This document shows positions 1 to 64,000 of a DNA stretch of 64,000 nucleotides, one piece after another. The notes beneath the pieces are model-generated. The model did no database searches. It was given only the letters and a program-made list of their open reading frames with translations, and had not been told where the DNA came from. Source of the stretch: Leeuwenhoekiella palythoae (GTDB lineage: Bacteria; Bacteroidota; Bacteroidia; Flavobacteriales; Flavobacteriaceae); NCBI RefSeq assembly GCF_900130045.1, contig NZ_FQXT01000005.1, positions 186,001 to 250,000 on the forward strand. Reading direction: 5' to 3'. Made by a program: the position numbers and the translations under genes. How positions within the stretch are numbered: the stretch's first letter is position 1; the number at the start of each line of letters is the position of its first letter.

Positions 1-1
1 C

Positions 2-304
2 GCTACTTCGCCTAAAAGTAATGCGTCGTATATGGCGATCAATAAAGCGCAGCAGCTCGTTAAACAAACAGGCGATCTACCTATACCCCTTGCCTTGCGC
101 AATGCGCCTACTAAGCTTATGAAGGAATTGGGTTATGGTGATGAATATAAATACTCTCACGACGGCGCGGGCAACTTTATTGCACAAGAATTTCTTCCGG
201 AGGAGATCGCGAATCAAAAGCTATATGATCCCGGTGCTAACGCACGTGAAGATGGCATTAGAAAATTTCTTAAAAACCGCTGGGGAGACAAGTACAATTA
301 TTAA
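2..304 (+). CDS. rarA: RarA/MgsA AAA+ ATPase, C-terminal end (partial)
   Basis: This is the last 100 codons of a gene that enters from the left edge; the frame is open to base 2, so the Met at base 32 is internal. The C-terminal tetramerisation region of replication-associated recombination protein A is recognisable: LPIPLALRNAPTKLMKELGYG, then YKYSHD and the QEFLPE and YDPG segments that end this family. RarA acts with clamp loader and SSB at stalled replication forks. The Walker motifs lie outside the window. Identification rests on the conserved tail only, but that tail is distinctive. Confidence 0.85.
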   Translation, partial: ATSPKSNASYMAINKAQQLVKQTGDLPIPLALRNAPTKLMKELGYGDEYKYSHDGAGNFIAQEFLPEEIANQKLYDPGANAREDGIRKFLKNRWGDKYNY

Positions 305-343
305 GACTACTTCGAGATCTTATTTCTTTTATCGCGCGGCCAT

Positions 344-401
344 AAAAAAACCTCGTTTCAAAGGTTATTTCTCTCAGCGAAAAACAACATTTAAAACGAG
401 G
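344..401 (-). terminator. Rho-independent terminator with long loop
   Basis: CCTCGTTT (351-358) pairs with AAACGAGG (394-401) around a 35-nt loop. Read on the minus strand the stem is followed by seven T (bases 344-350). It sits 20 bases past the stop of the minus-strand operon ending at 422 and probably also separates it from rarA. Confidence 0.7.
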
Positions 402-421
402 CTCTCTGTAATTCTATGTAT

Positions 422-1321
422 TTACTCCTGTGTAAAAATCATTTTTACCAGTCCGCTTACACCCTTTATTTCGCGTTCTACGGTGAATTCTGTGCCATTG
501 TAGTATCCTACTCCAGTGAATTGTGAGGTATTCACTAAATAAGACCCCGCAGAAGTTTTGGTAGCAGTTCCTATTTTGCTACTTCCTTCATAAACATCAA
601 ATCCATTTGCAGTCGCTCGCATACTAAAAGCTCCATCTGCACTAGTCAACACCGTTTTAATATCTTGTTCAATTTCTGCTTCATTAGTAGCCGCGTTATT
701 TGTTTCTGCATCAATTGCGGTGCTTACTTCTTCCTTGATAACCACATCGCTATTTTTTGGTATTGCTATAACCACAACCTCCTTTTTTGGCGGTTTATTG
801 TTTGCTACTGCATCAACCAGAGTTTGCGGCGCTTCCTCTTCTTCTTCTACCTCTTCTATCAGCTCTGCTCGCTCTACGATGGCATCAGAATACGTATACC
901 CGTATTCTTCTTCAAGTTCTTCAAATGCATCCCTAAAAGCATCCTGATGTCCTCCTTTAAAATCCTTGATCTTACTTTTCCCTTCTGGAAGTACAAAAAC
1001 TTCTTTCCCTCTACAATTCACTAAAGTGATCAAAGCTTTCGTACTCAAAAAACCACTAATATCTGCACGTGCATACAGAGTATTGCATCCTGAAGCATTA
1101 AGATCATCCGGAAGCTGCTCATTTTCTAAATAAGCATCAAAGCCGTATTTAATGAATAAAAAACGAGTCAACGCATTTAGTTCATATTGTCCGGCCTCAT
1201 CCTGAAATTCAAATTTCTGCGGTATAACGATGTATTTATAATCTTTTAGTTCTTGCGCGGAAACCGATGTTAACGAAATGAAAGCGATAAACGCAAGTAA
1301 AATATAGTGTCTTGTATTCAT
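422..1321 (-). CDS. Secreted protein of unknown function, last gene of an envelope operon
   Basis: A 299-residue protein with a clear Sec signal peptide (hydrophobic residues 5-20, cleavage near SVSAQ). Residues 24-130 form a mixed globular domain starting with DYKYIVIPQKFEF. Residues 150-220 are acidic and low in complexity (EEVEEEEEAP), probably a flexible linker, and the C-terminal 70 residues look like a small beta-rich domain (GFDVYEGSSKIGTATKTSAG). I do not recognise a named family. Its start overlaps the stop of the DUF5723 gene by one base (TAATG), so the two are translationally coupled, and a terminator follows directly. A role in the outer membrane or periplasm together with its barrel neighbour is inference. 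Confidence 0.75.
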   Translation of the reverse strand: MNTRHYILLAFIAFISLTSVSAQELKDYKYIVIPQKFEFQDEAGQYELNALTRFLFIKYGFDAYLENEQLPDDLNASGCNTLYARADISGFLSTKALITLVNCRGKEVFVLPEGKSKIKDFKGGHQDAFRDAFEELEEEYGYTYSDAIVERAELIEEVEEEEEAPQTLVDAVANNKPPKKEVVVIAIPKNSDVVIKEEVSTAIDAETNNAATNEAEIEQDIKTVLTSADGAFSMRATANGFDVYEGSSKIGTATKTSAGSYLVNTSQFTGVGYYNGTEFTVEREIKGVSGLVKMIFTQE

Positions 1322-2742
1322 TAGTTTTTATTTGAAATTAATTGTAAACCAATTTGAAAACTGGCTGTATTTGAGTCGGCAATATTTGAATATGAAAGTA
1401 AGTTATCTGCCGCTAAATACACATTAAAACTACGGATTTTAGCAGAAATTAGAAAGCCCACATTTGTGTAGGTAAAAGCATCAATTCCGTATGTAAGTTT
1501 TGTATTTAAGAACGAAGTAAGTGGTGCATCCAAAAATGCCGTCAACCCTGCTTGCACTCCGCGAGGTCGTTTGATCGCCATAGCCTGCAAACCTGTTTTA
1601 AACCGAAAACGATCTTCTTCAGGCTTTAAACAATTACAATCTAAACGCTCACCAAAAGCATAGCTTAGTCCTCCCAGCAAAGTTACTGGGCGCAATACGG
1701 TATATTGAATATCGGCGCGCTCGTCAAAAGTCATATTTTCCCTGAATTCATCCTCGAGATCGGTCCAGTAGGGTCGTATCACCATATTATTATCAACCAC
1801 AGAAGGGAAAATAAATTCAATACCATCAAACGTAAAATCGCCTTCACCATAATACTCATACGTATTGCTGCTATAATGAATAAAACCCAGATCTAGCAGA
1901 CTTCCGCTCACACCCCAGCGTTCATTCAATTTATAAGAAAAACCTAGATCTATACCCGCTCCATAATTTCCGCTGAAGACCGAATTTTGCAGAATTTGCG
2001 ACTGCGAAAATTCTTCAAAGCTTCCGGTTCCTGCAATTTTTAGTCCACCGTCAATATTCGCCAGCCGATGCTCGTAAAAGTTATTTCCGTCTGGCGTAAG
2101 ATAGGTCGTAAAAGTCCCCGTGTTGGTTGTGCTTTCAGCGCTGAGCATTCCGCTGTAAATCTTAAATCGGCCGCCTAGCGTAAGACGCTCATTGATCTTT
2201 TTATTCATCCCAATATGAAAAACAGAAACCATTTCGGCTCTGGCTTTAATATCTGAAGCTTTAAAAGAATAGCCCAAATTTTGTTGATTCCCTTCATAGG
2301 CTAGGGTAGCCATATCCTTAGGAAAATAAGCAACTGCGTCTAGCGCTTCGTACCAACCAAAAGAGATGTAATTCCCTTTTTTATTCCGAAAGCCGGCACT
2401 TAAAATTTCGAGATTCTGATGAAGCACTCCATAATCTTTATTGGTCAGTTGGTCTGCCTTTGCACGAATACGGGTATTAATTTCAGTATTCTCATTCACT
2501 TGAAAGATATCGTAAACCGAAACATTTCTCAGGCCTACACCTACTCCAATTCCGCTCAATAACGGTATCCCTAAATGCTTATCAAAGTCAACTTCATTAC
2601 CGGGATTTAGCATTAAACTCTGCGGAAGATAGTCTGCATCATACAACTGCGGAATTTGCGCAACGGTTTTAAAAGCGCTGATCAGCATTAAAAAAAGTAG
2701 TCCAACTTTACAATTCAACGGTATATGCTGCTTTTGATTCAA
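1321..2742 (-). CDS. DUF5723-type outer-membrane beta-barrel protein
   Basis: A 473-residue exported protein: signal peptide at residues 15-28 ending FKTVAQ, then the DUF5723 opening with LPQSLMLNPGNEVDF and a run of alternating aromatic/glycine strands (GVGLRNVSVYDIF, GGRFKIYSGML, GAGIDLGFSYKLNERWGVSGSLLDLGFI). The end of the chain is again beta-strand-like, as expected for a barrel. The function of the family is unknown. The gene overlaps the upstream lipoprotein gene by 35 bases and the downstream secreted protein by one base, so all three form one operon and probably one envelope assembly. Confidence 0.8.
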   Translation of the reverse strand: MNQKQHIPLNCKVGLLFLMLISAFKTVAQIPQLYDADYLPQSLMLNPGNEVDFDKHLGIPLLSGIGVGVGLRNVSVYDIFQVNENTEINTRIRAKADQLTNKDYGVLHQNLEILSAGFRNKKGNYISFGWYEALDAVAYFPKDMATLAYEGNQQNLGYSFKASDIKARAEMVSVFHIGMNKKINERLTLGGRFKIYSGMLSAESTTNTGTFTTYLTPDGNNFYEHRLANIDGGLKIAGTGSFEEFSQSQILQNSVFSGNYGAGIDLGFSYKLNERWGVSGSLLDLGFIHYSSNTYEYYGEGDFTFDGIEFIFPSVVDNNMVIRPYWTDLEDEFRENMTFDERADIQYTVLRPVTLLGGLSYAFGERLDCNCLKPEEDRFRFKTGLQAMAIKRPRGVQAGLTAFLDAPLTSFLNTKLTYGIDAFTYTNVGFLISAKIRSFNVYLAADNLLSYSNIADSNTASFQIGLQLISNKN

Positions 2743-3247
2743 AGGTTAAACTACCTACAATCGGGGAGCCTTCGGTATTTAAATAATATTCAACCAGCAC
2801 ATTATCTGCATTGGTAATATTATCAATCGCAGCCCCTTCTTTGACTACTTCATATTCAGAAATAACTTCAGTCCCGTCCGGGCTTCCGGCCGCTTCAAGA
2901 GCAATAGATTCTCGGGTTACACCGGCGCTGTCGTTAAACTTAATCACCGCAGTAAGATCTTGCGGAAATGTGTTGGTCATTTTAAAAGCAAAAACAATCT
3001 TTATCAAATGATTCTGAAAAAACGGATCGTCTAAAAAATCTAGTTTTACCGCTTCAACAACGCCGGTTTGTTGCAATTGCCCGGTACCGTCTACAAAAGT
3101 ATCTTGATTGAGCGTAAAATAAACCAGATCTATATCTTGAGTACTGGTTAAAGAAACTTCGTTGGCCTGATCAAAGTCAACTTGCTCTGAACAACCTAAA
3201 AACAAGCCGGTAAGTAAGAATAGAAAATGAGTAAAGCGTAGTTTCAT
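2708..3247 (-). CDS. Small lipoprotein, first gene of an envelope operon
   Basis: A 179-residue protein with a lipobox: a hydrophobic stretch followed by LFLGCSEQ, with the lipidated cysteine at residue 19. The remainder is beta-rich (LVYFTLNQDTFVDG, KIVFAFKMTNTFPQDLTAVIKF) and reads like one Ig-like or jelly-roll domain. No named family is recognised. It overlaps the following barrel gene by 35 bases. Lipoprotein, barrel and soluble exported partner in overlapping order suggests a complex in the outer membrane, which is inference. Confidence 0.7.
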   Translation of the reverse strand: MKLRFTHFLFLLTGLFLGCSEQVDFDQANEVSLTSTQDIDLVYFTLNQDTFVDGTGQLQQTGVVEAVKLDFLDDPFFQNHLIKIVFAFKMTNTFPQDLTAVIKFNDSAGVTRESIALEAAGSPDGTEVISEYEVVKEGAAIDNITNADNVLVEYYLNTEGSPIVGSLTFESKAAYTVEL

Positions 3248-3292
3248 TAGAAGGGGTATAAAGCAAAATAACGCTCTTTTTCTTCAAATAGT

Positions 3293-3985
3293 TTATAAAT
3301 AACGACTTATATCGCTTAAAAAATCAATTTTATGAATGTGCGGTGGTAGTACGGTTTTATGATAGTTAAAACAGATGCTACGCATACCTACATTAAGCGC
3401 ACCTTCTATATCTGCTTCATAATTATCACCAATCATCAAACTGTTTCCTGGCACCGCAGCAGCTTGATCCATCGCGTGAAGAAAAATCTTCGAGTCTGGC
3501 TTTTTGACACCTACAGACTCGCTACTGGTCACCGTTTTAAAATAGTGATCAATCTTCGAGTTTTGTAATTTAAGCTGTTGCACTTCTTGAAATCCGTTTG
3601 TGATAATATGGAGTTTAAAGCGCTTATGCAAATCTTCTAACTGCTCTACAGCATCATCAAATAAATAGTTATGCTTTGGCAAATAATCAATATAATCCAC
3701 CGAAAGCCTATCGATCAAATGATCGTCAATGGAAACCCCAATTGCTTTGAAGCTATTTTTTAGTCTTCCGTAGCGCAACTGCTCTTTGGTAATTCGAGAT
3801 TCGCGATAATATTTCCAATATTGAAAATTTATAGGCTCATAAGCTTCCAGAAAGTCATCAATCGCAACATCAATTTTATTCTTTTGAAAAATATCTGCAA
3901 AAGCTAATCTGGAATTTCGGTCAAAATCCCAAAGGGTGTGATCCAGATCAAAAAAAATGTGCTCTATGTCTTTGATTTTAGTCAT
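3293..3985 (-). CDS. yjjG: YjjG-family HAD pyrimidine 5'-nucleotidase
   Basis: A 230-residue cytosolic phosphatase of the haloacid dehalogenase superfamily. Motif I is FFDLDHTLWDFD (nucleophile Asp13, acid Asp15), motif II is IITNG, motif III the lysine in VGVKKPDSKIF, motif IV MIGDNYEADI. The DHTLWDFD signature and the alpha-helical cap point to the YjjG/YfnB group, which dephosphorylates (often non-canonical) pyrimidine and other nucleoside monophosphates. The start overlaps the upstream deacetylase-like gene by 8 bases, so the two are cotranscribed, though no functional link is evident. Confidence 0.8.
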   Translation of the reverse strand: MTKIKDIEHIFFDLDHTLWDFDRNSRLAFADIFQKNKIDVAIDDFLEAYEPINFQYWKYYRESRITKEQLRYGRLKNSFKAIGVSIDDHLIDRLSVDYIDYLPKHNYLFDDAVEQLEDLHKRFKLHIITNGFQEVQQLKLQNSKIDHYFKTVTSSESVGVKKPDSKIFLHAMDQAAAVPGNSLMIGDNYEADIEGALNVGMRSICFNYHKTVLPPHIHKIDFLSDISRYL

Positions 3986-5282
3986 TTACTAATTCTCTAA
4001 AAAATTGTTTCCACTGGCCTTGATCCTGACCTTTACCTGTGACTGATTTATTTCTGAAACTAAACACAAAACTTCCCTTTACCTGTTCTACCTGTTTTTT
4101 CATTTCAAAAAAAGTATCAAGCTCCTGATTAAGTTCTTTTTCATCAGAAGCACTGCTTTCAAATGCCGAAGCTTGCGCACAAATAGGATGAATGAGCAAC
4201 GGAGTTATCGTCTCATAATCGAGATCATAAAAATTAAACGGAGTGCAGGTTCCTGCTCTGAAACCCAAATATTCAGGATACCCCATAGAATAATCGTTTT
4301 TCATCTCTAACTGAATCATTTCGCGGTAATGTTCAGGAAGACTCTGCATATACTTGCTACAACGTACAGCACTTAATTGTTTATTGGTAATCCCCTCAAT
4401 TCTTTTCTTTTCTAACTTCATTTGGCGTTTTACTGATAACGCCTCTTTAGATAACAACAAACCTACTTCGCTGTAATCGCCCACCATTTTAATAAGCTCT
4501 CTAAAGGTTTTCTTATTGTATCTGATGTTCCGTGTGTAGGTCGAATAATTACCTACCATAAAGAAGAAAACAAACTTAAACTTGGCGTTCTTTTGCACGT
4601 TGATCAACCAACTGAAGGTATCATAAGGATCTTTACGCAAGCCAAGGTTCACCCGTAAGCGCAGCCAGATTCTGCTGAACTGCAAATGCACCAGATCAAT
4701 TAAAAAACTGGTCACCCACCGCATAATGCCAATGCCGTACATCTCATAAGCCTGCTCAACATCTACCAATGCCTGAAAACTGAATTTACGCTGCTCAAAA
4801 GGATAATCAGGATATTTCTCTAAAAGTACTTCTTTAAAATATCCTGCCCAGATATCAATAACCGGTTGGGTTAAAATCTCCTCTTGATAAGCAAGACTTT
4901 CGGTAGCCGGAAACCGGCCTTGTTCATCCTTTACGTGAGGTAAAAACTCTTCATATCGACTAAGAAGCACAAAGGCCGCAGCAAATATATCAAAGGGTAG
5001 CGCGCTTTTAGTTCCGGTCACAAAAAAACACTTTGTTTCTCGCCAAGGCTGCATATTGATCTCAATATCTGTGATGCCTTGTTCAAATAAAACCTCCTGA
5101 CTTTTTATATGCAACTCTTTCCCTAGCGGTTTACTGGTGTACGAAAGCTTCAAACTATCGTGCACGATAAACTCGTCTACCGCGGTGGTGAATTTTACAG
5201 GAATCCCAAGAATATTGGTGCAGATATGCTTAAAGGTATATCGCAATCTTGGGGTGATTTTATGCGTGTAAATAAGAAGCAT
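3978..5282 (-). CDS. Polysaccharide deacetylase-like protein (flavobacterial type)
   Basis: A 434-residue protein without signal peptide. Near the N-terminus it carries the pattern seen in flavobacterial proteins named polysaccharide deacetylase family: LLIYTHKITPRLRYTFKHI, then FAAAFVLLSRYEEFLPH, and FQALVDVEQAYEMYG where the family has its first catalytic aspartates. The usual NodB-type HxxxH signature is not obvious to me; the middle (residues 205-290) is rich in basic residues. Activity on a surface or peptidoglycan carbohydrate is therefore inferred from family resemblance only. It is followed with overlap by the YjjG-type phosphatase. Confidence 0.55.
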   Translation of the reverse strand: MLLIYTHKITPRLRYTFKHICTNILGIPVKFTTAVDEFIVHDSLKLSYTSKPLGKELHIKSQEVLFEQGITDIEINMQPWRETKCFFVTGTKSALPFDIFAAAFVLLSRYEEFLPHVKDEQGRFPATESLAYQEEILTQPVIDIWAGYFKEVLLEKYPDYPFEQRKFSFQALVDVEQAYEMYGIGIMRWVTSFLIDLVHLQFSRIWLRLRVNLGLRKDPYDTFSWLINVQKNAKFKFVFFFMVGNYSTYTRNIRYNKKTFRELIKMVGDYSEVGLLLSKEALSVKRQMKLEKKRIEGITNKQLSAVRCSKYMQSLPEHYREMIQLEMKNDYSMGYPEYLGFRAGTCTPFNFYDLDYETITPLLIHPICAQASAFESSASDEKELNQELDTFFEMKKQVEQVKGSFVFSFRNKSVTGKGQDQGQWKQFFRELVND

Positions 5283-5333
5283 AAGTAGTTTTATAGCGGC
5301 AATTTCCGCAATTTTTAATTAAAGCGGAAGGAA

Positions 5334-6032
5334 TTACAGCAAACCTTCGTCAGCAAAGCTAAAATAGGAATTTTCAGTAATGATAAGATGGTCTAGCACT
5401 TTAATATCGAGGCTGGCCGCCGCTGTTTTTAATTTTGAAGTAATCGCCTTATCGGCCTCACTAGGACGCAAACCGCCTGATGGGTGATTGTGTGCGAGAA
5501 TCAAAGATACTGCTCCGCGTTCTAAAGCCAGTTTTAACACCAATCTGACATCGACCAATGTGCCTGTCATTCCGCCTTTGCTTAATTGATGTTTGTGTAA
5601 AACCTTATTAGAGTTATTAAGGTATAGAATCCAGAATTCTTCGTGCGGCAGTTCACCTAAAATAGGTTGCAGCAATCTAAAAACCGCGTGACTGCCCGTG
5701 ATCTTAGTAGGCTCTTCGGCTTTATCGGTTTGCCTCCTGCGACCCAATTCGGTGGCGGCGGCAATACTCACCGCCTTAGCCTCGCCAATACCTTTAAATT
5801 TCATAAGCTGTGAAAGGCTCAGTTTGCCTAAAGCATTCAAGTTATGATCTACCGAAGCAAGAATACGCTTGCTCAATGCTACTGCGCTTTCATTTCGACT
5901 TCCGGAACCGATTAATATTGCCACAAGCTCTGCGTCGCTGAGTGCATCTTTTCCTTTTTGTAATAATTTTTCCCGAGGACGATCATCTAAAGACCACTGT
6001 TTGATAGAAAAACTTTCTGAATTCTGCTGCAT
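5334..6032 (-). CDS. radC: RadC-family JAB/MPN protein
   Basis: A 232-residue protein with an N-terminal helix-hairpin-helix region (LGKLSLSQLMKFKGIGEAKAVSIAAA, shown here in part as FKGIGEAKA) and a C-terminal JAB1/MPN domain carrying the metal motif HNHPSG followed by SEAD. These are the hallmarks of chromosomal RadC. The family was named for DNA repair, but its biochemical role remains unsettled; a metal-dependent nuclease or isopeptidase-like activity has been suggested. Length is normal. It stands alone between a divergent plus-strand gene and the deacetylase-like gene. Confidence 0.92.
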   Translation of the reverse strand: MQQNSESFSIKQWSLDDRPREKLLQKGKDALSDAELVAILIGSGSRNESAVALSKRILASVDHNLNALGKLSLSQLMKFKGIGEAKAVSIAAATELGRRRQTDKAEEPTKITGSHAVFRLLQPILGELPHEEFWILYLNNSNKVLHKHQLSKGGMTGTLVDVRLVLKLALERGAVSLILAHNHPSGGLRPSEADKAITSKLKTAAASLDIKVLDHLIITENSYFSFADEGLL

Positions 6033-6130
6033 AATAATTCGTCTAAATTCTACGGAACTCGTGGGGCAGCGATCCTTGTCTAAAATTAAAAAATGTATTT
6101 TTAGATTTCAGTTATTAATCGAAAAATAAA

Positions 6131-6574
6131 ATGGAAAGTCTCTTTACAACAGAAAGTTACGCTAAAACCCTTGATCGAATAGATGCCTTAACGCCTAGTC
6201 AAAAGCCACAGTGGGGAAAGATGACTGTAAGACAGATGCTGGCGCATTGTCAAAAACCTTTAGAGATTGCACTTTACAATAAAGATTTTGGGCTGAAATC
6301 TAATTTTTTGATTAGAACATTTTTTAAAAAGGCGATGTATGACGACAGTTCCTTCAGAAAAAATATGCCTACTCCCAAGCGTTTTAAAGTTAGTGAGCCT
6401 AAAGATTTTACTACTGAAAAAGCCGCACTTAAAGAATTGATTGAAGCATTTTATCAACTAACTCCAAATGCTCACTTAGAGCCGCATCCGGTTTTTGGCA
6501 AACTCACTACTGACCAATGGGGAAAATTGCAGTATAAACATCTGGATCATCATCTTAACCAATTTGGCGTATGA
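6131..6574 (+). CDS. DUF1569 (DinB-like four-helix) protein
   Basis: A 147-residue cytosolic protein with the DUF1569 pattern: LTPSQKPQWGKMTVRQMLAHC near residues 20-40 and a C-terminal HPVFGKLTTDQWGKLQYKHLDHHLNQFG with the three histidines expected of the DinB/YfiT metal-binding fold. The substrate is unknown; relatives are thiol-dependent transferases. Its stop overlaps the start of the PaiB-like gene by 4 bases (ATGA), so the two form a coupled pair. Confidence 0.8.
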   Translation: MESLFTTESYAKTLDRIDALTPSQKPQWGKMTVRQMLAHCQKPLEIALYNKDFGLKSNFLIRTFFKKAMYDDSSFRKNMPTPKRFKVSEPKDFTTEKAALKELIEAFYQLTPNAHLEPHPVFGKLTTDQWGKLQYKHLDHHLNQFGV

Positions 6575-7197
6575 GCACATATCCTCCGGCACATCATCAG
6601 GAAGCCTACTTTAAGAATATTATACAAACGCTTAAAACCTTTCCGTTAGCTACGTTGATCACGGTAGAAAACGAGCGTCCTGTGATCACTCATTTACCAT
6701 TGAGATATGTTGCCGATAAGGGCTACGGAAAACTTATAGGTCATATAGATAACAACAATCCGCAAGTTCCACATTTGGCTGAAGGTTCACAGGTAACTGT
6801 ACTTTTTAACGGCCCGGACACCTATATTTCACCAAGTATTTATACCACTTCACAATTGCCCACGTGGAATTACATTAAAATACATTTAGAGACAAAAGTT
6901 GTAAAAACACTCACTAATGAAGGGTTGAAAAGTGAGATGGTCGCGCTTACCTCTTTTTTAGAAGGTAAAGAACAGCGCTACAGGCTTGAACAAACAGACC
7001 CAAGAGTTGAAACCTTCGTAAACTATGTTACCGGATTTGAATTGCAAATAACCGCCTGGGAAGGAAAATTTAAACTCTCTCAAGATAAAAACAGTATAGA
7101 TCAAGAAAAAGCAAAACAAGCGCTAACCAACAACTACGCAGATCTGATGGAAGACTATTTGACAGCAATCTATAGCCGGCACATCACCAAGGGCTAA
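6571..7197 (+). CDS. PaiB-family FMN-binding protein
   Basis: A 208-residue protein of the PaiB / FMN-binding split-barrel family: YPPAHHQEAYFKNIIQTLKTFPLATLIT at the start (shown here in part as YPPAHH), HLPLRY, GHIDNNNPQ, and VLFNGPDTYISPSIY followed by VPTWNY-like LPTWNY, all conserved in PaiB. Bacillus PaiB was described as a negative regulator of sporulation genes; the flavobacterial proteins probably bind FMN or heme as oxidoreductase-like proteins. Coupled by overlap to the preceding DUF1569 gene, and convergent with mpl two bases away. Confidence 0.85.
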   Translation: MSTYPPAHHQEAYFKNIIQTLKTFPLATLITVENERPVITHLPLRYVADKGYGKLIGHIDNNNPQVPHLAEGSQVTVLFNGPDTYISPSIYTTSQLPTWNYIKIHLETKVVKTLTNEGLKSEMVALTSFLEGKEQRYRLEQTDPRVETFVNYVTGFELQITAWEGKFKLSQDKNSIDQEKAKQALTNNYADLMEDYLTAIYSRHITKG

Positions 7198-7198
7198 T

Positions 7199-8557
7199 TT
7201 ACTTTGCCAGCAGATCTTGAACACTGTCAAAATCCAACCCTCCGTAATTGCCACTACTCATAAGTAACAACACCGCATTGTCAAAAGATTTAGTATCTAA
7301 GTAGGTTTTAAAATCTTCAGCGTCTGTAAAAATGCTTAGGTCATCACGATCAAATGCAGTTGCAATTTGATTCTCGCTAATCGCCTCTAACTTTTTGAGC
7401 GCTACTGCTTCGGGCGTGTAAAAGACTACTGCTTCTTCAGCTGCATCTAAAGCGCCTTTATAGCCTTTGATAAACTCGGCATTTAGACTGCTGTAGGTAT
7501 GCAATTCTAGACAGGCGATCAGCTTTTTATCAGGATATTGATTTTTTACAGCTTTAGTAGTTGCTGCAACTTTACTGGGCGAATGAGCAAAATCTTTATA
7601 GGCGATCGCATCAGCAGTCTCACCGATCTTTTCCAAGCGTTTGGCTGCACCTTCAAAACTGGCAATGGCTTCATAAAAATCATCTTCATCAACACCCATA
7701 TGCTGGCAAATCCATTTTGCTCCTGCAAGATTGCTCAGGTTATGTTTCCCGAAAACGGAAATAGGCATTGGTCCTTCTGGAGTTTCTAACAGGGTTTCCC
7801 CTGATTCGATTGTGTACTCCGGTGTTGCGTAAGCGTGCTTTCTGGTGGGTGCTGTTGCTGCCTCGGCAATGCGTTTTACCTCAGCATCTTCTTCATTATA
7901 AACTAATATTCCGCCTCGCGAAATAGAATCAGCAAAGATTTCAAATTGCTCAACATAATTCTCGTACGTAGGAAAAACGTTTACGTGATCCCAAGCAATA
8001 CCGCTAATCAAGGCAATGTTTGGCTTATATAAATGAAATTTCGGACGGCGATCAATAGGTGAGGATAAGTACTCATCCCCTTCCAACAGAATAAAATCAT
8101 TTTCTTCGGTTAGATGCACCATAGTTTCAAAACCCGGCAACTGCGCGCCCACCATAAAATCTACCTCACGATCGTGGTAATGCAACACATGCAAGATCAT
8201 TGAAGTAATGGTTGTTTTTCCATGAGAACCGCCGATAACCACTCGGGTTTTTTCTTTAGACTGCTCGTAAAGAAACTCAGGATAACTGTAGATCTTTATG
8301 CCCAACTCCTGCGCTTTAAGCAATTCAGGATTGTCTGGTTTTGCGTGCATTCCCAGGATTACAGCATCAAGTTGATCATCAATTTTTTCTGGAAACCATC
8401 CCATCTCTACAGGAAGCAGGTCATATTTAGCCAATCGGGATTTTGAGGGTTCAAAAATAGCATCATCACTTCCGCTTACTTCATATCCTTTATGATGTAG
8501 GGCTAAAGCCAAATTGTGCATTGCACTTCCTCCAATCGCTATAAAATGTACTCGCAT
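7199..8557 (-). CDS. mpl: UDP-MurNAc tripeptide ligase Mpl (peptidoglycan recycling)
   Basis: A 452-residue Mur-family ligase. The N-terminal Rossmann part (FIAIGGSAMHNLALALHHKG) resembles MurC, the ATP loop is GGSHGKTTITSM, and the central domain has LLEGDEYLSSPIDRRPKF, typical of Mpl rather than MurC. Mpl reattaches recycled L-Ala-gamma-D-Glu-meso-DAP to UDP-MurNAc in the cytosol. Length fits the family. It ends two bases from the convergent PaiB-like gene, so no room is left for a separate terminator between them. Confidence 0.88.
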   Translation of the reverse strand: MRVHFIAIGGSAMHNLALALHHKGYEVSGSDDAIFEPSKSRLAKYDLLPVEMGWFPEKIDDQLDAVILGMHAKPDNPELLKAQELGIKIYSYPEFLYEQSKEKTRVVIGGSHGKTTITSMILHVLHYHDREVDFMVGAQLPGFETMVHLTEENDFILLEGDEYLSSPIDRRPKFHLYKPNIALISGIAWDHVNVFPTYENYVEQFEIFADSISRGGILVYNEEDAEVKRIAEAATAPTRKHAYATPEYTIESGETLLETPEGPMPISVFGKHNLSNLAGAKWICQHMGVDEDDFYEAIASFEGAAKRLEKIGETADAIAYKDFAHSPSKVAATTKAVKNQYPDKKLIACLELHTYSSLNAEFIKGYKGALDAAEEAVVFYTPEAVALKKLEAISENQIATAFDRDDLSIFTDAEDFKTYLDTKSFDNAVLLLMSSGNYGGLDFDSVQDLLAK

Positions 8558-8639
8558 AATCCTGTATAGACTCTTTAAAATAGAATCTGCAAGTTAAGAA
8601 ATCGCAGTTTTAGAAAAGGAATTAAAACAGGTTTCTACC

Positions 8640-9599
8640 CTATAATTCTTCAATACGTCGTTTCTCTTCTAAAGCCTGCTCAAAATCAGGTTTATCAGCC
8701 AAGGCAAGGTTAATGTAATGCGTCGCACGCGTTTTATCTCCCAGGTTTTTGTAGATCTGAGCCATCCTAAAATGCGCCCAACTTACCGGAACCCCATCTT
8801 TAACCGAATGGTTTTTTATGTATTGTTTTAAGCTTGCTAATCCCAGTTCGGGTTCCATATCGAACTCAGCTGCAATCTTACCTATTTGATAATTGATCTG
8901 GTTACGCTTATGTAATTTTAAGCTTGAAGCTGCATTATCAATCGCCTTCTGAGGTTGATTTTTTTTCTCGTATAAATTGGTTAGTTTCTCATAGGTGGTA
9001 GGTGAACCGCCTACTTCAATTGCCTTTTTATATAAAGCTTCGGCTTCCTGCATCTCATCCTGATATTCGGCCACATACCCTCTTGCCAAATACCCATCAA
9101 CCGGAGAAATAGTTTGAAGTTCCATCGCATAGGCTTCGGCTTTTTTGGTGCTTCCGCCCACGATGCCGGGCAACTGCAAATACAGTTCTACCAGTGCCCA
9201 CCTAGTTTCTATATGTTTTGGGTCTAATTCTGCAGCTTTTGTAAAATGTTCTTTGATATCATCAATGTACGTCAGTGCACGAAGTTTACTAATGTTTAGC
9301 GCTTTCATCCCTAAAGCACCACCAAATTTAAAGTGGTAATTAGCACTTGATGGTTGCTCTTCTACTAAAGGCTCGTAATAAGCAATGGCTGTATCCCAAT
9401 CTTCTGCATAAGCCGCTATATCGCCTAAATATTCCCGGGTTTTAGCGTGTTTAGGATGCGCCTTTAAGTAGGCTGAAAAGAGTGGCTTGGCGTGCTCAAA
9501 CTTTTCTGCCTTGAAATACGCTTCTGCCTTTTCATAATCAGCCTGCTGACCAAAAACCGAAGCAGTAAACAAGAGTGCAATTAAAAACTTCAAATGCAT
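8640..9599 (-). CDS. Exported tetratricopeptide-repeat protein
   Basis: A 319-residue protein with an N-terminal signal peptide (LIALLFTASVFGQ) followed by about seven TPR units, visible as repeated A..Y/F..G..A and P-rich turns (AEAYFKAEKFEHAKPLFSAY, AALDPKHIETRWALVELYLQLP and KAIDNAASSLKLHKRNQI in part). It probably scaffolds protein contacts in the periplasm. A promoter-like -7 box lies 17 bases upstream. No partner is evident among its neighbours. Confidence 0.8.
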   Translation of the reverse strand: MHLKFLIALLFTASVFGQQADYEKAEAYFKAEKFEHAKPLFSAYLKAHPKHAKTREYLGDIAAYAEDWDTAIAYYEPLVEEQPSSANYHFKFGGALGMKALNISKLRALTYIDDIKEHFTKAAELDPKHIETRWALVELYLQLPGIVGGSTKKAEAYAMELQTISPVDGYLARGYVAEYQDEMQEAEALYKKAIEVGGSPTTYEKLTNLYEKKNQPQKAIDNAASSLKLHKRNQINYQIGKIAAEFDMEPELGLASLKQYIKNHSVKDGVPVSWAHFRMAQIYKNLGDKTRATHYINLALADKPDFEQALEEKRRIEEL

Positions 9600-9615
9600 A
9601 AATGGTTGTTTTTGC

Positions 9616-9623
9616 CAAATCTA
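9616..9623 (-). promoter_or_regulatory. -7 promoter box of the TPR gene
   Basis: Minus-strand TAGATTTG matches the Bacteroidota -7 consensus TAnnTTTG exactly. Transcription would begin about 12 bases before the start codon at 9599. Confidence 0.55.
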
Positions 9624-9705
9624 AACAAAAAGCACGCCACTATTAAAATGATTTTTAATGATGTCTATAATGAATTTAAAACGTAACAGCTTGACAAAAG
9701 GTAGT

Positions 9706-10227
9706 TTATTCCTCCGGAGGGAATTTTTCAAAAATCTTTTGAGCAATTTTTGTGTAATGGGTCACGCGCTCTTGCGGATTGGTACCCACTTTAATATTGC
9801 TATCACTTACCGCTTGCCACACCAAAATATCTTTTTGCGCATCAACAAGATCCAAGGTTATGGTTTGATGATTTTTATTACCGCCTAGCGGAATACCGGC
9901 TCCAACGCTTACCCCACCGCCATAGCTTCCGCCGCCAATACCAACTCCAACCGAGTTACGCTGAACGTCTTCATACTCTTCTGCAATAATATTGATCAAC
10001 ACATCCGGAGTTTGAGATTTTGTAAATCCTTTGGCCTGCATTACTGCATCGGTAGCATCCATAAGTCGTTTTAAATCAAGCTGACTCAGGCCGCTATCCA
10101 TTTCCGGCATAAAATTATAGGTTTGATATTGAGAAAAATCTATTTGCTCGTCATAGTCATAATCTACACGGGTGCTTCCGCAGGAAATTGCTACCACCGC
10201 AAGTACGAAAATAAAAAAATGCTTCAT
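9706..10227 (-). CDS. DUF4136 lipoprotein
   Basis: A 173-residue lipoprotein. I start it at the ATG at 10227 because the residues that follow make a proper lipoprotein signal (MKHFFIFVLAVVAISCGS, lipid cysteine at residue 16); an ATG at 10254 would put nine charged residues before it. The body matches DUF4136: DYDEQIDFSQYQTYNF, a glycine-rich segment GVGIGGGSYGGGVSVGAG, and LDLVDAQKDILVWQA near the end. The family is common in Bacteroidota envelopes and has no known function. Confidence 0.85.
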   Translation of the reverse strand: MKHFFIFVLAVVAISCGSTRVDYDYDEQIDFSQYQTYNFMPEMDSGLSQLDLKRLMDATDAVMQAKGFTKSQTPDVLINIIAEEYEDVQRNSVGVGIGGGSYGGGVSVGAGIPLGGNKNHQTITLDLVDAQKDILVWQAVSDSNIKVGTNPQERVTHYTKIAQKIFEKFPPEE

Positions 10228-10295
10228 CTTGTCTTTTCTTTTAAAAATAGACAATACAAAGCATCTTCTTAGTCAATAAAATCCTAAAACCTAAA

Positions 10296-11309
10296 CTACT
10301 CTTCTACCGCAGGACGGTTGAGCATAGCCCACAAGCGATCTTTAAGTTGTGTAAGACCTTGCTGCGCTACTGACGATATAAACATATATTCAATAGGCAG
10401 ATTTTTATCTAGTTCTTCTTTGAGTTCAGCTTTGAGTTCAGCATCAAGCATATCGCTCTTTGTGATGGCAATTAGCCGATCTTTATCTAAAAGCTGCGGA
10501 TTGTATTTCTCTAATTCGTGTAATAAGATCTGATACTGTTCTGTAATATCCGGAGCATCTGCCGGAATCATAAACAATAAAGTCGAATTGCGCTCGATGT
10601 GTCTAAGAAAGCGATACCCTAACCCTTTTCCTTCTGCCGCCCCTTCAATAATCCCCGGAATATCAGCGATCACAAAAGTTTGAAAATCCCGATACTGAAC
10701 GATTCCTAAATTGGGTTTTAAAGTCGTAAACTCGTAATTGGCAATTTTAGGCTTTGCCGCAGTGATTACTGAAAGTAGAGTTGATTTTCCTGCATTAGGA
10801 AAGCCTACCAATCCCACATCTGCAAGCACCTTTAACTCCAAAGTCACATCAACTTCCTGCCCGTCAATTCCGGGTTGTGCATAGCGCGGAGTTTGATTGG
10901 TTGATGTTTTAAAATGTGAGTTTCCCAGACCGCCCATTCCGCCTTCGGCGATGATGAACTCCTGATCTTCTTCTGTGATCTCTTTTAAAATCTCTTGCGT
11001 TTCGGTGTCACGTATGACTGTCCCTAGTGGCACTTCAATATAAACATCTTCACCATCAGCTCCCGTACTGGTTTGCTTACCGCCATTTTCGCCGTGACCG
11101 GCCTTAATATGACGCTTGAATTTTAGGTGCAGTAGCGTCCATAGATTAGGGTTAGCGCGTGCGATAATATGACCTCCACGACCACCATCACCTCCATCAG
11201 GTCCACCTTTGGCAACAAACTTTTCGCGTCGCAAATGCGCCGACCCCGCACCGCCCTTCCCAGAGCTCACGTGCATTTTTACATAATCAACAAAATTCCC
11301 TTCGGTCAT
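10296..11309 (-). CDS. obg: Obg GTPase (ribosome assembly)
   Basis: A 337-residue GTPase. The glycine-rich Obg fold covers residues 1-160 ([29 protein letters not shown]). The G domain has G1 [11 protein letters not shown], switch II/G3 [16 protein letters not shown] and G4 TKSD. Obg acts in 50S subunit maturation and links growth to the guanine-nucleotide pool. The optional C-terminal OCT domain is absent, as usual in flavobacteria. It lies just after the hpt-adk fusion; a terminator and a -7 box for obg overlap between them. Confidence 0.97.
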
Positions 11310-11334
11310 CTTCTATTCTGTTTCTTTTAAAATA

Positions 11335-11342
11335 CAAAAATA
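11335..11342 (-). promoter_or_regulatory. -7 promoter box of obg, inside the T-tract of the upstream terminator
   Basis: Minus-strand TATTTTTG matches TAnnTTTG exactly and ends 26 bases before the obg start codon. The same bases form the T-rich tail of the hpt-adk terminator. Confidence 0.5.
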
Positions 11343-11367
11343 AACCGCTCTTGACAAAAGCGGTTTA
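11335..11367 (-). terminator. Terminator of hpt-adk
   Basis: TAAACCGCT (11341-11349) pairs with AGCGGTTTA (11359-11367) around a 9-base loop; on the minus strand the stem is followed by TTTTTG. It lies 26 bases past the hpt-adk stop codon. Confidence 0.75.
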
Positions 11368-11392
11368 CTCTCAACACATTGGTTTATACAGC

Positions 11393-12499
11393 TTACAACG
11401 CATCAATAACGCTGCTTAGGCGTGTGGTGATTTCTTTGATCTCACCCACTCCATCAACGCCAAAATACTTATCCTGTTTTTGATAATAGCCTTTTAAAAT
11501 TGCCGTCTCATCATAATATACTTTGATACGGTTGCGAATTACAGCCTCATCTGCATCGTCCTTTCTGCCGGAAGTTTTCCCACGTTCTAAAAGACGTTTT
11601 ACCAAGATCTCATCATCGACTTCAAGAGCGATCATCGCAGCAACCTCAGTACCTTTTTCAGCAAGAAGTTTATCTAATGCTTCAGCTTGTGCTGTAGTAC
11701 GAGGAAAACCATCAAAAATAAATCCGTTTGCATCTGGAGTTTTATCTACTGTAGCGCTCAACATATCAATTGTAACAGAATCTGGTACTAACTGACCTTT
11801 GTCTATATACGACTTTGCCAAAGTACCCAATTCGGTTGCGTTTTTAATATTATATCTAAACACATCTCCCGTTGAAATATGAACCAGATTGTATTTTTCT
11901 TTTAAAAAAGAGGCTTGTGTACCCTTACCAGCTCCCGGAGGGCCAAACAATACCAGATTTGTCATTTTTGTGGTTTTTAGTTTATATATAGCATTGAGGT
12001 TACGCCCCAATCCGTTGTAGTCCAGACCGTATCCCACGATAAAATCATTAGGGATTTCCAGACCTACATAATGTATTTTATATTCTTTAGTATATGCCGC
12101 TGGTTTATAAAATAAGCTGGCGATGCGATATTTATTCACACCCGCGTTTACCATCATTTGGGTGATTTTTTCGATCGTGTTCCCACTGTCTACAATATCT
12201 TCAATGATCACCACCTCTCGTTCTTCAAGATCAGCCTCTAGCGGAATATGCGTCTGCACCTGACCGGTACTTGAGGTACCATCATACGAACTCATCTTAA
12301 TAAATTCGATCTCACAATCACCATCAAATCTGCTCAACAATTCGGTTGCAAACTTATAAGCGCCGTTGAGCACCACAAGAAAAACCGGCTCTTTGCCTTT
12401 AAAATCAAGATTAATTTGCTCCGCTACCCTATCTATCGCCTGAAGTAATTTTTCCTCAGAAATATATTCCTCAAATTGAAGTCCGTTTAATGTAATCAT
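11393..12499 (-). CDS. Fused hypoxanthine phosphoribosyltransferase and adenylate kinase
   Basis: A 368-residue two-domain protein. Residues 1-178 are a purine phosphoribosyltransferase: VVLNGAYKFATELL, then the PRPP loop VVIIEDIVDSGNT. From about residue 179 a complete adenylate kinase follows: FGPPGAGKGTQ (P-loop), STGDVFR, GFPRT and the short lid form without zinc cysteines. It would salvage hypoxanthine/guanine to IMP/GMP and interconvert AMP, ADP and ATP in one polypeptide. I choose the ATG at 12499 because an exact -7 box lies at 12531-12538, downstream of the alternative Met at 12550. The junction YKLKTTKMTN keeps the former adk start Met (11965) in frame. Confidence 0.93.
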   Translation of the reverse strand: MITLNGLQFEEYISEEKLLQAIDRVAEQINLDFKGKEPVFLVVLNGAYKFATELLSRFDGDCEIEFIKMSSYDGTSSTGQVQTHIPLEADLEEREVVIIEDIVDSGNTIEKITQMMVNAGVNKYRIASLFYKPAAYTKEYKIHYVGLEIPNDFIVGYGLDYNGLGRNLNAIYKLKTTKMTNLVLFGPPGAGKGTQASFLKEKYNLVHISTGDVFRYNIKNATELGTLAKSYIDKGQLVPDSVTIDMLSATVDKTPDANGFIFDGFPRTTAQAEALDKLLAEKGTEVAAMIALEVDDEILVKRLLERGKTSGRKDDADEAVIRNRIKVYYDETAILKGYYQKQDKYFGVDGVGEIKEITTRLSSVIDAL

Positions 12500-12530
12500 G
12501 ATTCGCTTGATGGTCGTTAGTGTCAGGCGG

Positions 12531-12538
12531 CAAAGATA
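12531..12538 (-). promoter_or_regulatory. -7 promoter box of hpt-adk
   Basis: Minus-strand TATCTTTG is an exact TAnnTTTG match 32 bases before the chosen start at 12499. It rules out the longer reading frame starting at 12550. Confidence 0.6.
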
Positions 12539-12651
12539 CATATTGTTCACGAATATCGCTTTGAGCCTTATTCAATTAGAATAGCTCGTGTAATCAAATT
12601 TTTAGCCTGAAGTATTTCGGGCGTTGCTTCGGCTTTCTCTGTGTAAAAAGT

Positions 12652-12659
12652 TACTTTTG
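12652..12659 (+). promoter_or_regulatory. -7 promoter box of purK
   Basis: TACTTTTG matches TAnnTTTG exactly; transcription would start about 35 bases before the purK ATG. Confidence 0.5.
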
Positions 12660-12697
12660 TATGACTAATTTTTTGTAGTAAAAAAGACCTAGAATTA

Positions 12698-13855
12698 ATG
12701 ACCTCATATTTTTCTTCAGATTTTAAACTCGCCATTTTAGGTGGCGGTCAATTGGGCAAAATGTTGCTTTATGAAACCCGCAAATTTGATATTCAAACCT
12801 TGGTTTTAGACCCTAATCCTGAAGCGCCTTCGCGGTTAGCCGCTAATTTTTTTCAGCAAGGTAATCTGATGGATTATGATACGGTGTATCACTTTGGAAA
12901 AAGAGCTGACATCGTAACTTTTGAGATCGAAGCAGTAAATGTAGATGCTCTTGAACAACTAGAAGCTGAAGGAATTACTGTGTATCCCAGCCCTAAAACA
13001 CTGAGAAAAATTCAGGATAAAGGGGTGCAAAAAGATTTTTACACTGAAAAAAACATCCCAACTGCACCGTATAAGAAATACCCTACTCTTGCAGATCTCA
13101 AGCTTGCGCTGACGGCCAATCAAAGTAGTTTTCCTTTTGTTTGGAAAAGCACCCAGGGCGGTTATGACGGTAAAGGGGTGCAGGTCGTTCGCTCACAAGA
13201 AGATCTTGAAAAGCTGGTAGACACGCCGTGCATCGCTGAAAGAATGATTCCTTTTAAGAACGAATTGGCAGTGATTGTTGTGCGCTCTCCCAAAGGCGAA
13301 GTAAAAACCTATCCTGTCGTAGAAATGGAATTTCATCCGGAGGCCAATCAAGTTGAATACGTGATCTGCCCGGGGCGCATAGATGATAAAGTCGCGACTA
13401 AAGCCCGCGAAGTTGCTACCCAAGTTTCAGAAGCCTTTGAGCACGTAGGACTTTTAGCAGTTGAAATGTTTCAAACCGAAGATGATGAAATCCTGGTTAA
13501 CGAAGTAGCACCGCGCCCGCATAACAGCGGTCATTACAGTATTGAAGGCAGTTATACCAACCAGTTTGAGCAACACCTGCGTGCAATTTTAAACCTTCCG
13601 TTAGGTGAAACCGAAAGTAAAATTGGAGCAGTAATGGTCAATCTTGTAGGTGCTGAAGGTCATACCGGAGATGTATATTATGAGAAAATCGAAGATATTA
13701 TGGCGCTCAAAGGCGTAACACCTCACATTTACGGAAAACGGGAGACCAGACCCTTTAGAAAAATGGGGCACGTAACCATTGTTAATAGTGACCTGAGCGA
13801 AGCGCGTAACATCGCCGAACAAGTGAAAAATGCCATTCGCGTAATCACCAAATAA
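12698..13855 (+). CDS. purK: N5-carboxyaminoimidazole ribonucleotide synthase
   Basis: A 385-residue ATP-grasp enzyme that carboxylates AIR with bicarbonate and ATP in de novo purine synthesis. The N-terminal nucleotide-binding loop is AILGGGQLGKMLL; the ATP-grasp core shows VWKSTQGGYDGKGVQ and the metal-binding end LVNEVAPRPHNSGHYSIE, all diagnostic of PurK. Length is normal. purE follows 61 bases downstream on the same strand, giving the usual purK-purE unit in the order opposite to that in E. coli. Confidence 0.96.
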   Translation: MTSYFSSDFKLAILGGGQLGKMLLYETRKFDIQTLVLDPNPEAPSRLAANFFQQGNLMDYDTVYHFGKRADIVTFEIEAVNVDALEQLEAEGITVYPSPKTLRKIQDKGVQKDFYTEKNIPTAPYKKYPTLADLKLALTANQSSFPFVWKSTQGGYDGKGVQVVRSQEDLEKLVDTPCIAERMIPFKNELAVIVVRSPKGEVKTYPVVEMEFHPEANQVEYVICPGRIDDKVATKAREVATQVSEAFEHVGLLAVEMFQTEDDEILVNEVAPRPHNSGHYSIEGSYTNQFEQHLRAILNLPLGETESKIGAVMVNLVGAEGHTGDVYYEKIEDIMALKGVTPHIYGKRETRPFRKMGHVTIVNSDLSEARNIAEQVKNAIRVITK

Positions 13856-13916
13856 ATTCTGAACTTCAACAAAACAAATTCAATTAAAAGCGCCTAGGCG
13901 TAATAAAAAAACAAGT

Positions 13917-14396
13917 ATGGTAGGAATAATCATGGGAAGTACCAGCGATATGCCGGTGATGCAAGCAGCGATAGATGTTCTTGAACAACTAGGAATAAAA
14001 ACTGAAGTTGATATCGTTTCAGCACACCGCACTCCAGACAAATTGTTTGATTACGGAAAGAATGCTCACGAGCGTGGAATTCAGGTAATCATTGCCGGTG
14101 CCGGTGGTGCTGCACATTTACCGGGAATGATCGCATCCTTATCTCCGCTTCCGGTGATTGGCGTACCCGTAAAATCACGCAACTCTATTGACGGTTGGGA
14201 TTCTGTGCTCTCTATTTTACAGATGCCGGGAGGTGTTCCTGTAGCAACTGTAGCCCTTGACGGTGCGCAAAATGCAGGCATTCTAGCCGCTCAAATTCTT
14301 GGCGCTTCAGATGAAGCTGTTCGCAATCGCATTGTTGACTTTAAGGCTGGATTAAAAGAGAAGGTAATAAAAGGCGCTGCCTCGATCAAAAAGTAA
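13917..14396 (+). CDS. purE: N5-CAIR mutase, class I PurE
   Basis: A 159-residue enzyme that converts N5-CAIR to CAIR, directly after PurK in the pathway. Recognised from GIIMGSTSDMPVM at the N-terminus, VSAHRTPD with the catalytic histidine, and AGAGGAAHLPGM. A small class I PurE fits the presence of purK. A perfect 10-bp palindrome CGCCTAGGCG lies about 20 bases before the start; its role is unknown. A strong hairpin follows the gene. Confidence 0.96.
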   Translation: MVGIIMGSTSDMPVMQAAIDVLEQLGIKTEVDIVSAHRTPDKLFDYGKNAHERGIQVIIAGAGGAAHLPGMIASLSPLPVIGVPVKSRNSIDGWDSVLSILQMPGGVPVATVALDGAQNAGILAAQILGASDEAVRNRIVDFKAGLKEKVIKGAASIKK

Positions 14397-14438
14397 ACTT
14401 TTTTACTGCAAACCAACAGGAAGTATATGCCACTAAAA

Positions 14439-14459
14439 AGAGCCGTTAAAAACGGCTCT
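14439..14459. terminator. Hairpin after purE
   Basis: AGAGCCGTT (14439-14447) and AACGGCTCT (14451-14459) form a perfect 9-bp stem with a 3-base loop. It lies 43 bases past the purE stop. The T-tract is on the minus-strand side only, which is odd because both flanking genes are on the plus strand. Confidence 0.6.
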
Positions 14460-14645
14460 CAAGAAATGTATCAGGTAAATTAAAGTATTTATTAACCATT
14501 CTAAATATTATTAATCAAACCTTTCCTACATATCTAAATCAATATTTTATGGCTTAGCAAATTTACCTTAAAGTAACTATAATTTTCGCTAAAGGTATCA
14601 TAATACTAGCTAAAATACATATAACCTAAAAAAGACTATAGAAAA

Positions 14646-16676
14646 TTGAAAAATTCTGAAAATATACTACTTCAAAGTTTTGATATCGCACCTTTTGACG
14701 CGATACAAAATGCAGATTACAAACCTGCTATTGAGGCCGCTATCGCTCAAGCCCGACAAGAAATTGACTTCATCACAAACAATCCAGAGCCGGCAACTTT
14801 TGAAAATACGATTGCCGCATTAGACTATGCCGGATATCAATTAGACCGAGTTACGAGCATTTTTTTTAACCTCAACAGCGCCGAAACTAACGAGACGATT
14901 CAAAAAACAGCACAAGAGGTTTCTCCGCTACTATCAGAATTTTCTAATGATATCACCCTTAACAAAGCCTTGTTTAAACGTGTAAAAAATGTTTACGATT
15001 CCCGAGAGTCTCTTGAGCTTACAAGAGAAGAGGAAGTTTTATTAGACAAACGCTATAAAGGCTTTTCTCGTAACGGTGCTAATTTAGCTGAAGATAAAAA
15101 AGCGCGCTTACGTGAGATTGATACCGAATTGTCTAAGCTTTCGCTGACGTTTGGTGAAAATGTTTTAGCGGAAACAAACAAGTTTGAGCTGCATCTTACT
15201 GATGAAGCAGATCTTGCCGGATTACCGGAAAGTACCAAAGAAGCAGCCGCACAAACCGCTGAAGAAAAAGGTAAAAAAGGCTGGGTATTTACGCTTGAAT
15301 ACCCAAGCTATATTCCGTTTATGAAATACGCCGAAAATCGTGAATTGCGGAAAAAGATGGCGATAGCTTTCGGTGCAAAAGGTTTTCATAATGACGAACT
15401 CGACAATCAGGAGAACGTGCTTGAAATTGTTAAGCTACGTCAGGAGCGTGCTAATCTTTTAGGCTATAAAACGCACGCGCACTTTGTTCTTGAACAACGC
15501 ATGGCCAAAAGTCCTGAGAATGTAGAGCGTTTTCTACAAGATCTATTGGAGAAAGCAAAACCTGCAGCAGAACGCGAGTTTGCGCAGCTTGCCAACTTCG
15601 CTAAGAAACGCGATGGCATTGAAGAATTGCAAAAATGGGACAGCGCTTTTTATTCTGAAAAACTAAAGCAAGAACTTTTTGAATTGGATGATGAGCAACT
15701 GAAGCCGTATTTCAAGTTAGAGAATGTTATTGACGGTGTTTTCACTATTGCTCAGAAATTATACAAGCTTCGTTTTGTTGAAGTACAAGACATTCCAAAG
15801 TATCACAAAGATGTAAAAACATATCAGGTTTTTGATGACCAGGATAATTTCATCGCCATATTCTACGCTGATTTTCATCCACGTGCCGGTAAACGCGCAG
15901 GAGCTTGGATGACGCAATACAAAGGTCAGTTTAAAAAAGACGGAGTGAATGAACGACCACACGTTTCTAATGTGTGCAACTTTACAAAACCTACCGCTTC
16001 AAAACCGTCTTTGTTAACTTTTAATGAGGTGACAACGTTATTCCACGAGTTTGGTCACGGACTCCACGGAATGCTGGCGAACACCACCTACCCTAGCCTG
16101 TCTGGACCATCTGTATATTGGGATTTCGTTGAATTACCCAGTCAGGTTTTAGAGAACTGGTGTTACGAGCCTGAGGCTTTAGAACTATTCGCCAAACATT
16201 ACGAGACCGGAGAAACCATCCCGATGGTTTTGATCGATAAGATCAAAAAAGCAGCCAACTTTCAAGAAGGGATGCAAACGCTTCGCCAGTTGAGTTTTGG
16301 CATTTTAGATATGTCTTGGCACGGTGCAGACCCTAGCGGAATAACCGATGTAAAAGCGCACGAAAAAGCGGCTTTTGAAAACACTAAACTCTACCCAGAT
16401 GTTGCTGAAAATTGTATGAGTGTTTCATTCTCTCACATCTTTCAAGGTGGATATTCTAGCGGATACTACTCCTATAAATGGGCAGAGGTCTTGGATGCAG
16501 ACGCTTTTGCTTACTTTAAAGAAAACGGTATTTTTAATGCTGAAGTCGCACAAAAATTTAAAGATCACGTACTCTCTCAAGGAGGCACCGAAGATCCTAT
16601 GGTTTTATACAAGCGCTTCCGCGGAAAAGAACCTAATCCTGAAGCACTTTTAAAAAGAGCCGGATTGATACAATAG
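14646..16676 (+). CDS. M3-family oligopeptidase / dipeptidyl carboxypeptidase
   Basis: A 676-residue zinc metallopeptidase. The active-site motif HEFGH lies near residues 467-471 in TTLFHEFGHGLHGML, followed by the M3 markers SGPSVYWDFVELPSQ and FSHIFQGGYSSGYYSYKWAE. It lacks a signal peptide, so it is cytosolic, like oligopeptidase A, and degrades short peptides. The start is an unusual TTG: the frame closes at TAA 14622 and no ATG or GTG occurs between that stop and the conserved N-terminal helix. A terminator follows at once. Confidence 0.92.
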   Translation: MKNSENILLQSFDIAPFDAIQNADYKPAIEAAIAQARQEIDFITNNPEPATFENTIAALDYAGYQLDRVTSIFFNLNSAETNETIQKTAQEVSPLLSEFSNDITLNKALFKRVKNVYDSRESLELTREEEVLLDKRYKGFSRNGANLAEDKKARLREIDTELSKLSLTFGENVLAETNKFELHLTDEADLAGLPESTKEAAAQTAEEKGKKGWVFTLEYPSYIPFMKYAENRELRKKMAIAFGAKGFHNDELDNQENVLEIVKLRQERANLLGYKTHAHFVLEQRMAKSPENVERFLQDLLEKAKPAAEREFAQLANFAKKRDGIEELQKWDSAFYSEKLKQELFELDDEQLKPYFKLENVIDGVFTIAQKLYKLRFVEVQDIPKYHKDVKTYQVFDDQDNFIAIFYADFHPRAGKRAGAWMTQYKGQFKKDGVNERPHVSNVCNFTKPTASKPSLLTFNEVTTLFHEFGHGLHGMLANTTYPSLSGPSVYWDFVELPSQVLENWCYEPEALELFAKHYETGETIPMVLIDKIKKAANFQEGMQTLRQLSFGILDMSWHGADPSGITDVKAHEKAAFENTKLYPDVAENCMSVSFSHIFQGGYSSGYYSYKWAEVLDADAFAYFKENGIFNAEVAQKFKDHVLSQGGTEDPMVLYKRFRGKEPNPEALLKRAGLIQ

Positions 16677-16683
16677 AAAAGCC

Positions 16684-16712
16684 AAAGCCTCATCACTTGA
16701 TGAGGCTTTTTT
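16684..16712. terminator. Bidirectional terminator between M3 peptidase and glycosyltransferase
   Basis: AAAGCCTCATCA (16684-16695) pairs with TGATGAGGCTTT (16698-16709), flanked by T-runs on both strands. It serves the two convergent genes. Confidence 0.85.
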
Positions 16713-17937
16713 ATTTATTCTTCTCCTCTATCCATTTACTCATAAACCTAGAAGCCTGTAGCGATTGATGCCAAAGCATCGCACCTGTAAAATTGGAAAG
16801 GCGATGTTTTTCCAGATTGGCTTGTATATCGCTTAAGCGCTTTTGAAAAACGGAATTCCACGCTTCTTTAGAAAAGCGCTCATTCACAATATTTACCCCA
16901 TTAGTTTGCGCTTCGGTAAATTTATTCTTGTTCTTGTAAAGTGTGATCGCAGCTTCTGCAAAGGCTTTAGGATCATCGACGACGCTTCCGTTAAAGTCCA
17001 GTTCGCCGTGCATTCCTTCGGCACCTACGCTTGTGGTTACTGCAGGTGTTCCGCATTGCATTGCGTCTAGTAATTTTCCTTTTAAACCTGCTCCTGTAAG
17101 CAAAGGTGCGAGTAACACCCGAGCTTCTTCAATAACTTCGTGTGCGCTTTCGGCTCTGCCTAGCACATAAAAATGCTCTTTAGGATTGTGCAACTGCGTA
17201 TGCTTTTCTGCGGGATACGAACCGTAAACACGCATTTCGGCATCCGGCAACTGCTTACGAATGAGCGGCCAGATTTCCGTTTTTAAATACCGCACCGAAA
17301 GCCAATTGGGTTCGTGTCTGAAATTACCGATCGTCACAAAATGCTTCCGTGTCTCAAAAGGTTTCCAAGCCTGTTGCTCTTCCAAAGTAATTGGCGCAAC
17401 CATAAACGGCAAGTACAACAATTGCGCATCAGGCACTTTAAAAATCTCTTGCAATAATTGCATTTCAGCTTCCGAAATAATTAGCGAGAGATCACACCGA
17501 TAGATACTGGCAAGCTCGCGTTTTGCGTAATCGGTATGCAAATACTTTTCAGAGAAGGCTTCATTCGCTTTTAGAGCGGCCTCTCTCCCCTTTCTCAAGC
17601 CGTGCAGATCAATCGTTTCTAAAACACGTAGCGCACCCGGACATTGCTCTTTTACGCGCCAACCGAATTGTTCCTCGATCACGAACTTGTCAAACAACAC
17701 CAGATCGGGATTGAGTTTTTTGATAAAGACATCAAACGATGCGTTGTTCAATTGAATATTGTGCGTTTGCACACCAAGTGCATCCAGGTCTTCAGCGTAG
17801 GGCGTTCTACCGGCCGCGCAAGCAAAACTCACCGTATATCCTTGCGCTTGCAAGCTTTCTAGCAACTGCATAATGCGCGTTCCCGCCGCTGACGAAACCG
17901 GCTCCGGCCAGACATTACCTATAATTAATGCATTCAT
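16711..17937 (-). CDS. Group 1 (GT-B, GT4-like) glycosyltransferase
   Basis: A 408-residue GT-B glycosyltransferase. The N-terminal domain opens with ALIIGNVWPEPVSSAAGTR and has a helix for the acceptor side; the C-terminal domain carries FVTIGNFRHEPNWLSVRYL and the nucleotide-sugar region LLAPLLTGAGLKGKLLDAMQCGTPAVTT, equivalent to the family's EGFG/E-x7-E part. It probably transfers a sugar to an envelope or exopolysaccharide acceptor. The gene stands alone; a -7 promoter box lies so close that the transcript would have no leader. Confidence 0.8.
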   Translation of the reverse strand: MNALIIGNVWPEPVSSAAGTRIMQLLESLQAQGYTVSFACAAGRTPYAEDLDALGVQTHNIQLNNASFDVFIKKLNPDLVLFDKFVIEEQFGWRVKEQCPGALRVLETIDLHGLRKGREAALKANEAFSEKYLHTDYAKRELASIYRCDLSLIISEAEMQLLQEIFKVPDAQLLYLPFMVAPITLEEQQAWKPFETRKHFVTIGNFRHEPNWLSVRYLKTEIWPLIRKQLPDAEMRVYGSYPAEKHTQLHNPKEHFYVLGRAESAHEVIEEARVLLAPLLTGAGLKGKLLDAMQCGTPAVTTSVGAEGMHGELDFNGSVVDDPKAFAEAAITLYKNKNKFTEAQTNGVNIVNERFSKEAWNSVFQKRLSDIQANLEKHRLSNFTGAMLWHQSLQASRFMSKWIEEKNK

Positions 17938-17941
17938 AGCA

Positions 17942-17949
17942 CAAAGATA
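17942..17949 (-). promoter_or_regulatory. -7 promoter box of the glycosyltransferase gene (near-leaderless)
   Basis: Minus-strand TATCTTTG ends 4 bases before the start codon at 17937. If transcription starts the usual few bases after the box, the mRNA begins at or one base before the ATG. Confidence 0.55.
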
Positions 17950-18066
17950 GTTTTACTACAGCAGTAAACAACCTCACTGCAAGCCCTTGAGGCGTGAGTT
18001 GGAAACTGGCTACCAATTTCGAATCACGCCTTTAGATATTATACCTATTAACGGCGTTATTAAAAT

Positions 18067-18090
18067 AAGTTTCAATAATTACTGAAACTT
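18067..18090. promoter_or_regulatory. Operator-like palindrome before the GbsR-type gene
   Basis: AAGTTTCA (18067-18074) and TGAAACTT (18083-18090) form a perfect inverted repeat with an 8-base spacer. It lies just upstream of the -7 box of the regulator gene, in the position for autorepression, and recurs in TTTCA-N8-TGAAA form before the next gene. Confidence 0.65.
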
Positions 18091-18103
18091 TAAAATATTT
18101 AAG

Positions 18104-18111
18104 TATCTTTG
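18104..18111 (+). promoter_or_regulatory. -7 promoter box of the GbsR-type gene (near-leaderless)
   Basis: TATCTTTG, an exact TAnnTTTG match, ends 3 bases before the ATG at 18115. Confidence 0.6.
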
Positions 18112-18114
18112 AGT

Positions 18115-18621
18115 ATGGAATTCAATGAAGCAAAAGCACAATTTTTACAAACCTGGGGCGCATTAGGCTCGCAATGGGGCATTAATAAAACGATGGCGCA
18201 AATTCACGCGTTATTAATGATCTCGCCAGATTCACTATCGATGGAAGATGTGATGGAAGAATTGCAGATCTCTCGCGGTAATGCCAGTATGAACCTGCGC
18301 GGACTTATAGATTGGGGAATTGTATATAAAGAGTACAAACCCGGCGAGCGTCGCGAGTATTTTAAAGCGGATCAAGACGTAGATTCGCTGGCGCGCAAGA
18401 TTGCCGTGGAACGCAGCAAGCGGGAAATCAAACCGGCAATTAGGGTTTTAGAAGGCGTAAAAAACTTTGACGAAACCGACAAAAGTCCGGAAGCTTTAAA
18501 GTTTAAAATGAAAACCCAAGAGCTTCATGATTTTGTAAACAAAGCAGATACAATGCTTGAAAAAATCGTCAACCAAAAAGAAAACTGGATCACCAAGACC
18601 ATCATGAAACTGATGACCTAG
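18115..18621 (+). CDS. GbsR/MarR-type transcriptional regulator
   Basis: A 168-residue winged-helix regulator. The N-terminus FLQTWGALGSQWGINKTMAQIHALLM and the recognition segment MEELQISRGNASMNLRGLIDWGIV (in part SRGNASMNLRGL) are typical of the GbsR group, whose Bacillus member controls glycine betaine synthesis. The C-terminal half is helical and probably dimerises or binds a ligand. I start at ATG 18115, not at the TTG six bases upstream, because that TTG is part of the -7 box. The palindrome upstream suggests autoregulation, and the same palindrome precedes the next gene. Confidence 0.85.
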   Translation: MEFNEAKAQFLQTWGALGSQWGINKTMAQIHALLMISPDSLSMEDVMEELQISRGNASMNLRGLIDWGIVYKEYKPGERREYFKADQDVDSLARKIAVERSKREIKPAIRVLEGVKNFDETDKSPEALKFKMKTQELHDFVNKADTMLEKIVNQKENWITKTIMKLMT

Positions 18622-18691
18622 CTTCAGCTTAGGTTTCTAAGGGATAAATTCAGGCTAAGAAGAATTTTTCAAAAACATATACAATTACACA

Positions 18692-18709
18692 TTTCAATAT
18701 TTTCTGAAA
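18692..18709. promoter_or_regulatory. Second operator-like palindrome, before the small membrane-protein gene
   Basis: TTTCA (18692-18696), 8-base spacer, TGAAA (18705-18709), followed by GTTTAAAAATA. Sequence and spacing copy the site before the GbsR-type gene, including the AT-rich flank, so the same regulator probably binds both. Confidence 0.6.
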
Positions 18710-18725
18710 GTTTAAAAATAATGAT

Positions 18726-19154
18726 ATGAATACACTCAATTATTTTATTATCGCGGGAGGGTTTGGTCAGATTTTTACCGCTATGATCTATCCATTTATC
18801 CGGCATCGCGTTTTTGATTGGTACAATGATGTGAAACAACTCAAACCATTGAACCAAGAGATCGCTAAAACATATGGACATTATATTCAAGGGCTGAATT
18901 TTTCTTTTGGTTTGATCGCAATTGTTATTCCAAAACATTTAGCTAATGGAAGCGCCTTAGCGCTGGCACTTACTTCTCTTATTGCTGCTTACTGGGTAGG
19001 TAAGGTTGCCACTCAAATCGCATACTACCCAATGTATGACATTCCCAAAAATCCAATCTTTAAAATAGGAAGTTACGGTATGAATACACTTTTTGTATTC
19101 TTTGCGACACTTTACACTGCTCTTTGCGCTTTCAATCTTTATCAATTGCTCTAA
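18726..19154 (+). CDS. Small integral membrane protein, probable GbsR target
   Basis: A 142-residue protein with about four hydrophobic segments (residues 4-22, 55-72, 76-98 and 115-138) and a basic/polar connection between the first two (RHRVFDWYNDVKQLKPLNQEI). No family is recognised. It lies 104 bases after the GbsR-type regulator and carries the same palindrome in its leader, so regulator and membrane protein form a small regulon. Transport or stress sensing is possible but unproven. A strong terminator follows. Confidence 0.7.
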   Translation: MNTLNYFIIAGGFGQIFTAMIYPFIRHRVFDWYNDVKQLKPLNQEIAKTYGHYIQGLNFSFGLIAIVIPKHLANGSALALALTSLIAAYWVGKVATQIAYYPMYDIPKNPIFKIGSYGMNTLFVFFATLYTALCAFNLYQLL

Positions 19155-19157
19155 ACT

Positions 19158-19191
19158 AAAAAAGCGCCACTCGTTATGAATGGCGCTTTTT
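19158..19191. terminator. Bidirectional terminator between membrane protein and gcvP
   Basis: AAAAAGCGCCA (19159-19169) pairs with TGGCGCTTTTT (19181-19191) around an 11-base loop, with T-tracts for both convergent genes. Confidence 0.85.
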
Positions 19192-19209
19192 AATTTATGT
19201 TTTAGAAGA

Positions 19210-22062
19210 CTACGCTTCTTCCATATACTCTTCAATTGGAGCACAAGTACAGATTAAGTTTCGGTCCCCATAAGCATCATCTACTCGACGTACAGAAGGC
19301 CAGAACTTGTTATCTGCAACATACTCTAGTGGATAAGCCGCTTGTTGACGCGTATACGGCAAATCCCACGTTTCAGCAGTCAACATATGCATCGTGTGCG
19401 GTGCATTTTTAAGCACGTTATTATCATTATCTGCAGTTGCCTGATCGATCTCTTTTCTGATACTGATCATCGCATCACAAAAACGATCTAACTCCTGTTT
19501 GCTTTCACTCTCTGTAGGCTCGATCATCATTGTTCCTGCAACCGGGAACGATACCGTAGGCGAATGAAAACCGTAATCAATTAAACGCTTAGCGATATCA
19601 ACCACTTCGATCCCGTTATCTTTAAATGGACGACAATCGATGATCATCTCGTGAGCCGCACGTCCTTTTTCTCCAGAATACAATACTTCAAAAGCTCCTT
19701 TTAAACGCTCTTTAATATAGTTTGCGTTTAGAATGGCAGCTTCCGTAGATTGTTTTAATCCTTCTGCGCCTAACATTTTGATGTAGGCATAACTGATCAA
19801 GCACACTAAGGAAGATCCCCAAGGCGCTGCAGAAATTGCAGAAATCGCTTGTTCACCTCCGGTTTTGATCACAGGGTTCGTTGGTAAAAACGGAACCAGC
19901 TGCTCTGCCACACAAATAGGTCCAACGCCTGGTCCTCCACCACCGTGAGGAATTGCAAAAGTTTTATGCAAATTAAGGTGACAAACATCGGCACCAATTT
20001 TCCCTGGGTTGGTCAAACCAACCTGCGCATTCATATTTGCACCATCCATATATACCTGACCACCATTCTCGTGAATGATCGAAGTTATTTCTTGAATCGC
20101 GCTTTCATAAACCCCGTGCGTTGATGGATAAGTCACCATCAAGGCAGCAAGGTTATCTTTATATTTTTCTGCTTTTTCACGAAGATCGTCAACGTCAATG
20201 TTTCCTGCATCAGTAGCTTTAGTTACTACCACTTGCATTCCTGCCATTACAGCACTTGCAGGGTTCGTTCCGTGGGCAGAAGATGGAATCAAGCAAATAT
20301 TTCGGTGATGATCATTTCTACTTTCATGGTAGGCTTTGATCACCATCAATCCTGCATATTCTCCTTGCGCTCCTGAATTAGGCTGAAGACTCGTTCCCGC
20401 AAAACCGGTAATTTCGGTTAATTGATCTTCTAATTTCTTAAGAACCGTTTGATATCCTTCGGCTTGTTCTACCGGCACAAACGGATGAATTCCGCCCCAG
20501 CGTGCATCACTTAGCGGAAGCATTTCGGCAGCAGCATTCAGCTTCATCGTACACGATCCTAAGGAGATCATACTGTGATTCAACGAAAGATCTTTACGCT
20601 CTAAACGCTTGATATAACGCATCAATTCCGTTTCAGAATGATAGCTGTTAAACACCTCGTTGGTCATAAATTCTGTTTTACGACCTAAGGCTTCAGGAAT
20701 TGTGATCTCATCAACTAAAGCTTCTAAATGGGTGAATTCTTTGCCTAATGCTTCAGCAAAAACGGAAATGACCTTATTAAGATCAGAAAGGCTTGTCGCT
20801 TCGTTTACTGCAATGGAAACCGTTTCAGCATCCGGATAGTAGAAGTTGATTTCGTTTGCTTCTGCATATTTACGTACCGTTGCTGCATCTGTTTTTACAC
20901 GAATGGTGTCAAAATACGCAGAGTTCAACTGATACAATCCTAAACTTTCTAAAGCATCAGCAAGGGTTGCTGCGGTACGCTGAATTTTGGTCGCGATATA
21001 TTCAAGACCTTTTGGCCCGTGATACACCCCATACATCCCTGCCATCACCGCAAGAAGTACTTGCGCGGTACAAATGTTTGAAGTCGCTTTATCGCGCTTG
21101 ATATGTTGCTCTCGGGTTTGAAGCGCCATACGTAACGCACGGTCTCCATTGCGATCTTTGGTCACCCCAATGATACGCCCCGGAATATTTCTTTTATATT
21201 CTTCACGTGTCGCAAAATAAGCAGCGTGCGGCCCACCATATCCTAACGGAATTCCAAAACGCTGGGTAGTTCCCACTACAACATCTGCTCCTAAATGTCC
21301 CGGTGATTCTAAAAGCACCAAGCTCATAATATCTGCCGCAACAGCAACTTTAATGTCTGCTTCTTTCGCTTTAGCAATAAATCCGGCATAATCGTGAACT
21401 TCGCCTGATGCAGATGGATATTGTAATAGCGCCCCAAAGAATTCTGAACTAAAATCAAACTCTTGTGGATTTCCTACAACCAACTCTACTCCTACCGGAA
21501 GGGCTCGTGTTTCTAAAACTGATAAAGTTTGTGGTAACACTTCTTTATCAACAAAGAATCTAACCACATCGTTTTTCTTTTGATCACGACTACGCACTGC
21601 TGCAAGAAGCGTCATCGCCTCTGCTGCTGCTGTAGATTCATCGAGCAAAGAAGCGTTGGCAAGTTCCATCCCGGTCAGATCGCTAATCATCGTCTGGAAG
21701 TTTAATAAAGCTTCTAGACGACCTTGCGCGATCTCTGCTTGGTACGGCGTGTAAGCCGTGTACCAACCGGGATTTTCTAAAATATTACGCTGAATAACCG
21801 CAGGAATTTTAGACTCGTGATACCCTAAACCTATGTATGTTTTAAACAGTTTGTTTTTATTGGCCAAAGCATTGATGTGCGTGGCATACTCATATTCACT
21901 AAGCGCCGGCTCCAGATCAAGGGCTTTTTTCAATTTAATTCCGTCAGGCAGGGTTTCGTAGATCAATTGATCTATATTTTCTGCCCCGATCGCTTTCAAC
22001 ATCTCCTCCTTCTCCTCAGGTCTTGGACCAATGTGTCTTAGTGAAAAAACATCTGTTCTCAT
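19210..22062 (-). CDS. gcvP: Glycine dehydrogenase (decarboxylating), glycine cleavage P protein
   Basis: A 950-residue single-chain P protein. It decarboxylates glycine with PLP and passes the aminomethyl group to the H protein. N-terminal half: FSLRHIGPRPEEKEEML; C-terminal half: SLGSCTMKLNAAAEM, YMDGANMNAQVG and the PLP lysine in LNLHKTFAIPHGGGGPG near residue 697. The two halves correspond to the separate subunits of other bacteria. I start at 22062 because an exact -7 box at 22091-22098 lies between this ATG and the in-frame Met at 22101. No other gcv gene is nearby. Confidence 0.97.
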   Translation of the reverse strand: MRTDVFSLRHIGPRPEEKEEMLKAIGAENIDQLIYETLPDGIKLKKALDLEPALSEYEYATHINALANKNKLFKTYIGLGYHESKIPAVIQRNILENPGWYTAYTPYQAEIAQGRLEALLNFQTMISDLTGMELANASLLDESTAAAEAMTLLAAVRSRDQKKNDVVRFFVDKEVLPQTLSVLETRALPVGVELVVGNPQEFDFSSEFFGALLQYPSASGEVHDYAGFIAKAKEADIKVAVAADIMSLVLLESPGHLGADVVVGTTQRFGIPLGYGGPHAAYFATREEYKRNIPGRIIGVTKDRNGDRALRMALQTREQHIKRDKATSNICTAQVLLAVMAGMYGVYHGPKGLEYIATKIQRTAATLADALESLGLYQLNSAYFDTIRVKTDAATVRKYAEANEINFYYPDAETVSIAVNEATSLSDLNKVISVFAEALGKEFTHLEALVDEITIPEALGRKTEFMTNEVFNSYHSETELMRYIKRLERKDLSLNHSMISLGSCTMKLNAAAEMLPLSDARWGGIHPFVPVEQAEGYQTVLKKLEDQLTEITGFAGTSLQPNSGAQGEYAGLMVIKAYHESRNDHHRNICLIPSSAHGTNPASAVMAGMQVVVTKATDAGNIDVDDLREKAEKYKDNLAALMVTYPSTHGVYESAIQEITSIIHENGGQVYMDGANMNAQVGLTNPGKIGADVCHLNLHKTFAIPHGGGGPGVGPICVAEQLVPFLPTNPVIKTGGEQAISAISAAPWGSSLVCLISYAYIKMLGAEGLKQSTEAAILNANYIKERLKGAFEVLYSGEKGRAAHEMIIDCRPFKDNGIEVVDIAKRLIDYGFHSPTVSFPVAGTMMIEPTESESKQELDRFCDAMISIRKEIDQATADNDNNVLKNAPHTMHMLTAETWDLPYTRQQAAYPLEYVADNKFWPSVRRVDDAYGDRNLICTCAPIEEYMEEA

Positions 22063-22090
22063 ATGCAATTTATGTGTGTTTAGAATGGCG

Positions 22091-22098
22091 CAAAAGTA
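22091..22098 (-). promoter_or_regulatory. -7 promoter box of gcvP
   Basis: Minus-strand TACTTTTG, exact TAnnTTTG match, 29 bases before the start codon at 22062. Confidence 0.55.
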
Positions 22099-22173
22099 CA
22101 ATTTCAGATATATATTCTGAGCGATATACCTCCTACTTTTTTAACCACTTAAAGCACTTATTAACAGTTGCTG

Positions 22174-22181
22174 TATCTTTA
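22174..22181 (+). promoter_or_regulatory. -7 promoter-like box, near-leaderless
   Basis: TATCTTTA (one mismatch to TAnnTTTG) ends 4 bases before the ATG at 22186. Confidence 0.45.
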
Positions 22182-22185
22182 CCTG

Positions 22186-22983
22186 ATGAAATCTCTCAAA
22201 GGCCTTTTTGATTTTTATATCAACAGCAGTATACACGTGGCCTTTGCTGTGCTCGCGCTTGCATTGATTACCGAAAAACAATTGGATCTTGAACTAGATC
22301 TCTACTTCAATCTCTTTATTTTTTTAGGAACCATTACCGGCTATAATTTTGTGAAATACGCTGCTCTCGCCGGTCTGCATCACAGAAACCTCACCGATAG
22401 GCTTAAAATGATACAGACATTTTCTTTTATTTGCTTTATAGGCTTAGTGTATGTGGCTTATCAATTTACGGTAAGCTTTTGGATTTCCTGTATTCCTTTG
22501 GCTTTGCTCACTGTTCTTTATGCAATCCCTTTTTTACCGCATAAAACCAACTTAAGAAAAGTACCATCAATTAAAATATTTATCATCGCCGCAGTCTGGG
22601 CCGGGGTAACGGTATATTTACCGGTCGCTTATAGTGTTACTAATTTTTCTACCGAATTTTATCTCGAAATCGCACAACGTTTTATGCTAGTCCTCGCGTT
22701 AATTATTCCATTTGAAATACGCGATTTAACCTACGACTCTAACGCGTTGGGGACACTTCCGCAGGTATTAGGCATAAAAAAAACCAAGCTTGTTGGTTTA
22801 TCAATGGTTTTGGGATGTATGGTTCTTGAGGCATTTAAAGCCAATGCATTCAGCACTTATGCTATTCTACTTCTTACAGCTTTAGCGATCATTAGATCCA
22901 ACAGTAAGCAGCCTCATTATTATGCATCTTTTGTAGTGGAAGGAATCCCTATTCTTTGGGGAATTTTTATTCTGGCGTTTTAG
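22186..22983 (+). CDS. UbiA-like integral membrane protein
   Basis: A 265-residue protein with seven to eight membrane segments. The pattern resembles the UbiA prenyltransferase fold: FLGTITGYNFVKYA in the position of the first aspartate motif and LIIPFEIRDLTYDSNALGTLPQVLG in the position of the second (a DxxxD-like IRDLTYD with the usual LPxxLG after it). The first motif lacks the normal NDxxD, so prenyl transfer is uncertain. The start at 22186 is preferred over a TTG at 22168. It overlaps the convergent zinc-type protein gene by 17 bases. Confidence 0.6.
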   Translation: MKSLKGLFDFYINSSIHVAFAVLALALITEKQLDLELDLYFNLFIFLGTITGYNFVKYAALAGLHHRNLTDRLKMIQTFSFICFIGLVYVAYQFTVSFWISCIPLALLTVLYAIPFLPHKTNLRKVPSIKIFIIAAVWAGVTVYLPVAYSVTNFSTEFYLEIAQRFMLVLALIIPFEIRDLTYDSNALGTLPQVLGIKKTKLVGLSMVLGCMVLEAFKANAFSTYAILLLTALAIIRSNSKQPHYYASFVVEGIPILWGIFILAF

Positions 22984-23218
22984 CTAGTTCACGCTCTAGT
23001 TCTTCTCGAATGCGTTTCTTACACTCAGGAGTCATATGCTTGCACTTAGAGTCTTTTAGCAGATGGGTAAGCTTGGCGTTACGCTCAGAATACTTAACGC
23101 ATCTTGAACATATAGATCGGTGCAATTTTACGCTTAGCTTTTCCATAAAAGAGATCTCTTCATATTGACCTCTATCACAAATTTGTCTAGCCTCCTTACA
23201 ATTAATAAATAGTTTCAT
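22967..23218 (-). CDS. Small zinc-binding anti-sigma-like protein
   Basis: An 83-residue cytosolic protein with an H-x3-C-x2-C cluster (HRSICSRC, residues 33-40) and further cysteines at C7, C14, C59 and C66 (KCKHMTPEC). The histidine-cysteine arrangement resembles the zinc-binding anti-sigma domain, but there is no membrane segment. It starts 3 bases after the stop of the ECF sigma factor gene, so it is cotranscribed and probably binds that sigma factor. No other family is recognised. Confidence 0.7.
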   Translation of the reverse strand: MKLFINCKEARQICDRGQYEEISFMEKLSVKLHRSICSRCVKYSERNAKLTHLLKDSKCKHMTPECKKRIREELERELAKTPE

Positions 23219-23221
23219 GCT

Positions 23222-23773
23222 TTATAACCAGTTTTCTTCTAAGCAACTCGCCAGTGCTGTACGGGCTCTGTGAATGATCACCCACAAGTTAGACGGCGTA
23301 ATATCAAATTCTTTACAAATAGTTTCAGTATCCTGCCCTTCGATAGTTTTTTTTCTAAAAATAGCCGCCTGTTTTTCAGGCAACTTCCCTAAGCAGGCAT
23401 AGATCGCCACGCCCAGCTCAGTATTTTCTAGTTCGTCTTCAGCAGTACGATCAAAAGGATCAGCAACACGCTCTTCAAGCCAGTCACCGCCTTCCTCATC
23501 ATCGGCGTAGTTCATACGCACTTCGGCTTTTCCTTTTTTTGAATTTATCTTGCGATAATAGTCAATTATTTTTCGTTTTAAAATAGAAATCAGCCACGTA
23601 CGCTCGCTAGCTTCTCCTTTAAAATTTTTCATTGACTTCAATCCCGCCAAAAAGGTTTCAGAAATTATATCTTCGGCCACCTCCTTATCGTTCACCTTTA
23701 CAATCGTGTAATTGTAGAGGTAATCAGAGTATTTATCCACCCATTTTTGGGGATCGAGTTGGTGGTCTGCCAT
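23222..23773 (-). CDS. ECF-type RNA polymerase sigma factor
   Basis: A 183-residue sigma-70 family protein with regions 2 and 4 only. Region 2: DKEVAEDIISETFLAGLKSM and the -10 binding part RTWLISILKRKIIDYYR. Region 4: LPEKQAAIFRKKTIEGQDTETICKEFDITPSNLWVIIHRAR (in part FDITPSNLWVIIHRAR). It is the conserved flavobacterial type paired with a small zinc protein, which follows 3 bases later. An exact -7 box precedes it. The regulon is not visible in the window. Confidence 0.92.
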   Translation of the reverse strand: MADHQLDPQKWVDKYSDYLYNYTIVKVNDKEVAEDIISETFLAGLKSMKNFKGEASERTWLISILKRKIIDYYRKINSKKGKAEVRMNYADDEEGGDWLEERVADPFDRTAEDELENTELGVAIYACLGKLPEKQAAIFRKKTIEGQDTETICKEFDITPSNLWVIIHRARTALASCLEENWL

Positions 23774-23802
23774 AATTGGTAAGTCAGTTATAGAACAAGC
23801 CG

Positions 23803-23810
23803 CAAATTTA
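23803..23810 (-). promoter_or_regulatory. -7 promoter box of the ECF sigma operon
   Basis: Minus-strand TAAATTTG, exact TAnnTTTG match, 30 bases before the start codon at 23773. Confidence 0.5.
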
Positions 23811-23956
23811 CGTAATTCTCAACAGTAGGCTAAAAGTAAAATTATTTTCGTCAATAGTAACATAAGAAAGCCTTATATCCATCTAAGTAAACTACCTCAG
23901 GGCAAGCCTAAGAGTATTACACCCTTTGGCGGCCCCAATAAATCAACCTAATCTGT

Positions 23957-23964
23957 TACATTTG
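23957..23964 (+). promoter_or_regulatory. -7 promoter box of the methyltransferase-glycosyltransferase pair
   Basis: TACATTTG, exact TAnnTTTG match, 28 bases before the GTG start at 23992. Confidence 0.5.
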
Positions 23965-23991
23965 CTGCTTTAGCAATTCAATTTAGTTACG

Positions 23992-24513
23992 GTGTACGAA
24001 AAAACTTTTCCCAATAAACGCTATGCGATCACAGCGCGCTTCTTAAAAAATACAGTGCCAACAGGGGCTGAAATATTAGATTTGGGAGTTAGTAATCCTT
24101 TTTCTGAAATTATGAAAGCTGAAGGATATTCGGTTACAAACACGGGCGGAGAAGATCTCGATCTTGATACGTCTGCCGTTAAAAACACCAACGCTGAGGT
24201 GGTGACTGCTTTTGAGATCTTTGAGCATTTACTAGCACCATATCAGGTTTTAAAAGACATTAAGGCTACTAAGCTTGTGGCAAGTATACCACTCAGGCTC
24301 TGGTTTGCTCCCGCATATCGTAGTAAAACCGATATGTGGGATAGGCATTATCACGAGTTTGAAGATTGGCAGTTTGACTGGCTTTTAGAGAAGTCTGGTT
24401 GGGAAATCAAAAAGCGGGAAAAATTCACGCATCCGGTAAAAAAAATAGGGTTTAGACCTCTTCTTCGACTTTTTACTCCTCGGTATTATATTGTTTACGC
24501 AGAGCGAAAATGA
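23992..24513 (+). CDS. Class I SAM methyltransferase-like protein
   Basis: A 173-residue protein that looks like a compact Rossmann methyltransferase: GAEILDLGVSNPFSEIM in motif I, then ADVVTAFEIFEHL-like VVTAFEIFEHLLAPYQVL at motif IV, and LVASIPLRLWF at motif V. Motif I lacks the usual GxGxG, so binding of SAM is likely but not certain. The start is GTG. It overlaps the next gene, a GT2 glycosyltransferase, by 4 bases; the pair probably modifies a surface glycan or lipid. Confidence 0.7.
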   Translation: MYEKTFPNKRYAITARFLKNTVPTGAEILDLGVSNPFSEIMKAEGYSVTNTGGEDLDLDTSAVKNTNAEVVTAFEIFEHLLAPYQVLKDIKATKLVASIPLRLWFAPAYRSKTDMWDRHYHEFEDWQFDWLLEKSGWEIKKREKFTHPVKKIGFRPLLRLFTPRYYIVYAERK

Positions 24514-25358
24514 AACTAGTAATCATCATACCGGCATATAATGAGGCTGCACTAATAGGCAAAACCTTAGACTCGCTTCTGGCGCAACGTTTTTCAGCAG
24601 AAAAAATAGTTATTGTTGATGATGGAAGCACCGATGAAACTCCCAACGTCGTTCTTGAGTATGCCGAAAAGAATCCTTCCATTCAACTGATACAGAAATC
24701 TTCTGAAGCTGCACATTTACCCGGAAGCAAAGTCGTGCAGGCATTTAATTACGGTTTGGAGCGTTTAGATACTGATTATGACATACTGTGCAAGTTTGAT
24801 GCAGATTTGATTTTTCCTGAAAACTATTTAGAAACCGTCGTAAAGGCTTTCGAACAAAATCAAAATCTGGGGATGTACGGTGGTTTTTGCTATGTGGAGC
24901 GCAACGGCTCTTGGGAGCTCGAAAACCTTACTAATAAAGATCACATCCGCGGCGCGCTCAAAAGTTATCGAAAAGCTTGTTTTGAAGCCATTGGCGGACT
25001 CAAAACAGCGATGGGATGGGATACTTTAGACGAGTTGCTGGCGCAATATCACGTCTGGGAAGTTGCTACGAATGAAACGCTGCACGTAAAACATTTAAAA
25101 CCTACCGGGCACACGTATTCAGCAAAAGCAAAATATAAGCAAGGCGAGGCCTTCTACGGAATGCGTTACGGACTCGCGCTTACTGCAATCGCTTCAGGAA
25201 AGTTGGCGTTTAGAAAGAAAAGCTTCAAGCTCTTTAAAGACTACCTGAACGGCTATTTTAAGGCACAAAAAAAACACCTTCCGTTTTTGGTTACCCAAGA
25301 AGAAGGTGCTTTTATAAGAAAGCTCCGCTGGAGTAAAATCAAGCAGAAATTATTCTAA
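24510..25358 (+). CDS. Family 2 glycosyltransferase
   Basis: A 282-residue GT-A enzyme: VIIIPAYNEAALIGKTLDSLL at the N-terminus, IVDDGSTDET for the nucleotide sugar, FDADLIFPENYLE as the DxD-type metal site, and GGLKTAMGWDTLDELLAQ in the acceptor region. No membrane segments are visible, so it is a cytosolic transferase for polysaccharide or glycolipid synthesis. Coupled by a 4-base overlap to the methyltransferase. It overlaps the convergent phosphatase gene by 9 bases at the 3' end. Confidence 0.85.
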   Translation: MKLVIIIPAYNEAALIGKTLDSLLAQRFSAEKIVIVDDGSTDETPNVVLEYAEKNPSIQLIQKSSEAAHLPGSKVVQAFNYGLERLDTDYDILCKFDADLIFPENYLETVVKAFEQNQNLGMYGGFCYVERNGSWELENLTNKDHIRGALKSYRKACFEAIGGLKTAMGWDTLDELLAQYHVWEVATNETLHVKHLKPTGHTYSAKAKYKQGEAFYGMRYGLALTAIASGKLAFRKKSFKLFKDYLNGYFKAQKKHLPFLVTQEEGAFIRKLRWSKIKQKLF

Positions 25359-26993
25359 AACCTCGCTGATCACCGTTCCGGTGGTGCCATTAGGATCTTG
25401 AATTCCTAAAAGTGCAGCAACCGTAGGAGCGATGTCGGTAATTACCGTTTGCTCAAATGTATGACCGTTTTTAATTCCGTTTCCGTAGAATAACAGAGGC
25501 ACGTGGGTGTCATAACTGTACGGTGTTCCGTGAGAAGAACCTGTAGGACCACCCGTTAAATAGCCCGGATCTAGAATAAAGAACACATCACCACTACGCT
25601 CTTGATCAAAACCTTTTTGAACCAACGCAGCCACGCCGCTATCGTAAGAACCTTGCTCCATTTGTGCGCGCGTAAACACCTTGCTGATGTTTTTATGCTG
25701 AAGCGCAAAATGCTTTATGTCTTTCTGCAAAGCTTCGGCGTCGATGCTTTCATCAGCCAGCACGGTATATCTAAAGAACACCTGATCGTTAGAAATATCT
25801 TCGATTAAATCATCTCTCCCATATTTCTGTTGAATGAACGTCTCCAGTTCATTTCTAAAACTGCGCATATCAAAATAACCTGAAGGAATTTTATTATCGC
25901 TTAAAAAAGAAGGAACGTGAACCGCCGCGTGATCTGCAGTTAAAAACACGGAGTAATTTCCTTTACCTACTTTTTTATCTAGTTCGCTAAGAAGTTTTGC
26001 GATCTCAAGATCCAGACGTACATAGGTATCTTCAACCTCTTTTGAATTCACTCCAAAATTGTGTCCTACATAATCAGTACAGCTATAGCTTACCGCAAGA
26101 AAATCTGTATCTGCATCCTGACCAAGATCTTCGCCCTCTAAAGCAGCAAGAGCAAAATCAGTGGTGATCGAGTTTCCGTAAGGGGTTGTTTTTAAAATAC
26201 TATAACCCCCATTCTCTTTTCCTAATTTCTTTAGATCGTATGGAAATGTCGCTGTTTCCTTTCCTCTAAAACCGCCTTCATAAGCATTGAGATCTTCACC
26301 ACTTTCTATATAAGTTTTGATTGGTTTATAGGTATCCCAATCCTTCATATAGGCTTTAGCCGGCTTTTTCTTATTAAAGTCTTTCACCCATTTTGGCAAT
26401 TCATCCATATAATAGGTGCTGGTGATAAACACGCCTTCGTCACCACCCTGAAACCAATAGGCTCCATTTGCGGTATGCCCTGCAGGAAGGATTGCCCCAC
26501 GATCTTTAATTGAGATACCGATGGTTTTTCCGCGCATTTGCGTGTGCAATCTGTTCTGATCTGTAATGGTTGAGGTACGCATACGTCGAGGTGACATTTG
26601 ACCCGGTCCTACAGCATCTGTGCCTACAGAAGCCACCGTAGTATCTTCGGCGCAGTACACATGTTTTTTCTCAAATTTATTATACCAATCGTTAGAAATT
26701 ATCCCGTGATTTTGCGGTGTAGTACCGGTATAAACTGAAGTATGCCCCGGCGCCGTTTTAGTAGGCATATAATTGTAATGATTGTTTCGGCAATCAAAAC
26801 CTTCATTCTGAAGCCGCTTGAAACCGTCTTCTCCGTATTGATTTTCAAATCGTGTTAGATAGTCGTAACGCATTTGATCAACAACGATCCCAACAACAAG
26901 TTTAGGTTTTTGTGAAGTTTTCTGACCAAAGGATACCGTACCAGTCAAGGCTATTAAACCAAACGCCAGTGACTTTAAGGGTGATAAATTCAT
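25350..26993 (-). CDS. pafA: PafA-type alkaline phosphatase
   Basis: A 547-residue exported phosphatase of the alkaline phosphatase superfamily. Signal peptide residues 5-23 (ALTGTVSFG). The catalytic threonine lies in PTKTAPGH (Thr80), metal ligands are seen in VVDQMRYD and SYSCTDYVGHNFG and TADHAAVHVPSF, and IKDRGA carries the lysine and arginine typical of the phosphate-irrepressible PafA group. It releases phosphate from monoesters in the periplasm or at the surface. I start at 26993; an exact -7 box lies at 27014-27021, so the Met at 27014 is excluded. Confidence 0.9.
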   Translation of the reverse strand: MNLSPLKSLAFGLIALTGTVSFGQKTSQKPKLVVGIVVDQMRYDYLTRFENQYGEDGFKRLQNEGFDCRNNHYNYMPTKTAPGHTSVYTGTTPQNHGIISNDWYNKFEKKHVYCAEDTTVASVGTDAVGPGQMSPRRMRTSTITDQNRLHTQMRGKTIGISIKDRGAILPAGHTANGAYWFQGGDEGVFITSTYYMDELPKWVKDFNKKKPAKAYMKDWDTYKPIKTYIESGEDLNAYEGGFRGKETATFPYDLKKLGKENGGYSILKTTPYGNSITTDFALAALEGEDLGQDADTDFLAVSYSCTDYVGHNFGVNSKEVEDTYVRLDLEIAKLLSELDKKVGKGNYSVFLTADHAAVHVPSFLSDNKIPSGYFDMRSFRNELETFIQQKYGRDDLIEDISNDQVFFRYTVLADESIDAEALQKDIKHFALQHKNISKVFTRAQMEQGSYDSGVAALVQKGFDQERSGDVFFILDPGYLTGGPTGSSHGTPYSYDTHVPLLFYGNGIKNGHTFEQTVITDIAPTVAALLGIQDPNGTTGTVISEVLE

Positions 26994-27013
26994 TCTATAT
27001 TTTTTTAGACACA

Positions 27014-27021
27014 CAAAGCTA
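27014..27021 (-). promoter_or_regulatory. -7 promoter box of the PafA gene
   Basis: Minus-strand TAGCTTTG, exact TAnnTTTG match, 21 bases before the start at 26993. Confidence 0.5.
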
Positions 27022-27074
27022 AAGCATAAGAGTCAAGATGTAAGTTTAAGTTAATCTTAAATATGCATCCCGCC

Positions 27075-27082
27075 TATTTTTG
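27075..27082 (+). promoter_or_regulatory. -7 promoter box of the MlaE-MlaF operon
   Basis: TATTTTTG, exact TAnnTTTG match, 27 bases before the ATG at 27109. It is divergent from the PafA promoter 55 bases away. Confidence 0.5.
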
Positions 27083-27108
27083 CTATTTTTAGACCTGAAA
27101 AAATAACT

Positions 27109-27846
27109 ATGGGATACCTTAAAGAGATAGGTCTTTATTTTATGATGCTTAAGGGTGTTTTTATCAAACCCACTAAAACATCAGTACTACGCAATTTAGT
27201 TCTTAAAGAAATTGATGACCTTATCATTGGCTCTTTAGGTATTGTCTGTTTCATCTCCTTTTTTGTGGGCGGTGTGGTTGCGATTCAAACCGCATTGAAT
27301 ATGGACAATCCTATTCTTCCTAAGTCGCTCATTGGTTTTGCCTCGCGACAGTCAATAATCTTAGAATTTGCTCCTACATTTATCTCCATCATTATGGCAG
27401 GTAAAGTAGGCTCTTTCATCACTTCGAGTATTGGTACCATGCGCGTTACTGAGCAAATTGATGCTTTAGAAGTTATGGGGATCAACTCTTTAAATTATCT
27501 GGTGTTCCCTAAAATAATCGCGATGTTGTTCTACCCATTTGTGATTGCAATCGCCATGTTTTTAGGAATTTTAGGCGGATACGCCGCGGCGGTTTTCGGT
27601 GGCTTTGCAACCGGGGATCAGTTCATACAAGGGCTTCAGGAAGAATTCGTTCCGTTTCAACTGGTTTATGCGTTTATAAAAACCTTTGTTTTCGCGCTTT
27701 TGCTGGCGACCATCCCATCCTATTTTGGATATTATATGAAAGGTGGCGCGCTTGAAGTAGGTAAAGCAAGTACCACATCTTTTGTATGGACTAGTGTTTT
27801 TATCATTTTAACCAATTATATCATCACTCAATTACTTTTAAGCTAA
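27109..27846 (+). CDS. mlaE: MlaE-type permease of a lipid ABC transporter
   Basis: A 245-residue membrane protein with five to six membrane segments and the MlaE core: FFVGGVVAIQTALN, then APTFISIIMAGKVGSFITSSIGTMRVTEQIDALEVMG, of which MRVTEQIDALEVMGI is the diagnostic stretch. MlaE-type permeases move phospholipids between inner and outer membrane to keep outer-membrane asymmetry. Its stop overlaps the start of the ATPase gene by one base. The substrate-binding MlaD partner is not in this window. Confidence 0.9.
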   Translation: MGYLKEIGLYFMMLKGVFIKPTKTSVLRNLVLKEIDDLIIGSLGIVCFISFFVGGVVAIQTALNMDNPILPKSLIGFASRQSIILEFAPTFISIIMAGKVGSFITSSIGTMRVTEQIDALEVMGINSLNYLVFPKIIAMLFYPFVIAIAMFLGILGGYAAAVFGGFATGDQFIQGLQEEFVPFQLVYAFIKTFVFALLLATIPSYFGYYMKGGALEVGKASTTSFVWTSVFIILTNYIITQLLLS

Positions 27847-28616
27847 TGATCGAAGTACAAAATTTAAAGAAAGGATTTGGCGGAGATGAATTGGTTTTAA
27901 AAGGAATCTCTACAACATTTGATAAAGGAAAAACCAATTTAATTATTGGTCAGAGTGGTTCGGGTAAAACGGTATTTTTAAAATGTCTTCTCGGACTTTT
28001 TAGACCCACGGAAGGTAAAATTCTTTATGACGGCGAAGCTTATTCTGAACTTTCGTCAGAAAAACAACGCACGCTGCGTGAGCAAATGGGAATGGTTTTT
28101 CAAGGAAGTGCTTTGTTTGACTCCATGACGGTTGAAGAAAATATTATGTTTCCGCTAAAAATGTTCACAAAACAGCGCAAGGCAGAACGCCGGGAACGTG
28201 CCAATGAAGTGATCAAACGGGTAAACTTGATCAATGCAAATAACAAACTTCCGTCAGAAATTTCAGGAGGAATGCAAAAGCGTGTTGCAATTGCCCGCGC
28301 CATTGTAAACAACCCGAAATATTTATTTTGCGACGAACCCAATTCTGGTTTAGATCCGCGTACAGCGACGCTTATTGATAACCTTATTCAAGAGATCACA
28401 CACGAGTATGAGATCACGACGATCATCAATACACACGATATGAACTCTGTTATGGAAATTGGTGAAAAGATCGTGTTCCTTCAAAAAGGTCATCTCGCTT
28501 GGGAAGGCTCTAAAGAAACCATCTTTAAAGCCGACAATGATGACGTGACCAATTTTGTATATTCTTCAGATCTGTTTAAAAAAGTGCGCGAAGCGGTTCT
28601 TAAAGAGAATCAATAA
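27846..28616 (+). CDS. mlaF: MlaF-type ATPase of a lipid ABC transporter
   Basis: A 256-residue ABC ATPase: Walker A IIGQSGSGKTVFLK, Q-loop MVFQGSALFDSMTV, signature SGGMQKRVAIARA, Walker B YLFCDEPNSGLDP, and the switch histidine in TIINTHDM. The signature SGGMQKR and SGLDPRTA are those of MlaF/Mkl rather than metabolite importers. One-base overlap with mlaE. The 3' end overlaps the convergent DUF389 gene by 7 bases. Confidence 0.92.
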   Translation: MIEVQNLKKGFGGDELVLKGISTTFDKGKTNLIIGQSGSGKTVFLKCLLGLFRPTEGKILYDGEAYSELSSEKQRTLREQMGMVFQGSALFDSMTVEENIMFPLKMFTKQRKAERRERANEVIKRVNLINANNKLPSEISGGMQKRVAIARAIVNNPKYLFCDEPNSGLDPRTATLIDNLIQEITHEYEITTIINTHDMNSVMEIGEKIVFLQKGHLAWEGSKETIFKADNDDVTNFVYSSDLFKKVREAVLKENQ

Positions 28617-30034
28617 CGCGCTACCGAAAGGGTATCTAGATTATATTTCACTTTTAACCAAGCTTTCAATTTCGCCTCCTCATTACGTTTTGTGCGCTCT
28701 GAAAGTGAAGGTTTCCATTCGATCAAAAATGTAGGTATCGTATCTGCTTTTTCAAAATTGGTATTGATCGTATTTGAAAAACCAAAGCGTGCGATATTCT
28801 CATAATTTATATGCACCTCTTCACTCAAACTTTGAAAAGGCAAAGCCGAAGCTTTAAGTCGATTGATCTCATCTTCCAGCAACTGTATTTGCGAATTCTT
28901 ATCTGCCAATGCCTGCTGGTTGTTTACATATAAATCTTCAAGAATACCAGATTTTACGGCACTAGAAAGTTGCTCTGCCATTTGCGACGACTGATCTGAT
29001 CCTTGATGAATTTTCAAACTTACATCAGCAAGAGAAGCATCTTCGGTCAATTGCGTGTACCATTCTTCGATCTTCGCTTTCGGAACCAAAGCACCGATCA
29101 AGTACACATCTATTCGTTTTGATTTATAGTCCTGCGAAAACTTAACCACCTCAGCACCTTCATAACGTATTACGCGGGTGACATAATCTTTAGTCGCTGA
29201 AGTAAACACCTGCTCTTTATACAGAATATAAAATAGATATAAACTTGGGATCATCACCACCAAAGCGATTAAGGATGCCATTTGAGTCACAAAGCGTCTG
29301 CGTTTAGAATTGGCATACTTCACCATCGGGAAGCGTAAAAATTTAGCTACCAAAAACGTAGAAAGCGCTATAAAAACAGCATTGATCGAGAAGAGGTAAA
29401 ACGCTCCCGCATAATAATGCCATTCTCCCATAGCAAGACCATAACCCACTGTACAAAGCGGTGGCATTAAAGCCGTCGCGATCGCTACACCAAAAATCAC
29501 ACTGGCGATAGTCCCTTTTTTAGTTTTAGCAACGATTAGGGCAAGTCCACCAAAGATAGCAACCAATACATCTAAAATAGTTGGGTAGGTTCGCGCTTCA
29601 AGTTCAGGAGTGAGCTCAGAGATAGGAGAAACTGCAAAGTAAAGCGTAGCGGTAAGCACACTTAGAATGATCATAACCGCAAGGTTGATGAGTGATCGCT
29701 TTAGCGTTTCTATATCGTTAATAGCAAGAGAAAGTCCGATACCTACAATAGGTCCCATAAGTGGAGAAATAAGCATCGCTCCTATCACCACCGCGGTACT
29801 GCTCACATTTAAACCAATGGAAGCAACAAAAATGGAAAAGATCAAAATCCAAGCGTTGTGTCCTTTGAACGATATATCTTTTTTTACCGCCTCAATGGTT
29901 GAATCCCGATCGGTATCACTTCGAATGTCTAATAATTCTGATAAAAATACGCGTACGCTGCGCCATAGGCTCTTGGCATCACGCTTCACCGCCTCATTAG
30001 AAACATTATCCCCTACTTTCTTTTGTTCTTCCAT
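28610..30034 (-). CDS. DUF389 membrane protein
   Basis: A 474-residue protein. A cytosolic N-terminus of about 60 residues is followed by six or so membrane segments with the DUF389 core (VVIGAMLISPLMGPIVGIGLSLA, ALIVAKTKKGTIASVIFGVAIATALMPPLCTVGYGLA, each in part). The C-terminal third is a soluble domain with a coiled-coil part (NKNSQIQLLEDEINRLKA, shown as SQIQLLEDEINRLKA). The family is widespread and uncharacterised; a transport or sensing role is only inferred. It follows the guanylyltransferase gene by 6 bases. Confidence 0.85.
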   Translation of the reverse strand: MEEQKKVGDNVSNEAVKRDAKSLWRSVRVFLSELLDIRSDTDRDSTIEAVKKDISFKGHNAWILIFSIFVASIGLNVSSTAVVIGAMLISPLMGPIVGIGLSLAINDIETLKRSLINLAVMIILSVLTATLYFAVSPISELTPELEARTYPTILDVLVAIFGGLALIVAKTKKGTIASVIFGVAIATALMPPLCTVGYGLAMGEWHYYAGAFYLFSINAVFIALSTFLVAKFLRFPMVKYANSKRRRFVTQMASLIALVVMIPSLYLFYILYKEQVFTSATKDYVTRVIRYEGAEVVKFSQDYKSKRIDVYLIGALVPKAKIEEWYTQLTEDASLADVSLKIHQGSDQSSQMAEQLSSAVKSGILEDLYVNNQQALADKNSQIQLLEDEINRLKASALPFQSLSEEVHINYENIARFGFSNTINTNFEKADTIPTFLIEWKPSLSERTKRNEEAKLKAWLKVKYNLDTLSVARY

Positions 30035-30040
30035 GGAATA

Positions 30041-31132
30041 TTAAACCAAGTCTGACCCAAATTGTTTTTCAACTTCAGCACGTATAATTTTTACGTCTTG
30101 CTCTTTGGCTTTGGGCATAATTACCAAAACGTCATCGCTATCTACCACGATATAATCGTTGAGCCCTTCTACGACAACTACTTTCCCTTTTTCAGAACGA
30201 ATAAGATTGCCTTGCGCTTCACGCAGCACCGTTTTAGCATTTACAATGACATTTTTATCCTGATCTTTTCCTAAGTTATCGTAAAGTGCACCCCAAGCTC
30301 CTAGATCGCTCCAATCAAAAGTTGCCGGGATCACCCCAACGTGACCACTTTTTTCAAGAATACCGTAATCGATACTGATGTTCTCTGCTTTGGCATAGTT
30401 ATCCAAAATAAATTGCTGCTCTGCTTCGGTATTTAAAGCCTCAAAACCTGAATTAAACAACGCATACATTTCCGGAAGGTATTTCTCAAAAGCTTCGATA
30501 ATGGCCCTGGCGCTCCAGATAAAGATTCCGGCATTCCAGGAATAATTTCCTTCCGCTAAAAACTGTTTAGCCGTTTCATAATCAGGTTTTTCCTTAAAAG
30601 CTTCCACCCCTTTCACAGCAGCAGTTGAAGCATTATACTGAATGTAACCGTAGCCGGTATGCGGAAATGTAGGTTCGATACCCAAGGTAACCAGCAGTTT
30701 TTCTTCCGAAGTATCTTCAGCACACGCTTCAAAAGCTGTATTTAAGTCCGTTAAAAAGGCTTTCTCATTTTCGATCCAGTGATCGCTAGGTGCCACGATC
30801 ATTACTCCGTCAGGATTGGCTTTATAAATCTTTAACGCAGCTAGCAAAATACAAGGTGCAGTATTGCGCATCGCAGGTTCTAGAACAATATTCTCATCTT
30901 TAACTTCAGGCAGTTGCTCGTTTACCAGGCCTTTGTACTTTTCGTTAGTTAAAACCAGTACGTTTTCTGAAGGTACGGTTTGAGACAAGCGTCCAAAAGT
31001 GCGCTGGATCAAGGTTTCTCCGGCACCTAAAATATCATGAAATTGCTTAGGATAACTTGCTTTGCTCAACGGCCAAAAACGGGAACCTACGCCCCCGGCC
31101 ATTATAATTGCATAGTAGTTGTGGTTTGTCAT
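30041..31132 (-). CDS. manC: Mannose-1-phosphate guanylyltransferase
   Basis: A 363-residue nucleotidyltransferase making GDP-mannose for surface glycans. Signature loop AIIMAGGVGSRFWPLSKASYPKQF; then VLEPAMRNTAPCILLAAL, APSDHWIEN, FKEKPDYETAKQFL, and SWNAGIFIW. The C-terminal left-handed helix region is present but the cupin-like isomerase domain of bifunctional ManC is absent, as expected for this length. First gene of a tight run with DUF389 downstream and SprT-like 9 bases upstream. Confidence 0.92.
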   Translation of the reverse strand: MTNHNYYAIIMAGGVGSRFWPLSKASYPKQFHDILGAGETLIQRTFGRLSQTVPSENVLVLTNEKYKGLVNEQLPEVKDENIVLEPAMRNTAPCILLAALKIYKANPDGVMIVAPSDHWIENEKAFLTDLNTAFEACAEDTSEEKLLVTLGIEPTFPHTGYGYIQYNASTAAVKGVEAFKEKPDYETAKQFLAEGNYSWNAGIFIWSARAIIEAFEKYLPEMYALFNSGFEALNTEAEQQFILDNYAKAENISIDYGILEKSGHVGVIPATFDWSDLGAWGALYDNLGKDQDKNVIVNAKTVLREAQGNLIRSEKGKVVVVEGLNDYIVVDSDDVLVIMPKAKEQDVKIIRAEVEKQFGSDLV

Positions 31133-31141
31133 CTGGTGTTA

Positions 31142-31738
31142 TTAAGTTAAAAGTTCAACCTCGGCGTTAGGTTGAAACAAGTATACTTTTCCTGTAGCGG
31201 TCTCTACACACTCATACCGTTTTACGCGACGTTCTCCTTTTTGAAAAACTTTGCCGTTGTAGAGTTTAAAGAGACTACCTCTCGGAATTTCAAATATATA
31301 GTTTTTATCGTTGGGTGGGTCAAATTGCTTGAGCGCCAAAGATAATTTAGCATCAGTATCGCTACTCGCTTTGGGATTTTTAAAGTGATTGGCGATAACC
31401 GGTAAGAGTTGCTTCGGAAAGATCTCAGGTCGTATAAACGGCAGCATTAAATTCTGAAACGTGTACTTCCACTCTTTCCCGTGAGGCTTAATTCGGTTAC
31501 CAAATTTCACAAAAGCCACTAAGTGGGCGATCTCATGAATTAAGGTTATCAAAAAACGATACGAATTTAAATTGGTATTCACGGTAATTTGATGTCCGCC
31601 GTTCGGCAAACGTCTATAATCTCCGTGACGGGTAACACGCTCATCAACAATCTTAAGATGAACACCAAAGTTCTTGATCAACTCAAAAACCGGATCCACC
31701 GCTTGTTCTGGTATGTATTTCCCTAAAATCTGCTTCAT
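31142..31738 (-). CDS. SprT-like zinc metalloprotease domain protein
   Basis: A 198-residue protein with the zinc motif HEIAHL (in LITLIHEIAHLVAFVKF) and KPHGKEWKYTFQ, the typical SprT/Spartan arrangement. The tail KYECVETATGKVYLFQP-like segment lacks the paired zinc-ribbon cysteines of longer members. Spartan relatives cleave DNA-protein crosslinks; the role of the bacterial protein is unknown. Four bases after the SDR gene and nine before manC, so it belongs to a close-packed minus-strand unit. Confidence 0.85.
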   Translation of the reverse strand: MKQILGKYIPEQAVDPVFELIKNFGVHLKIVDERVTRHGDYRRLPNGGHQITVNTNLNSYRFLITLIHEIAHLVAFVKFGNRIKPHGKEWKYTFQNLMLPFIRPEIFPKQLLPVIANHFKNPKASSDTDAKLSLALKQFDPPNDKNYIFEIPRGSLFKLYNGKVFQKGERRVKRYECVETATGKVYLFQPNAEVELLT

Positions 31739-31741
31739 AGT

Positions 31742-32428
31742 CTATGGCGTAGAAGCCGAAACCTGCAAAACTTTCCCGTTGTAAAATGCGTTTCCGGTAA
31801 GCGCAAAGTTTTTAATATACGCTGCCATCTCCTGAGCAGAAAGTGGCGCTTGATACCCCGGAAAGGCTTCTTCTAGCATTTCGGTTTGTACAGCACCTAA
31901 AGCCAATACGTTAAATGCGATTCCTTGTTCTTTATACTCTTCAGCAAGCAACTCGCTTAAAGTGATCACCGCACCTTTACTCGAACTGTAAGCCGCAAGA
32001 CCGGCAAATTTCACACTGCCTTGTATGCCACCCATACTGCTCACTGTTACCACGTGACTTCCTGACTTCATAAAAGGTAATACGGCCTGCGTCAAAGCCG
32101 CAACTCCAAAAACATTGACCTCATAAACTTTCTGAAAGTCTAATTGTGTAAGACTTTCAAAGGGTTTATTGATCAATGCTCCTGCATTATGAATCAAAAC
32201 ATCGGCACTACCTCCCCATTCAGTCTTTACATAAGATGCTACTTTATGTAGATCTTCAGTCTTAGATATATCAAAGGGAAAAGCCTCAATGCGTTCTAAA
32301 GCTTGCTCTTTTAAAGGTTTCTCGTTTCGGGACAAGGCCAATACTTGATGCCCTTCCGAAGCAAACAGTTTAGTCATCTCAAAACCAATTCCACGGCTCG
32401 TTCCGGTAATTATTATCTTCTTACTCAT
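31742..32428 (-). CDS. SDR-family oxidoreductase
   Basis: A 228-residue short-chain dehydrogenase. Cofactor loop IITGTSRGIGFEM, NAG motif IHNAGALI, catalytic serine in VSSMGG and Tyr-x3-Lys in AAYSSSKGA, all in the classical order. The C-terminus is short. The substrate cannot be told. I start at ATG 32428, which overlaps the stop of the M28 peptidase gene by 8 bases; the longer frame to 32470 would put 14 atypical residues before the cofactor loop. Confidence 0.87.
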   Translation of the reverse strand: MSKKIIITGTSRGIGFEMTKLFASEGHQVLALSRNEKPLKEQALERIEAFPFDISKTEDLHKVASYVKTEWGGSADVLIHNAGALINKPFESLTQLDFQKVYEVNVFGVAALTQAVLPFMKSGSHVVTVSSMGGIQGSVKFAGLAAYSSSKGAVITLSELLAEEYKEQGIAFNVLALGAVQTEMLEEAFPGYQAPLSAQEMAAYIKNFALTGNAFYNGKVLQVSASTP

Positions 32429-33473
32429 TCCAAATAATTTCTTGAGTCGCGCTGTTTGCCATACCTTCAACTCCCGGAATCAACTGATTCACAATATTCG
32501 CTACGTGTTCAAAATTCATAGCAGCTGCCTCATCTCCAACATTATGATAATGATCAAAGTTGGTAAAATCAAAGGTTGAAACCGTCTGCGCCGGAATTTT
32601 AAACTGCTCATAAAACGCATAATTATCGCTGCGCTTAAACAAATTGTACTGCTTTGCCTGTGGTAAAAAACCCATCACTTTAGCTCCTGCATACGCATTG
32701 AATTTTTGCGCCATATTACTCTGCTCATAACCGGTGAGGTAAAGCGAATAATCTTTGTCAGTCATTGGCACACCAATCATCTCTATGTTGAACATCACAT
32801 ACGGATTGATATTCGTTGTTTTTAGGCGCTCCGCCAAATGCGCTGATCCCAGCAAGCCCATTTCTTCAGCAGAAAAGAGCGCAAAAATAATACTGCGCTT
32901 GTTGGTTTTTGATTTTGCAAAATACTTCGCCAACTCAATAACTGCAGAAGTTCCTGATGCATTATCGTTAGCACCATTTGCAATGGTATCACCTCCAACA
33001 GCATCAGCAGTGCCAATATGATCGTAATGCGCTCCGATGACAATAAATTCGTTTTTCAACTCAGCATCGGTTCCTTCAAGCATACCGACTACATTATATC
33101 CATCTAAACCTTTAGCATCAAACTTGTCCCGATACGAAGTGAAATACGGTTTTACTCCTGCTTGTTGAAATTCTTTAATGATATAATTAGCTGCCTCATC
33201 GATTCCTTCTGTTCCTGTTTTTCTTCCGGCAAGAGCATCTGAAGCTAAAAATTCAATATGTTTCTGAATTGCTGAAGCGCTAACGTTCTTTTTAAAAGTA
33301 ACAGCATTAGGATTGGGCGCCGCCGATGTTGTTATGCTTTCTGCCGGCTCATTTGAAACGGCATATTCTTTTGAAGCATTTGCTGCTGCCGCTGCATCTA
33401 CCTGACGCACTTCTGGAGTGCTTCCGCAACTTAAAATGGTTAAACTAAGTAGACCTAAAATAATCTTATTCAT
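32421..33473 (-). CDS. M28-family aminopeptidase lipoprotein
   Basis: A 350-residue zinc peptidase. Lipoprotein signal LGLLSLTILSCGS (cysteine 16), a 60-residue Ala/Ser/Pro-rich spacer, then the M28 domain: AHYDHIG (first ligand), GANDNASG (bridging Asp), FSAEEMGLLGS (catalytic Glu), NIEMIG and the last His in FDHYHNVGD. It trims peptides in the periplasm or at the outer membrane. The start codon lies 13 bases after a strong terminator of the pdh genes, so it needs its own promoter in or next to that hairpin. Confidence 0.9.
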   Translation of the reverse strand: MNKIILGLLSLTILSCGSTPEVRQVDAAAAANASKEYAVSNEPAESITTSAAPNPNAVTFKKNVSASAIQKHIEFLASDALAGRKTGTEGIDEAANYIIKEFQQAGVKPYFTSYRDKFDAKGLDGYNVVGMLEGTDAELKNEFIVIGAHYDHIGTADAVGGDTIANGANDNASGTSAVIELAKYFAKSKTNKRSIIFALFSAEEMGLLGSAHLAERLKTTNINPYVMFNIEMIGVPMTDKDYSLYLTGYEQSNMAQKFNAYAGAKVMGFLPQAKQYNLFKRSDNYAFYEQFKIPAQTVSTFDFTNFDHYHNVGDEAAAMNFEHVANIVNQLIPGVEGMANSATQEIIWNE

Positions 33474-33485
33474 ACGTTCAATATA

Positions 33486-33514
33486 AAAAAACCCATCAAA
33501 TACTGATGGGTTTT
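33486..33514 (-). terminator. Terminator of the pdhA-pdhC unit
   Basis: AAAACCCATCA (33488-33498) pairs with TGATGGGTTTT (33504-33514) around 5 bases; seven T follow on the minus strand. Confidence 0.85.
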
Positions 33515-33545
33515 AAAGTTATCTATTTTTAAAATGCTTGCTTAA

Positions 33546-35234
33546 TTAAGCCAACATCAATACCGGATTCTCGATATAGGTTTTCAATGTTTGTAAAAAC
33601 TGAGCACCTGTAGCACCATCAATAGTACGGTGATCACAAGCCATAGATAAAGTCATCGTGTTACCCACTACAATTTTACCATCTTTCACAACCGGCTTCT
33701 CAATGATGGACCCTACTGATAAGATCGCAGAGTTAGGCTGATTAATGATCGAAGTAAAGTTTGTGATACCAAACATTCCCAGGTTAGAAATGGTAAAGGT
33801 ACTTCCTTGCATTTCTTCTGGCTTCAGTTTTTTGTTACGTGCTTTACCTGCAAGCTCTTTAACCTCTGCATTGATTTGCTGTAAAGACTTCTCATTTGCA
33901 AATTCAACAACAGGTACTACAAGTCCGTCTGGTACTGCAACTGCAACACCAATGTGCACGTGTTTGTTTAAACGCATCTTATCGTCAAACCATTGAGAGT
34001 TCACTTGAGGATGCTGTTTTAAAGCGATAGCAACCGCTTTAATAATCATATCATTATACGACACTTTTGTATCCGGAAGCTGGTTAAACTGACTGCGGAA
34101 AGCAATCATATTTTCCATATCAAACTCTACATTCAAGTAGTAATGCGGTGCTGTGAATTTTGATTTACCAAGAGACTTGGCAATCGCTTTACGCATTTGA
34201 GAATTGTTTACATCCTCATAGCTTTCTTCTCCTGTAGCAACAAATTGTTGCACACCTGCTCCTGAAGCTGCCGGAGTATAGTTCTCAATATCTTTGCGCA
34301 CTACACGACCGTTTTCTCCACTTCCCGGAACTTTAGCAAGATCAATACCTTTTTCTTCAGCTAGTTTCTTAGCTAATGGTGAAGCAAAAATACGGCCATC
34401 GCTAGATGAAGTATTTTTTGCAGGTTTTGATTCTTCTTTTTTAGGAGCCTCCTTTTTAGGAGCTTCTTTCTTAGCTTCCTCTTTCTTCGGAGCCTCCTTT
34501 TTAGGCTTTTCTTCTTTCTTAGGCGCTTCTTTTTTAGCACCTCCAGATTTGAAATTACTGATCACTCCAGAAACATCAGTTCCTTCTTCACCAATGATCG
34601 CAAGAAGTGCGTCAACTTTTGCAGTTTCACCTTCTTGAATCCCGATATGAAGTAAAGTTCCTTTATAAAACGACTCAAATTCCATTGTCGCTTTATCTGT
34701 TTCTATTTCTGCGAGAATATCACCTTCGTCAACGCTGTCTCCTTCTTTTTTCAACCAAGAAGCAACAGTACCTTCTTCCATCGTGTCGCTAAGACGTGGC
34801 ATAGTTACCACCTCAACACCTTCAGGAATTTCTGAACCGGCGTCATCAGAAGTTTCTTCTTCTGATGTATCATCGCTCTCTTCTTCACTTGAGGCTTCAG
34901 CATCATCTGCACTATCATTTTCTGAAGTTTCTTCTTCATCTTCAGATTCTGAATCTGCATCAGCGCTTCCGTCGATCAAACCAGAAATATCTTCTCCTTC
35001 TTCACCAATGATCGCAAGAAGTGCATCGACATTTGCAGTTTCGCCTTCTTCAATACCAATATGCAACAGCGTTCCTTCATAAAATGATTCGAACTCCATC
35101 GTTGCTTTATCTGTTTCGATCTCAGCAAGGATATCACCTTCTTCTACTTTATCACCTTTTTTCTTTAGCCAAGATGCAACGGTTCCTTCTTCCATTGTAT
35201 CACTAAGGCGGGGCATCTTAATTACTTCTGCCAT
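33546..35234 (-). CDS. pdhC: Pyruvate dehydrogenase E2, dihydrolipoamide acetyltransferase
   Basis: A 562-residue E2 subunit. Two lipoyl domains (residues about 1-78 and 144-222), each with the lipoylated lysine in EIETDKATMEFES, an acidic Ser/Asp/Glu-rich linker between them, a Lys/Glu/Pro/Ala-rich linker after the second, a peripheral subunit-binding domain (ASPLAKKLAEEKGIDLAKVPGSG in part) and the catalytic core ending with DHRTIDGATG. It transfers acetyl groups to CoA in the pyruvate dehydrogenase complex. The two lipoyl domains are nearly identical. It follows pdhA by 4 bases; the E1 beta gene is elsewhere. Confidence 0.96.
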   Translation of the reverse strand: MAEVIKMPRLSDTMEEGTVASWLKKKGDKVEEGDILAEIETDKATMEFESFYEGTLLHIGIEEGETANVDALLAIIGEEGEDISGLIDGSADADSESEDEEETSENDSADDAEASSEEESDDTSEEETSDDAGSEIPEGVEVVTMPRLSDTMEEGTVASWLKKEGDSVDEGDILAEIETDKATMEFESFYKGTLLHIGIQEGETAKVDALLAIIGEEGTDVSGVISNFKSGGAKKEAPKKEEKPKKEAPKKEEAKKEAPKKEAPKKEESKPAKNTSSSDGRIFASPLAKKLAEEKGIDLAKVPGSGENGRVVRKDIENYTPAASGAGVQQFVATGEESYEDVNNSQMRKAIAKSLGKSKFTAPHYYLNVEFDMENMIAFRSQFNQLPDTKVSYNDMIIKAVAIALKQHPQVNSQWFDDKMRLNKHVHIGVAVAVPDGLVVPVVEFANEKSLQQINAEVKELAGKARNKKLKPEEMQGSTFTISNLGMFGITNFTSIINQPNSAILSVGSIIEKPVVKDGKIVVGNTMTLSMACDHRTIDGATGAQFLQTLKTYIENPVLMLA

Positions 35235-35238
35235 AATA

Positions 35239-36240
35239 TTATTCTGGTTTATGTGCTAAAAATGGATAATCTTCCTGCTCGTAAACGACATCATACATAA
35301 CTTCTTTTTCAGGGAAGTCACTTTCTTCAGCAAATTTCTCACACTCGGCAACACGCTTTTTAACGCGCTTGTCAATTGCCTTTAATTCTTCTTCTGTAGC
35401 GAATTCTTTCTCCAATAAGATATCTTTCACCTGAGTGATCGGATCGATCTTCTGGTATTCTGCTACCTCGTCTTTTGTTCTATATTTTTGAGCATCACTC
35501 ATAGAGTGTCCTCTGTAACGATAGGTTTTCAATTCTAAGAACGTAGGTCCATCTCCACGACGTGCTCTAGCAATTGCTTCATCAAAAGCTTCTGCCACAG
35601 CCACCGGATTCATCGCATCTACCGGTCCGCAAGGCATTTCATACCCAAGACCTAACTTCCAGATATCTTCGTGGTTTGCCGTACGCTTCACTGAAGTTCC
35701 CATGGCATACCCATTATTTTCAACACAAAATACCACCGGAAGTTTCCAGTTCATCGCCATGTTAAACGTCTCGTGTAGCGAACCTTGACGTGCAGCACCG
35801 TCTCCAAAAAAGGTTAAGGTTACTGCATCACGCTTAAAATATTTATCACCAAAGGCAAGACCGGCACCTAGAGGAATCTGCCCTCCTACAATACCGTGAC
35901 CTCCGTAAAAACGATGCTCTTTAGAAAAGATGTGCATAGAACCACCTAATCCCATAGAAGTACCTGTCTTCTTTCCGTAGAGTTCAGCCATTACGCGTTT
36001 AGGATCTTCTCCCATACCTATTGGCTGCACGTGGTTACGGTAAGCCGTAATCATCTTATCTTTTGTAAGATCCATTGCGTGAAGGGCTCCTGCAAGAATA
36101 GCCTCTTGACCATTATACAAATGCAAAAATCCTCTAACCTTTTGCTGAATATAAACTTGAGCCAGTTTATCTTCAAACTTGCGCCAGAAGGACATCTCTT
36201 CATACCAATTCAGGTATACCTCTTTTGTGATTTCTTTCAT
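35239..36240 (-). CDS. pdhA: Pyruvate dehydrogenase E1 component, alpha subunit
   Basis: A 333-residue TPP enzyme subunit. The thiamine diphosphate motif runs GDGAARQG...VENNGYAMGT; the phosphorylation-loop region TYRYRGHSMSDAQKYRT is conserved with the mitochondrial type. It decarboxylates pyruvate together with E1 beta. Only E2 follows here, so E1 beta and E3 are encoded elsewhere, as in many Bacteroidota. A 230-base gene-free leader lies upstream. Confidence 0.95.
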   Translation of the reverse strand: MKEITKEVYLNWYEEMSFWRKFEDKLAQVYIQQKVRGFLHLYNGQEAILAGALHAMDLTKDKMITAYRNHVQPIGMGEDPKRVMAELYGKKTGTSMGLGGSMHIFSKEHRFYGGHGIVGGQIPLGAGLAFGDKYFKRDAVTLTFFGDGAARQGSLHETFNMAMNWKLPVVFCVENNGYAMGTSVKRTANHEDIWKLGLGYEMPCGPVDAMNPVAVAEAFDEAIARARRGDGPTFLELKTYRYRGHSMSDAQKYRTKDEVAEYQKIDPITQVKDILLEKEFATEEELKAIDKRVKKRVAECEKFAEESDFPEKEVMYDVVYEQEDYPFLAHKPE

Positions 36241-36377
36241 TAAATTATAGATTTATCTATACACTTTACTCACAGTGTGAGTTTTAAAACGAATTGAAAG
36301 CTTTGTTCAAATCGTTATTTTATTAAACATACCGAGATTTTTACCGGCATAATTTTACCGCCCAAAAAGACGGAGAA

Positions 36378-36385
36378 CAAAAATA
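36378..36385 (-). promoter_or_regulatory. Possible -7 promoter box of pdhA
   Basis: Minus-strand TATTTTTG fits TAnnTTTG, 138 bases before the pdhA start. It is the only exact match I see in the 230-base gap, which otherwise shows nothing. Confidence 0.35.
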
Positions 36386-36471
36386 GTATATTCGGAACGA
36401 AGCGTGAAAATCTTTGTAGAAAAAATTGAATCGATTACACGTAGGTTTTGTGCAACTATCAAAGCCAGGAC

Positions 36472-36954
36472 TTACAGGTATTCTTGGGTAAAAAGAAAGG
36501 GTAATAAATTGCTCAAAGAATCACTTTTAAAAATCTTACCGCTAGCTCCCATAAAATAGATCACCACAGGTTGCTTCTGCTTGACTTCGTATTCTGCAAT
36601 AGCTTGACGGCACGCACCGCAAGGTGGTATAGGCGTAGTTGTAGGCTTATGTTTTGCGGTAGCTGAAATTGCCATCACCTCTAGTGTTTCATCAGGGAAG
36701 TTAGCTCCTGCATAATAGATCGCTGTTCGCTCTGCACAAAGACCTGAAGGATAAGCTGCATTTTCTTGATTACTCCCTTTGATCACCTTCCCGTTTGAGA
36801 GTAATAAAGCTGTTCCTACATGAAATTCTGAATATGGTGCGTAGGCCGAATCGCGTGCTTCAAAAGCCGCTTCCATCAATCGCTGAATCTCCTGAGGCAA
36901 TTCTGAAAAATCTTCAAAAACCTCGAGTTCAGATTCGATTTTTATTTTTTTCAT
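36472..36954 (-). CDS. cdd: Cytidine deaminase
   Basis: A 160-residue enzyme of pyrimidine salvage. YSEFHVGTALL and the zinc site CAERTAI followed by PCGACRQAIAE are diagnostic; the first zinc ligand is cysteine, as in the small homotetrameric form. It deaminates cytidine and deoxycytidine. Nine bases after porV, so cotranscribed with the secretion genes; this arrangement recurs in flavobacteria, with no known functional reason. Confidence 0.95.
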   Translation of the reverse strand: MKKIKIESELEVFEDFSELPQEIQRLMEAAFEARDSAYAPYSEFHVGTALLLSNGKVIKGSNQENAAYPSGLCAERTAIYYAGANFPDETLEVMAISATAKHKPTTTPIPPCGACRQAIAEYEVKQKQPVVIYFMGASGKIFKSDSLSNLLPFLFTQEYL

Positions 36955-36962
36955 ACTGAAAT

Positions 36963-38135
36963 TTAGTATTCTATGTATTCATTACCAAAATTAAAGGTAA
37001 TGCCAAAACGCAGTGTGTTTTCTAAAGGATTCCGTACTTGAGTGGTAGAGAATAAATAAGAAACATCGATGTCTATCGCCGAATATCTAAAGCCAAGTCC
37101 AAGCGTGGCAAACTTACGCGCTCCTTTTAAATCGCTTTCATTAAAATAACCTGCACGCAAAGCGAACGCATTATCGTATTTATATTCTGCACCCAAAGAC
37201 CAGGTAACCTCTTTTATTTCTTCACTTATTCCATTAGGTGCATCGCCAAAAGACTGAAACATTCCTTCAAAAAAGCCTATAGCTTGATATTCTTCGGTGT
37301 CAGAACCATCAATCACGCCGTCCCCGTTAAAATCCTGCGGAGAAGGCACCAGTAGCTTATTAAATTCAAGTCCAACACCAATTACATTGTATGCATCAAG
37401 AATAAAGTCAAAACCTCCACCCAATCTCATATTGGCGGGAATAAAGTTTTCTTGACCGGCTTCGTCATATTTGATCTTAGGTCCAATATTTGAAATATTG
37501 AATCCCGCACGCCAGCGCCCGTTAAAGTCGTCGTAACTTATTTCTTCAGATTGATAAAATCCCGCAATATCAACACCAATAGAACTCGCCGCACTGGCAT
37601 CTTCATCGTTGATCTGTAGTTTTAAATTACTGCGCAAATAACGCCCTGCAACTGCCATTGAAAAACGATCTCCCAAACGCAATGCATAAGACACATCAAG
37701 CGTAAATTCGTTCGGACTAAGAATAAGCGGATTTTCTAATTCGGCTTGAGAAGGATTGCTGCTTTGAATAGACTCAATATCCCCGAGGCTAAAATAGCGC
37801 AAGCTACCTGCAAAAGCGCTTCGGTCGTTAATACGATTAAAATAAGTGATCTGACCCAGAAAGATATCATCAACAATCTGACTCAAATATGGCGTGTAAT
37901 TAAACCCAACACCTTGCTGTTTTTCAATAAAAGCATACTTGGCAGGATTCCATTGTTGGGCATACGCATCAGGGCGTGTTGCCACCCCTTGATCTCCCAT
38001 TCCTGCGGCGCGCGCGTCTGCGGCTATCGCCAGAAAAGGAACTCCGGTAGTGATGGGGCGCCCTTCAACCTCTTGTGCATTTAAATTTTGAAGAACGGTA
38101 AAACAAAAGCCTAAAACAAGTAATGATCTATTCAT
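36963..38135 (-). CDS. porV: PorV, type IX secretion outer-membrane protein
   Basis: A 390-residue FadL-like barrel with signal peptide (CFTVLQNLNAQE). The opening GVPFLAIAADARAAGMGDQGVATRPDAYAQQWNPAKYAF (in part DARAAGMGDQGVAT and WNPAKYAF) is the PorV signature; the C-terminus ends in barrel strands with an aromatic tail. PorV ferries cargo from the translocon to the PorU sortase. It is encoded directly after porU and has its own -7 box inside the gap. Confidence 0.95.
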   Translation of the reverse strand: MNRSLLVLGFCFTVLQNLNAQEVEGRPITTGVPFLAIAADARAAGMGDQGVATRPDAYAQQWNPAKYAFIEKQQGVGFNYTPYLSQIVDDIFLGQITYFNRINDRSAFAGSLRYFSLGDIESIQSSNPSQAELENPLILSPNEFTLDVSYALRLGDRFSMAVAGRYLRSNLKLQINDEDASAASSIGVDIAGFYQSEEISYDDFNGRWRAGFNISNIGPKIKYDEAGQENFIPANMRLGGGFDFILDAYNVIGVGLEFNKLLVPSPQDFNGDGVIDGSDTEEYQAIGFFEGMFQSFGDAPNGISEEIKEVTWSLGAEYKYDNAFALRAGYFNESDLKGARKFATLGLGFRYSAIDIDVSYLFSTTQVRNPLENTLRFGITFNFGNEYIEY

Positions 38136-38154
38136 TAAAAAAAGGGTCTTTTGA

Positions 38155-38162
38155 CAAATATA
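38155..38162 (-). promoter_or_regulatory. -7 promoter box of porV
   Basis: Minus-strand TATATTTG, exact TAnnTTTG match, 20 bases before the porV start and 11 bases past the porU stop. It would allow porV-cdd to be made without porU. Confidence 0.45.
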
Positions 38163-38172
38163 TAGATAAACC

Positions 38173-41100
38173 TTAGAGGATGACTAATTTCTCAAACTTT
38201 TCAACCTTCTTGTTCGTTAACGTAGATTTCACCGTAATCTTATATACATAAACGCCTTTCCCTATTTTTTGACCAAAATCATCCAGTCCGTCCCAAGTGA
38301 TCTCTCTTGATAAAAAGCCTGTTGTGGTCACCACCTGATTGATCGTTTTAACCACTTTCCCTGAAACAGTAAAGATCTGCACCTGCACTTCTAGCGGCTC
38401 GTAAGGTCTGTTATGATTAAACCAAAACTCAGTATAATTCACAAACGGATTAGGATAATTAAGCACACGCTCCAGCTTAAGCTCTTCATCTCCGGCGACC
38501 ACAAATTGCAGATCAGCCGTAGATGAATTATTATACGTATCCCAAGCAATGACCGTAACTGTATGTAATCCCGGCTCAAGATCGCGCAGAGTACGCAGTG
38601 CTTGCCCGATATTAAAATTATCTACATCGCTCTCATAAAAATCATTGAGAATTATAGGGTTCTCTTCATCGCCGTCAAGAATCGCGATCAGATCGTGACC
38701 AATTCCACCAGCGGTATTGATTCCGCTTAGATCCTCTACTTTCACCAGCAATGTAGGCGAAGTGTTTGTTATTCCACCGCTCACAAAATTCTCATCATTC
38801 ATATAAAGATTGATGATTGGCCCTTCGTTATCCTCTGCGGCATTCTCGTTTAAACCGCCCACTAAAATCTGCTCATTAGCTCCCGCTTGATCTTCTAAAA
38901 CTCCGTCTCTTACACTGTAAAAATTCACACGCCCATTACCCAAAGGAATCGCTGCATCTCTAGGAACCACAAACTCAAAATCAAACAAACCATCATTAAC
39001 ACTCGCCTGACCGCGATATAAAATAGCACCCAAAGTTTTAAAATCAAGAATCAACAAGTTACCATTAGCATCGGTGACACCATCATTACCTAGCGTCTGC
39101 TGATTGATATATTTATCATAAACGGTTGCCGAAAGTTTCCCGTTATAATCAGTGAGTAATTGCCCATTTTCGTCAACGACCTCTCCACTCATTTTCATTC
39201 GGCTTAAAGCCTTGAGCGTATCTACTTGCTGCGTAATGGGCGTGTCATTGATCGCCGTCAGGCGAATATCCGGTTTAGCAAACGCCAGTTTCATCGCGGG
39301 ATCACCAATAAAGAAAATAACGCGGCGGTTGTCATCATTGATTTGATTTTTAGTTTCCCGAAGATTTTCAGCAACACTTTTGATAGTATTGGTTCCGAAG
39401 GAAAAAAGATTAGACGCTAGGGCTTCATTAAACAAAACTCCCAAGCGCACCGAAATCTCCCGCGTGGTCGCCACCAGACCGACCGCCCCGCCTTGATCAT
39501 TCCAGAACAGTTCTTCTCCTGCAGCCACCCGATTAGGATTATCAAAACGAGTAAACTCACAAGTCACCGTCACAATCAACGGAAGCCGTTCACCGTTAGC
39601 CAGATTTTGCGCATTTTCACGCGTAAATATAAATTCTGAAGCCAGTGTGTTTTCACCCCCGTGTCCCAAATAGGTCATCACCAAAGCACCTGATTCTAAA
39701 GCATCAATAATAGCTTCATTGACTTCAGGATAGCGATCTCCGCCTGCAGAGGATTGCTGCTGGTAACTATCTGCGTGAATCTTCTTGACATTAATAAATG
39801 GCTTTTCTTGTTGAATCTGATCACCCAGAGCATCAATAGTAGATTCTAATTCTTCAAACTCCCAAGGCTGATCTACATCATCAGAAACCAGCACAAAATT
39901 GTTTCGCCAGCGACCAAAAGAGGCCCTTTCGTCATAGCTTATAATTTTATCAACCGCTGTCTTAGCGAGCATCGGTGTATCGGCAAGAATTCGCCCAACT
40001 GCTATATCCAGACGATCTGAACCACCACTCCCGGCCGGACTGTTGTTTTCGATCACACCTTCTGTTGCATCCATCGCCCCGAAATAATCATCACTCATAT
40101 AGGATTGCGATTGCGAAAAACTATAATAGGTGTTAAAAGTAGGCACCATATTATTATTGCGATCTACCCGATCTTTGTAGTCAAAAGAAGTATCCCCAAA
40201 CAAACAGAGGTACTTCAACCTGTTTTCAGCCGATGACGCATTGGCATAAACATAACGCACCAAATTGCGAATCGCACCAATATCTTGCTTCCCGGAGCTG
40301 AACTCGTTGTAAATTTCATCTAACGCGACAACTTTTACACGCAAGCCGCGGTACAGCCTGTTGTGATTTGCCAGTCGTTCGGCCTGAGAACGCAGCAGAT
40401 CATTAGTAATTATCAGGTAATCAACATCCTCAAAACTCCCCGAAGATTGAAAAATAGTTCCTTTTAAATCTTGATTGGCTACGGAAGTATTCTCGGGGTC
40501 AATTAGCGGTTCAAAATAATCATCAGGATGAATGGCTACATATTTTTTAGCAGCATTCAAATACGTCTGAAACGTCAAAGTCGCCAAAGCTTCACTATTA
40601 TCCACTACGCGCACTGTGGATTGATCGGTAATTTCCCAAACTTCAGCAAACCCTGAAGCATTTTGCAATTGATATCGCCCTATTTCATTTGAAACTTCAG
40701 GAGCAATCCCATTAAATTTTAGTTGACCTCCGGTTCCTGATAAATTACGCGTAGCTCCAACTCCTATAAAATCCAGATAACCTTCGCTTGAAGGGTTTCC
40801 GCTATTGTTATATTCTAACTGAACACTAATATTATCTCCCGCAGTAGTAACCGTAGGGTTCGCAGCCGGATAGGCATAACTATCATAAAAAGCCTCCCGA
40901 GCTAGAACAGATTCGTTGATTGGCAAAATATTCAAGCTCGCCACAGGCTGATTGTTTACACGCACCGCAAAATAGGTTGACGATTCTGAAATTGCGGCTG
41001 TGTACACCCGTAAATCCACAGCCGCATCGGCCACCCGATTAGGAAAATTAAATTCGAAACCCTGCAAGTTTTCGACATCAAACCGCGTTGCAAACCATCG

Positions 41101-42072
41101 CCTGCCCAGATTTAAAAGATTATACTCATCGCGCTCGTAAAATTGGTAATCCCTAAATGTGGTGATGGTTCTCGTTGCTGTGGTTGTCGGCTCTACTAAG
41201 GACTGTACGCGGAGTCCGGAAGTTCCATCGGCAGTAATAAAATAATAAGAGCGATCATCGTATGCATTGACATGAGTTAAACTTTCTGCATTAAACTGCC
41301 GCGTCCCTTCCCCATAAAATAATATATAATCTTCCCGATCAAAGCTTCCATCCTCACCACCCACTACTTTAATCGCAAGTTCTTGCGGATCAAAAACTGT
41401 ATTGTCTTCATTTTTCAGCGGAAGCATAGCACCACCATCCCCATAAATTTTTAAAGTCTGCGGATTGATCGTACGAGGGTTGAACCCCAAACGCTGTAAA
41501 AAATCATAATCCAACTTAAAAACTCCGGTAGTATCTACATAAAACTTATAAAAAGTCCCCGATCGTAAAATAGAGTTACTGCGTTGCGGATTTTTATGCT
41601 GTGTTGAAATAGTACTGCGGATGCGATCATAAGCGATAGTGAACCGCTTCACCCGTTTTACGACTCCATTTTGCTGAATGATGGGCGCAAAACTATACTC
41701 AAAGTATCGGGTTCCACGAGCTCCCGAGAACTCAACTTGTAAGTTGTGCGATTCTGGTACTTGCTCTAAACGCAGCTGCTTTAGTGCTGACGGAGAAAGT
41801 GTCTCATAAACAACACGCTCTAACCTCACCGATTTTAGATCAAAAGTTTCATTGGTTTTCCATTTGTCTGCATAACGCACACCAGACCGTACAGCATACA
41901 CAAAATGTTCTGGCGCAAAACCGGGTACTTGATGCGGTTTTGCACTAAAAGAAACATTCACTGCATCTTGCCAAGAAATCTCATGAGTTTTTTCTTGCCC
42001 AAAAAACACCTCAGTATTCAGCACACTTAAAAGGACAAAAAACAGGAAAAATTTTAAGTAGTTATTCTGCAT
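38173..42072 (-). CDS. porU: PorU, type IX secretion sortase
   Basis: A 1299-residue gingipain-family (C25) cysteine peptidase. Signal peptide residues 7-25. The peptidase part shows DYLIITNDLL, FGDTSFDYKDR, the catalytic histidine in MTYLGHGGENTLASE and cysteine in IVTVTCEFTRFDNP. The C-terminal 85 residues (LNYPNPF..., ending in KVEKFEKLVIL) resemble a T9SS C-terminal domain retained on the sortase. PorU cuts the sorting domain from T9SS cargo and joins cargo to A-LPS. Neighbours porV, gldJ confirm the identity. Confidence 0.95.
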   Translation of the reverse strand: MQNNYLKFFLFFVLLSVLNTEVFFGQEKTHEISWQDAVNVSFSAKPHQVPGFAPEHFVYAVRSGVRYADKWKTNETFDLKSVRLERVVYETLSPSALKQLRLEQVPESHNLQVEFSGARGTRYFEYSFAPIIQQNGVVKRVKRFTIAYDRIRSTISTQHKNPQRSNSILRSGTFYKFYVDTTGVFKLDYDFLQRLGFNPRTINPQTLKIYGDGGAMLPLKNEDNTVFDPQELAIKVVGGEDGSFDREDYILFYGEGTRQFNAESLTHVNAYDDRSYYFITADGTSGLRVQSLVEPTTTATRTITTFRDYQFYERDEYNLLNLGRRWFATRFDVENLQGFEFNFPNRVADAAVDLRVYTAAISESSTYFAVRVNNQPVASLNILPINESVLAREAFYDSYAYPAANPTVTTAGDNISVQLEYNNSGNPSSEGYLDFIGVGATRNLSGTGGQLKFNGIAPEVSNEIGRYQLQNASGFAEVWEITDQSTVRVVDNSEALATLTFQTYLNAAKKYVAIHPDDYFEPLIDPENTSVANQDLKGTIFQSSGSFEDVDYLIITNDLLRSQAERLANHNRLYRGLRVKVVALDEIYNEFSSGKQDIGAIRNLVRYVYANASSAENRLKYLCLFGDTSFDYKDRVDRNNNMVPTFNTYYSFSQSQSYMSDDYFGAMDATEGVIENNSPAGSGGSDRLDIAVGRILADTPMLAKTAVDKIISYDERASFGRWRNNFVLVSDDVDQPWEFEELESTIDALGDQIQQEKPFINVKKIHADSYQQQSSAGGDRYPEVNEAIIDALESGALVMTYLGHGGENTLASEFIFTRENAQNLANGERLPLIVTVTCEFTRFDNPNRVAAGEELFWNDQGGAVGLVATTREISVRLGVLFNEALASNLFSFGTNTIKSVAENLRETKNQINDDNRRVIFFIGDPAMKLAFAKPDIRLTAINDTPITQQVDTLKALSRMKMSGEVVDENGQLLTDYNGKLSATVYDKYINQQTLGNDGVTDANGNLLILDFKTLGAILYRGQASVNDGLFDFEFVVPRDAAIPLGNGRVNFYSVRDGVLEDQAGANEQILVGGLNENAAEDNEGPIINLYMNDENFVSGGITNTSPTLLVKVEDLSGINTAGGIGHDLIAILDGDEENPIILNDFYESDVDNFNIGQALRTLRDLEPGLHTVTVIAWDTYNNSSTADLQFVVAGDEELKLERVLNYPNPFVNYTEFWFNHNRPYEPLEVQVQIFTVSGKVVKTINQVVTTTGFLSREITWDGLDDFGQKIGKGVYVYKITVKSTLTNKKVEKFEKLVIL

Positions 42073-42265
42073 GCAATCGCGTTCTTAAAACTAACATAAA
42101 CCTTTTAAATCAGACTACTATACTAAACGCTTGTGATTTTCGTTAATAGCCTTGTAAACCCCAATGAATCATAAAGATTAAGCATTTGCAAAAATGAATT
42201 ATTTATTGCAATTTGGGCACTTTATAGTATATTGCAGTCCCAAATCTTCTTAAGAATTTACACAT
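42073..42265. other. Divergent intergenic region between porU and gldJ
   Basis: 193 AT-rich bases that must hold both promoters. I see no exact TAnnTTTG box on either strand; TATATTG at 42228-42234 is the nearest candidate for gldJ. Confidence 0.4.
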
Positions 42266-43963
42266 ATGAATAGGAATCTTGTGTTTAGAACGCTTGTTTT
42301 TGGCCTTTCGACGATACTTTTCGTTAGCTGCGGCCGCAACGGCAAAGACTACAAAAACAGTTCCCGTGCCACCGGTTGGAGTATCAATGACCGCGATGGA
42401 GGCTTTCAGGCCAATACAGATTACAAAGAGCAAGAGGCTGCACCAGGTCTTATTTTTATTGAAGGTGGAACATTTACCATGGGTCGTGTTCAAGACGACG
42501 TAATGCACGACTGGAACAACACCCCTACACAACAGCACGTACAATCTTTTTATATGGATGAAACTGAGGTTACTAACCTTATGTATCTTGAATATCTAGA
42601 TTATCTTAAACGTGTTTTCCCACCCGAAGAAGCAAACTACAGAAACATCTATTACGGTGCATTGCCAGATACTTTAGTATGGCGTAACCGATTAGGCTTT
42701 AACGAAACTATGACTGAGAACTACCTAAGACATCCTGCTTACGCACGATATCCGGTAGTAGGTGTGAGTTGGATTCAAGCTGTTGAGTTCAGTACTTGGA
42801 GAACCAACCGCTACAACGAGTATGTTTTAGAACAAGAAGGTTTTACGCAAAAAGGAGCAAAATATAATGTAGATGCACAATCTACTTTTGACACAGACAC
42901 CTACTTACAGGCACCTAGCTTAACTTATGGCGGTCAAGATGACGTGATCAGAGGTGGAAAAGCTTCAGCGCAGCGCGAAAAGAACAATACTCCTCGTGCT
43001 AACCCCAACAATCCGGGCGCAGGAACAGAGGCGAAAGATATTTACGTTCAAATGAAAGATGGTATTATTTCAACCACAAAATACCGTCTTCCAACCGAAG
43101 CTGAATGGGAATATGCCGCATTAGGCCTTGTAGGTTTAAGAGAATACAATGTGTACCGCGGTAGAAAAAAATACCCTTGGGATGGTGCTTACACACGCTC
43201 TGGAAACCGCAAAACACGTGGTGACCAATTAGCCAACTTTAAACAAGGTGATGGTGACTACGGCGGGATTGCAGGATGGTCTGACGATAATGCTGATATT
43301 ACTGCTGAAATTAAGTCATACGAACCTAACGATTTTGGACTTTATGATATGGCCGGAAACGTTTCAGAATGGGTTGCAGATGTGTACAGACCTATTGTTG
43401 ACGATGAGTATAACGACTTTAACTACTATCGTGGTAACGTGTATACTAAAAACGCAATCAACGAAGATGGCACTGTAAAGATCCTTACTACAGAAGATAT
43501 CGTTTATGACACTTTAGAAAATGGAAAAATCGTAGCTCGCAATCTCCCGGGAGAAATTTTGCAAGTTCCTGTTGATGATGAAGAAACGTATTTAAGAACC
43601 CAGTTTTCTGAAAGCGACAACCGAAACTTTAGAGATGGTGACAAACAATCATCTAGATATTACCAGAGTTTCTCAGACACAGAGTCTGACAATGACCGTA
43701 TGTATGACTCTCCGGTAAACCGTATTTCTGCTGGAGAAGAAGGGATGGTTAAAGAATATGACAAACAAAACGATCGTACTACTCTTGTAGATGACGAAGT
43801 TCGAGTTTATAAAGGAGGCTCTTGGAGAGACCGAGAATATTGGTTAGACCCGGCACAGCGTAGATATTTACCACAAACGATGGCTACAGACGATATTGGA
43901 TTTAGAAACGCAATGTCTCGCGTAGGCTCAAAATCTACAAAGAATAAAAGTCCGCGTAACTAA
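42266..43963 (+). CDS. gldJ: GldJ, gliding motility / T9SS lipoprotein
   Basis: A 565-residue lipoprotein (lipobox ending LFVSCGR) with a formylglycine-enzyme/SUMF1-like domain: LIFIEGGTFTMGR, DETEVTNLMYLEYL, PVVGVSWIQAVEF, YRLPTEAEWEYAA, YDMAGNVSEWVADVYRP and VYKGGSWRDREYW. With this fold and length it is GldJ, which with GldK stabilises the T9SS ring and motor for gliding and secretion. Divergent from porU, as in relatives. A terminator follows 20 bases later. Confidence 0.95.
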   Translation: MNRNLVFRTLVFGLSTILFVSCGRNGKDYKNSSRATGWSINDRDGGFQANTDYKEQEAAPGLIFIEGGTFTMGRVQDDVMHDWNNTPTQQHVQSFYMDETEVTNLMYLEYLDYLKRVFPPEEANYRNIYYGALPDTLVWRNRLGFNETMTENYLRHPAYARYPVVGVSWIQAVEFSTWRTNRYNEYVLEQEGFTQKGAKYNVDAQSTFDTDTYLQAPSLTYGGQDDVIRGGKASAQREKNNTPRANPNNPGAGTEAKDIYVQMKDGIISTTKYRLPTEAEWEYAALGLVGLREYNVYRGRKKYPWDGAYTRSGNRKTRGDQLANFKQGDGDYGGIAGWSDDNADITAEIKSYEPNDFGLYDMAGNVSEWVADVYRPIVDDEYNDFNYYRGNVYTKNAINEDGTVKILTTEDIVYDTLENGKIVARNLPGEILQVPVDDEETYLRTQFSESDNRNFRDGDKQSSRYYQSFSDTESDNDRMYDSPVNRISAGEEGMVKEYDKQNDRTTLVDDEVRVYKGGSWRDREYWLDPAQRRYLPQTMATDDIGFRNAMSRVGSKSTKNKSPRN

Positions 43964-43983
43964 ATAAAGTACTAATCTTATTT

Positions 43984-44019
43984 AAACGCCCTAAGTTCAC
44001 TAGCTTTGGGCGTTTTTTT
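43984..44019 (+). terminator. Terminator of gldJ
   Basis: AAACGCCCTAAG (43984-43995) pairs, with one bulged position, with CTTTGGGCGTTT (44004-44015), followed by a T-run. It ends 11 bases before murF. Confidence 0.8.
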
Positions 44020-44029
44020 ATTCCTGCAT

Positions 44030-45325
44030 ATGACTATTCAAGAGATTCATCACTTATTCCTGGAAAGCGACGGAATAAGCACCGATACCAGAGCGATTCG
44101 TAAGAACACGCTTTTTTTCGCCCTCAAAGGCGCCAATTTTAATGGAAACACCTTTGCTTATCAAGCTTTAGCCTCCGGCGCATCTTATGCAATTGTTGAT
44201 GAAGAAGCATTCGACACCGGTGATAAGACCATTTTAGTAACCGATGTTTTAAAAACGCTTCAGGAACTGGCTTACACCCATAGAAAATATTTAGACATTC
44301 CCATTCTGGCACTTACCGGAAGTAACGGAAAAACCACCACCAAGGAACTTATTAATAAAGTCCTTTCTAAAAAATTTAATACGACAGCCACGCAGGGCAA
44401 CCTCAACAACCATATAGGCGTACCGCTCACGCTCCTATCTATGACTAAAAACACCGAAATAGGTATTGTAGAAATGGGCGCTAATCACATTGGCGAAATT
44501 GCAGAACTCGCAGCAATTGCAGCGCCCGATTTTGGGTACATCACTAACTTTGGAAAGGCGCACTTAGAAGGTTTTGGTAGTGTTGAAGGTGTAATTCAGG
44601 GAAAGAGCGAACTCTATGAATATCTCATAGCACATAAAGGCACGTTGTTTTTAAATCTGGATGACCCTATTCAGACAAAAAAAGTAAAAAGCACGCACAG
44701 TTTTTGCTTCAGCGCACTGGAAGACGCCGACACAAAAATCGTTTATCAAGAAGCGCAGCCCTTTGCCAATTTTGAATTTGATGATTTACACGTGCAAAGC
44801 AATCTGATGGGCCAATACAACACCATCAACTTGGCCGCAGCTGCAACTATTGGGATGTTCTTCAAAATTGATAAAACAGCCATTAAAGAAGCTCTGGAGT
44901 CATATATACCCACAAATAACAGATCGCAGATCATCAATAAAGGAAAGCAAACCATCATACTTGATGCCTATAATGCCAACCCCACCAGTATGGCTGCGGC
45001 GCTTCAGAATTTCTCAGACTTAAAGGGAGCGAATAAAATCGCATTTCTTGGTGATATGTTTGAATTGGGAGATACCGCGCACGAAGAGCATCAGATCGTA
45101 GCAGATACCTGCGCAAACCTAAACATTGATTACACGGTATTTTTAGGAAAGAATTTTGGCAAAGTAAAAACATCGGGATATAAATACGAAAATCTTGAAG
45201 CCCTTGAAAATTCGGGATTTCCAGAGGTTTTGCAGGATAAATTAAAAGAAGCAACAATCCTCATTAAAGGTTCCCGCGGAATGAAGCTAGAAGGTTTATT
45301 AGATCTATTAGACAGCAACAATTAG
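44030..45325 (+). CDS. murF: UDP-MurNAc-tripeptide-D-Ala-D-Ala ligase MurF
   Basis: A 431-residue Mur ligase that adds D-Ala-D-Ala in peptidoglycan synthesis. The ATP loop is LALTGSNGKTTTKELI, with QGNLNNHIGVPLTLL and GIVEMGANHIGEIAELAAIA after it and DAYNANPTSMAAAL and LGDMFELG in the C-terminal domain, typical of MurF. I start at the ATG at 44030, since the frame upstream to 44006 falls in the gldJ terminator. It is separate from the main dcw cluster here. Confidence 0.95.
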   Translation: MTIQEIHHLFLESDGISTDTRAIRKNTLFFALKGANFNGNTFAYQALASGASYAIVDEEAFDTGDKTILVTDVLKTLQELAYTHRKYLDIPILALTGSNGKTTTKELINKVLSKKFNTTATQGNLNNHIGVPLTLLSMTKNTEIGIVEMGANHIGEIAELAAIAAPDFGYITNFGKAHLEGFGSVEGVIQGKSELYEYLIAHKGTLFLNLDDPIQTKKVKSTHSFCFSALEDADTKIVYQEAQPFANFEFDDLHVQSNLMGQYNTINLAAAATIGMFFKIDKTAIKEALESYIPTNNRSQIINKGKQTIILDAYNANPTSMAAALQNFSDLKGANKIAFLGDMFELGDTAHEEHQIVADTCANLNIDYTVFLGKNFGKVKTSGYKYENLEALENSGFPEVLQDKLKEATILIKGSRGMKLEGLLDLLDSNN

Positions 45326-45602
45326 TAATTTTAAAGTAATCAGAATTTACTCCACAATTTTCTCAATAAGCAGAACATCTCTGAGGGAAGTTTATAAGGT
45401 ATTGACGGGATATACTTTAATTTAGATACAATGTTTTTACCAGATACCCTTTGGCACCAATAAAAATGAGCCTATAAAGTCCCCTATTCTTTATAAGCCC
45501 ATTTTAAATCTAAATCCAACAAGATTTTTTTGTAATTATAAAAGCATCAATTTAAAATGACCTGTAATTACAAATGCAATATACTTGTGATATCTTATAT
45601 TG
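45326..45602. other. AT-rich gene-free region with inverted repeats, after murF
   Basis: No convincing gene on either strand. It holds TATAAAG (45474-45480) facing CTTTATA (45489-45495) and TTGTAATTA (45530-45538) facing TAATTACAA (45565-45573). A strong terminator closes the region at 45603-45627, about 280 bases past murF, so it may be a long 3' tail or a small RNA. Confidence 0.35.
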
Positions 45603-45627
45603 AAAATACCCGATAGCGGGTATTTTT
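45603..45627 (+). terminator. Strong rho-independent terminator
   Basis: AAAATACCCG (45603-45612), loop ATAG, CGGGTATTTT (45617-45626), then T. A perfect 10-bp stem; the transcript it ends is murF or an unannotated RNA before it. Confidence 0.8.
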
Positions 45628-45643
45628 GGCGATTACAATGCAT

Positions 45644-45675
45644 AAAAAAAGCTTAAGTCTTTGAACTTAAGCTTT
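45644..45675 (-). terminator. Terminator of tRNA-Val
   Basis: AAAGCTTAAGT (45648-45658) pairs with ACTTAAGCTTT (45665-45675); seven T follow on the minus strand. It ends 5 bases after the tRNA. Confidence 0.85.
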
Positions 45676-45679
45676 CAAG

Positions 45680-45754
45680 TGGGACATATTGGATTCGAAC
45701 CAATGACTTCCACGTTGTCGACGTGACACTCTAAACCAACTGAGTTAATGTCCC
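45680..45754 (-). tRNA. tRNA-Val (anticodon GAC)
   Basis: A complete 75-base cloverleaf on the minus strand: acceptor GGGACAT/ATGTCCC, D-stem ACTC/GAGT, anticodon stem TCACG/CGTGG with loop TCGACAA, T-stem ATTGG/CCAAT with loop TTCGAAT, discriminator A. CCA is not encoded. By this folding the anticodon is GAC (valine), and position 33 is C, where nearly all tRNAs have U. Confidence 0.85.
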
Positions 45755-45917
45755 GGAAAATGCCGCAAATCTAATGTAGTTTTGACAAATATCAAATAAA
45801 ATAAGACAAGCTTATAAAAATAAAAAATTGTCATATTTTAACGCTTAAATTCGTTTTTTGATAATTTCCAGTAACGCTTTTATTACAATAATCAATACTT
45901 CACACAAACCATACACT

Positions 45918-46847
45918 ATGTCACTTATTAAGAGAACAACTTTTTACAACAGATTTTTTCTGTTACTAGTACTGACCACTTTTGCCATCTCATGTGGTGA
46001 AAAGAAAAAATCTGATTCAGAGACCACTCAAATCACAACCGAAACTGAGGAAGCATCTAATTTTGGCGGACTCGCTTTATACACGCTGAGAGATGCGATG
46101 GCCCAAGACCCAAAAGGCACTTTACAAACCGTTGCTGAAGATGGCTATGCCTATGTTGAAGCTGCAGGATACGAAGATGGAATGTTCTACGGAATGACAC
46201 CAGAGGCTTTTAAAAGCTTTTTAGATAGCATCAACATCACTCCTATGAGCACCCATCAAGGATCTGTTAGTTTAGAGAATGCTAATCAAATGATCGCTGA
46301 TGTTAAAGCAGCCGGGTTCAAGTATTTTGTAGTACCGGTTCCGCCAATGGGAATGTTCACTTTTGATGCCGAGTCTCAAACTTTAGGAATGGAAGGTACT
46401 CCTAAAGAACTTGCAGATATTTTAACCACGTTAGGTAAAAAATGCAAAGAGCAAGGTCTTACACTACTGTACCACAATCACGATTTTGAATATAAAGAAA
46501 ATGCTGAAGGTATTATCCCTATTGATTATTTGCTTGAAAACACTGACCCTGAATTTGTGAATTTTCAGATGGATCTTTATTGGGTAACCAAGGCCGGTGC
46601 AGATCCTGTAGCATATTTTGAGAAGTATCCGGGTCGTTTTAAACTATGGCACGTTAAGGATATGGATGATCAAGGGCGCTTTGCTCCGGTAGGAGAAGGC
46701 AGCATAGACTTAGCTAGAATTTTAGCCAATAAGGAAAAATCAGGGATGGAATACTATTTTGTAGAACAAGATCAAACCTTCAATCACGAGCCGCTAGAAG
46801 CGATCAAAATCAGCCATAAGGCTTTAGGAGAACTTGGTTTCGAATAG
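45918..46847 (+). CDS. Sugar phosphate isomerase/epimerase-like lipoprotein
   Basis: A 309-residue TIM-barrel protein of the xylose-isomerase-like family. Lipoprotein signal LLVLTTFAISCGEK, then a Ser/Thr/Glu spacer. The barrel shows GLALYTLRDAM, FKYFVVPVPPM, LLYHNHDFEYK with the metal-binding histidine and glutamate, FQMDLYWVTKAG and WHVKDMDDQGRFAPVGEG. It probably isomerises a sugar or inositol derivative in the periplasm. The chosen start at 45918 gives a normal lipoprotein signal; 20 extra residues from 45858 would spoil it. Confidence 0.85.
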   Translation: MSLIKRTTFYNRFFLLLVLTTFAISCGEKKKSDSETTQITTETEEASNFGGLALYTLRDAMAQDPKGTLQTVAEDGYAYVEAAGYEDGMFYGMTPEAFKSFLDSINITPMSTHQGSVSLENANQMIADVKAAGFKYFVVPVPPMGMFTFDAESQTLGMEGTPKELADILTTLGKKCKEQGLTLLYHNHDFEYKENAEGIIPIDYLLENTDPEFVNFQMDLYWVTKAGADPVAYFEKYPGRFKLWHVKDMDDQGRFAPVGEGSIDLARILANKEKSGMEYYFVEQDQTFNHEPLEAIKISHKALGELGFE

Positions 46848-46870
46848 GTTTTAAGAACAAAACAACACAA

Positions 46871-46898
46871 AAACCTGCTTTTACGAGCAGGTTTTTTT
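46871..46898 (+). terminator. Terminator of the isomerase-like gene
   Basis: AAACCTGCT (46871-46879) pairs with AGCAGGTTT (46886-46894), followed by a T-run. Confidence 0.85.
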
Positions 46899-46982
46899 AT
46901 TTTAATTCCGCCAGAATCCCAATAACAAGTTCTCAAAGCAAATCTCAACGTTGTTATAATTTACAACGCAACCAAAAACAAA

Positions 46983-47008
46983 AAGGCTTCACATTTCTGT
47001 GAAGCCTT
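46983..47008 (-). terminator. Terminator of the interrupted initiator tRNA gene
   Basis: AAGGCTTCACA (46983-46993), loop TTTC, TGTGAAGCCTT (46998-47008), with T-rich sequence following on the minus strand. It lies 11 bases past the 3' end of the tRNA fragment and so marks the original chromosomal end of that gene. Confidence 0.8.
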
Positions 47009-47019
47009 GTCTTTGCTAG

Positions 47020-47061
47020 TAGCGGGAACTGGACTCGAACCAGTGACCTTCGGGTTATGAG
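47020..47061 (-). pseudogene. 3' part of initiator tRNA-fMet; attachment site of the integrative element
   Basis: On the minus strand these 42 bases run from the anticodon loop CTCATAA (CAT) through the 3' anticodon stem CCCGA, variable loop, T-arm (ACTGG TTCGAGT CCAGT), acceptor TCCCGCT and discriminator A. The three C in the anticodon stem identify the initiator type. The 5' half is missing: beyond the loop, where TCGGG should be, stands AAAAA. This is the pattern left at one end of an element inserted in a tRNA gene; the intact gene should be re-formed at its far end. Confidence 0.85.
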
Positions 47062-47167
47062 TTTTTGATACTACCATATCAATTTAACCTAAAAATACTA
47101 TAAATCAATGTTTTATATATGATTTAATATATTTTAACAGCAAATAATATCAAATAAAACTAACAAA

Positions 47168-47189
47168 TGTTGTACCTATGTTGTACCTA
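47168..47189 (+). repeat. Tandem 11-bp repeat, likely integrase arm sites
   Basis: TGTTGTACCTA occurs twice without gap (47168-47178 and 47179-47189), 35 bases before the integrase start and about 110 from the tRNA junction. An exact repeat of one DNA turn suggests two adjacent binding sites, most likely for the integrase N-terminal arm-binding domain. Confidence 0.6.
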
Positions 47190-47196
47190 AAATAAT

Positions 47197-47204
47197 TATC
47201 TTTA
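47197..47204 (+). promoter_or_regulatory. -7 promoter-like box of the integrase gene
   Basis: TATCTTTA (one mismatch to TAnnTTTG) 20 bases before the integrase ATG, directly after the tandem repeat, so repeat occupancy could repress it. Confidence 0.45.
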
Positions 47205-47223
47205 TAATCCAAAAGTAATTATT

Positions 47224-48429
47224 ATGGCAACAGTAAGAGTGGTTTTAAGAAAAAAGAAAAATAAAGCCGGAAGGTTTCCTATTGCTATTCGCATAACTAA
47301 AGACCGTAAAAGTTCTTACCTAAATACAGGTCAATATATAGATGTAAAATTTTGGGACGAGAAAAACCGCAATGTTAGGAAGTCGCACCCTAATTCAAAG
47401 ATGCTGAATAATTTTATTTCAACCAAGGTTGCAGAAGCTAACGATAAGGTTTTGAAATCTGAAATGAATCCTGAGTATCAAACCGTATCGGATATTAAAA
47501 CGAAAATTATTGCTACAAAGGGACTTGATTTTTTTGCCGTAGCTGAAATGCACCTTCAAAACTTAAAAAACAGAAATAAACATCATCAGTATGACACTGA
47601 ACTTGGGCGAATAAAAAAGTTCAAGGAATTTCTTGATAAAGATATTCTTCCGTTCAACAAGCTGAATTCAACAGTTCTTAAAAAGTTTGAAACTTTCCTG
47701 CTTCACAAGAAAAAACTTGCGCCCAGAACAGTCGTGAATTATTTAATCCTTATTAGAACGATATTCAATCTTGCAATTTCTGAATCAATTGCAGATAGAG
47801 GATTATATCCATTTGGAAAAGGTAAAATGACAATCAAAATCCCAGAGGCTCAAAAAATAGGATTTAGTGCTGATGAAATACAAAAGCTAGAAAATGCAAA
47901 CGGTATTACCGAAGCACAACAAAAGGCAATCCATATTTGGCTTATCAGTTTTTACTTTGCTGGAATACGCGTTGGCGATGTTTTAAAATTAAAGTGGTCA
48001 GATTTTAATGATGGGCGCCTACTCTACCGAATGAACAAAAACAGTAAACTGGTTTCACTCAAAATTCCTGATAAAGCCATCGAAATTTTCAATCATTACA
48101 AGGAAAACTCAAATTATAATGGCCTCGTGTTTCCTCAACTGAAAGGTGTAAATCTAAATAACACCGAGGAAGTATCAAAAAGAACCCAATCCATTACCCG
48201 CAATTTGAACAGACGATTAAAAATTGCAGCAAAAAGCCTCGGAATACAGAAAAATATAAGTATGCATATTGCTCGGCATAGCTTTGGAAATATTTCTGGT
48301 GATAAAATCTCAATCCAGATGTTGCAAAAATTATATCGCCACTCTTCTGTAACTACAACGATAAGATATCAAGCAAATTTCATCCACAAAGATGCCGATG
48401 ATGCTTTGGACAGTGTAGTAAATTTTTAA
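47224..48429 (+). CDS. int: Tyrosine-type site-specific integrase
   Basis: A 401-residue recombinase of the Bacteroidota type. Residues 1-95 form the arm-binding domain (VRVVLRKKKNKAGRFPIAI), residues 105-205 the SAM-like core-binding domain, residues 210-400 the catalytic domain: Arg in FYFAGIRVGDVLKLKW, HIARHSFGN with His-x2-Arg, the second His in LYRHSSVTTTIRY, where the Tyr nucleophile follows. All catalytic residues are present, so it should be active. Its position 160 bases from the tRNA junction is standard for such elements. Confidence 0.95.
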   Translation: MATVRVVLRKKKNKAGRFPIAIRITKDRKSSYLNTGQYIDVKFWDEKNRNVRKSHPNSKMLNNFISTKVAEANDKVLKSEMNPEYQTVSDIKTKIIATKGLDFFAVAEMHLQNLKNRNKHHQYDTELGRIKKFKEFLDKDILPFNKLNSTVLKKFETFLLHKKKLAPRTVVNYLILIRTIFNLAISESIADRGLYPFGKGKMTIKIPEAQKIGFSADEIQKLENANGITEAQQKAIHIWLISFYFAGIRVGDVLKLKWSDFNDGRLLYRMNKNSKLVSLKIPDKAIEIFNHYKENSNYNGLVFPQLKGVNLNNTEEVSKRTQSITRNLNRRLKIAAKSLGIQKNISMHIARHSFGNISGDKISIQMLQKLYRHSSVTTTIRYQANFIHKDADDALDSVVNF

Positions 48430-48521
48430 GCAAAATGTTTGCCAGCTGTGAACATCTTCCATAATAATTCTAACATTTTAGAATTTCATTCTTCTACCTT
48501 TATAAGCTAAAATTTTTGCTT

Positions 48522-49427
48522 ATGGTTTTAAAGGTCAAATGGATAGATTTCAAAAGTCAAATCGATAAATATATAATTGAGGGCGAAGCTCTGGTTGAAA
48601 AATATAAATCTTCAAGAACTGAAGAAGAATTTGCCGAGTTAAAAGCTTCAAAGCAGTCTTGGGAAAATAATGTGATAGAATTTGTTAAAAAATCCTTTGA
48701 ACCAGAACACATTAATTTCGCTTATGAATTCAAAGCCCAGAGAGGCTATAATCTGGGAATGAAGTTAGGCATTGACCAAAAAATTAAAAATGTCATCCAA
48801 GCTCTAAAAGATGAAATCAATGGCCTCGAATATTACCTAAAAATACTCTTCATTTCTGATGCTATAATTCGTGCCGATGAAATTGATTTAGAAGAGCGAA
48901 AAACCCTTGATACGGAAGGCAAGCTCGACTTTATTCTTTCCAAACTTTACGACCTGTATGACGATAGAAAGTACCATTCCATTAAATGGATTCTTGAAGG
49001 CAATGGTATTGAACTGTGCGGCCATAGTGAAGATTGGGACTTTGGAAGAATGCTTGAAAATCGAAATCTAATAGAATGTCTTAATGGTAAGGACGTCAAT
49101 GCAAAACTCACATTGGAAGGAAAATATGCCATAGAGCAGGCAAGAAAAGCCCAAGTAACAGACTACTCAAAAATTAGTAGTTCTGAAGAAGAGCTAAAAG
49201 CACTTATAGAAAGTGTTTTAAAAGAAGTCAAGAAGTTGGGAATGGGCCAACAAATCATATTTGATGAATTTGATGAGCTGAGGGATGATATTCCGAAGCT
49301 GAGTAAAAAATCTTTCGGTCAACTATTAAAATCTAAGTTGTATGATTTGGTAACTGCCAAAGCCTTAGATAAAGCATTAGCCAGCGAAATATTCAAAGAA
49401 TTTACAAATCAGGTATTGCCATTTTAA
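48522..49427 (+). CDS. Unknown protein with winged-helix-like segment; cargo gene
   Basis: A 301-residue cytosolic protein. I do not recognise a family. Residues 1-90 are helical and charged, with a possible coiled coil (EALVEKYKSSRTEEEFAELK). Residues 140-210 look like a winged helix: ILSKLYDLYDDRKYHSIKWI, then GRMLENRNLIECLNG and AKLTLEGKYAIEQA as strand-turn-strand. The end is helical. ATG 48522 is preferred over TTG 48516. Three bases separate it from the nuclease-like gene, so the two are one unit. DNA binding or regulation of the nuclease is inference. Confidence 0.7.
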   Translation: MVLKVKWIDFKSQIDKYIIEGEALVEKYKSSRTEEEFAELKASKQSWENNVIEFVKKSFEPEHINFAYEFKAQRGYNLGMKLGIDQKIKNVIQALKDEINGLEYYLKILFISDAIIRADEIDLEERKTLDTEGKLDFILSKLYDLYDDRKYHSIKWILEGNGIELCGHSEDWDFGRMLENRNLIECLNGKDVNAKLTLEGKYAIEQARKAQVTDYSKISSSEEELKALIESVLKEVKKLGMGQQIIFDEFDELRDDIPKLSKKSFGQLLKSKLYDLVTAKALDKALASEIFKEFTNQVLPF

Positions 49428-49430
49428 TCT

Positions 49431-50252
49431 ATGAAGTTATTTGCAAGATTCAGGAACAAACTCAAAAAACTATTTCAGAAAAATAAACAACCTGAATATG
49501 AGGTAACGCAATTTGTGTTTTCGGACAGACAGCGTATTGATGGTAAATCGACTATTTCCTTTTTCGTAAACAATCCCAAGCCAGATGTTAGCGTAACACG
49601 AACTTTTGAGAGCGAAGATGAGACCGTTAATTCTCTTATGGACAATAACGATTTTCGAAGAATGCTATTTGAAAACTTATTTCCCGCATCCAATTCTGTA
49701 AAATACCATTGCGGTATTAAAGAGCCCATCACAGTACCTAATAAAATGCCCGGCGATATTGATATTCTTCTTTTTGAAGATGGGCAACCAGAAAATACCA
49801 TTGGTATAGAATGTAAAATTGTAAAGTCAAAATCTTCAGAGAATAAACCACCAAAAATAAATAAGGTAAACAGCGTACAGAAAAAAGGGACTCAACAAGC
49901 TAATGGATATGCTGAAATTGGTTTTAGTAGGGTCTATCTTATGGTTATACTATTGGACGATGGCCGCCATTATAAAAACCCGAATGTAATGTTTAGAAGT
50001 ACACCGACTGAATGGTTGGATGAACTTTATGGATTTGATTGGGACAGCCGGTTAGATAGTGATATAGGTATCATCTATACACACGTAAATCAATTTACTT
50101 CAAATCATATCAATCAGACCAAGGGCTTAGGACTGCGTGTTGAACGTGAAGCTGTAACTAAAGAACAAGATGAAGGTCTAACCGAAAAAATACAAAGCCT
50201 TATTCGACACGCGAAGGTACTTGCAGAATATGCGGCAAATTTGGCAAACTAA
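49431..50252 (+). CDS. PD-(D/E)XK nuclease-like protein; cargo gene
   Basis: A 273-residue protein with a basic N-terminus (FARFRNKLKKLFQKNK). The core MPGDIDILLFEDGQ...TIGIECKIVKSK places Asp109/Asp111 and the Glu127-x-Lys129 pair as in the PD-(D/E)XK nuclease fold; a helix with QQANGYAEIGFSRVYL follows, where such nucleases keep a conserved glutamine. It may cut or bind DNA. It follows the winged-helix-like gene by 3 bases; the HNH-type frame overlaps its 3' end. No named family is recognised. Confidence 0.7.
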   Translation: MKLFARFRNKLKKLFQKNKQPEYEVTQFVFSDRQRIDGKSTISFFVNNPKPDVSVTRTFESEDETVNSLMDNNDFRRMLFENLFPASNSVKYHCGIKEPITVPNKMPGDIDILLFEDGQPENTIGIECKIVKSKSSENKPPKINKVNSVQKKGTQQANGYAEIGFSRVYLMVILLDDGRHYKNPNVMFRSTPTEWLDELYGFDWDSRLDSDIGIIYTHVNQFTSNHINQTKGLGLRVEREAVTKEQDEGLTEKIQSLIRHAKVLAEYAANLAN

Positions 50253-50914
50253 CGTTCGAGCACGTTCCGCCTCAGAGTGCGTTCAACACTAACCCCGTAT
50301 TTTTTCAGAAATCAGTACATCTTCACGATAAGAAAAGTCCCTTGTATGGAAAGCGCATTCGCAGTAATCAAGGTGCTGGCGGCTATTATCTTTGCAAATC
50401 CTGCAACAACTTAACGGGCAGTTACTACGGCGAAAGCTATAAGAAGTTTGCATATATGGGAATGATGGCCGTGACAAATCGAATTTGGGCATCAAAGGTT
50501 ATAGCTTTTGAATACGCCATTCAACCTCTCAACATACTAAAGCAAGTCTTGTCTATGTTTATGTCGATTGATACAAGTGACCAACTTCTAAATTTAGAAA
50601 GGCTATCAAAATTTCTATTGGATAAAGATTCCCAGGCACTTCCAGAAAATATAAGGGTTTTTGTATATCATACTGCTACAAAGCAAGTCAGAAATGGTTG
50701 GGGAATGGCAAGAACGGAAAAAGGGTTTCACACTCTTGGTGAGATTACCTATCCACCATTTGGTTTGGTTTATGCTTTAGATTCTGAACCTACACGTAAT
50801 GATTTTTTTGAAATTTCCGGTTTCAAGAATTATGTTTTCAATCAAACTGTTCAGGCGAGATTGACCATACCTTTTTTGACACCTAAAACATATATTCCTG
50901 GCCTTTACACATAA
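50174..50914 (+). CDS. HNH-type zinc protein, start codon unresolved
   Basis: The frame is open from 50174 (after TGA 50171) to the stop at 50914, 246 codons. Its early part reads CRICGKFGKLTFEHVPPQSA (cysteines at codons 17 and 20, His at 30), with a second pair CKSCNN at codons 74-77: the zinc-ribbon/HNH arrangement of HNH endonucleases. No ATG, GTG or TTG exists before CRICG; the first TTG, at 50342, lies after the EHVPP motif and would remove it. The first 79 bases overlap the PD-(D/E)XK gene in the -1 frame. It may use a rare start, a -1 frameshift fusion, or be a broken gene. Confidence 0.6.
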   Translation, partial: RSNRKNTKPYSTREGTCRICGKFGKLTFEHVPPQSAFNTNPVFFQKSVHLHDKKSPLYGKRIRSNQGAGGYYLCKSCNNLTGSYYGESYKKFAYMGMMAVTNRIWASKVIAFEYAIQPLNILKQVLSMFMSIDTSDQLLNLERLSKFLLDKDSQALPENIRVFVYHTATKQVRNGWGMARTEKGFHTLGEITYPPFGLVYALDSEPTRNDFFEISGFKNYVFNQTVQARLTIPFLTPKTYIPGLYT

Positions 50915-50926
50915 CCTAAAATTCTT

Positions 50927-50941
50927 TGCAACACAGTTGCA
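50927..50941. promoter_or_regulatory. Operator-like palindrome before the metal resistance operon
   Basis: TGCAAC ACA GTTGCA is a perfect 15-bp palindrome of the form TGCA-N7-TGCA. It ends 12 bases before the -7 box at 50954, the place of the -33 region, so a bound protein would block transcription. A copy with the same layout lies at 58138-58152. Confidence 0.65.
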
Positions 50942-50953
50942 GCAAAATTCTGT

Positions 50954-50961
50954 TATCTTTA
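50954..50961 (+). promoter_or_regulatory. -7 promoter-like box of the metal resistance operon
   Basis: TATCTTTA (one mismatch to TAnnTTTG), 9 bases before the ATG at 50971. Confidence 0.5.
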
Positions 50962-50970
50962 CATTTCAAA

Positions 50971-51366
50971 ATGAAACTCATAACATCCATATCATTATCA
51001 ATGCTATTCCTGTTTCAGGGAATGGGCACAGATATGGATATGTGCGAGCAACTGGAAAAAATATCCAATTTCATCACGCACTACCAAGAACACAAGGTCT
51101 ATGACGGCGATTCCTTCTTTGAATTTATAGTAGAGGATTATTTTAACGATGATGGCGATAAGGAAGGGCATCACGATGGTTCTGAAAAAGACAAAGTTCC
51201 AAATCACACCCACCACCAATGTTGTCATCCTGTAGTGTTCATTGCCAACTCAAATAGTATTGAAATAAAAGCGCACTGGCCAGAGAGCAAAAGCCAGTTC
51301 GACCATTACACTTCTCAGTTCAATTCCAGATTTTTGGAATCCCTTTTCCAGCCCCCTCGGGTTTAA
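50971..51366 (+). CDS. Small exported His/Asp-rich protein of the Czc operon
   Basis: A 131-residue protein. A hydrophobic N-terminal segment (residues 2-18) may act as signal sequence. The middle is full of metal-ligand residues: YFNDDGDKEGHHDGSEKD, then PNHTHHQCCHPVVF. Small proteins of this type precede CzcA-like pumps in flavobacterial resistance clusters; they probably bind zinc, cadmium or copper in the periplasm. I start at 50971 because the -7 box lies between this ATG and the earlier in-frame Met at 50926. The palindrome before it suggests metal-responsive control. Confidence 0.75.
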   Translation: MKLITSISLSMLFLFQGMGTDMDMCEQLEKISNFITHYQEHKVYDGDSFFEFIVEDYFNDDGDKEGHHDGSEKDKVPNHTHHQCCHPVVFIANSNSIEIKAHWPESKSQFDHYTSQFNSRFLESLFQPPRV

Positions 51367-51482
51367 TTCAGTTCTCTTAAGATAGTTACATCCTGTTTTG
51401 AAATTTCTTCAAGGAAGTTTCAAGGCCGTTTTCGTATTTGCGAAAACATCATTTCATTTTTTACTGAATTAATACCCTGTCT

Positions 51483-54400
51483 ATGATCAACAGAATCATT
51501 GATTTCTCAATCACTAATAAACTTATTATTGGGCTGTTTACCCTGCTCATTGCAGGCTGGGGAATCTACTCGCTCAATCAAATACCCATTGATGCCGTAC
51601 CCGATATAACGAACAATCAGGTGCAGGTCATCACAACTTCACAGAACCTCGCCGCACAGGAGGTGGAACAATTCATTACCTATCCCGTGGAATTGGCGAT
51701 GGCCAATATTCCCGGGGTAGTGGAAATCCGTTCCATATCCCGCTTTGGACTTTCCGTGGTGACCGTGGTCTTTGAAGAAAATATGGGTACTTATTTACCC
51801 CGCCAGCTTGTAAACGAAAAACTGAAGGAAGCCGAAGAAAATATCGGTGCCGATTTGGGAACACCCTCTATCGGGCCAATTTCAACCGGACTTGGCGAAA
51901 TCTATCAATACACGCTGGAAGTAGAACCTGGCTATGAATCCCAATACGATGCCGTAAAGTTGCGAAGTATCCAGGACTGGATTGTAAAACGCCAGTTGAG
52001 TATGACCCCTGGTGTAGTGGAAATCAGTAGCTGGGGCGGGTACATCAAGCAGTACGAAGTGGCGATTGACCCTTCCGTATTGAATTCCTATGACCTGACC
52101 TTGCCCGAAGTCTTCAATGCATTGCAACAGAACAATGCCAATACGGGGGGCAGCTACATCGAAAAAGGTCCCGAACTTTTTTATATACGCAGCAAGGGAT
52201 TGGCCAAGGATTTTGAGGATATACGCCAGACCGTAATCACGAACAGGAACGATGTGCCGCTTACCGTTGGCCAGATCGGCGAGGTGGGTGTTGGGAAGGC
52301 ACCACGCTATGGGGCCGCTACCAAGGACGGAAAGGGCGAAACCGTCGTAGGAATCGTAATGATGCTAAAAGATGCCAATTCTGCCGATGTCATTGCCCGC
52401 GTCAAGGACAATGTTGCCAGAATACAGCAAACACTTCCGGAAGGAATTACCATCAAACCTTTCCTTGACCGTACCCGACTGGTAGAAAAGACGACATCCA
52501 CTATTTCTGAAAACCTCATTATCGGTGGGCTTATCGTGATATTCTTTTTGGTATTCCTGTTGGGAACTTGGCGTTCCGGACTTATCGTAGCCTCCGTGAT
52601 TCCGCTTTCGATGCTTTTTGCATTGGGAATGATGAACACTTTTGGCGTCTCGGCCAACCTGATGAGCCTTGGAGCCATAGATTTCGGAATCATTGTCGAT
52701 GGGGCGGTCATCATCATAGAGGCAATGGTCGTCCTTTTGGTAGCGAGACTGGCAAAGCTCAAAAAACTATCGAAGGAAGAGCGGAAATCCGAGGTGAACA
52801 AATTGGCGTTCAAATCCTCGTCCCAGATGATGAACGCGGCGATTTTCGGCCAGATTATCATTCTGATCGTATTCATTCCAATCCTGACCCTTAGCGGAAT
52901 TGAAGGCAAGATGTTCCGACCGATGGCACTCGTTTTCGGATTCGCCATCATAGGCGCAATGATTCTATGCTTAACCTATGTACCGATGATAGCATCCAGC
53001 CTACTGTATTCCAAAAAACTGGATAAAGAAACCTGGGGCGACAAATTTATGGGCTGGCTGGAACGCAGGTACCGTCCTGTTCTGGATTGGGCACTATCAG
53101 CAAAAAATCTTGTGGTCATTGGTGCTGTAGTCCTTTTGGGGATTTCCATTTTCATATTCTCGACATTGGGTGGGGAATTTATCCCAAAACTGGATGAAGG
53201 CGATTTTGCATTGGAAACACGTATGGCGCCCGGAACTTCCCTTGAAGAAATGACCAAGAATATGGGCAAACTGGAAGCCATACTATTGGACAAATTTCCT
53301 GAGGTCAAGACTGTGGTAACCAAAATCGGGGCGGGCGAAATTCCTACCGACCCGATGCCCATTGAAGGTGCGGACATAATGGTCAGCCTAAAAAATAAGG
53401 ATGAATGGACTTCCACGGATAGCAAAGAGGAACTTGCCGAGCAAATGGAAGAAGCCCTATCGGTTCTACCGGGGGTGGATGTTGAATTTTCCCAACCAAT
53501 CGAAATGCGTTTCAACGAACTGATGACGGGGGTAAAACAGGATATCGCCGTGAAAATTTATGGTGAGGACTTGGAACTGTTACAGGAAAAAGGAAACCAG
53601 GCCGGGGAAATTATAAGGGGTATTTCCGGTGCGGCGGATGTCCGTGTGGAACAGGTGGTAGGACTGCCCCAAATCGTTATCGATTTCAAAAGGAATCGAA
53701 TGGCGGAATACGGACTTACCATTTCTGAGCTTAACCAGATCGTTAGTACCGCCTTTGCAGGGGCGACCACAGGAAAGGTTTTTGAGGGGGAACGAAGGTT
53801 CGACCTTACCGTCAGGCTACAGGAAAAATCACGTGAGGGCATCGCATCCATTCAAAATCTATATGTCCCGCTTGCCAACGGCCAGAAAATCCCGCTGCGA
53901 GAGGTGGCGGACATCACTTTTGAGGATGCGCCCGCCCAGATTTCACGTGATGATACAAGCCGCCGTATCGTCATCGGGGTCAACGTACGCAATAGGGATA
54001 CCCAATCCTTGGTGGAAGAAATGCAGAATACCCTGCAACAGCGGCTCGACCTTCCGCCCGGCTATTCGGTTACCTATGGTGGCGAATTCGAAAACCTGCA
54101 AAGAGCACAAAAAAGACTCTCGTTGGTAGTTCCTTTGGCCTTGGTGCTCATTTTTGTCATCCTGTTCATCAGCCTTCGCTCGTTGAAGCAATCCCTTTTG
54201 ATCTATACTGCCATTCCGTTTGCCGCGGTAGGTGGCGTGTTTGCGCTTTGGTTGCGCGGTATGCCGTTCAGTATTTCCGCAGGGGTAGGTTTTATAGCCC
54301 TGTTCGGGGTTGCCGTTCTCAACGGTCTGGTCTTGATAAGCAGTTTGAACGAGCTGAAGGCCGATGGTGTGACAGATTTGAAGACCCGGATACGTAAAGC

Positions 54401-55847
54401 GGCCAAATCCCGCCTCCGCCCCATCTTCCTGACAGCTGTAACCGACATCGTAGGCTTTCTGCCTATGGCCCTTTCCGGCTCATCAGGTGCGGAAGTTCAA
54501 AGGCCCCTGGCGACCGTCGTCATTGGCGGATTGTTCACGGCAACCTTACTTACGTTAATCGTTTTGCCAGTCTTGTACAGCTGGTTCGAAAAACCTAAAA
54601 AAATAGAACTGAACCCTTCGATTGCAACGGTGCTGATATTGCTACTCGTTTCTTTTTCAACCCACGCACAGACCGGGAAGGAAAGCAAGGGCGTATCCCT
54701 TGAGCAGCTAAAGCAAAGGGCTATTGCAAATAACCCTATGCTAAAAGCGGATAGTCTGAACATTTCAAAGAACAGAAAACTGCAGGCGACGGCATTCAAT
54801 CCGTCGAATACGAGTTTTTTCTATTCAGAGGAGGAAGTACCCGGCAACGGTGTTAACCAGTCCAATCTAGGAAGCGGGATCAATAGCTATGGCATTAGCC
54901 AAAATTTCGATTTTCCGACCACCTATATCCAGCGCTCACAACTGTTGAAACAGCGAACGGTAGTTTCTGAAAAAAGCTATCAGCTACAGCGCAATGAACT
55001 TGAACGGCAAGTGGCAACGGCCTATTATAAATGGGTAAACGGATATCAGAAGGTCCAATTTTACAATCGTCTGGACAGTCTATACACCAATTTCGAGAAA
55101 GCGGCCAAACTTCGGTACGAGACCGGCGAAACGACCAAATTGGAACAACTAAATGCCAGTAGCAATCGAAAACAAATCGAACTGAGGCTAAAGGAATCAA
55201 AAGTACGCTACAATTCCGCGGTCTTGGAACTGGAACAGTTGACGGCCTCGAAAATTTCCGCGGAAGTGTACCCATCGGAAATAAAGCATACCCCTTTACT
55301 GATAGAGGACGGAAACGACCTCTTGACAGAAGGGAACGCTTTCCTTTCCTATCGAAACGAGTTGGTCAATTTGGCCGAGGAAGAAACCGATGTCCAGCAA
55401 TCCCAATGGTTACCCGATATCAACTTGCAATATTCGTTACAGACGATTGATGGAACCAGCGGGTTTTATGGGTTTCAGGCCGGGATAAGCATCCCGCTCA
55501 TTTTCAATTCCCAAAAAGGGAACGTACAGGCCCTGAAAATCGAAAGGATGCGCCAAGAGGAACTGTTTAAAAATGAAAAACTGACGTTATCGAAACGACT
55601 TGCAACGGCAACCGCCAATTACGAACAATGGTTGCAGCAGGTGGCCTATTATGAGGAAACCGGGCTGCCTATGAGCGAGGAACTTTTCGACGGGGCGTCC
55701 CTTTCTTTTCGTGTGGGCGGCATCGATTATATCGAATACATACAGAGCTTGTCCGAAGCGACCAACATAAAGATCAATTGGTTCGACGCCCTGCTCAATT
55801 ACAATTTATCGGTTGTGGAAGTCGAATACCTAACTACTAAAAAGTAA
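51483..55847 (+). CDS. czcA: CzcA-type heavy-metal RND pump fused to a TolC-like outer-membrane channel
   Basis: A 1454-residue fusion. Residues 1-1035 are a full heavy-metal RND pump: IPIDAVPDITNNQVQV at the start, proton-relay segment DFGIIVDGAVIIIEAMV in membrane helix 4 (the Zn/Co/Cd type), and twelve membrane helices. A hydrophobic signal-like segment (TVLILLLVSFSTHAQ) then leads into 400 residues typical of TolC/CzcC: VSLEQLKQRAIANNPMLKA, paired long helices, and YRNELVNLAEEETDVQQSQWLPDINLQY. One chain would thus span both membranes. The adaptor gene follows 4 bases later. Confidence 0.92.
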   Translation: MINRIIDFSITNKLIIGLFTLLIAGWGIYSLNQIPIDAVPDITNNQVQVITTSQNLAAQEVEQFITYPVELAMANIPGVVEIRSISRFGLSVVTVVFEENMGTYLPRQLVNEKLKEAEENIGADLGTPSIGPISTGLGEIYQYTLEVEPGYESQYDAVKLRSIQDWIVKRQLSMTPGVVEISSWGGYIKQYEVAIDPSVLNSYDLTLPEVFNALQQNNANTGGSYIEKGPELFYIRSKGLAKDFEDIRQTVITNRNDVPLTVGQIGEVGVGKAPRYGAATKDGKGETVVGIVMMLKDANSADVIARVKDNVARIQQTLPEGITIKPFLDRTRLVEKTTSTISENLIIGGLIVIFFLVFLLGTWRSGLIVASVIPLSMLFALGMMNTFGVSANLMSLGAIDFGIIVDGAVIIIEAMVVLLVARLAKLKKLSKEERKSEVNKLAFKSSSQMMNAAIFGQIIILIVFIPILTLSGIEGKMFRPMALVFGFAIIGAMILCLTYVPMIASSLLYSKKLDKETWGDKFMGWLERRYRPVLDWALSAKNLVVIGAVVLLGISIFIFSTLGGEFIPKLDEGDFALETRMAPGTSLEEMTKNMGKLEAILLDKFPEVKTVVTKIGAGEIPTDPMPIEGADIMVSLKNKDEWTSTDSKEELAEQMEEALSVLPGVDVEFSQPIEMRFNELMTGVKQDIAVKIYGEDLELLQEKGNQAGEIIRGISGAADVRVEQVVGLPQIVIDFKRNRMAEYGLTISELNQIVSTAFAGATTGKVFEGERRFDLTVRLQEKSREGIASIQNLYVPLANGQKIPLREVADITFEDAPAQISRDDTSRRIVIGVNVRNRDTQSLVEEMQNTLQQRLDLPPGYSVTYGGEFENLQRAQKRLSLVVPLALVLIFVILFISLRSLKQSLLIYTAIPFAAVGGVFALWLRGMPFSISAGVGFIALFGVAVLNGLVLISSLNELKADGVTDLKTRIRKAAKSRLRPIFLTAVTDIVGFLPMALSGSSGAEVQRPLATVVIGGLFTATLLTLIVLPVLYSWFEKPKKIELNPSIATVLILLLVSFSTHAQTGKESKGVSLEQLKQRAIANNPMLKADSLNISKNRKLQATAFNPSNTSFFYSEEEVPGNGVNQSNLGSGINSYGISQNFDFPTTYIQRSQLLKQRTVVSEKSYQLQRNELERQVATAYYKWVNGYQKVQFYNRLDSLYTNFEKAAKLRYETGETTKLEQLNASSNRKQIELRLKESKVRYNSAVLELEQLTASKISAEVYPSEIKHTPLLIEDGNDLLTEGNAFLSYRNELVNLAEEETDVQQSQWLPDINLQYSLQTIDGTSGFYGFQAGISIPLIFNSQKGNVQALKIERMRQEELFKNEKLTLSKRLATATANYEQWLQQVAYYEETGLPMSEELFDGASLSFRVGGIDYIEYIQSLSEATNIKINWFDALLNYNLSVVEVEYLTTKK

Positions 55848-55851
55848 AAAA

Positions 55852-57036
55852 ATGAATTATCTATCAAAAATAGCTGCCTTCGGTTTTACGGTTTTATCGT
55901 TGACCGCTTGTAAGGACAATCAAACCGATACCGCCGAAATAGAGACGGAAAATCCTGAAATGGGACATCACGAAGAAGGACATATCGCCTTAACGCAATC
56001 ACAGGCTGAGGATGCGGGATTTACCTATGGTACCTTTGACCAGGAAGAAATCAAAACACCGATCGAGGCCAATGGTGCTATTGAACTACCGCCCAACAAT
56101 ATGGCATCCATATCTTCCCTTTTGGATGGATTCGTGGTCAAGATCAACTTTCTGGAAGGCGATGTGGTCAAAAAAGGTCAGATATTGGTAGAACTAAAAG
56201 ACCCGGCCTATGTAAAACTGCAACAGGAATATCTAAGTGTGTACGGTCGCCTTAGCTATCTGAAACAGGAACTGGACAGACAGCAAGTCCTAAACGATGC
56301 CGATGTAGGCGCAAAGAAAAACCTACAACAGGCACAATCCGAATATTCGGCAAAAAAAGCCGAACTGGCTGCTTTGAAAGAGCAATTGGCCTATGTAGGG
56401 ATTAGGGCAAGTGCTATAGAGAACGGTAAAATTCAGAATCGGGTCTATCTGCGCGCGCCCTTTGGCGGTACGGTTACGTCGGTATCTGCCCATAACGGCC
56501 AGAAAGTAGTGTCTGGCCAAGAGATTATGCAGGTCATCAATAGGGAGCATATGCATTTGGAACTTCAAGTGTTTCAAAAGGATATTCCCAAAGTAAGGAA
56601 AGGACAAAGGGTGCAGTTTACCGTTCCGGCCTTTGAGGGCAGTCCCGTTTTTGAAGCGGAAGTTTCCTTGGTGGGCAAGAACCTTGATATGGTTTCCAAA
56701 ACCATAAGGGTACACGCCCATTTCAAGGAAAATGAGATGTTGATACCAGGGCTTTATACGGAAGCAAAAATTATGCAGGACAGCAAAAAAACAAGGGTGC
56801 TGCCGACTTCTGCCATAATCTCGGATAAGGGAACTTCCTATTTCTTTATCAAAACCGTGACCAACGGAAATGAAATCAACTTTGAAAAAGTGGCCTTTGA
56901 ACCGGGAATCAAATCGGACCAATTTGTTCAAGTAAAGAGCTATGATGAAATACAGGATACCACGGCCATAGTATTAAAAGGCGCATACACCCTAAAAGCG
57001 GTAATGAACAAATCCGAAGGTGGGCATCAGGATTAG
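55852..57036 (+). CDS. czcB: CzcB-type periplasmic adaptor lipoprotein
   Basis: A 394-residue membrane-fusion protein. Lipobox VLSLTACKDN; a His-rich stretch GHHEEGHIALTQSQAEDAGF follows, probably metal-binding. The biotinyl-lipoyl-like part has SSLLDGFVVKINFLEGDVVKKGQ, the hairpin covers residues 118-185, and the barrel part has LRAPFGGTVTSVSAHNGQKV. It links the RND pump and the outer channel. Gene order pump-adaptor is reversed relative to many czcCBA operons because the channel is fused to the pump. Confidence 0.92.
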   Translation: MNYLSKIAAFGFTVLSLTACKDNQTDTAEIETENPEMGHHEEGHIALTQSQAEDAGFTYGTFDQEEIKTPIEANGAIELPPNNMASISSLLDGFVVKINFLEGDVVKKGQILVELKDPAYVKLQQEYLSVYGRLSYLKQELDRQQVLNDADVGAKKNLQQAQSEYSAKKAELAALKEQLAYVGIRASAIENGKIQNRVYLRAPFGGTVTSVSAHNGQKVVSGQEIMQVINREHMHLELQVFQKDIPKVRKGQRVQFTVPAFEGSPVFEAEVSLVGKNLDMVSKTIRVHAHFKENEMLIPGLYTEAKIMQDSKKTRVLPTSAIISDKGTSYFFIKTVTNGNEINFEKVAFEPGIKSDQFVQVKSYDEIQDTTAIVLKGAYTLKAVMNKSEGGHQD

Positions 57037-57078
57037 ATGTAGAGCGAAATGGTCTCGGAATTATCCACATTCTAAATT

Positions 57079-57720
57079 ATGACTATGAATACTAAAAGAA
57101 AACAAGACTTAAAGGAAGCCCGAACACTTCAAATCTGGAACGTCATCTATGATGTCATCGAAGTGGTCGTATCGCTTATCGCAGGCTTTACTGCCAACAG
57201 TTCTGCCTTGATAGGCTGGGGGCTTGACAGTACCATCGAGGTGATAAGTGCCGGAACATTGGGCTGGCGATTGCACGGCGAAATTAAGGGCATCGATGAA
57301 AGGCGTGTAGAGAAAAGAAAAATGATAACGCTTTACGTCATTGCGATATCCTTTGCGCTCATCTGTGCTTTTATATCCTATGATTCCATATCCAAACTGA
57401 TTAGTCAAGAAACGGCTTTTTGGTCAACGATTGGCATTGTGATACTGATGGTATCATTGGTTGTAAATCCCATTTTGATTTATTACAAAAGAAAATATGG
57501 TAACAAATTGGACAGTCCAGCTCTAAAAGCTGATGCAAAGGATACATTTATTTGCCTTTATCAAACTGTAGTAGTTTTATTAGGATTACTACTTGTGAAT
57601 TGGTTAGGCTGGTGGTGGGCCGATCCTATCGCGGCATTATTAATTGTCCCCTACGCGGCAAAAGAAGGGTGGGAAGCCTTTACCAAAGCAAAAAACATTA
57701 AAAAGAATCTTGATAAATAA
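57079..57720 (+). CDS. CDF-like cation transporter
   Basis: A 213-residue membrane protein with five or six helices: TLQIWNVIYDVIEVVVSLIAGFTANSSALIGWGLDSTIEV contains the first two helices and the site GWGLDSTIEV at the place of the metal-binding HxxxD in cation diffusion facilitators. The histidine is replaced by glycine, so the site is unusual; ALKADAKDTFICLYQT matches the second site (DxxxD). It lacks the soluble C-terminal domain. Probably divalent metal export. Its stop overlaps the fur-like start by one base. Confidence 0.8.
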   Translation: MTMNTKRKQDLKEARTLQIWNVIYDVIEVVVSLIAGFTANSSALIGWGLDSTIEVISAGTLGWRLHGEIKGIDERRVEKRKMITLYVIAISFALICAFISYDSISKLISQETAFWSTIGIVILMVSLVVNPILIYYKRKYGNKLDSPALKADAKDTFICLYQTVVVLLGLLLVNWLGWWWADPIAALLIVPYAAKEGWEAFTKAKNIKKNLDK

Positions 57721-58136
57721 TGAAAGAAATAGAAAAAACATTGGAAAACAAAAGTGTTCGCCCTACAGCAATGCGAATACTCATTTACAAATATTTGGCA
57801 GAAAAGGAAGTGGCCATTTCGTTAACGGATATTGAGACCGCTTTCGCGAAAGCGGAAAGGACAACCCTATACCGCACCCTTAAAACCTTTGAGGATAAAG
57901 GTGTGGTACACCAAATAGACGATGGCACCGGAATACAGAAATACGCATTATGCGAACCAGGATGTAATTGCGACCTTGAACAGGACTTGCACCTGCATTT
58001 TCATTGCAACAACTGCGATGAAACCGTGTGTTTGACCGAACATAAGATTCCACACATCAATCTTCCCGAAGGATACATTGCTGAAGATGCAAACTTGGTT
58101 CTGAAAGGCATCTGTGAGAAATGTAGTGGGCAATAA
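57720..58136 (+). CDS. Fur-family metal-responsive regulator
   Basis: A 138-residue Fur-type repressor: the winged helix covers VRPTAMRILIYKYLAEKEV to FAKAERTTLYRTLKTFEDKGVVHQ; the metal region is rich in ligands (CEPGCNCDLEQDLHLHFHCNNC), and a second cysteine pair CEKC closes the structural zinc site. The extra cysteines CEPGCNC are not typical of iron Fur and suggest sensing of zinc, cadmium or copper. Its position inside the metal block, with two TGCA-N7-TGCA palindromes before both units, makes it their likely regulator. The sequence repeat at 57838-57855 lies within its helix. Confidence 0.9.
   Translation: MKEIEKTLENKSVRPTAMRILIYKYLAEKEVAISLTDIETAFAKAERTTLYRTLKTFEDKGVVHQIDDGTGIQKYALCEPGCNCDLEQDLHLHFHCNNCDETVCLTEHKIPHINLPEGYIAEDANLVLKGICEKCSGQ
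57838..57855. repeat. Perfect 18-bp palindrome inside the fur-like gene
   Basis: CCGCTTTCGCGAAAGCGG is identical to its reverse complement. In frame it encodes AFAKAE within TAFAKAERT. A copy with one change sits at 59671-59688. Confidence 0.9.
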
Positions 58137-58137
58137 A

Positions 58138-58152
58138 TGCACTTCCGTTGCA
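58138..58152. promoter_or_regulatory. Second TGCA-N7-TGCA palindrome, before the SpoIIAA-like / ATPase unit
   Basis: TGCA (58138-58141), seven bases, TGCA (58149-58152), starting 2 bases after the fur-like stop. The layout is that of the site at 50927-50941. A weak -7 box, TATTATTG, follows at 58179-58186, before the start at 58194. Confidence 0.5.
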
Positions 58153-58193
58153 TAATTAGAACCCTTAAATTGTAAGTATATTATTGAAAAATT

Positions 58194-58550
58194 ATGATAC
58201 AGTTTATAGACACACAAAAAGAAAACCTTATTGCCGCGATGCTATCGGACAAATTGGACGAAGAAAATTTAAAGACCGTCCACGAACGCATACACCAAAT
58301 TATCGATAAGGGTCATAAAGTGGACTTTTATTTTGAAATGGAAAATTTCGAAGGCTATACCCTTAAAGGATTTTGGGAAGACATAAAAACTGATGCCGCA
58401 CATATTAACGACTATGGAAAAATGGCGTTTGTCGGCGAAAAGAAATGGCAAGAATGGGCTGCGAAAGCCACCGACTTCTTCACAAGCTCGGAAGTAAAAT
58501 ACTTCGATTTAAAAGATAAAGAACAAGCAAAAATTTGGATATCAAAATAG
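58194..58550 (+). CDS. SpoIIAA-like (STAS fold) protein
   Basis: A 118-residue cytosolic protein of the SpoIIAA-like family: LNEENLKTVHERIHQII-type helix (here DEENLKTVHERIHQI), VDFYFEMENFEGYTLKGFWEDIKTD, KMAFVGEKKWQEWAAK, and a final KYFDLKDKEQAKIWI. These proteins bind small ligands or act as regulatory partners, with function unknown. It lies directly before the P-type ATPase gene (start one base after its stop), a pairing that suggests a role in metal stress. Confidence 0.8.
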   Translation: MIQFIDTQKENLIAAMLSDKLDEENLKTVHERIHQIIDKGHKVDFYFEMENFEGYTLKGFWEDIKTDAAHINDYGKMAFVGEKKWQEWAAKATDFFTSSEVKYFDLKDKEQAKIWISK

Positions 58551-60515
58551 ATGAAAAAGAAAAAAGTAAATTTACGCGACATAGACCCTAAAGAACATAA
58601 GGGCGAGCACAGCCACGATGACGGACACAATCATAGCAGTCAGGAAGAATTGTCAAACTTCAGAACTTATTTGCCCGCCATTTTCAGCTTTGTGTTGCTA
58701 ATTGCTGGTATTGCTATTGATTATTTTGATGCCTTCCCCTTCTTTAAAGGTTGGATTCGAGTTGTCTGGTACACTGTGGCTTACATTCCTGTGGGATTTC
58801 CTGTTATACGGGAAGGTTGGAACAGCATCTTAAAAGGCGACTTCTTCACAGAGTTTTTCTTAATGTCCATTGCCACATTGGGGGCATTTGCCATAGGCGA
58901 ATATCCCGAAGGTGTGGCGGTTATGCTTTTCTATGCTGTGGGTGAACTGTTCCAGAATGCAGCGGTCAACCGTGCCAAAAGAAATATTAAAGCACTACTC
59001 GATGTGCGCCCTAATGAAGCATTGGTCTATCGTGATGATGATTTTGTCTCTGTCAATCCTGAAACCGTCGAGATTGGCGAGAAAATTCAGGTTCGGGTGG
59101 GTGAAAAAGTACCACTTGATGGTATTTTACTTTCAGAGAAAGGGTCGTTTAATACCGCAGCGTTAACAGGCGAAAGCAAGCCCGATACCATTGCGAAAGG
59201 CGAAAAGGTTTTTGCGGGAAGTATCAATCTCGATGGTGTCATCGAAGTTGAAACCACCAAAGAATTTAAGGACAGTTCCATTGCCCGTATTCTTGATATG
59301 GTGCAAAATGCCACCGCACGTAAATCAAAGACTGAATTGTTCATCAGAAAGTTTGCACGGATTTACACACCTATCGTTGTATTTCTTGCTATCGGTTTAA
59401 CGTTTTTACCTTACTTTTTTGTAGACGATTATGTATTTAGGGATTGGCTTTATCGTGCGCTGATTTTCTTGGTTATTTCCTGTCCCTGTGCGTTGGTCAT
59501 TTCTATTCCCTTGGGTTATTTTGGCGGATTGGGTGCAGCATCGCGCAACGGTATTCTATTCAAAGGCGCATCCTTTTTGGACGCAATGACCAAAGTAAAT
59601 ACTGTGGTAATGGACAAAACAGGAACTGTTACAAAAGGGGTATTTAAGATTAAGGAAGTAGTCAATAAATCCGCTTTCGCGGAAGCGGAATTTATGCAAT
59701 ACTTGATGGCGATGGAAGAACAATCCACCCATCCCATTGCAAAAGCAATTTTGGAATATAAGGCAGATGGTGCAGATTTGGAAGCGACCGAAGTTTCTGA
59801 AGTCGCCGGAAAAGGATTAAAAGGAACGGTCAACGGAAAAACCGTTTTGGTCGGTAACAAAGCATTGATGACCTCGAACAGCATCGAAGTACCTTCTGAA
59901 ACCGATAGCATTGTAGAATCCATAGTAATGGTTGCCATTGATGGAAAGTTTGCAGGTTATGTGACCATTGCAGATGAACTGAAGGAAGATGCCCACCAAG
60001 CCATTAAGCAAATACGTGAGGCGGGAATTTCAAAAATCATAATGCTTTCAGGCGATAAAGATTCCATTACACAACAGGTTTCCAAAGAATTAAATATTGA
60101 TTGGGCAAAAGGTGGCCTACTACCGGAAGATAAGTTAAACGAGGTAGAAGAACTCAAAAAACAACCAGACATAAAAGTAGCCTTTATAGGCGATGGTATT
60201 AATGATGCGCCTGTATTGGCAGCAAGTGGTGTAGGTATCGCAATGGGTGGTTTGGGCAGCGATGTTGCCATTGAGACGGCAGATGTTATCATCCAAACCG
60301 ACCAACCAAGCAAGATTGCAAGGGCAATTAAAATTGGACGTTCTACCCGAAGCATCGTTTGGCAAAATATTGGCTTGGCATTTGGGGTAAAAGTAATTGT
60401 GCTTATTCTCGGTGCAGGTGGTCTTGCCACAATGTGGGAAGCGGTATTTGCCGATGTGGGCGTGGCGCTGCTTGCTATATTAAATGCGGTTCGGTTGCAA
60501 CGGATGAAATGGTAA
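58551..60515 (+). CDS. zntA: Zn/Cd/Pb-type P1B ATPase
   Basis: A 654-residue heavy-metal P-type ATPase. No N-terminal HMA domain; instead a His/Asp-rich tail (HKGEHSHDDGHNHSS). TGESKPD (actuator), membrane motif SCPCALVISIP (CPC-x4-SxP), phosphorylated DKTGTVTKG, HP locus in STHPIAKAI, hinge GDGINDAP, and K...DVG in the last helices (FGVKVIVL, FADVGVALLA). These features are those of the P1B-2 group, which exports Zn2+, Cd2+ and Pb2+. The second copy of the palindromic repeat lies inside, at 59671-59688. Confidence 0.95.
   Translation: MKKKKVNLRDIDPKEHKGEHSHDDGHNHSSQEELSNFRTYLPAIFSFVLLIAGIAIDYFDAFPFFKGWIRVVWYTVAYIPVGFPVIREGWNSILKGDFFTEFFLMSIATLGAFAIGEYPEGVAVMLFYAVGELFQNAAVNRAKRNIKALLDVRPNEALVYRDDDFVSVNPETVEIGEKIQVRVGEKVPLDGILLSEKGSFNTAALTGESKPDTIAKGEKVFAGSINLDGVIEVETTKEFKDSSIARILDMVQNATARKSKTELFIRKFARIYTPIVVFLAIGLTFLPYFFVDDYVFRDWLYRALIFLVISCPCALVISIPLGYFGGLGAASRNGILFKGASFLDAMTKVNTVVMDKTGTVTKGVFKIKEVVNKSAFAEAEFMQYLMAMEEQSTHPIAKAILEYKADGADLEATEVSEVAGKGLKGTVNGKTVLVGNKALMTSNSIEVPSETDSIVESIVMVAIDGKFAGYVTIADELKEDAHQAIKQIREAGISKIIMLSGDKDSITQQVSKELNIDWAKGGLLPEDKLNEVEELKKQPDIKVAFIGDGINDAPVLAASGVGIAMGGLGSDVAIETADVIIQTDQPSKIARAIKIGRSTRSIVWQNIGLAFGVKVIVLILGAGGLATMWEAVFADVGVALLAILNAVRLQRMKW
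59671..59688. repeat. Near-palindromic copy of the 18-bp repeat inside the ATPase gene
   Basis: CCGCTTTCGCGGAAGCGG differs by one base from the repeat in the fur-like gene and is read in the same frame, giving AFAEAE within SAFAEAEF. Confidence 0.85.
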
Positions 60516-60574
60516 TCATAATGTTTCAAAGTTCTCATAATGTTGCTGCTAAAGATTTACCGATAAAAATCCGC

Positions 60575-60582
60575 TATCTTTA
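60575..60582 (+). promoter_or_regulatory. -7 promoter-like box of the asparaginase-like gene
   Basis: TATCTTTA (one mismatch to TAnnTTTG), 24 bases before the ATG at 60606. Confidence 0.45.
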
Positions 60583-60605
60583 TAGGTCACAACACGTCCT
60601 ATTTT

Positions 60606-61091
60606 ATGATACATATTCTTACAACAGGTGGCACCATTGAGGGACTGGATTATGTAGATGGTAAAGGTATTTCCCAATCAAATATCAGTATTCAAGGCTT
60701 TCTTGATAAAGCCAATATTGGTTTTGATTACACCATAGAAAGTGTATTCAAAAAAGATAGCAGAGCCATAACGAATAATGACAGAGCGCAGTTGGTTTGC
60801 AAGATTAAGGAATCTAATGCGACTAAGATTTTAATAACACACGGTACTTTCACGATGGAAGATACCGCAAAATATATAGGAAGACTCAATCTGAAAAAAA
60901 CCATTGTTCTGGTTGGGTCTTTCATTTTAGGCTCATCTGAGAACACAGATGCACCATTTAATTTAGGATATGCAATCAGCTCGCTACAGCTTCTAAAACC
61001 GGATGTTTATATTGCTATGAACGGACAAATTTTTCTTTGGAACAATGTTTCAAAAAATTTAGAAACCAACAAATTTGAGCGCAATGAGTAG
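60606..61091 (+). CDS. Asparaginase-domain protein, N-terminal domain only
   Basis: A 161-residue protein that starts as a type I/II asparaginase: HILTTGGTIEG (first catalytic Thr) and later ILITHGTFTMEDTAKYIG (the HGTDTM-type motif with Phe for Asp). Normal asparaginases have about 330 residues; here the second domain is missing, and the change in HGTFT removes a catalytic Asp. It may be a non-catalytic or altered amidohydrolase. Nine bases before a membrane LuxR-type regulator, so probably coexpressed with it. No link to metals is evident. Confidence 0.75.
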   Translation: MIHILTTGGTIEGLDYVDGKGISQSNISIQGFLDKANIGFDYTIESVFKKDSRAITNNDRAQLVCKIKESNATKILITHGTFTMEDTAKYIGRLNLKKTIVLVGSFILGSSENTDAPFNLGYAISSLQLLKPDVYIAMNGQIFLWNNVSKNLETNKFERNE

Positions 61092-61099
61092 GAATATAA

Positions 61100-62014
61100 A
61101 TGTTTGGGACTTCAATACATTGGACAACGTTCTTCTATCTTTTAATAGATACGTTCATTGTATTGCTTACCCTTTATTTTTCAAGAAAGAAAACGCGCAG
61201 TAGTCTGAGGCGATTTCTTTATCTCGGAATTTTATTCATAGCCTATAATGCCACCGGTGGATTTCTACCCGTAGAAAACTTTCCTGGACCTTTTATCCTT
61301 CAATATATAATCACATATGGTGTGGCCATTGCGCTTTGCGTTTACATTGTTTACTACCTTTATAAAGAGTATGACATTGTTGTATTGAAGTTCAACTCAT
61401 CGATTAGAAATCTCGCTATACTGGCAAGCGTTAGTTTTGTAGTTTTATTTTTGATCCCCTATTTTCTGACAGAATCACTGAAATCGGCACGTTTCCTTTT
61501 TACTATTCCCATATCTATAATAGCCTTTATTTTTCTGTTCATTTTTTACCGTAGAATCGCAAATCCCAGCAACCCAAATACCTTTATTGTAAGGCGAAAC
61601 AAGCTGTCGATGGTTAGTGTGGCAAGCATAGCCTTATTACCTATTTGTACGGTTATAGGCGACTACCAATGGATAACTTTTACCGTAATGAACTTGGCGT
61701 TTTTTGCGATAACTGCTATTGAAGCTGATAGGTATTTGTATTTTATAGAAAACAACAATCGAATGTATGAGGTATTTGCCCTAAAGAAAAAACAACGTGA
61801 TGAATCTGTAGAACGCAAAATCATCTATGAGGATTTGACTCGAAGGGAAATCGAGGTAGCCTTGTCAATTCTGAGTAATTTGAGTTATAAAAATATAGCC
61901 AAAGATTTGTTCATCGCTGAAAGTACTGTATCGAAACACGCATCCAATATCTTCAAAAAGACAGGCGTAAAGAATAGGCGTGAATTTTTAAAGCGATTCA
62001 GGAAGAAAAAATAA
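61100..62014 (+). CDS. Membrane-anchored LuxR-type regulator
   Basis: A 304-residue protein. Residues 8-215 contain about six to seven membrane segments (FFYLLIDTFIVLLTLYF, LYLGILFIAYN, LAILASVSFVVLFLIPYF and others). Residues 245-304 are a LuxR/GerE helix-turn-helix: LTRREIEVALSILSNLSYKNIAKDLFIAESTVSKHASNIFKKTG (in part IAKDLFIAESTVSKHASNIF). It would sense a membrane signal and act on DNA from the inner face. It lies next to the asparaginase-like gene; its target is unknown. Confidence 0.85.
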   Translation: MFGTSIHWTTFFYLLIDTFIVLLTLYFSRKKTRSSLRRFLYLGILFIAYNATGGFLPVENFPGPFILQYIITYGVAIALCVYIVYYLYKEYDIVVLKFNSSIRNLAILASVSFVVLFLIPYFLTESLKSARFLFTIPISIIAFIFLFIFYRRIANPSNPNTFIVRRNKLSMVSVASIALLPICTVIGDYQWITFTVMNLAFFAITAIEADRYLYFIENNNRMYEVFALKKKQRDESVERKIIYEDLTRREIEVALSILSNLSYKNIAKDLFIAESTVSKHASNIFKKTGVKNRREFLKRFRKKK

Positions 62015-62064
62015 GTAAATTCAATTCTTTACAGAACCCACTATTGGCTATGCCTCACAAGTTA

Positions 62065-62104
62065 TCCGTAGAAAAATACGGACTATTCCGTAATTATATA
62101 CGGT
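62065..62104. promoter_or_regulatory. Array of CCGTA/TACGG inverted repeats before rteC
   Basis: TCCGTA-N6-TACGGA (62065-62082) is followed after 4 bases by TCCGTA-N6-TACGGT (62087-62104). The two sites begin 22 bases apart, two DNA turns. This lies in the 276-base gene-free gap before the rteC-type gene, otherwise empty. The half-site recurs in the gap after rteC. Confidence 0.65.
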
Positions 62105-62290
62105 ACGTTTTCCTTGTAAAATCACAAGGTAAAGTTACTTTAGATAGAGTTCCCTAAAATACATCAATGAACCACAAATTTTATAAAGCGTGACTTTCAT
62201 TTATACCATTTTGCAGGACTATGACATCATCTAACCAACCTTATCAACTAAATCCCATTTCTATGGTTTACTATATTAAAGTTCCTGCTT

Positions 62291-63127
62291 ATGAACTCAC
62301 AATTGCTATCTCAAAAACTTTTAAAGGATCTGGATGAAATCAAAATTCAGAATGGAAACATTATAGAAAGTGCCTACCTTTCCATAAAGGCCTGTCGCAA
62401 ACTACTGAGCGCCTATAAAAAAGAAATAATCAAAACGAAATTTAAGACAGTTCAAGATGAGATAAATTTCTTCAAGAACACAAAGCAGATTCCACTCATT
62501 AAACTCATCTACTTTTCTGAAATACATTCATTTGAGATTCAACTTCCCAAAGGCGATAAGGATGCTCAACTAAAATCGATAAAGAAAAAAATCAATAAAA
62601 TAAATCGGTTTTTCCTTTACAATATTGATTTTGGTCGATACGTCAATTCTGGGGCTACCCATTTTGACAAGGAATATTACACACGAGATTATCTCGAAAC
62701 CTTTCATATCACAACATCCAAATTCTACTTCCAAGACCCTGAATTTTGCACACCGAGAGATATGCTTTTGGGCAAATACAAGGCGTATGATTATTTAGTG
62801 ACCTATTTTGATGAAAAGAAAGATAGGGTTCGTAACGGATTAAACGGAAAACACAAGAGCATCAAATCAATGGAAAAAATTGACTGGCCATTTTCAAATA
62901 CAGATTACGTAGAATTGCTCTATGCATTGTGTTCAAAGGGATTGGGAAAACAAAATAATCAAGGGATTATGCAAGTTTCAAAAAAGTTGGAACAACTTTT
63001 TAACATTGAACCAAAGGACATCTACAAAACCTTTCAGGACATTAAAAACAGGAAAAACAGCAGAACACTTTTTCTCGACGAACTTTCTACATCACTACTC
63101 ATTGAAATGGATAAAAGCGAGGAATAA
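62291..63127 (+). CDS. rteC: RteC-family regulator
   Basis: A 278-residue protein of the RteC family: helical N-terminal part with LSIKACRKLLSAYKKEI and FYKNTKQIPLIKLIYFSEI-like FFKNTKQIPLIKLIYF, then FDKEYYTRDYLETFHIT, and a C-terminal winged-helix-like part with FSNTDYVELLYALCSKGLG. In CTnDOT, RteC activates the excision operon by binding upstream of it. Here the gene is flanked on both sides by CCGTA-type inverted repeats, and an excisionase-like gene follows. It probably controls excision or transfer of this element. Confidence 0.9.
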   Translation: MNSQLLSQKLLKDLDEIKIQNGNIIESAYLSIKACRKLLSAYKKEIIKTKFKTVQDEINFFKNTKQIPLIKLIYFSEIHSFEIQLPKGDKDAQLKSIKKKINKINRFFLYNIDFGRYVNSGATHFDKEYYTRDYLETFHITTSKFYFQDPEFCTPRDMLLGKYKAYDYLVTYFDEKKDRVRNGLNGKHKSIKSMEKIDWPFSNTDYVELLYALCSKGLGKQNNQGIMQVSKKLEQLFNIEPKDIYKTFQDIKNRKNSRTLFLDELSTSLLIEMDKSEE

Positions 63128-63153
63128 CAAGCAAATTTTTCTCTTAATAAAAG

Positions 63154-63166
63154 ACCGTAGTACGGT
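63154..63166. promoter_or_regulatory. Palindrome ACCGTAGTACGGT, copy 1
   Basis: Perfect 13-base palindrome (ACCGTA-G-TACGGT) 27 bases after the rteC stop, followed by a lone half-site TACGGT at 63172-63177. Identical copy at 63292-63304. Confidence 0.7.
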
Positions 63167-63291
63167 TGACCTACGGTAATCGAGTTCCGCATCAATTTAC
63201 CATAAATTTTAGAGTGATTTGATAGCATCATTTCATAAAAATTATCTCAAAACAGTATAAAACATAACAAATTTCAAGATGTTAAATTTTG

Positions 63292-63304
63292 ACCGTAGTA
63301 CGGT
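63292..63304. promoter_or_regulatory. Palindrome ACCGTAGTACGGT, copy 2
   Basis: Second perfect copy, 138 bases from the first, 124 bases before the HTH gene. The 300-base gap between rteC and the HTH gene holds no gene, only these sites; they are candidates for RteC binding. Confidence 0.7.
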
Positions 63305-63427
63305 CGTACTGGGGAATAAAATCCAATAAACCTATTCAAATTTGTAGAACGAAAGTCAAATTAGGTCAGGGACTATCAATTAAAAGTATAAACCCAGATA
63401 GTCCCTTTCAATTAAAACCGTTCTATT

Positions 63428-63712
63428 ATGCCGACAAGTATTATTACCACAGACGACCTTCGGGAATTCAAAATGGAATTGCTCGATGACATCAAAAAAC
63501 TACTTACAAGACAAGCCAGTGGGAAACTAAAAAAATACCTCAAATCTTCTGAGGTGATGGACTTATTGCAAGTCAGTCCAGGCACTTTGCAAAATCTTCG
63601 TATTAATGGCACCTTGCCTTATACCAAAGTAGGTGGGATTATCTATTACGATTCAGAGGAAATACAAAAAGTGATGGATGCCAACCGTGTGCATCACGGT
63701 CTAAATTCTTAA
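63428..63712 (+). CDS. Helix-turn-helix (excisionase-like) protein
   Basis: A 94-residue protein. Residues 1-35 are helical (DDLREFKMELLDDIKKLL), residues 39-90 form a MerR/excisionase-type HTH: YLKSSEVMDLLQVSPGTLQNLRINGTLPYTKVGGIIYYD (in part SSEVMDLLQVSPGTLQNLR). Such genes stand after rteC in Bacteroidota elements and include the Xis proteins. It probably directs excision or acts as a regulator. The next gene starts 3 bases after its stop. Confidence 0.85.
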   Translation: MPTSIITTDDLREFKMELLDDIKKLLTRQASGKLKKYLKSSEVMDLLQVSPGTLQNLRINGTLPYTKVGGIIYYDSEEIQKVMDANRVHHGLNS

Positions 63713-63715
63713 GCG

Positions 63716-64000
63716 ATGAACTATATAAAGCTACTTAATGCGGCTTTTGAAAAGTTCTATTTTGATGACCGCTTAAACCCTACCCATATCAGTTTGTATA
63801 TGGCGCTGTTCCAGGAATGGAACAGCTCTCGGTTTATGGATGAATTCTATGTAAACCGACGGGAACTGATGGGCGTTGCCAAGATTGGTTCAAAATCAAC
63901 ATACCATAGATGTATTGTGGAATTAGATTCTTGGCAGTACCTATCCTACTTTCCTTCCAACAATCCCTACAAGGGCAGCAAAATCAAGATGGCCATTATT
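63716..64000 (+). CDS. Conserved mobilome protein, N-terminal part (cut by window end)
   Basis: 95 codons, open at the right edge. The text starts MNYIKLLNAAFEKFYFDDR and continues LNPTHISLYMALFQEWN, then YVNRRELMGVAKIGSKSTYHRCIVELD (in part). This pattern, a helical start with NPTHISLYxALF and a SKxTYHRCI winged-helix segment, belongs to a protein often seen after the HTH gene in Bacteroidota conjugative and mobilisable elements. Its function is unknown; a replication or DNA-binding role is plausible. It is too short for a track of complete ORFs. Confidence 0.75.
   Translation, partial: MNYIKLLNAAFEKFYFDDRLNPTHISLYMALFQEWNSSRFMDEFYVNRRELMGVAKIGSKSTYHRCIVELDSWQYLSYFPSNNPYKGSKIKMAII

Follow-up and report, generated by a model that had tools for sequence, protein, structure and literature searches.

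A candidate modular nuclease defense operon beside the integrase of an ICE-like element in Leeuwenhoekiella palythoae

In Leeuwenhoekiella palythoae, a mobile element carries directly behind its integrase a block of three genes, here called P1, P2, and P3, that probably represents a modular nuclease operon directed against phages or competing mobile DNA. On this interpretation, the block would be left-end cargo of an ICE-like element, with P1 and P2 as its core. P1 would act as a sensor or regulator, a role suggested by its residues 1-209, which have a counterpart in the first half of a TIR protein, and it would control P2 by releasing or directing it as a nuclease. The HNH-type protein P3 and a fourth gene, encoding a DUF4238 or SEC-C protein, would be add-on effectors that come and go, and both P2 and P3 would cut DNA. 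We infer defense from the DUF4238 neighbor in relatives, the link between P1 and the TIR protein, and the fact that a mobile element carries two nuclease-type proteins.

The window, by which we mean the whole stretch of 64,000 nucleotides that was analyzed, comprises bases 186001-250000 of contig C6 in a genome of 4.03 Mb. An earlier note on this DNA had described three tightly packed genes straight after the integrase, and the coordinates, order, and motifs that it gave are all correct: P1, P2, and the P3 frame follow one another, with 3 bases between the P1 stop and the P2 start, and with the P3 frame overlapping P2 (Table 1). As a description of the cargo, however, "three genes" was right in that all three are real and too narrow in that the operon is often longer, with a fourth gene after P3 in many relatives. 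The idea that all three genes form a working set in this genome is not supported, since the P3 start codon has been lost here.

Table 1. Coordinates of the element's landmarks and of the gene block, numbered by window position unless marked otherwise
Feature	Coordinates	Strand	Basis or remark
attL, 45-bp exact repeat over the tRNA-Met 3' end	47017..47061	-	
Other copy of the 45-bp repeat	84697-84741 (window-extended)		3' end of the intact tRNA-Met
Intact tRNA-Met	84699-84772 (window-extended)		
Tyrosine integrase	47224..48429	+	Arm_5, SAM_5, Phage_integrase
Gap of 92 bp, integrase to P1	48430..48521	+	Travels with the block
P1, 301 aa	48522..49427	+	Helical N-terminus, winged-helix-like region 131-209 (suggested), conserved C-terminal domain 219-295
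P2, 273 aa, PD-(D/E)XK-type (proposed)	49431..50252	+	D109, D111, E127, K129, Q156, Y160
P3 frame, HNH-type	50174..50914	+	Full-length frame, no usual start before CRIC..FEHVPP
Lost-signal site	50204..50207	+	TTGA in L062-L065, TCGA here
Insertion point of the extra SEC-C gene (~1.3 kb) of L063 and L064	50914..50917	+	Absent here and in L062
RteC homolog	62291-63127		1.7e-64

The element measures 37,725 bp, sits at a tRNA-Met gene, and begins just before the integrase. Its ends are the two copies of a 45-bp exact repeat, which supports the view that the block is integrase-adjacent cargo of an integrative element, as had been supposed. The 42-base core of the attL repeat has a third copy at the edge of contig C12. 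Judged from its gene content, the element is ICE-like: it carries metal efflux genes, an RteC homolog, an amidase, and tra-like genes, identified by eye and partly by profiles (the tra-like genes by eye only). We take RteC to be a regulator of Bacteroidetes conjugative elements. Metal-resistance-like genes, again recognized by eye, come after the P1-P2-P3 block and count against a defense reading of it. A match of the integrase to a CARF model of PADLOC was set aside as chance. Two other regions of the same element drew our attention. A four-gene condensin-like operon (window-extended 65276-71471; L059:1276-7471) looks like a divergent Wadjet-type system, with an MksE match at 5e-19, weak MukB and JetD_C matches below the cutoff, and a PADLOC JetD3 match at 0.0011. 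At the element's opposite end, beside the tRNA, there is a cluster (window-extended 81257-84655; L059:17257 to L060:655) of QueC-like (2e-21), PfkB and nucleoside deoxyribosyltransferase, Ogg-HhH (2e-17), and nitroreductase-like genes, a possible nucleotide-modification defense.

We propose that P2 is a PD-(D/E)XK nuclease. The residues to which the earlier note had pointed, D109/D111 and E127/K129, are invariant across 14 aligned rows, and so are Q156 and Y160, presumably a QxxxY motif. In a model of moderate quality (pLDDT 60.7, pTM 0.65), the predicted order is helix-strand-strand-strand-helix-strand, as in the alpha-beta-beta-beta-alpha-beta arrangement of PD-(D/E)XK proteins, and the two residue pairs fall at or on strands. 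Among 359 Foldseek matches, the best one, and the sole one at E <= 0.001, was to PaqCI, a restriction enzyme of type IIS (E 8.2e-4, TM only 0.30); SfsA, HincII, and EcoRV came next, none of them significant and all amid unrelated non-nucleases that scored about equally. P2 thus has residues, and in this moderate-quality model a predicted strand order, like those of PD-(D/E)XK restriction enzymes, but it is not recognizable by sequence as one of them in Pfam or the PDB. Searches of Pfam, PADLOC, NCBIfam, and PHROGs gave no credible match either, and its sole PDB sequence match, to isocitrate dehydrogenase (E 0.15), was dismissed as chance. A profile search for distant relatives returned 5 of 395 genomes; the match in the fifth (G156) looks by eye like isocitrate dehydrogenase and was discarded as chance too. 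Within the phylum, 4 of 296 genomes had a P2 match, including the genome studied here. The block also departs from type II restriction-modification, as no methyltransferase domain was found in P1-P3 with Pfam, the other neighbors being read by eye.

For P1, too, these four libraries gave no credible match, so that neither it nor P2 belongs to a family named there. Its predicted structure is poor (pLDDT 50), and only the order of helices and strands was used. That order agrees with the winged helix claimed previously and suggests one in the middle of the protein (131-209), but a model of this quality does not confirm it. Residues 1-209 align with the front half of a 482-aa TIR protein in a relative (29%, E 2e-22), and this protein matches Pfam TIR_2 in its rear (7.8e-9) as well as the PADLOC spbK model (2.4e-16) and ThsB models; we take SpbK and ThsB simply as PADLOC's labels for the models matched. 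Only the non-TIR front half is common to both: P1 differs from TIR proteins of this kind in having no TIR domain by Pfam, and its C-terminus is another, unnamed domain. The gene for the TIR protein (L047:9089-10537) lies 5-8 kb from a Xis-like gene and an integrase. Among 299 genomes of the family, P1 was found in 20 (full-length in 11), and its C-terminal part matches by itself in 9, in open frames of ~190-285 codons. In the phylum sample of 296 genomes, a profile search found it in five, one of which (G206) matched through the C-terminal part only. These relationships allow a more ambitious reading, which we consider possible but less likely than not: the block may belong to a new family of multi-effector immune operons in which the P1 sensor module, TIR-fused in one known protein, drives the PD-(D/E)XK nuclease. 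The HNH protein and an exchangeable fourth effector (DUF4238/SEC-C) would come behind these, and the operons would move among integrase classes at the integrase edge of integrative elements in flavobacteria.

The third frame carries the motifs CxxC, FEHVPP, and CxxCNN. An alignment of 14 rows shows C7, C10, F18, E19, C64, C67, and N68 (numbered as in L076) without exception and H20 in at least 90% of the rows, the FEHVPP histidine being replaced by arginine in L083 and L084. The zinc-type cysteine pairs of an HNH center are therefore kept. P3 resembles HNH proteins (HNH_5, PHROG 21495) in its cysteine pairs, in FEHVPP, and in weak profile matches, among them one to PHROG 21495 (function unknown) at 1.7e-6; yet its score against Pfam HNH_5 is 14.3 bits, below the cutoff of 27.5, and ~160 further residues go without a name. 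Profile searches thus bear out the view that the block encodes two proteins of nuclease type that fall in no named family. One of the 14 P3 rows matched the PADLOC "Control_protein" model (0.012). P3 was found in 9 of the 299 family genomes and is close in 5 of them. The fact that P1, P2, and P3 of the window matched no PADLOC family at E <= 1 counts against defense.

In this genome, P3 is probably not produced as a complete protein, to judge by the sequence at its junction with P2. This copy has no ATG, GTG, or TTG before the first CxxC, and the first possible start, at 50342, would remove CRICGK..FEHVPP. In L062-L065, the site reads TTGA, so that the inferred TTG start of P3 overlaps the TGA stop of P2, an arrangement that we assume to be a sign of coupled translation; in other relatives the inferred TTG start lies a few bases behind P2. 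Here, one substitution (TTG to TCG, 50204-50206) removed both signals together. As a result, P2, deprived of the stop codon present at 50205-50207 in close relatives, is extended by 15 residues, and P3 is left without a usual start before its zinc-type center. One further difference from L062-L064 adjoins the TCGA site, and an assembly error at the junction is possible. A programmed frameshift from P2 into P3 at an AAATTTG heptamer, spotted by eye, was rejected, because the heptamer lies behind the conserved CRIC and relatives can use the TTG start. Elsewhere (L044, L045, L046, L048, and relatives), P3 is cut at one shared point, right after FEH(V/I), and a short remnant is left.

Patterns of substitution indicate that all three coding sequences have been kept across genera. 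Median pairwise NG86 dN/dS was low for P1 (0.092; 28 usable of 45 pairs from 10 chosen loci), P2 (0.114; 26 of 36 pairs, 9 chosen loci), and P3 (0.057; 34 of 45 pairs, 10 chosen loci). Between the window and L062, where changes are few, the values were 0.184, 0.417, and 0.098, respectively, and for P3 against L064 the value was 0.238. Because of the figure for P2, a recent relaxation of this gene in the lineage is possible. It may be asked whether the block is simply dead cargo, decaying and idle in this genome. The copy does look degenerate, with the P2 stop and P3 start lost at one site and the fourth gene absent, and the P2 value against L062 and the cut P2 or P3 remnants of other loci point the same way. 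Still, the reading frames of P1 and P2 are uninterrupted from end to end here, and P3 still has a value of 0.098 against L062, though one of 0.238 against L064. Intact copies of the operon exist in other genomes, for example four-gene ones in the environmental relatives Zeaxanthinibacter enoshimensis DSM 18435 (L077) and Maribacter caenipelagi (L079), and we regard idleness of this copy as rather unlikely.

Beyond the window, a non-exhaustive genome scan with two short peptide patterns yielded 32 P2 loci, 16 of them labeled Flavobacteriaceae; the other genera are presumably flavobacteria as well, going by their titles. P1 stands directly before P2 in all 32, broken or partial in L064, L091, and L092. 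The earlier note had named a failure of the three genes to co-occur elsewhere as grounds for giving up its proposal, and such co-occurrence was in fact seen. With the scan loci and the low dN/dS taken together, the block is more than chance. In 30 of the 32 loci an integrase, whole or partial, precedes P1, with two genes between them in L075; none was seen by P1 in L071 and L092.

Gene retention was compared over 38 loci, i.e., the window, the 32 scan loci, and 5 further ones, which are related and were mostly found via P2, so that the counts are not independent. Near-complete genes numbered 35 for P1, 28 for P2, and 18 for P3, where 16 "stop" calls for P2 were read as near-complete (>=85% of the query) since the query carries the window's extra tail, and one for P3 (L065) was read in the same manner; the P2 of L072 ends ~14 residues early, and the first residues of P1 are missing in L071. 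In 8 of the 38 loci, L041 among them, a whole P1 goes with a P2 that is truncated, frameshifted, or missing, a pattern that would be odd for a mere sensor and that counts against our preferred reading; the reverse case, with P2 kept and P1 broken, occurs in L064. It is what one might expect if P1 and P2 were a toxin-antitoxin or addiction pair that maintains the element, with P2 as a toxic nuclease and P1 as its repressor or antidote. The 3-base spacing of the two genes and the winged-helix-like region in the low-confidence P1 model would also suit such a pair, which we nevertheless consider unlikely. P1 is large for an antidote, its N-terminus is common to a TIR protein, and the retention counts are biased by how the loci were found, one of the eight (L086) lying at a contig end.

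In what follows, we return to the reading of P1-P2 as the core of a defense operon and ask how firmly P3 and the fourth gene belong to it. DUF4238 (PF14022) follows P3 in 12 of the 38 loci, assigned by Pfam in two of them (7.3e-41 and 1.2e-40) and by similarity in the others. A SEC-C gene occurs in 5 of the 38, after P3 in four and before P1 in L075. Neither the window nor its near relative L062 has a fourth gene beside the block. Against PADLOC, the DUF4238 protein of L081 had no match at E <= 0.1, and the SEC-C protein gave weak tail matches only, the best at 3.8e-4. A single DUF4238 protein from a P2-phage hotspot, acting alone, is reported to have given strong T7 resistance in E. coli (PMC9122126), and DUF4238 is counted among defense systems (PMC12629846, PMC11291487, PMC10855318). 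The gene that follows P3 thus shares its Pfam family with a known anti-phage protein, but the window copy lacks it, and the protein of PMC9122126 is reported to act singly, without P1-P3. As for the operon itself, nothing recognizable as P1-P2-P3 appeared in the titles and abstract beginnings covered, which came mostly from outside the subscription literature.

Alternatively, the block could be a stack rather than one system, in which P1-P2 make up one unit of two genes, joined at an integrase-side hotspot by P3 and the fourth gene, each a single-gene defense in its own right. This alternative overlaps with our preferred reading, as it is compatible with defense, and we think it quite possible, if somewhat short of an even chance. 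P3-type proteins occur in 21 of 72,556 plasmid records; P1 and P2 had no match in plasmid records or phages, and none was confirmed in viral contigs. Around the plasmid relatives of P3 no P1/P2 operon was seen in six regions with incomplete gene lists, so P3 may not depend on P1 or P2. P3 itself was found in one viral contig and had no phage match. Distant relatives of P3 in L053-L055 are also free of P1 and P2 matches, DUF4238 is reported to act by itself in E. coli (PMC9122126), and the SEC-C gene follows P3 as a clean addition in L063 and L064 and precedes P1 in L075. On the other hand, every close P3 homolog seen has P1 and then a P2, whole or cut, in front of it, and the end of P2 overlaps the inferred start of P3 in L062-L065 and is only a few bases from it in others, as for coupled translation. 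A short motif, GTTAGCTGCAAGTT, is common to L053 and L054 just upstream of their P3-like genes, which suggests that these genes are cassettes of an integron-like array.

Defense cargo beside integrases is already known as such, and several lines of evidence indicate that the block is cargo here. At E <= 1e-80, the integrase was matched 68 times, in 57 of the 279 genomes searched. Flanks of 1500 bases were read for 30 of these matches: P1 was absent from 26, two of them at contig ends, and present in four, the window's own included; at least 3 of the other 38 matches (G198, G324, and G400) carry it. In L103, an integrase 86% identical to that of the window is followed by metal genes, i.e., the slot is there without the block. 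Conversely, the block stands beside three integrase classes. At four loci with another class (L042, L065, L066, and L083), DNA similarity to the window starts at 48420-48449, about the integrase stop, which means that the 92-bp gap travels with the block. Integrase classes are scattered over a P1 tree of 19 rows (8 changes, against a shuffled mean of 8.2). The metagenome-assembled genomes at L076 and L088 have identical P1 and different integrases, only the integrase end being present at L088, and L080 and L081 combine nearly identical P1 with two integrase classes. Remnants of the 3' end of a window-type integrase gene lie beside the block at L042:10463-10585, L043:10652-10774, and L075:6952 onwards, as if modules had been added at that end of the gene.

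The same data bear on whether P1, perhaps with P2, serves the integrase by controlling excision or integration. P1 mostly lies within ~100-200 bases of an integrase or its Xis-like gene, and in L041 it stands alone behind an integrase, as a partner might. But the flanks without P1, the lack of clustering by integrase class, the two intervening genes in L075, and the loci with no integrase seen make such a role very unlikely, and it was rejected as the main reading on account of the 26 of 30 flanks.

A modular defense operon with a P1-P2 core therefore remains the interpretation that we prefer. The defense role proposed in the earlier note has become likelier through the DUF4238 neighbor in relatives and the N-terminus common to a TIR protein, and it is still a role that we infer. 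If this interpretation is right, two unnamed families spread across many flavobacterial genera would form the core of an element-borne defense operon, and the front half of P1 would be a common sensor that links nuclease-based with TIR-based immunity. The integrase-side spot of these elements would then be a place where defense genes are exchanged, and it could serve as a guide to more of them.
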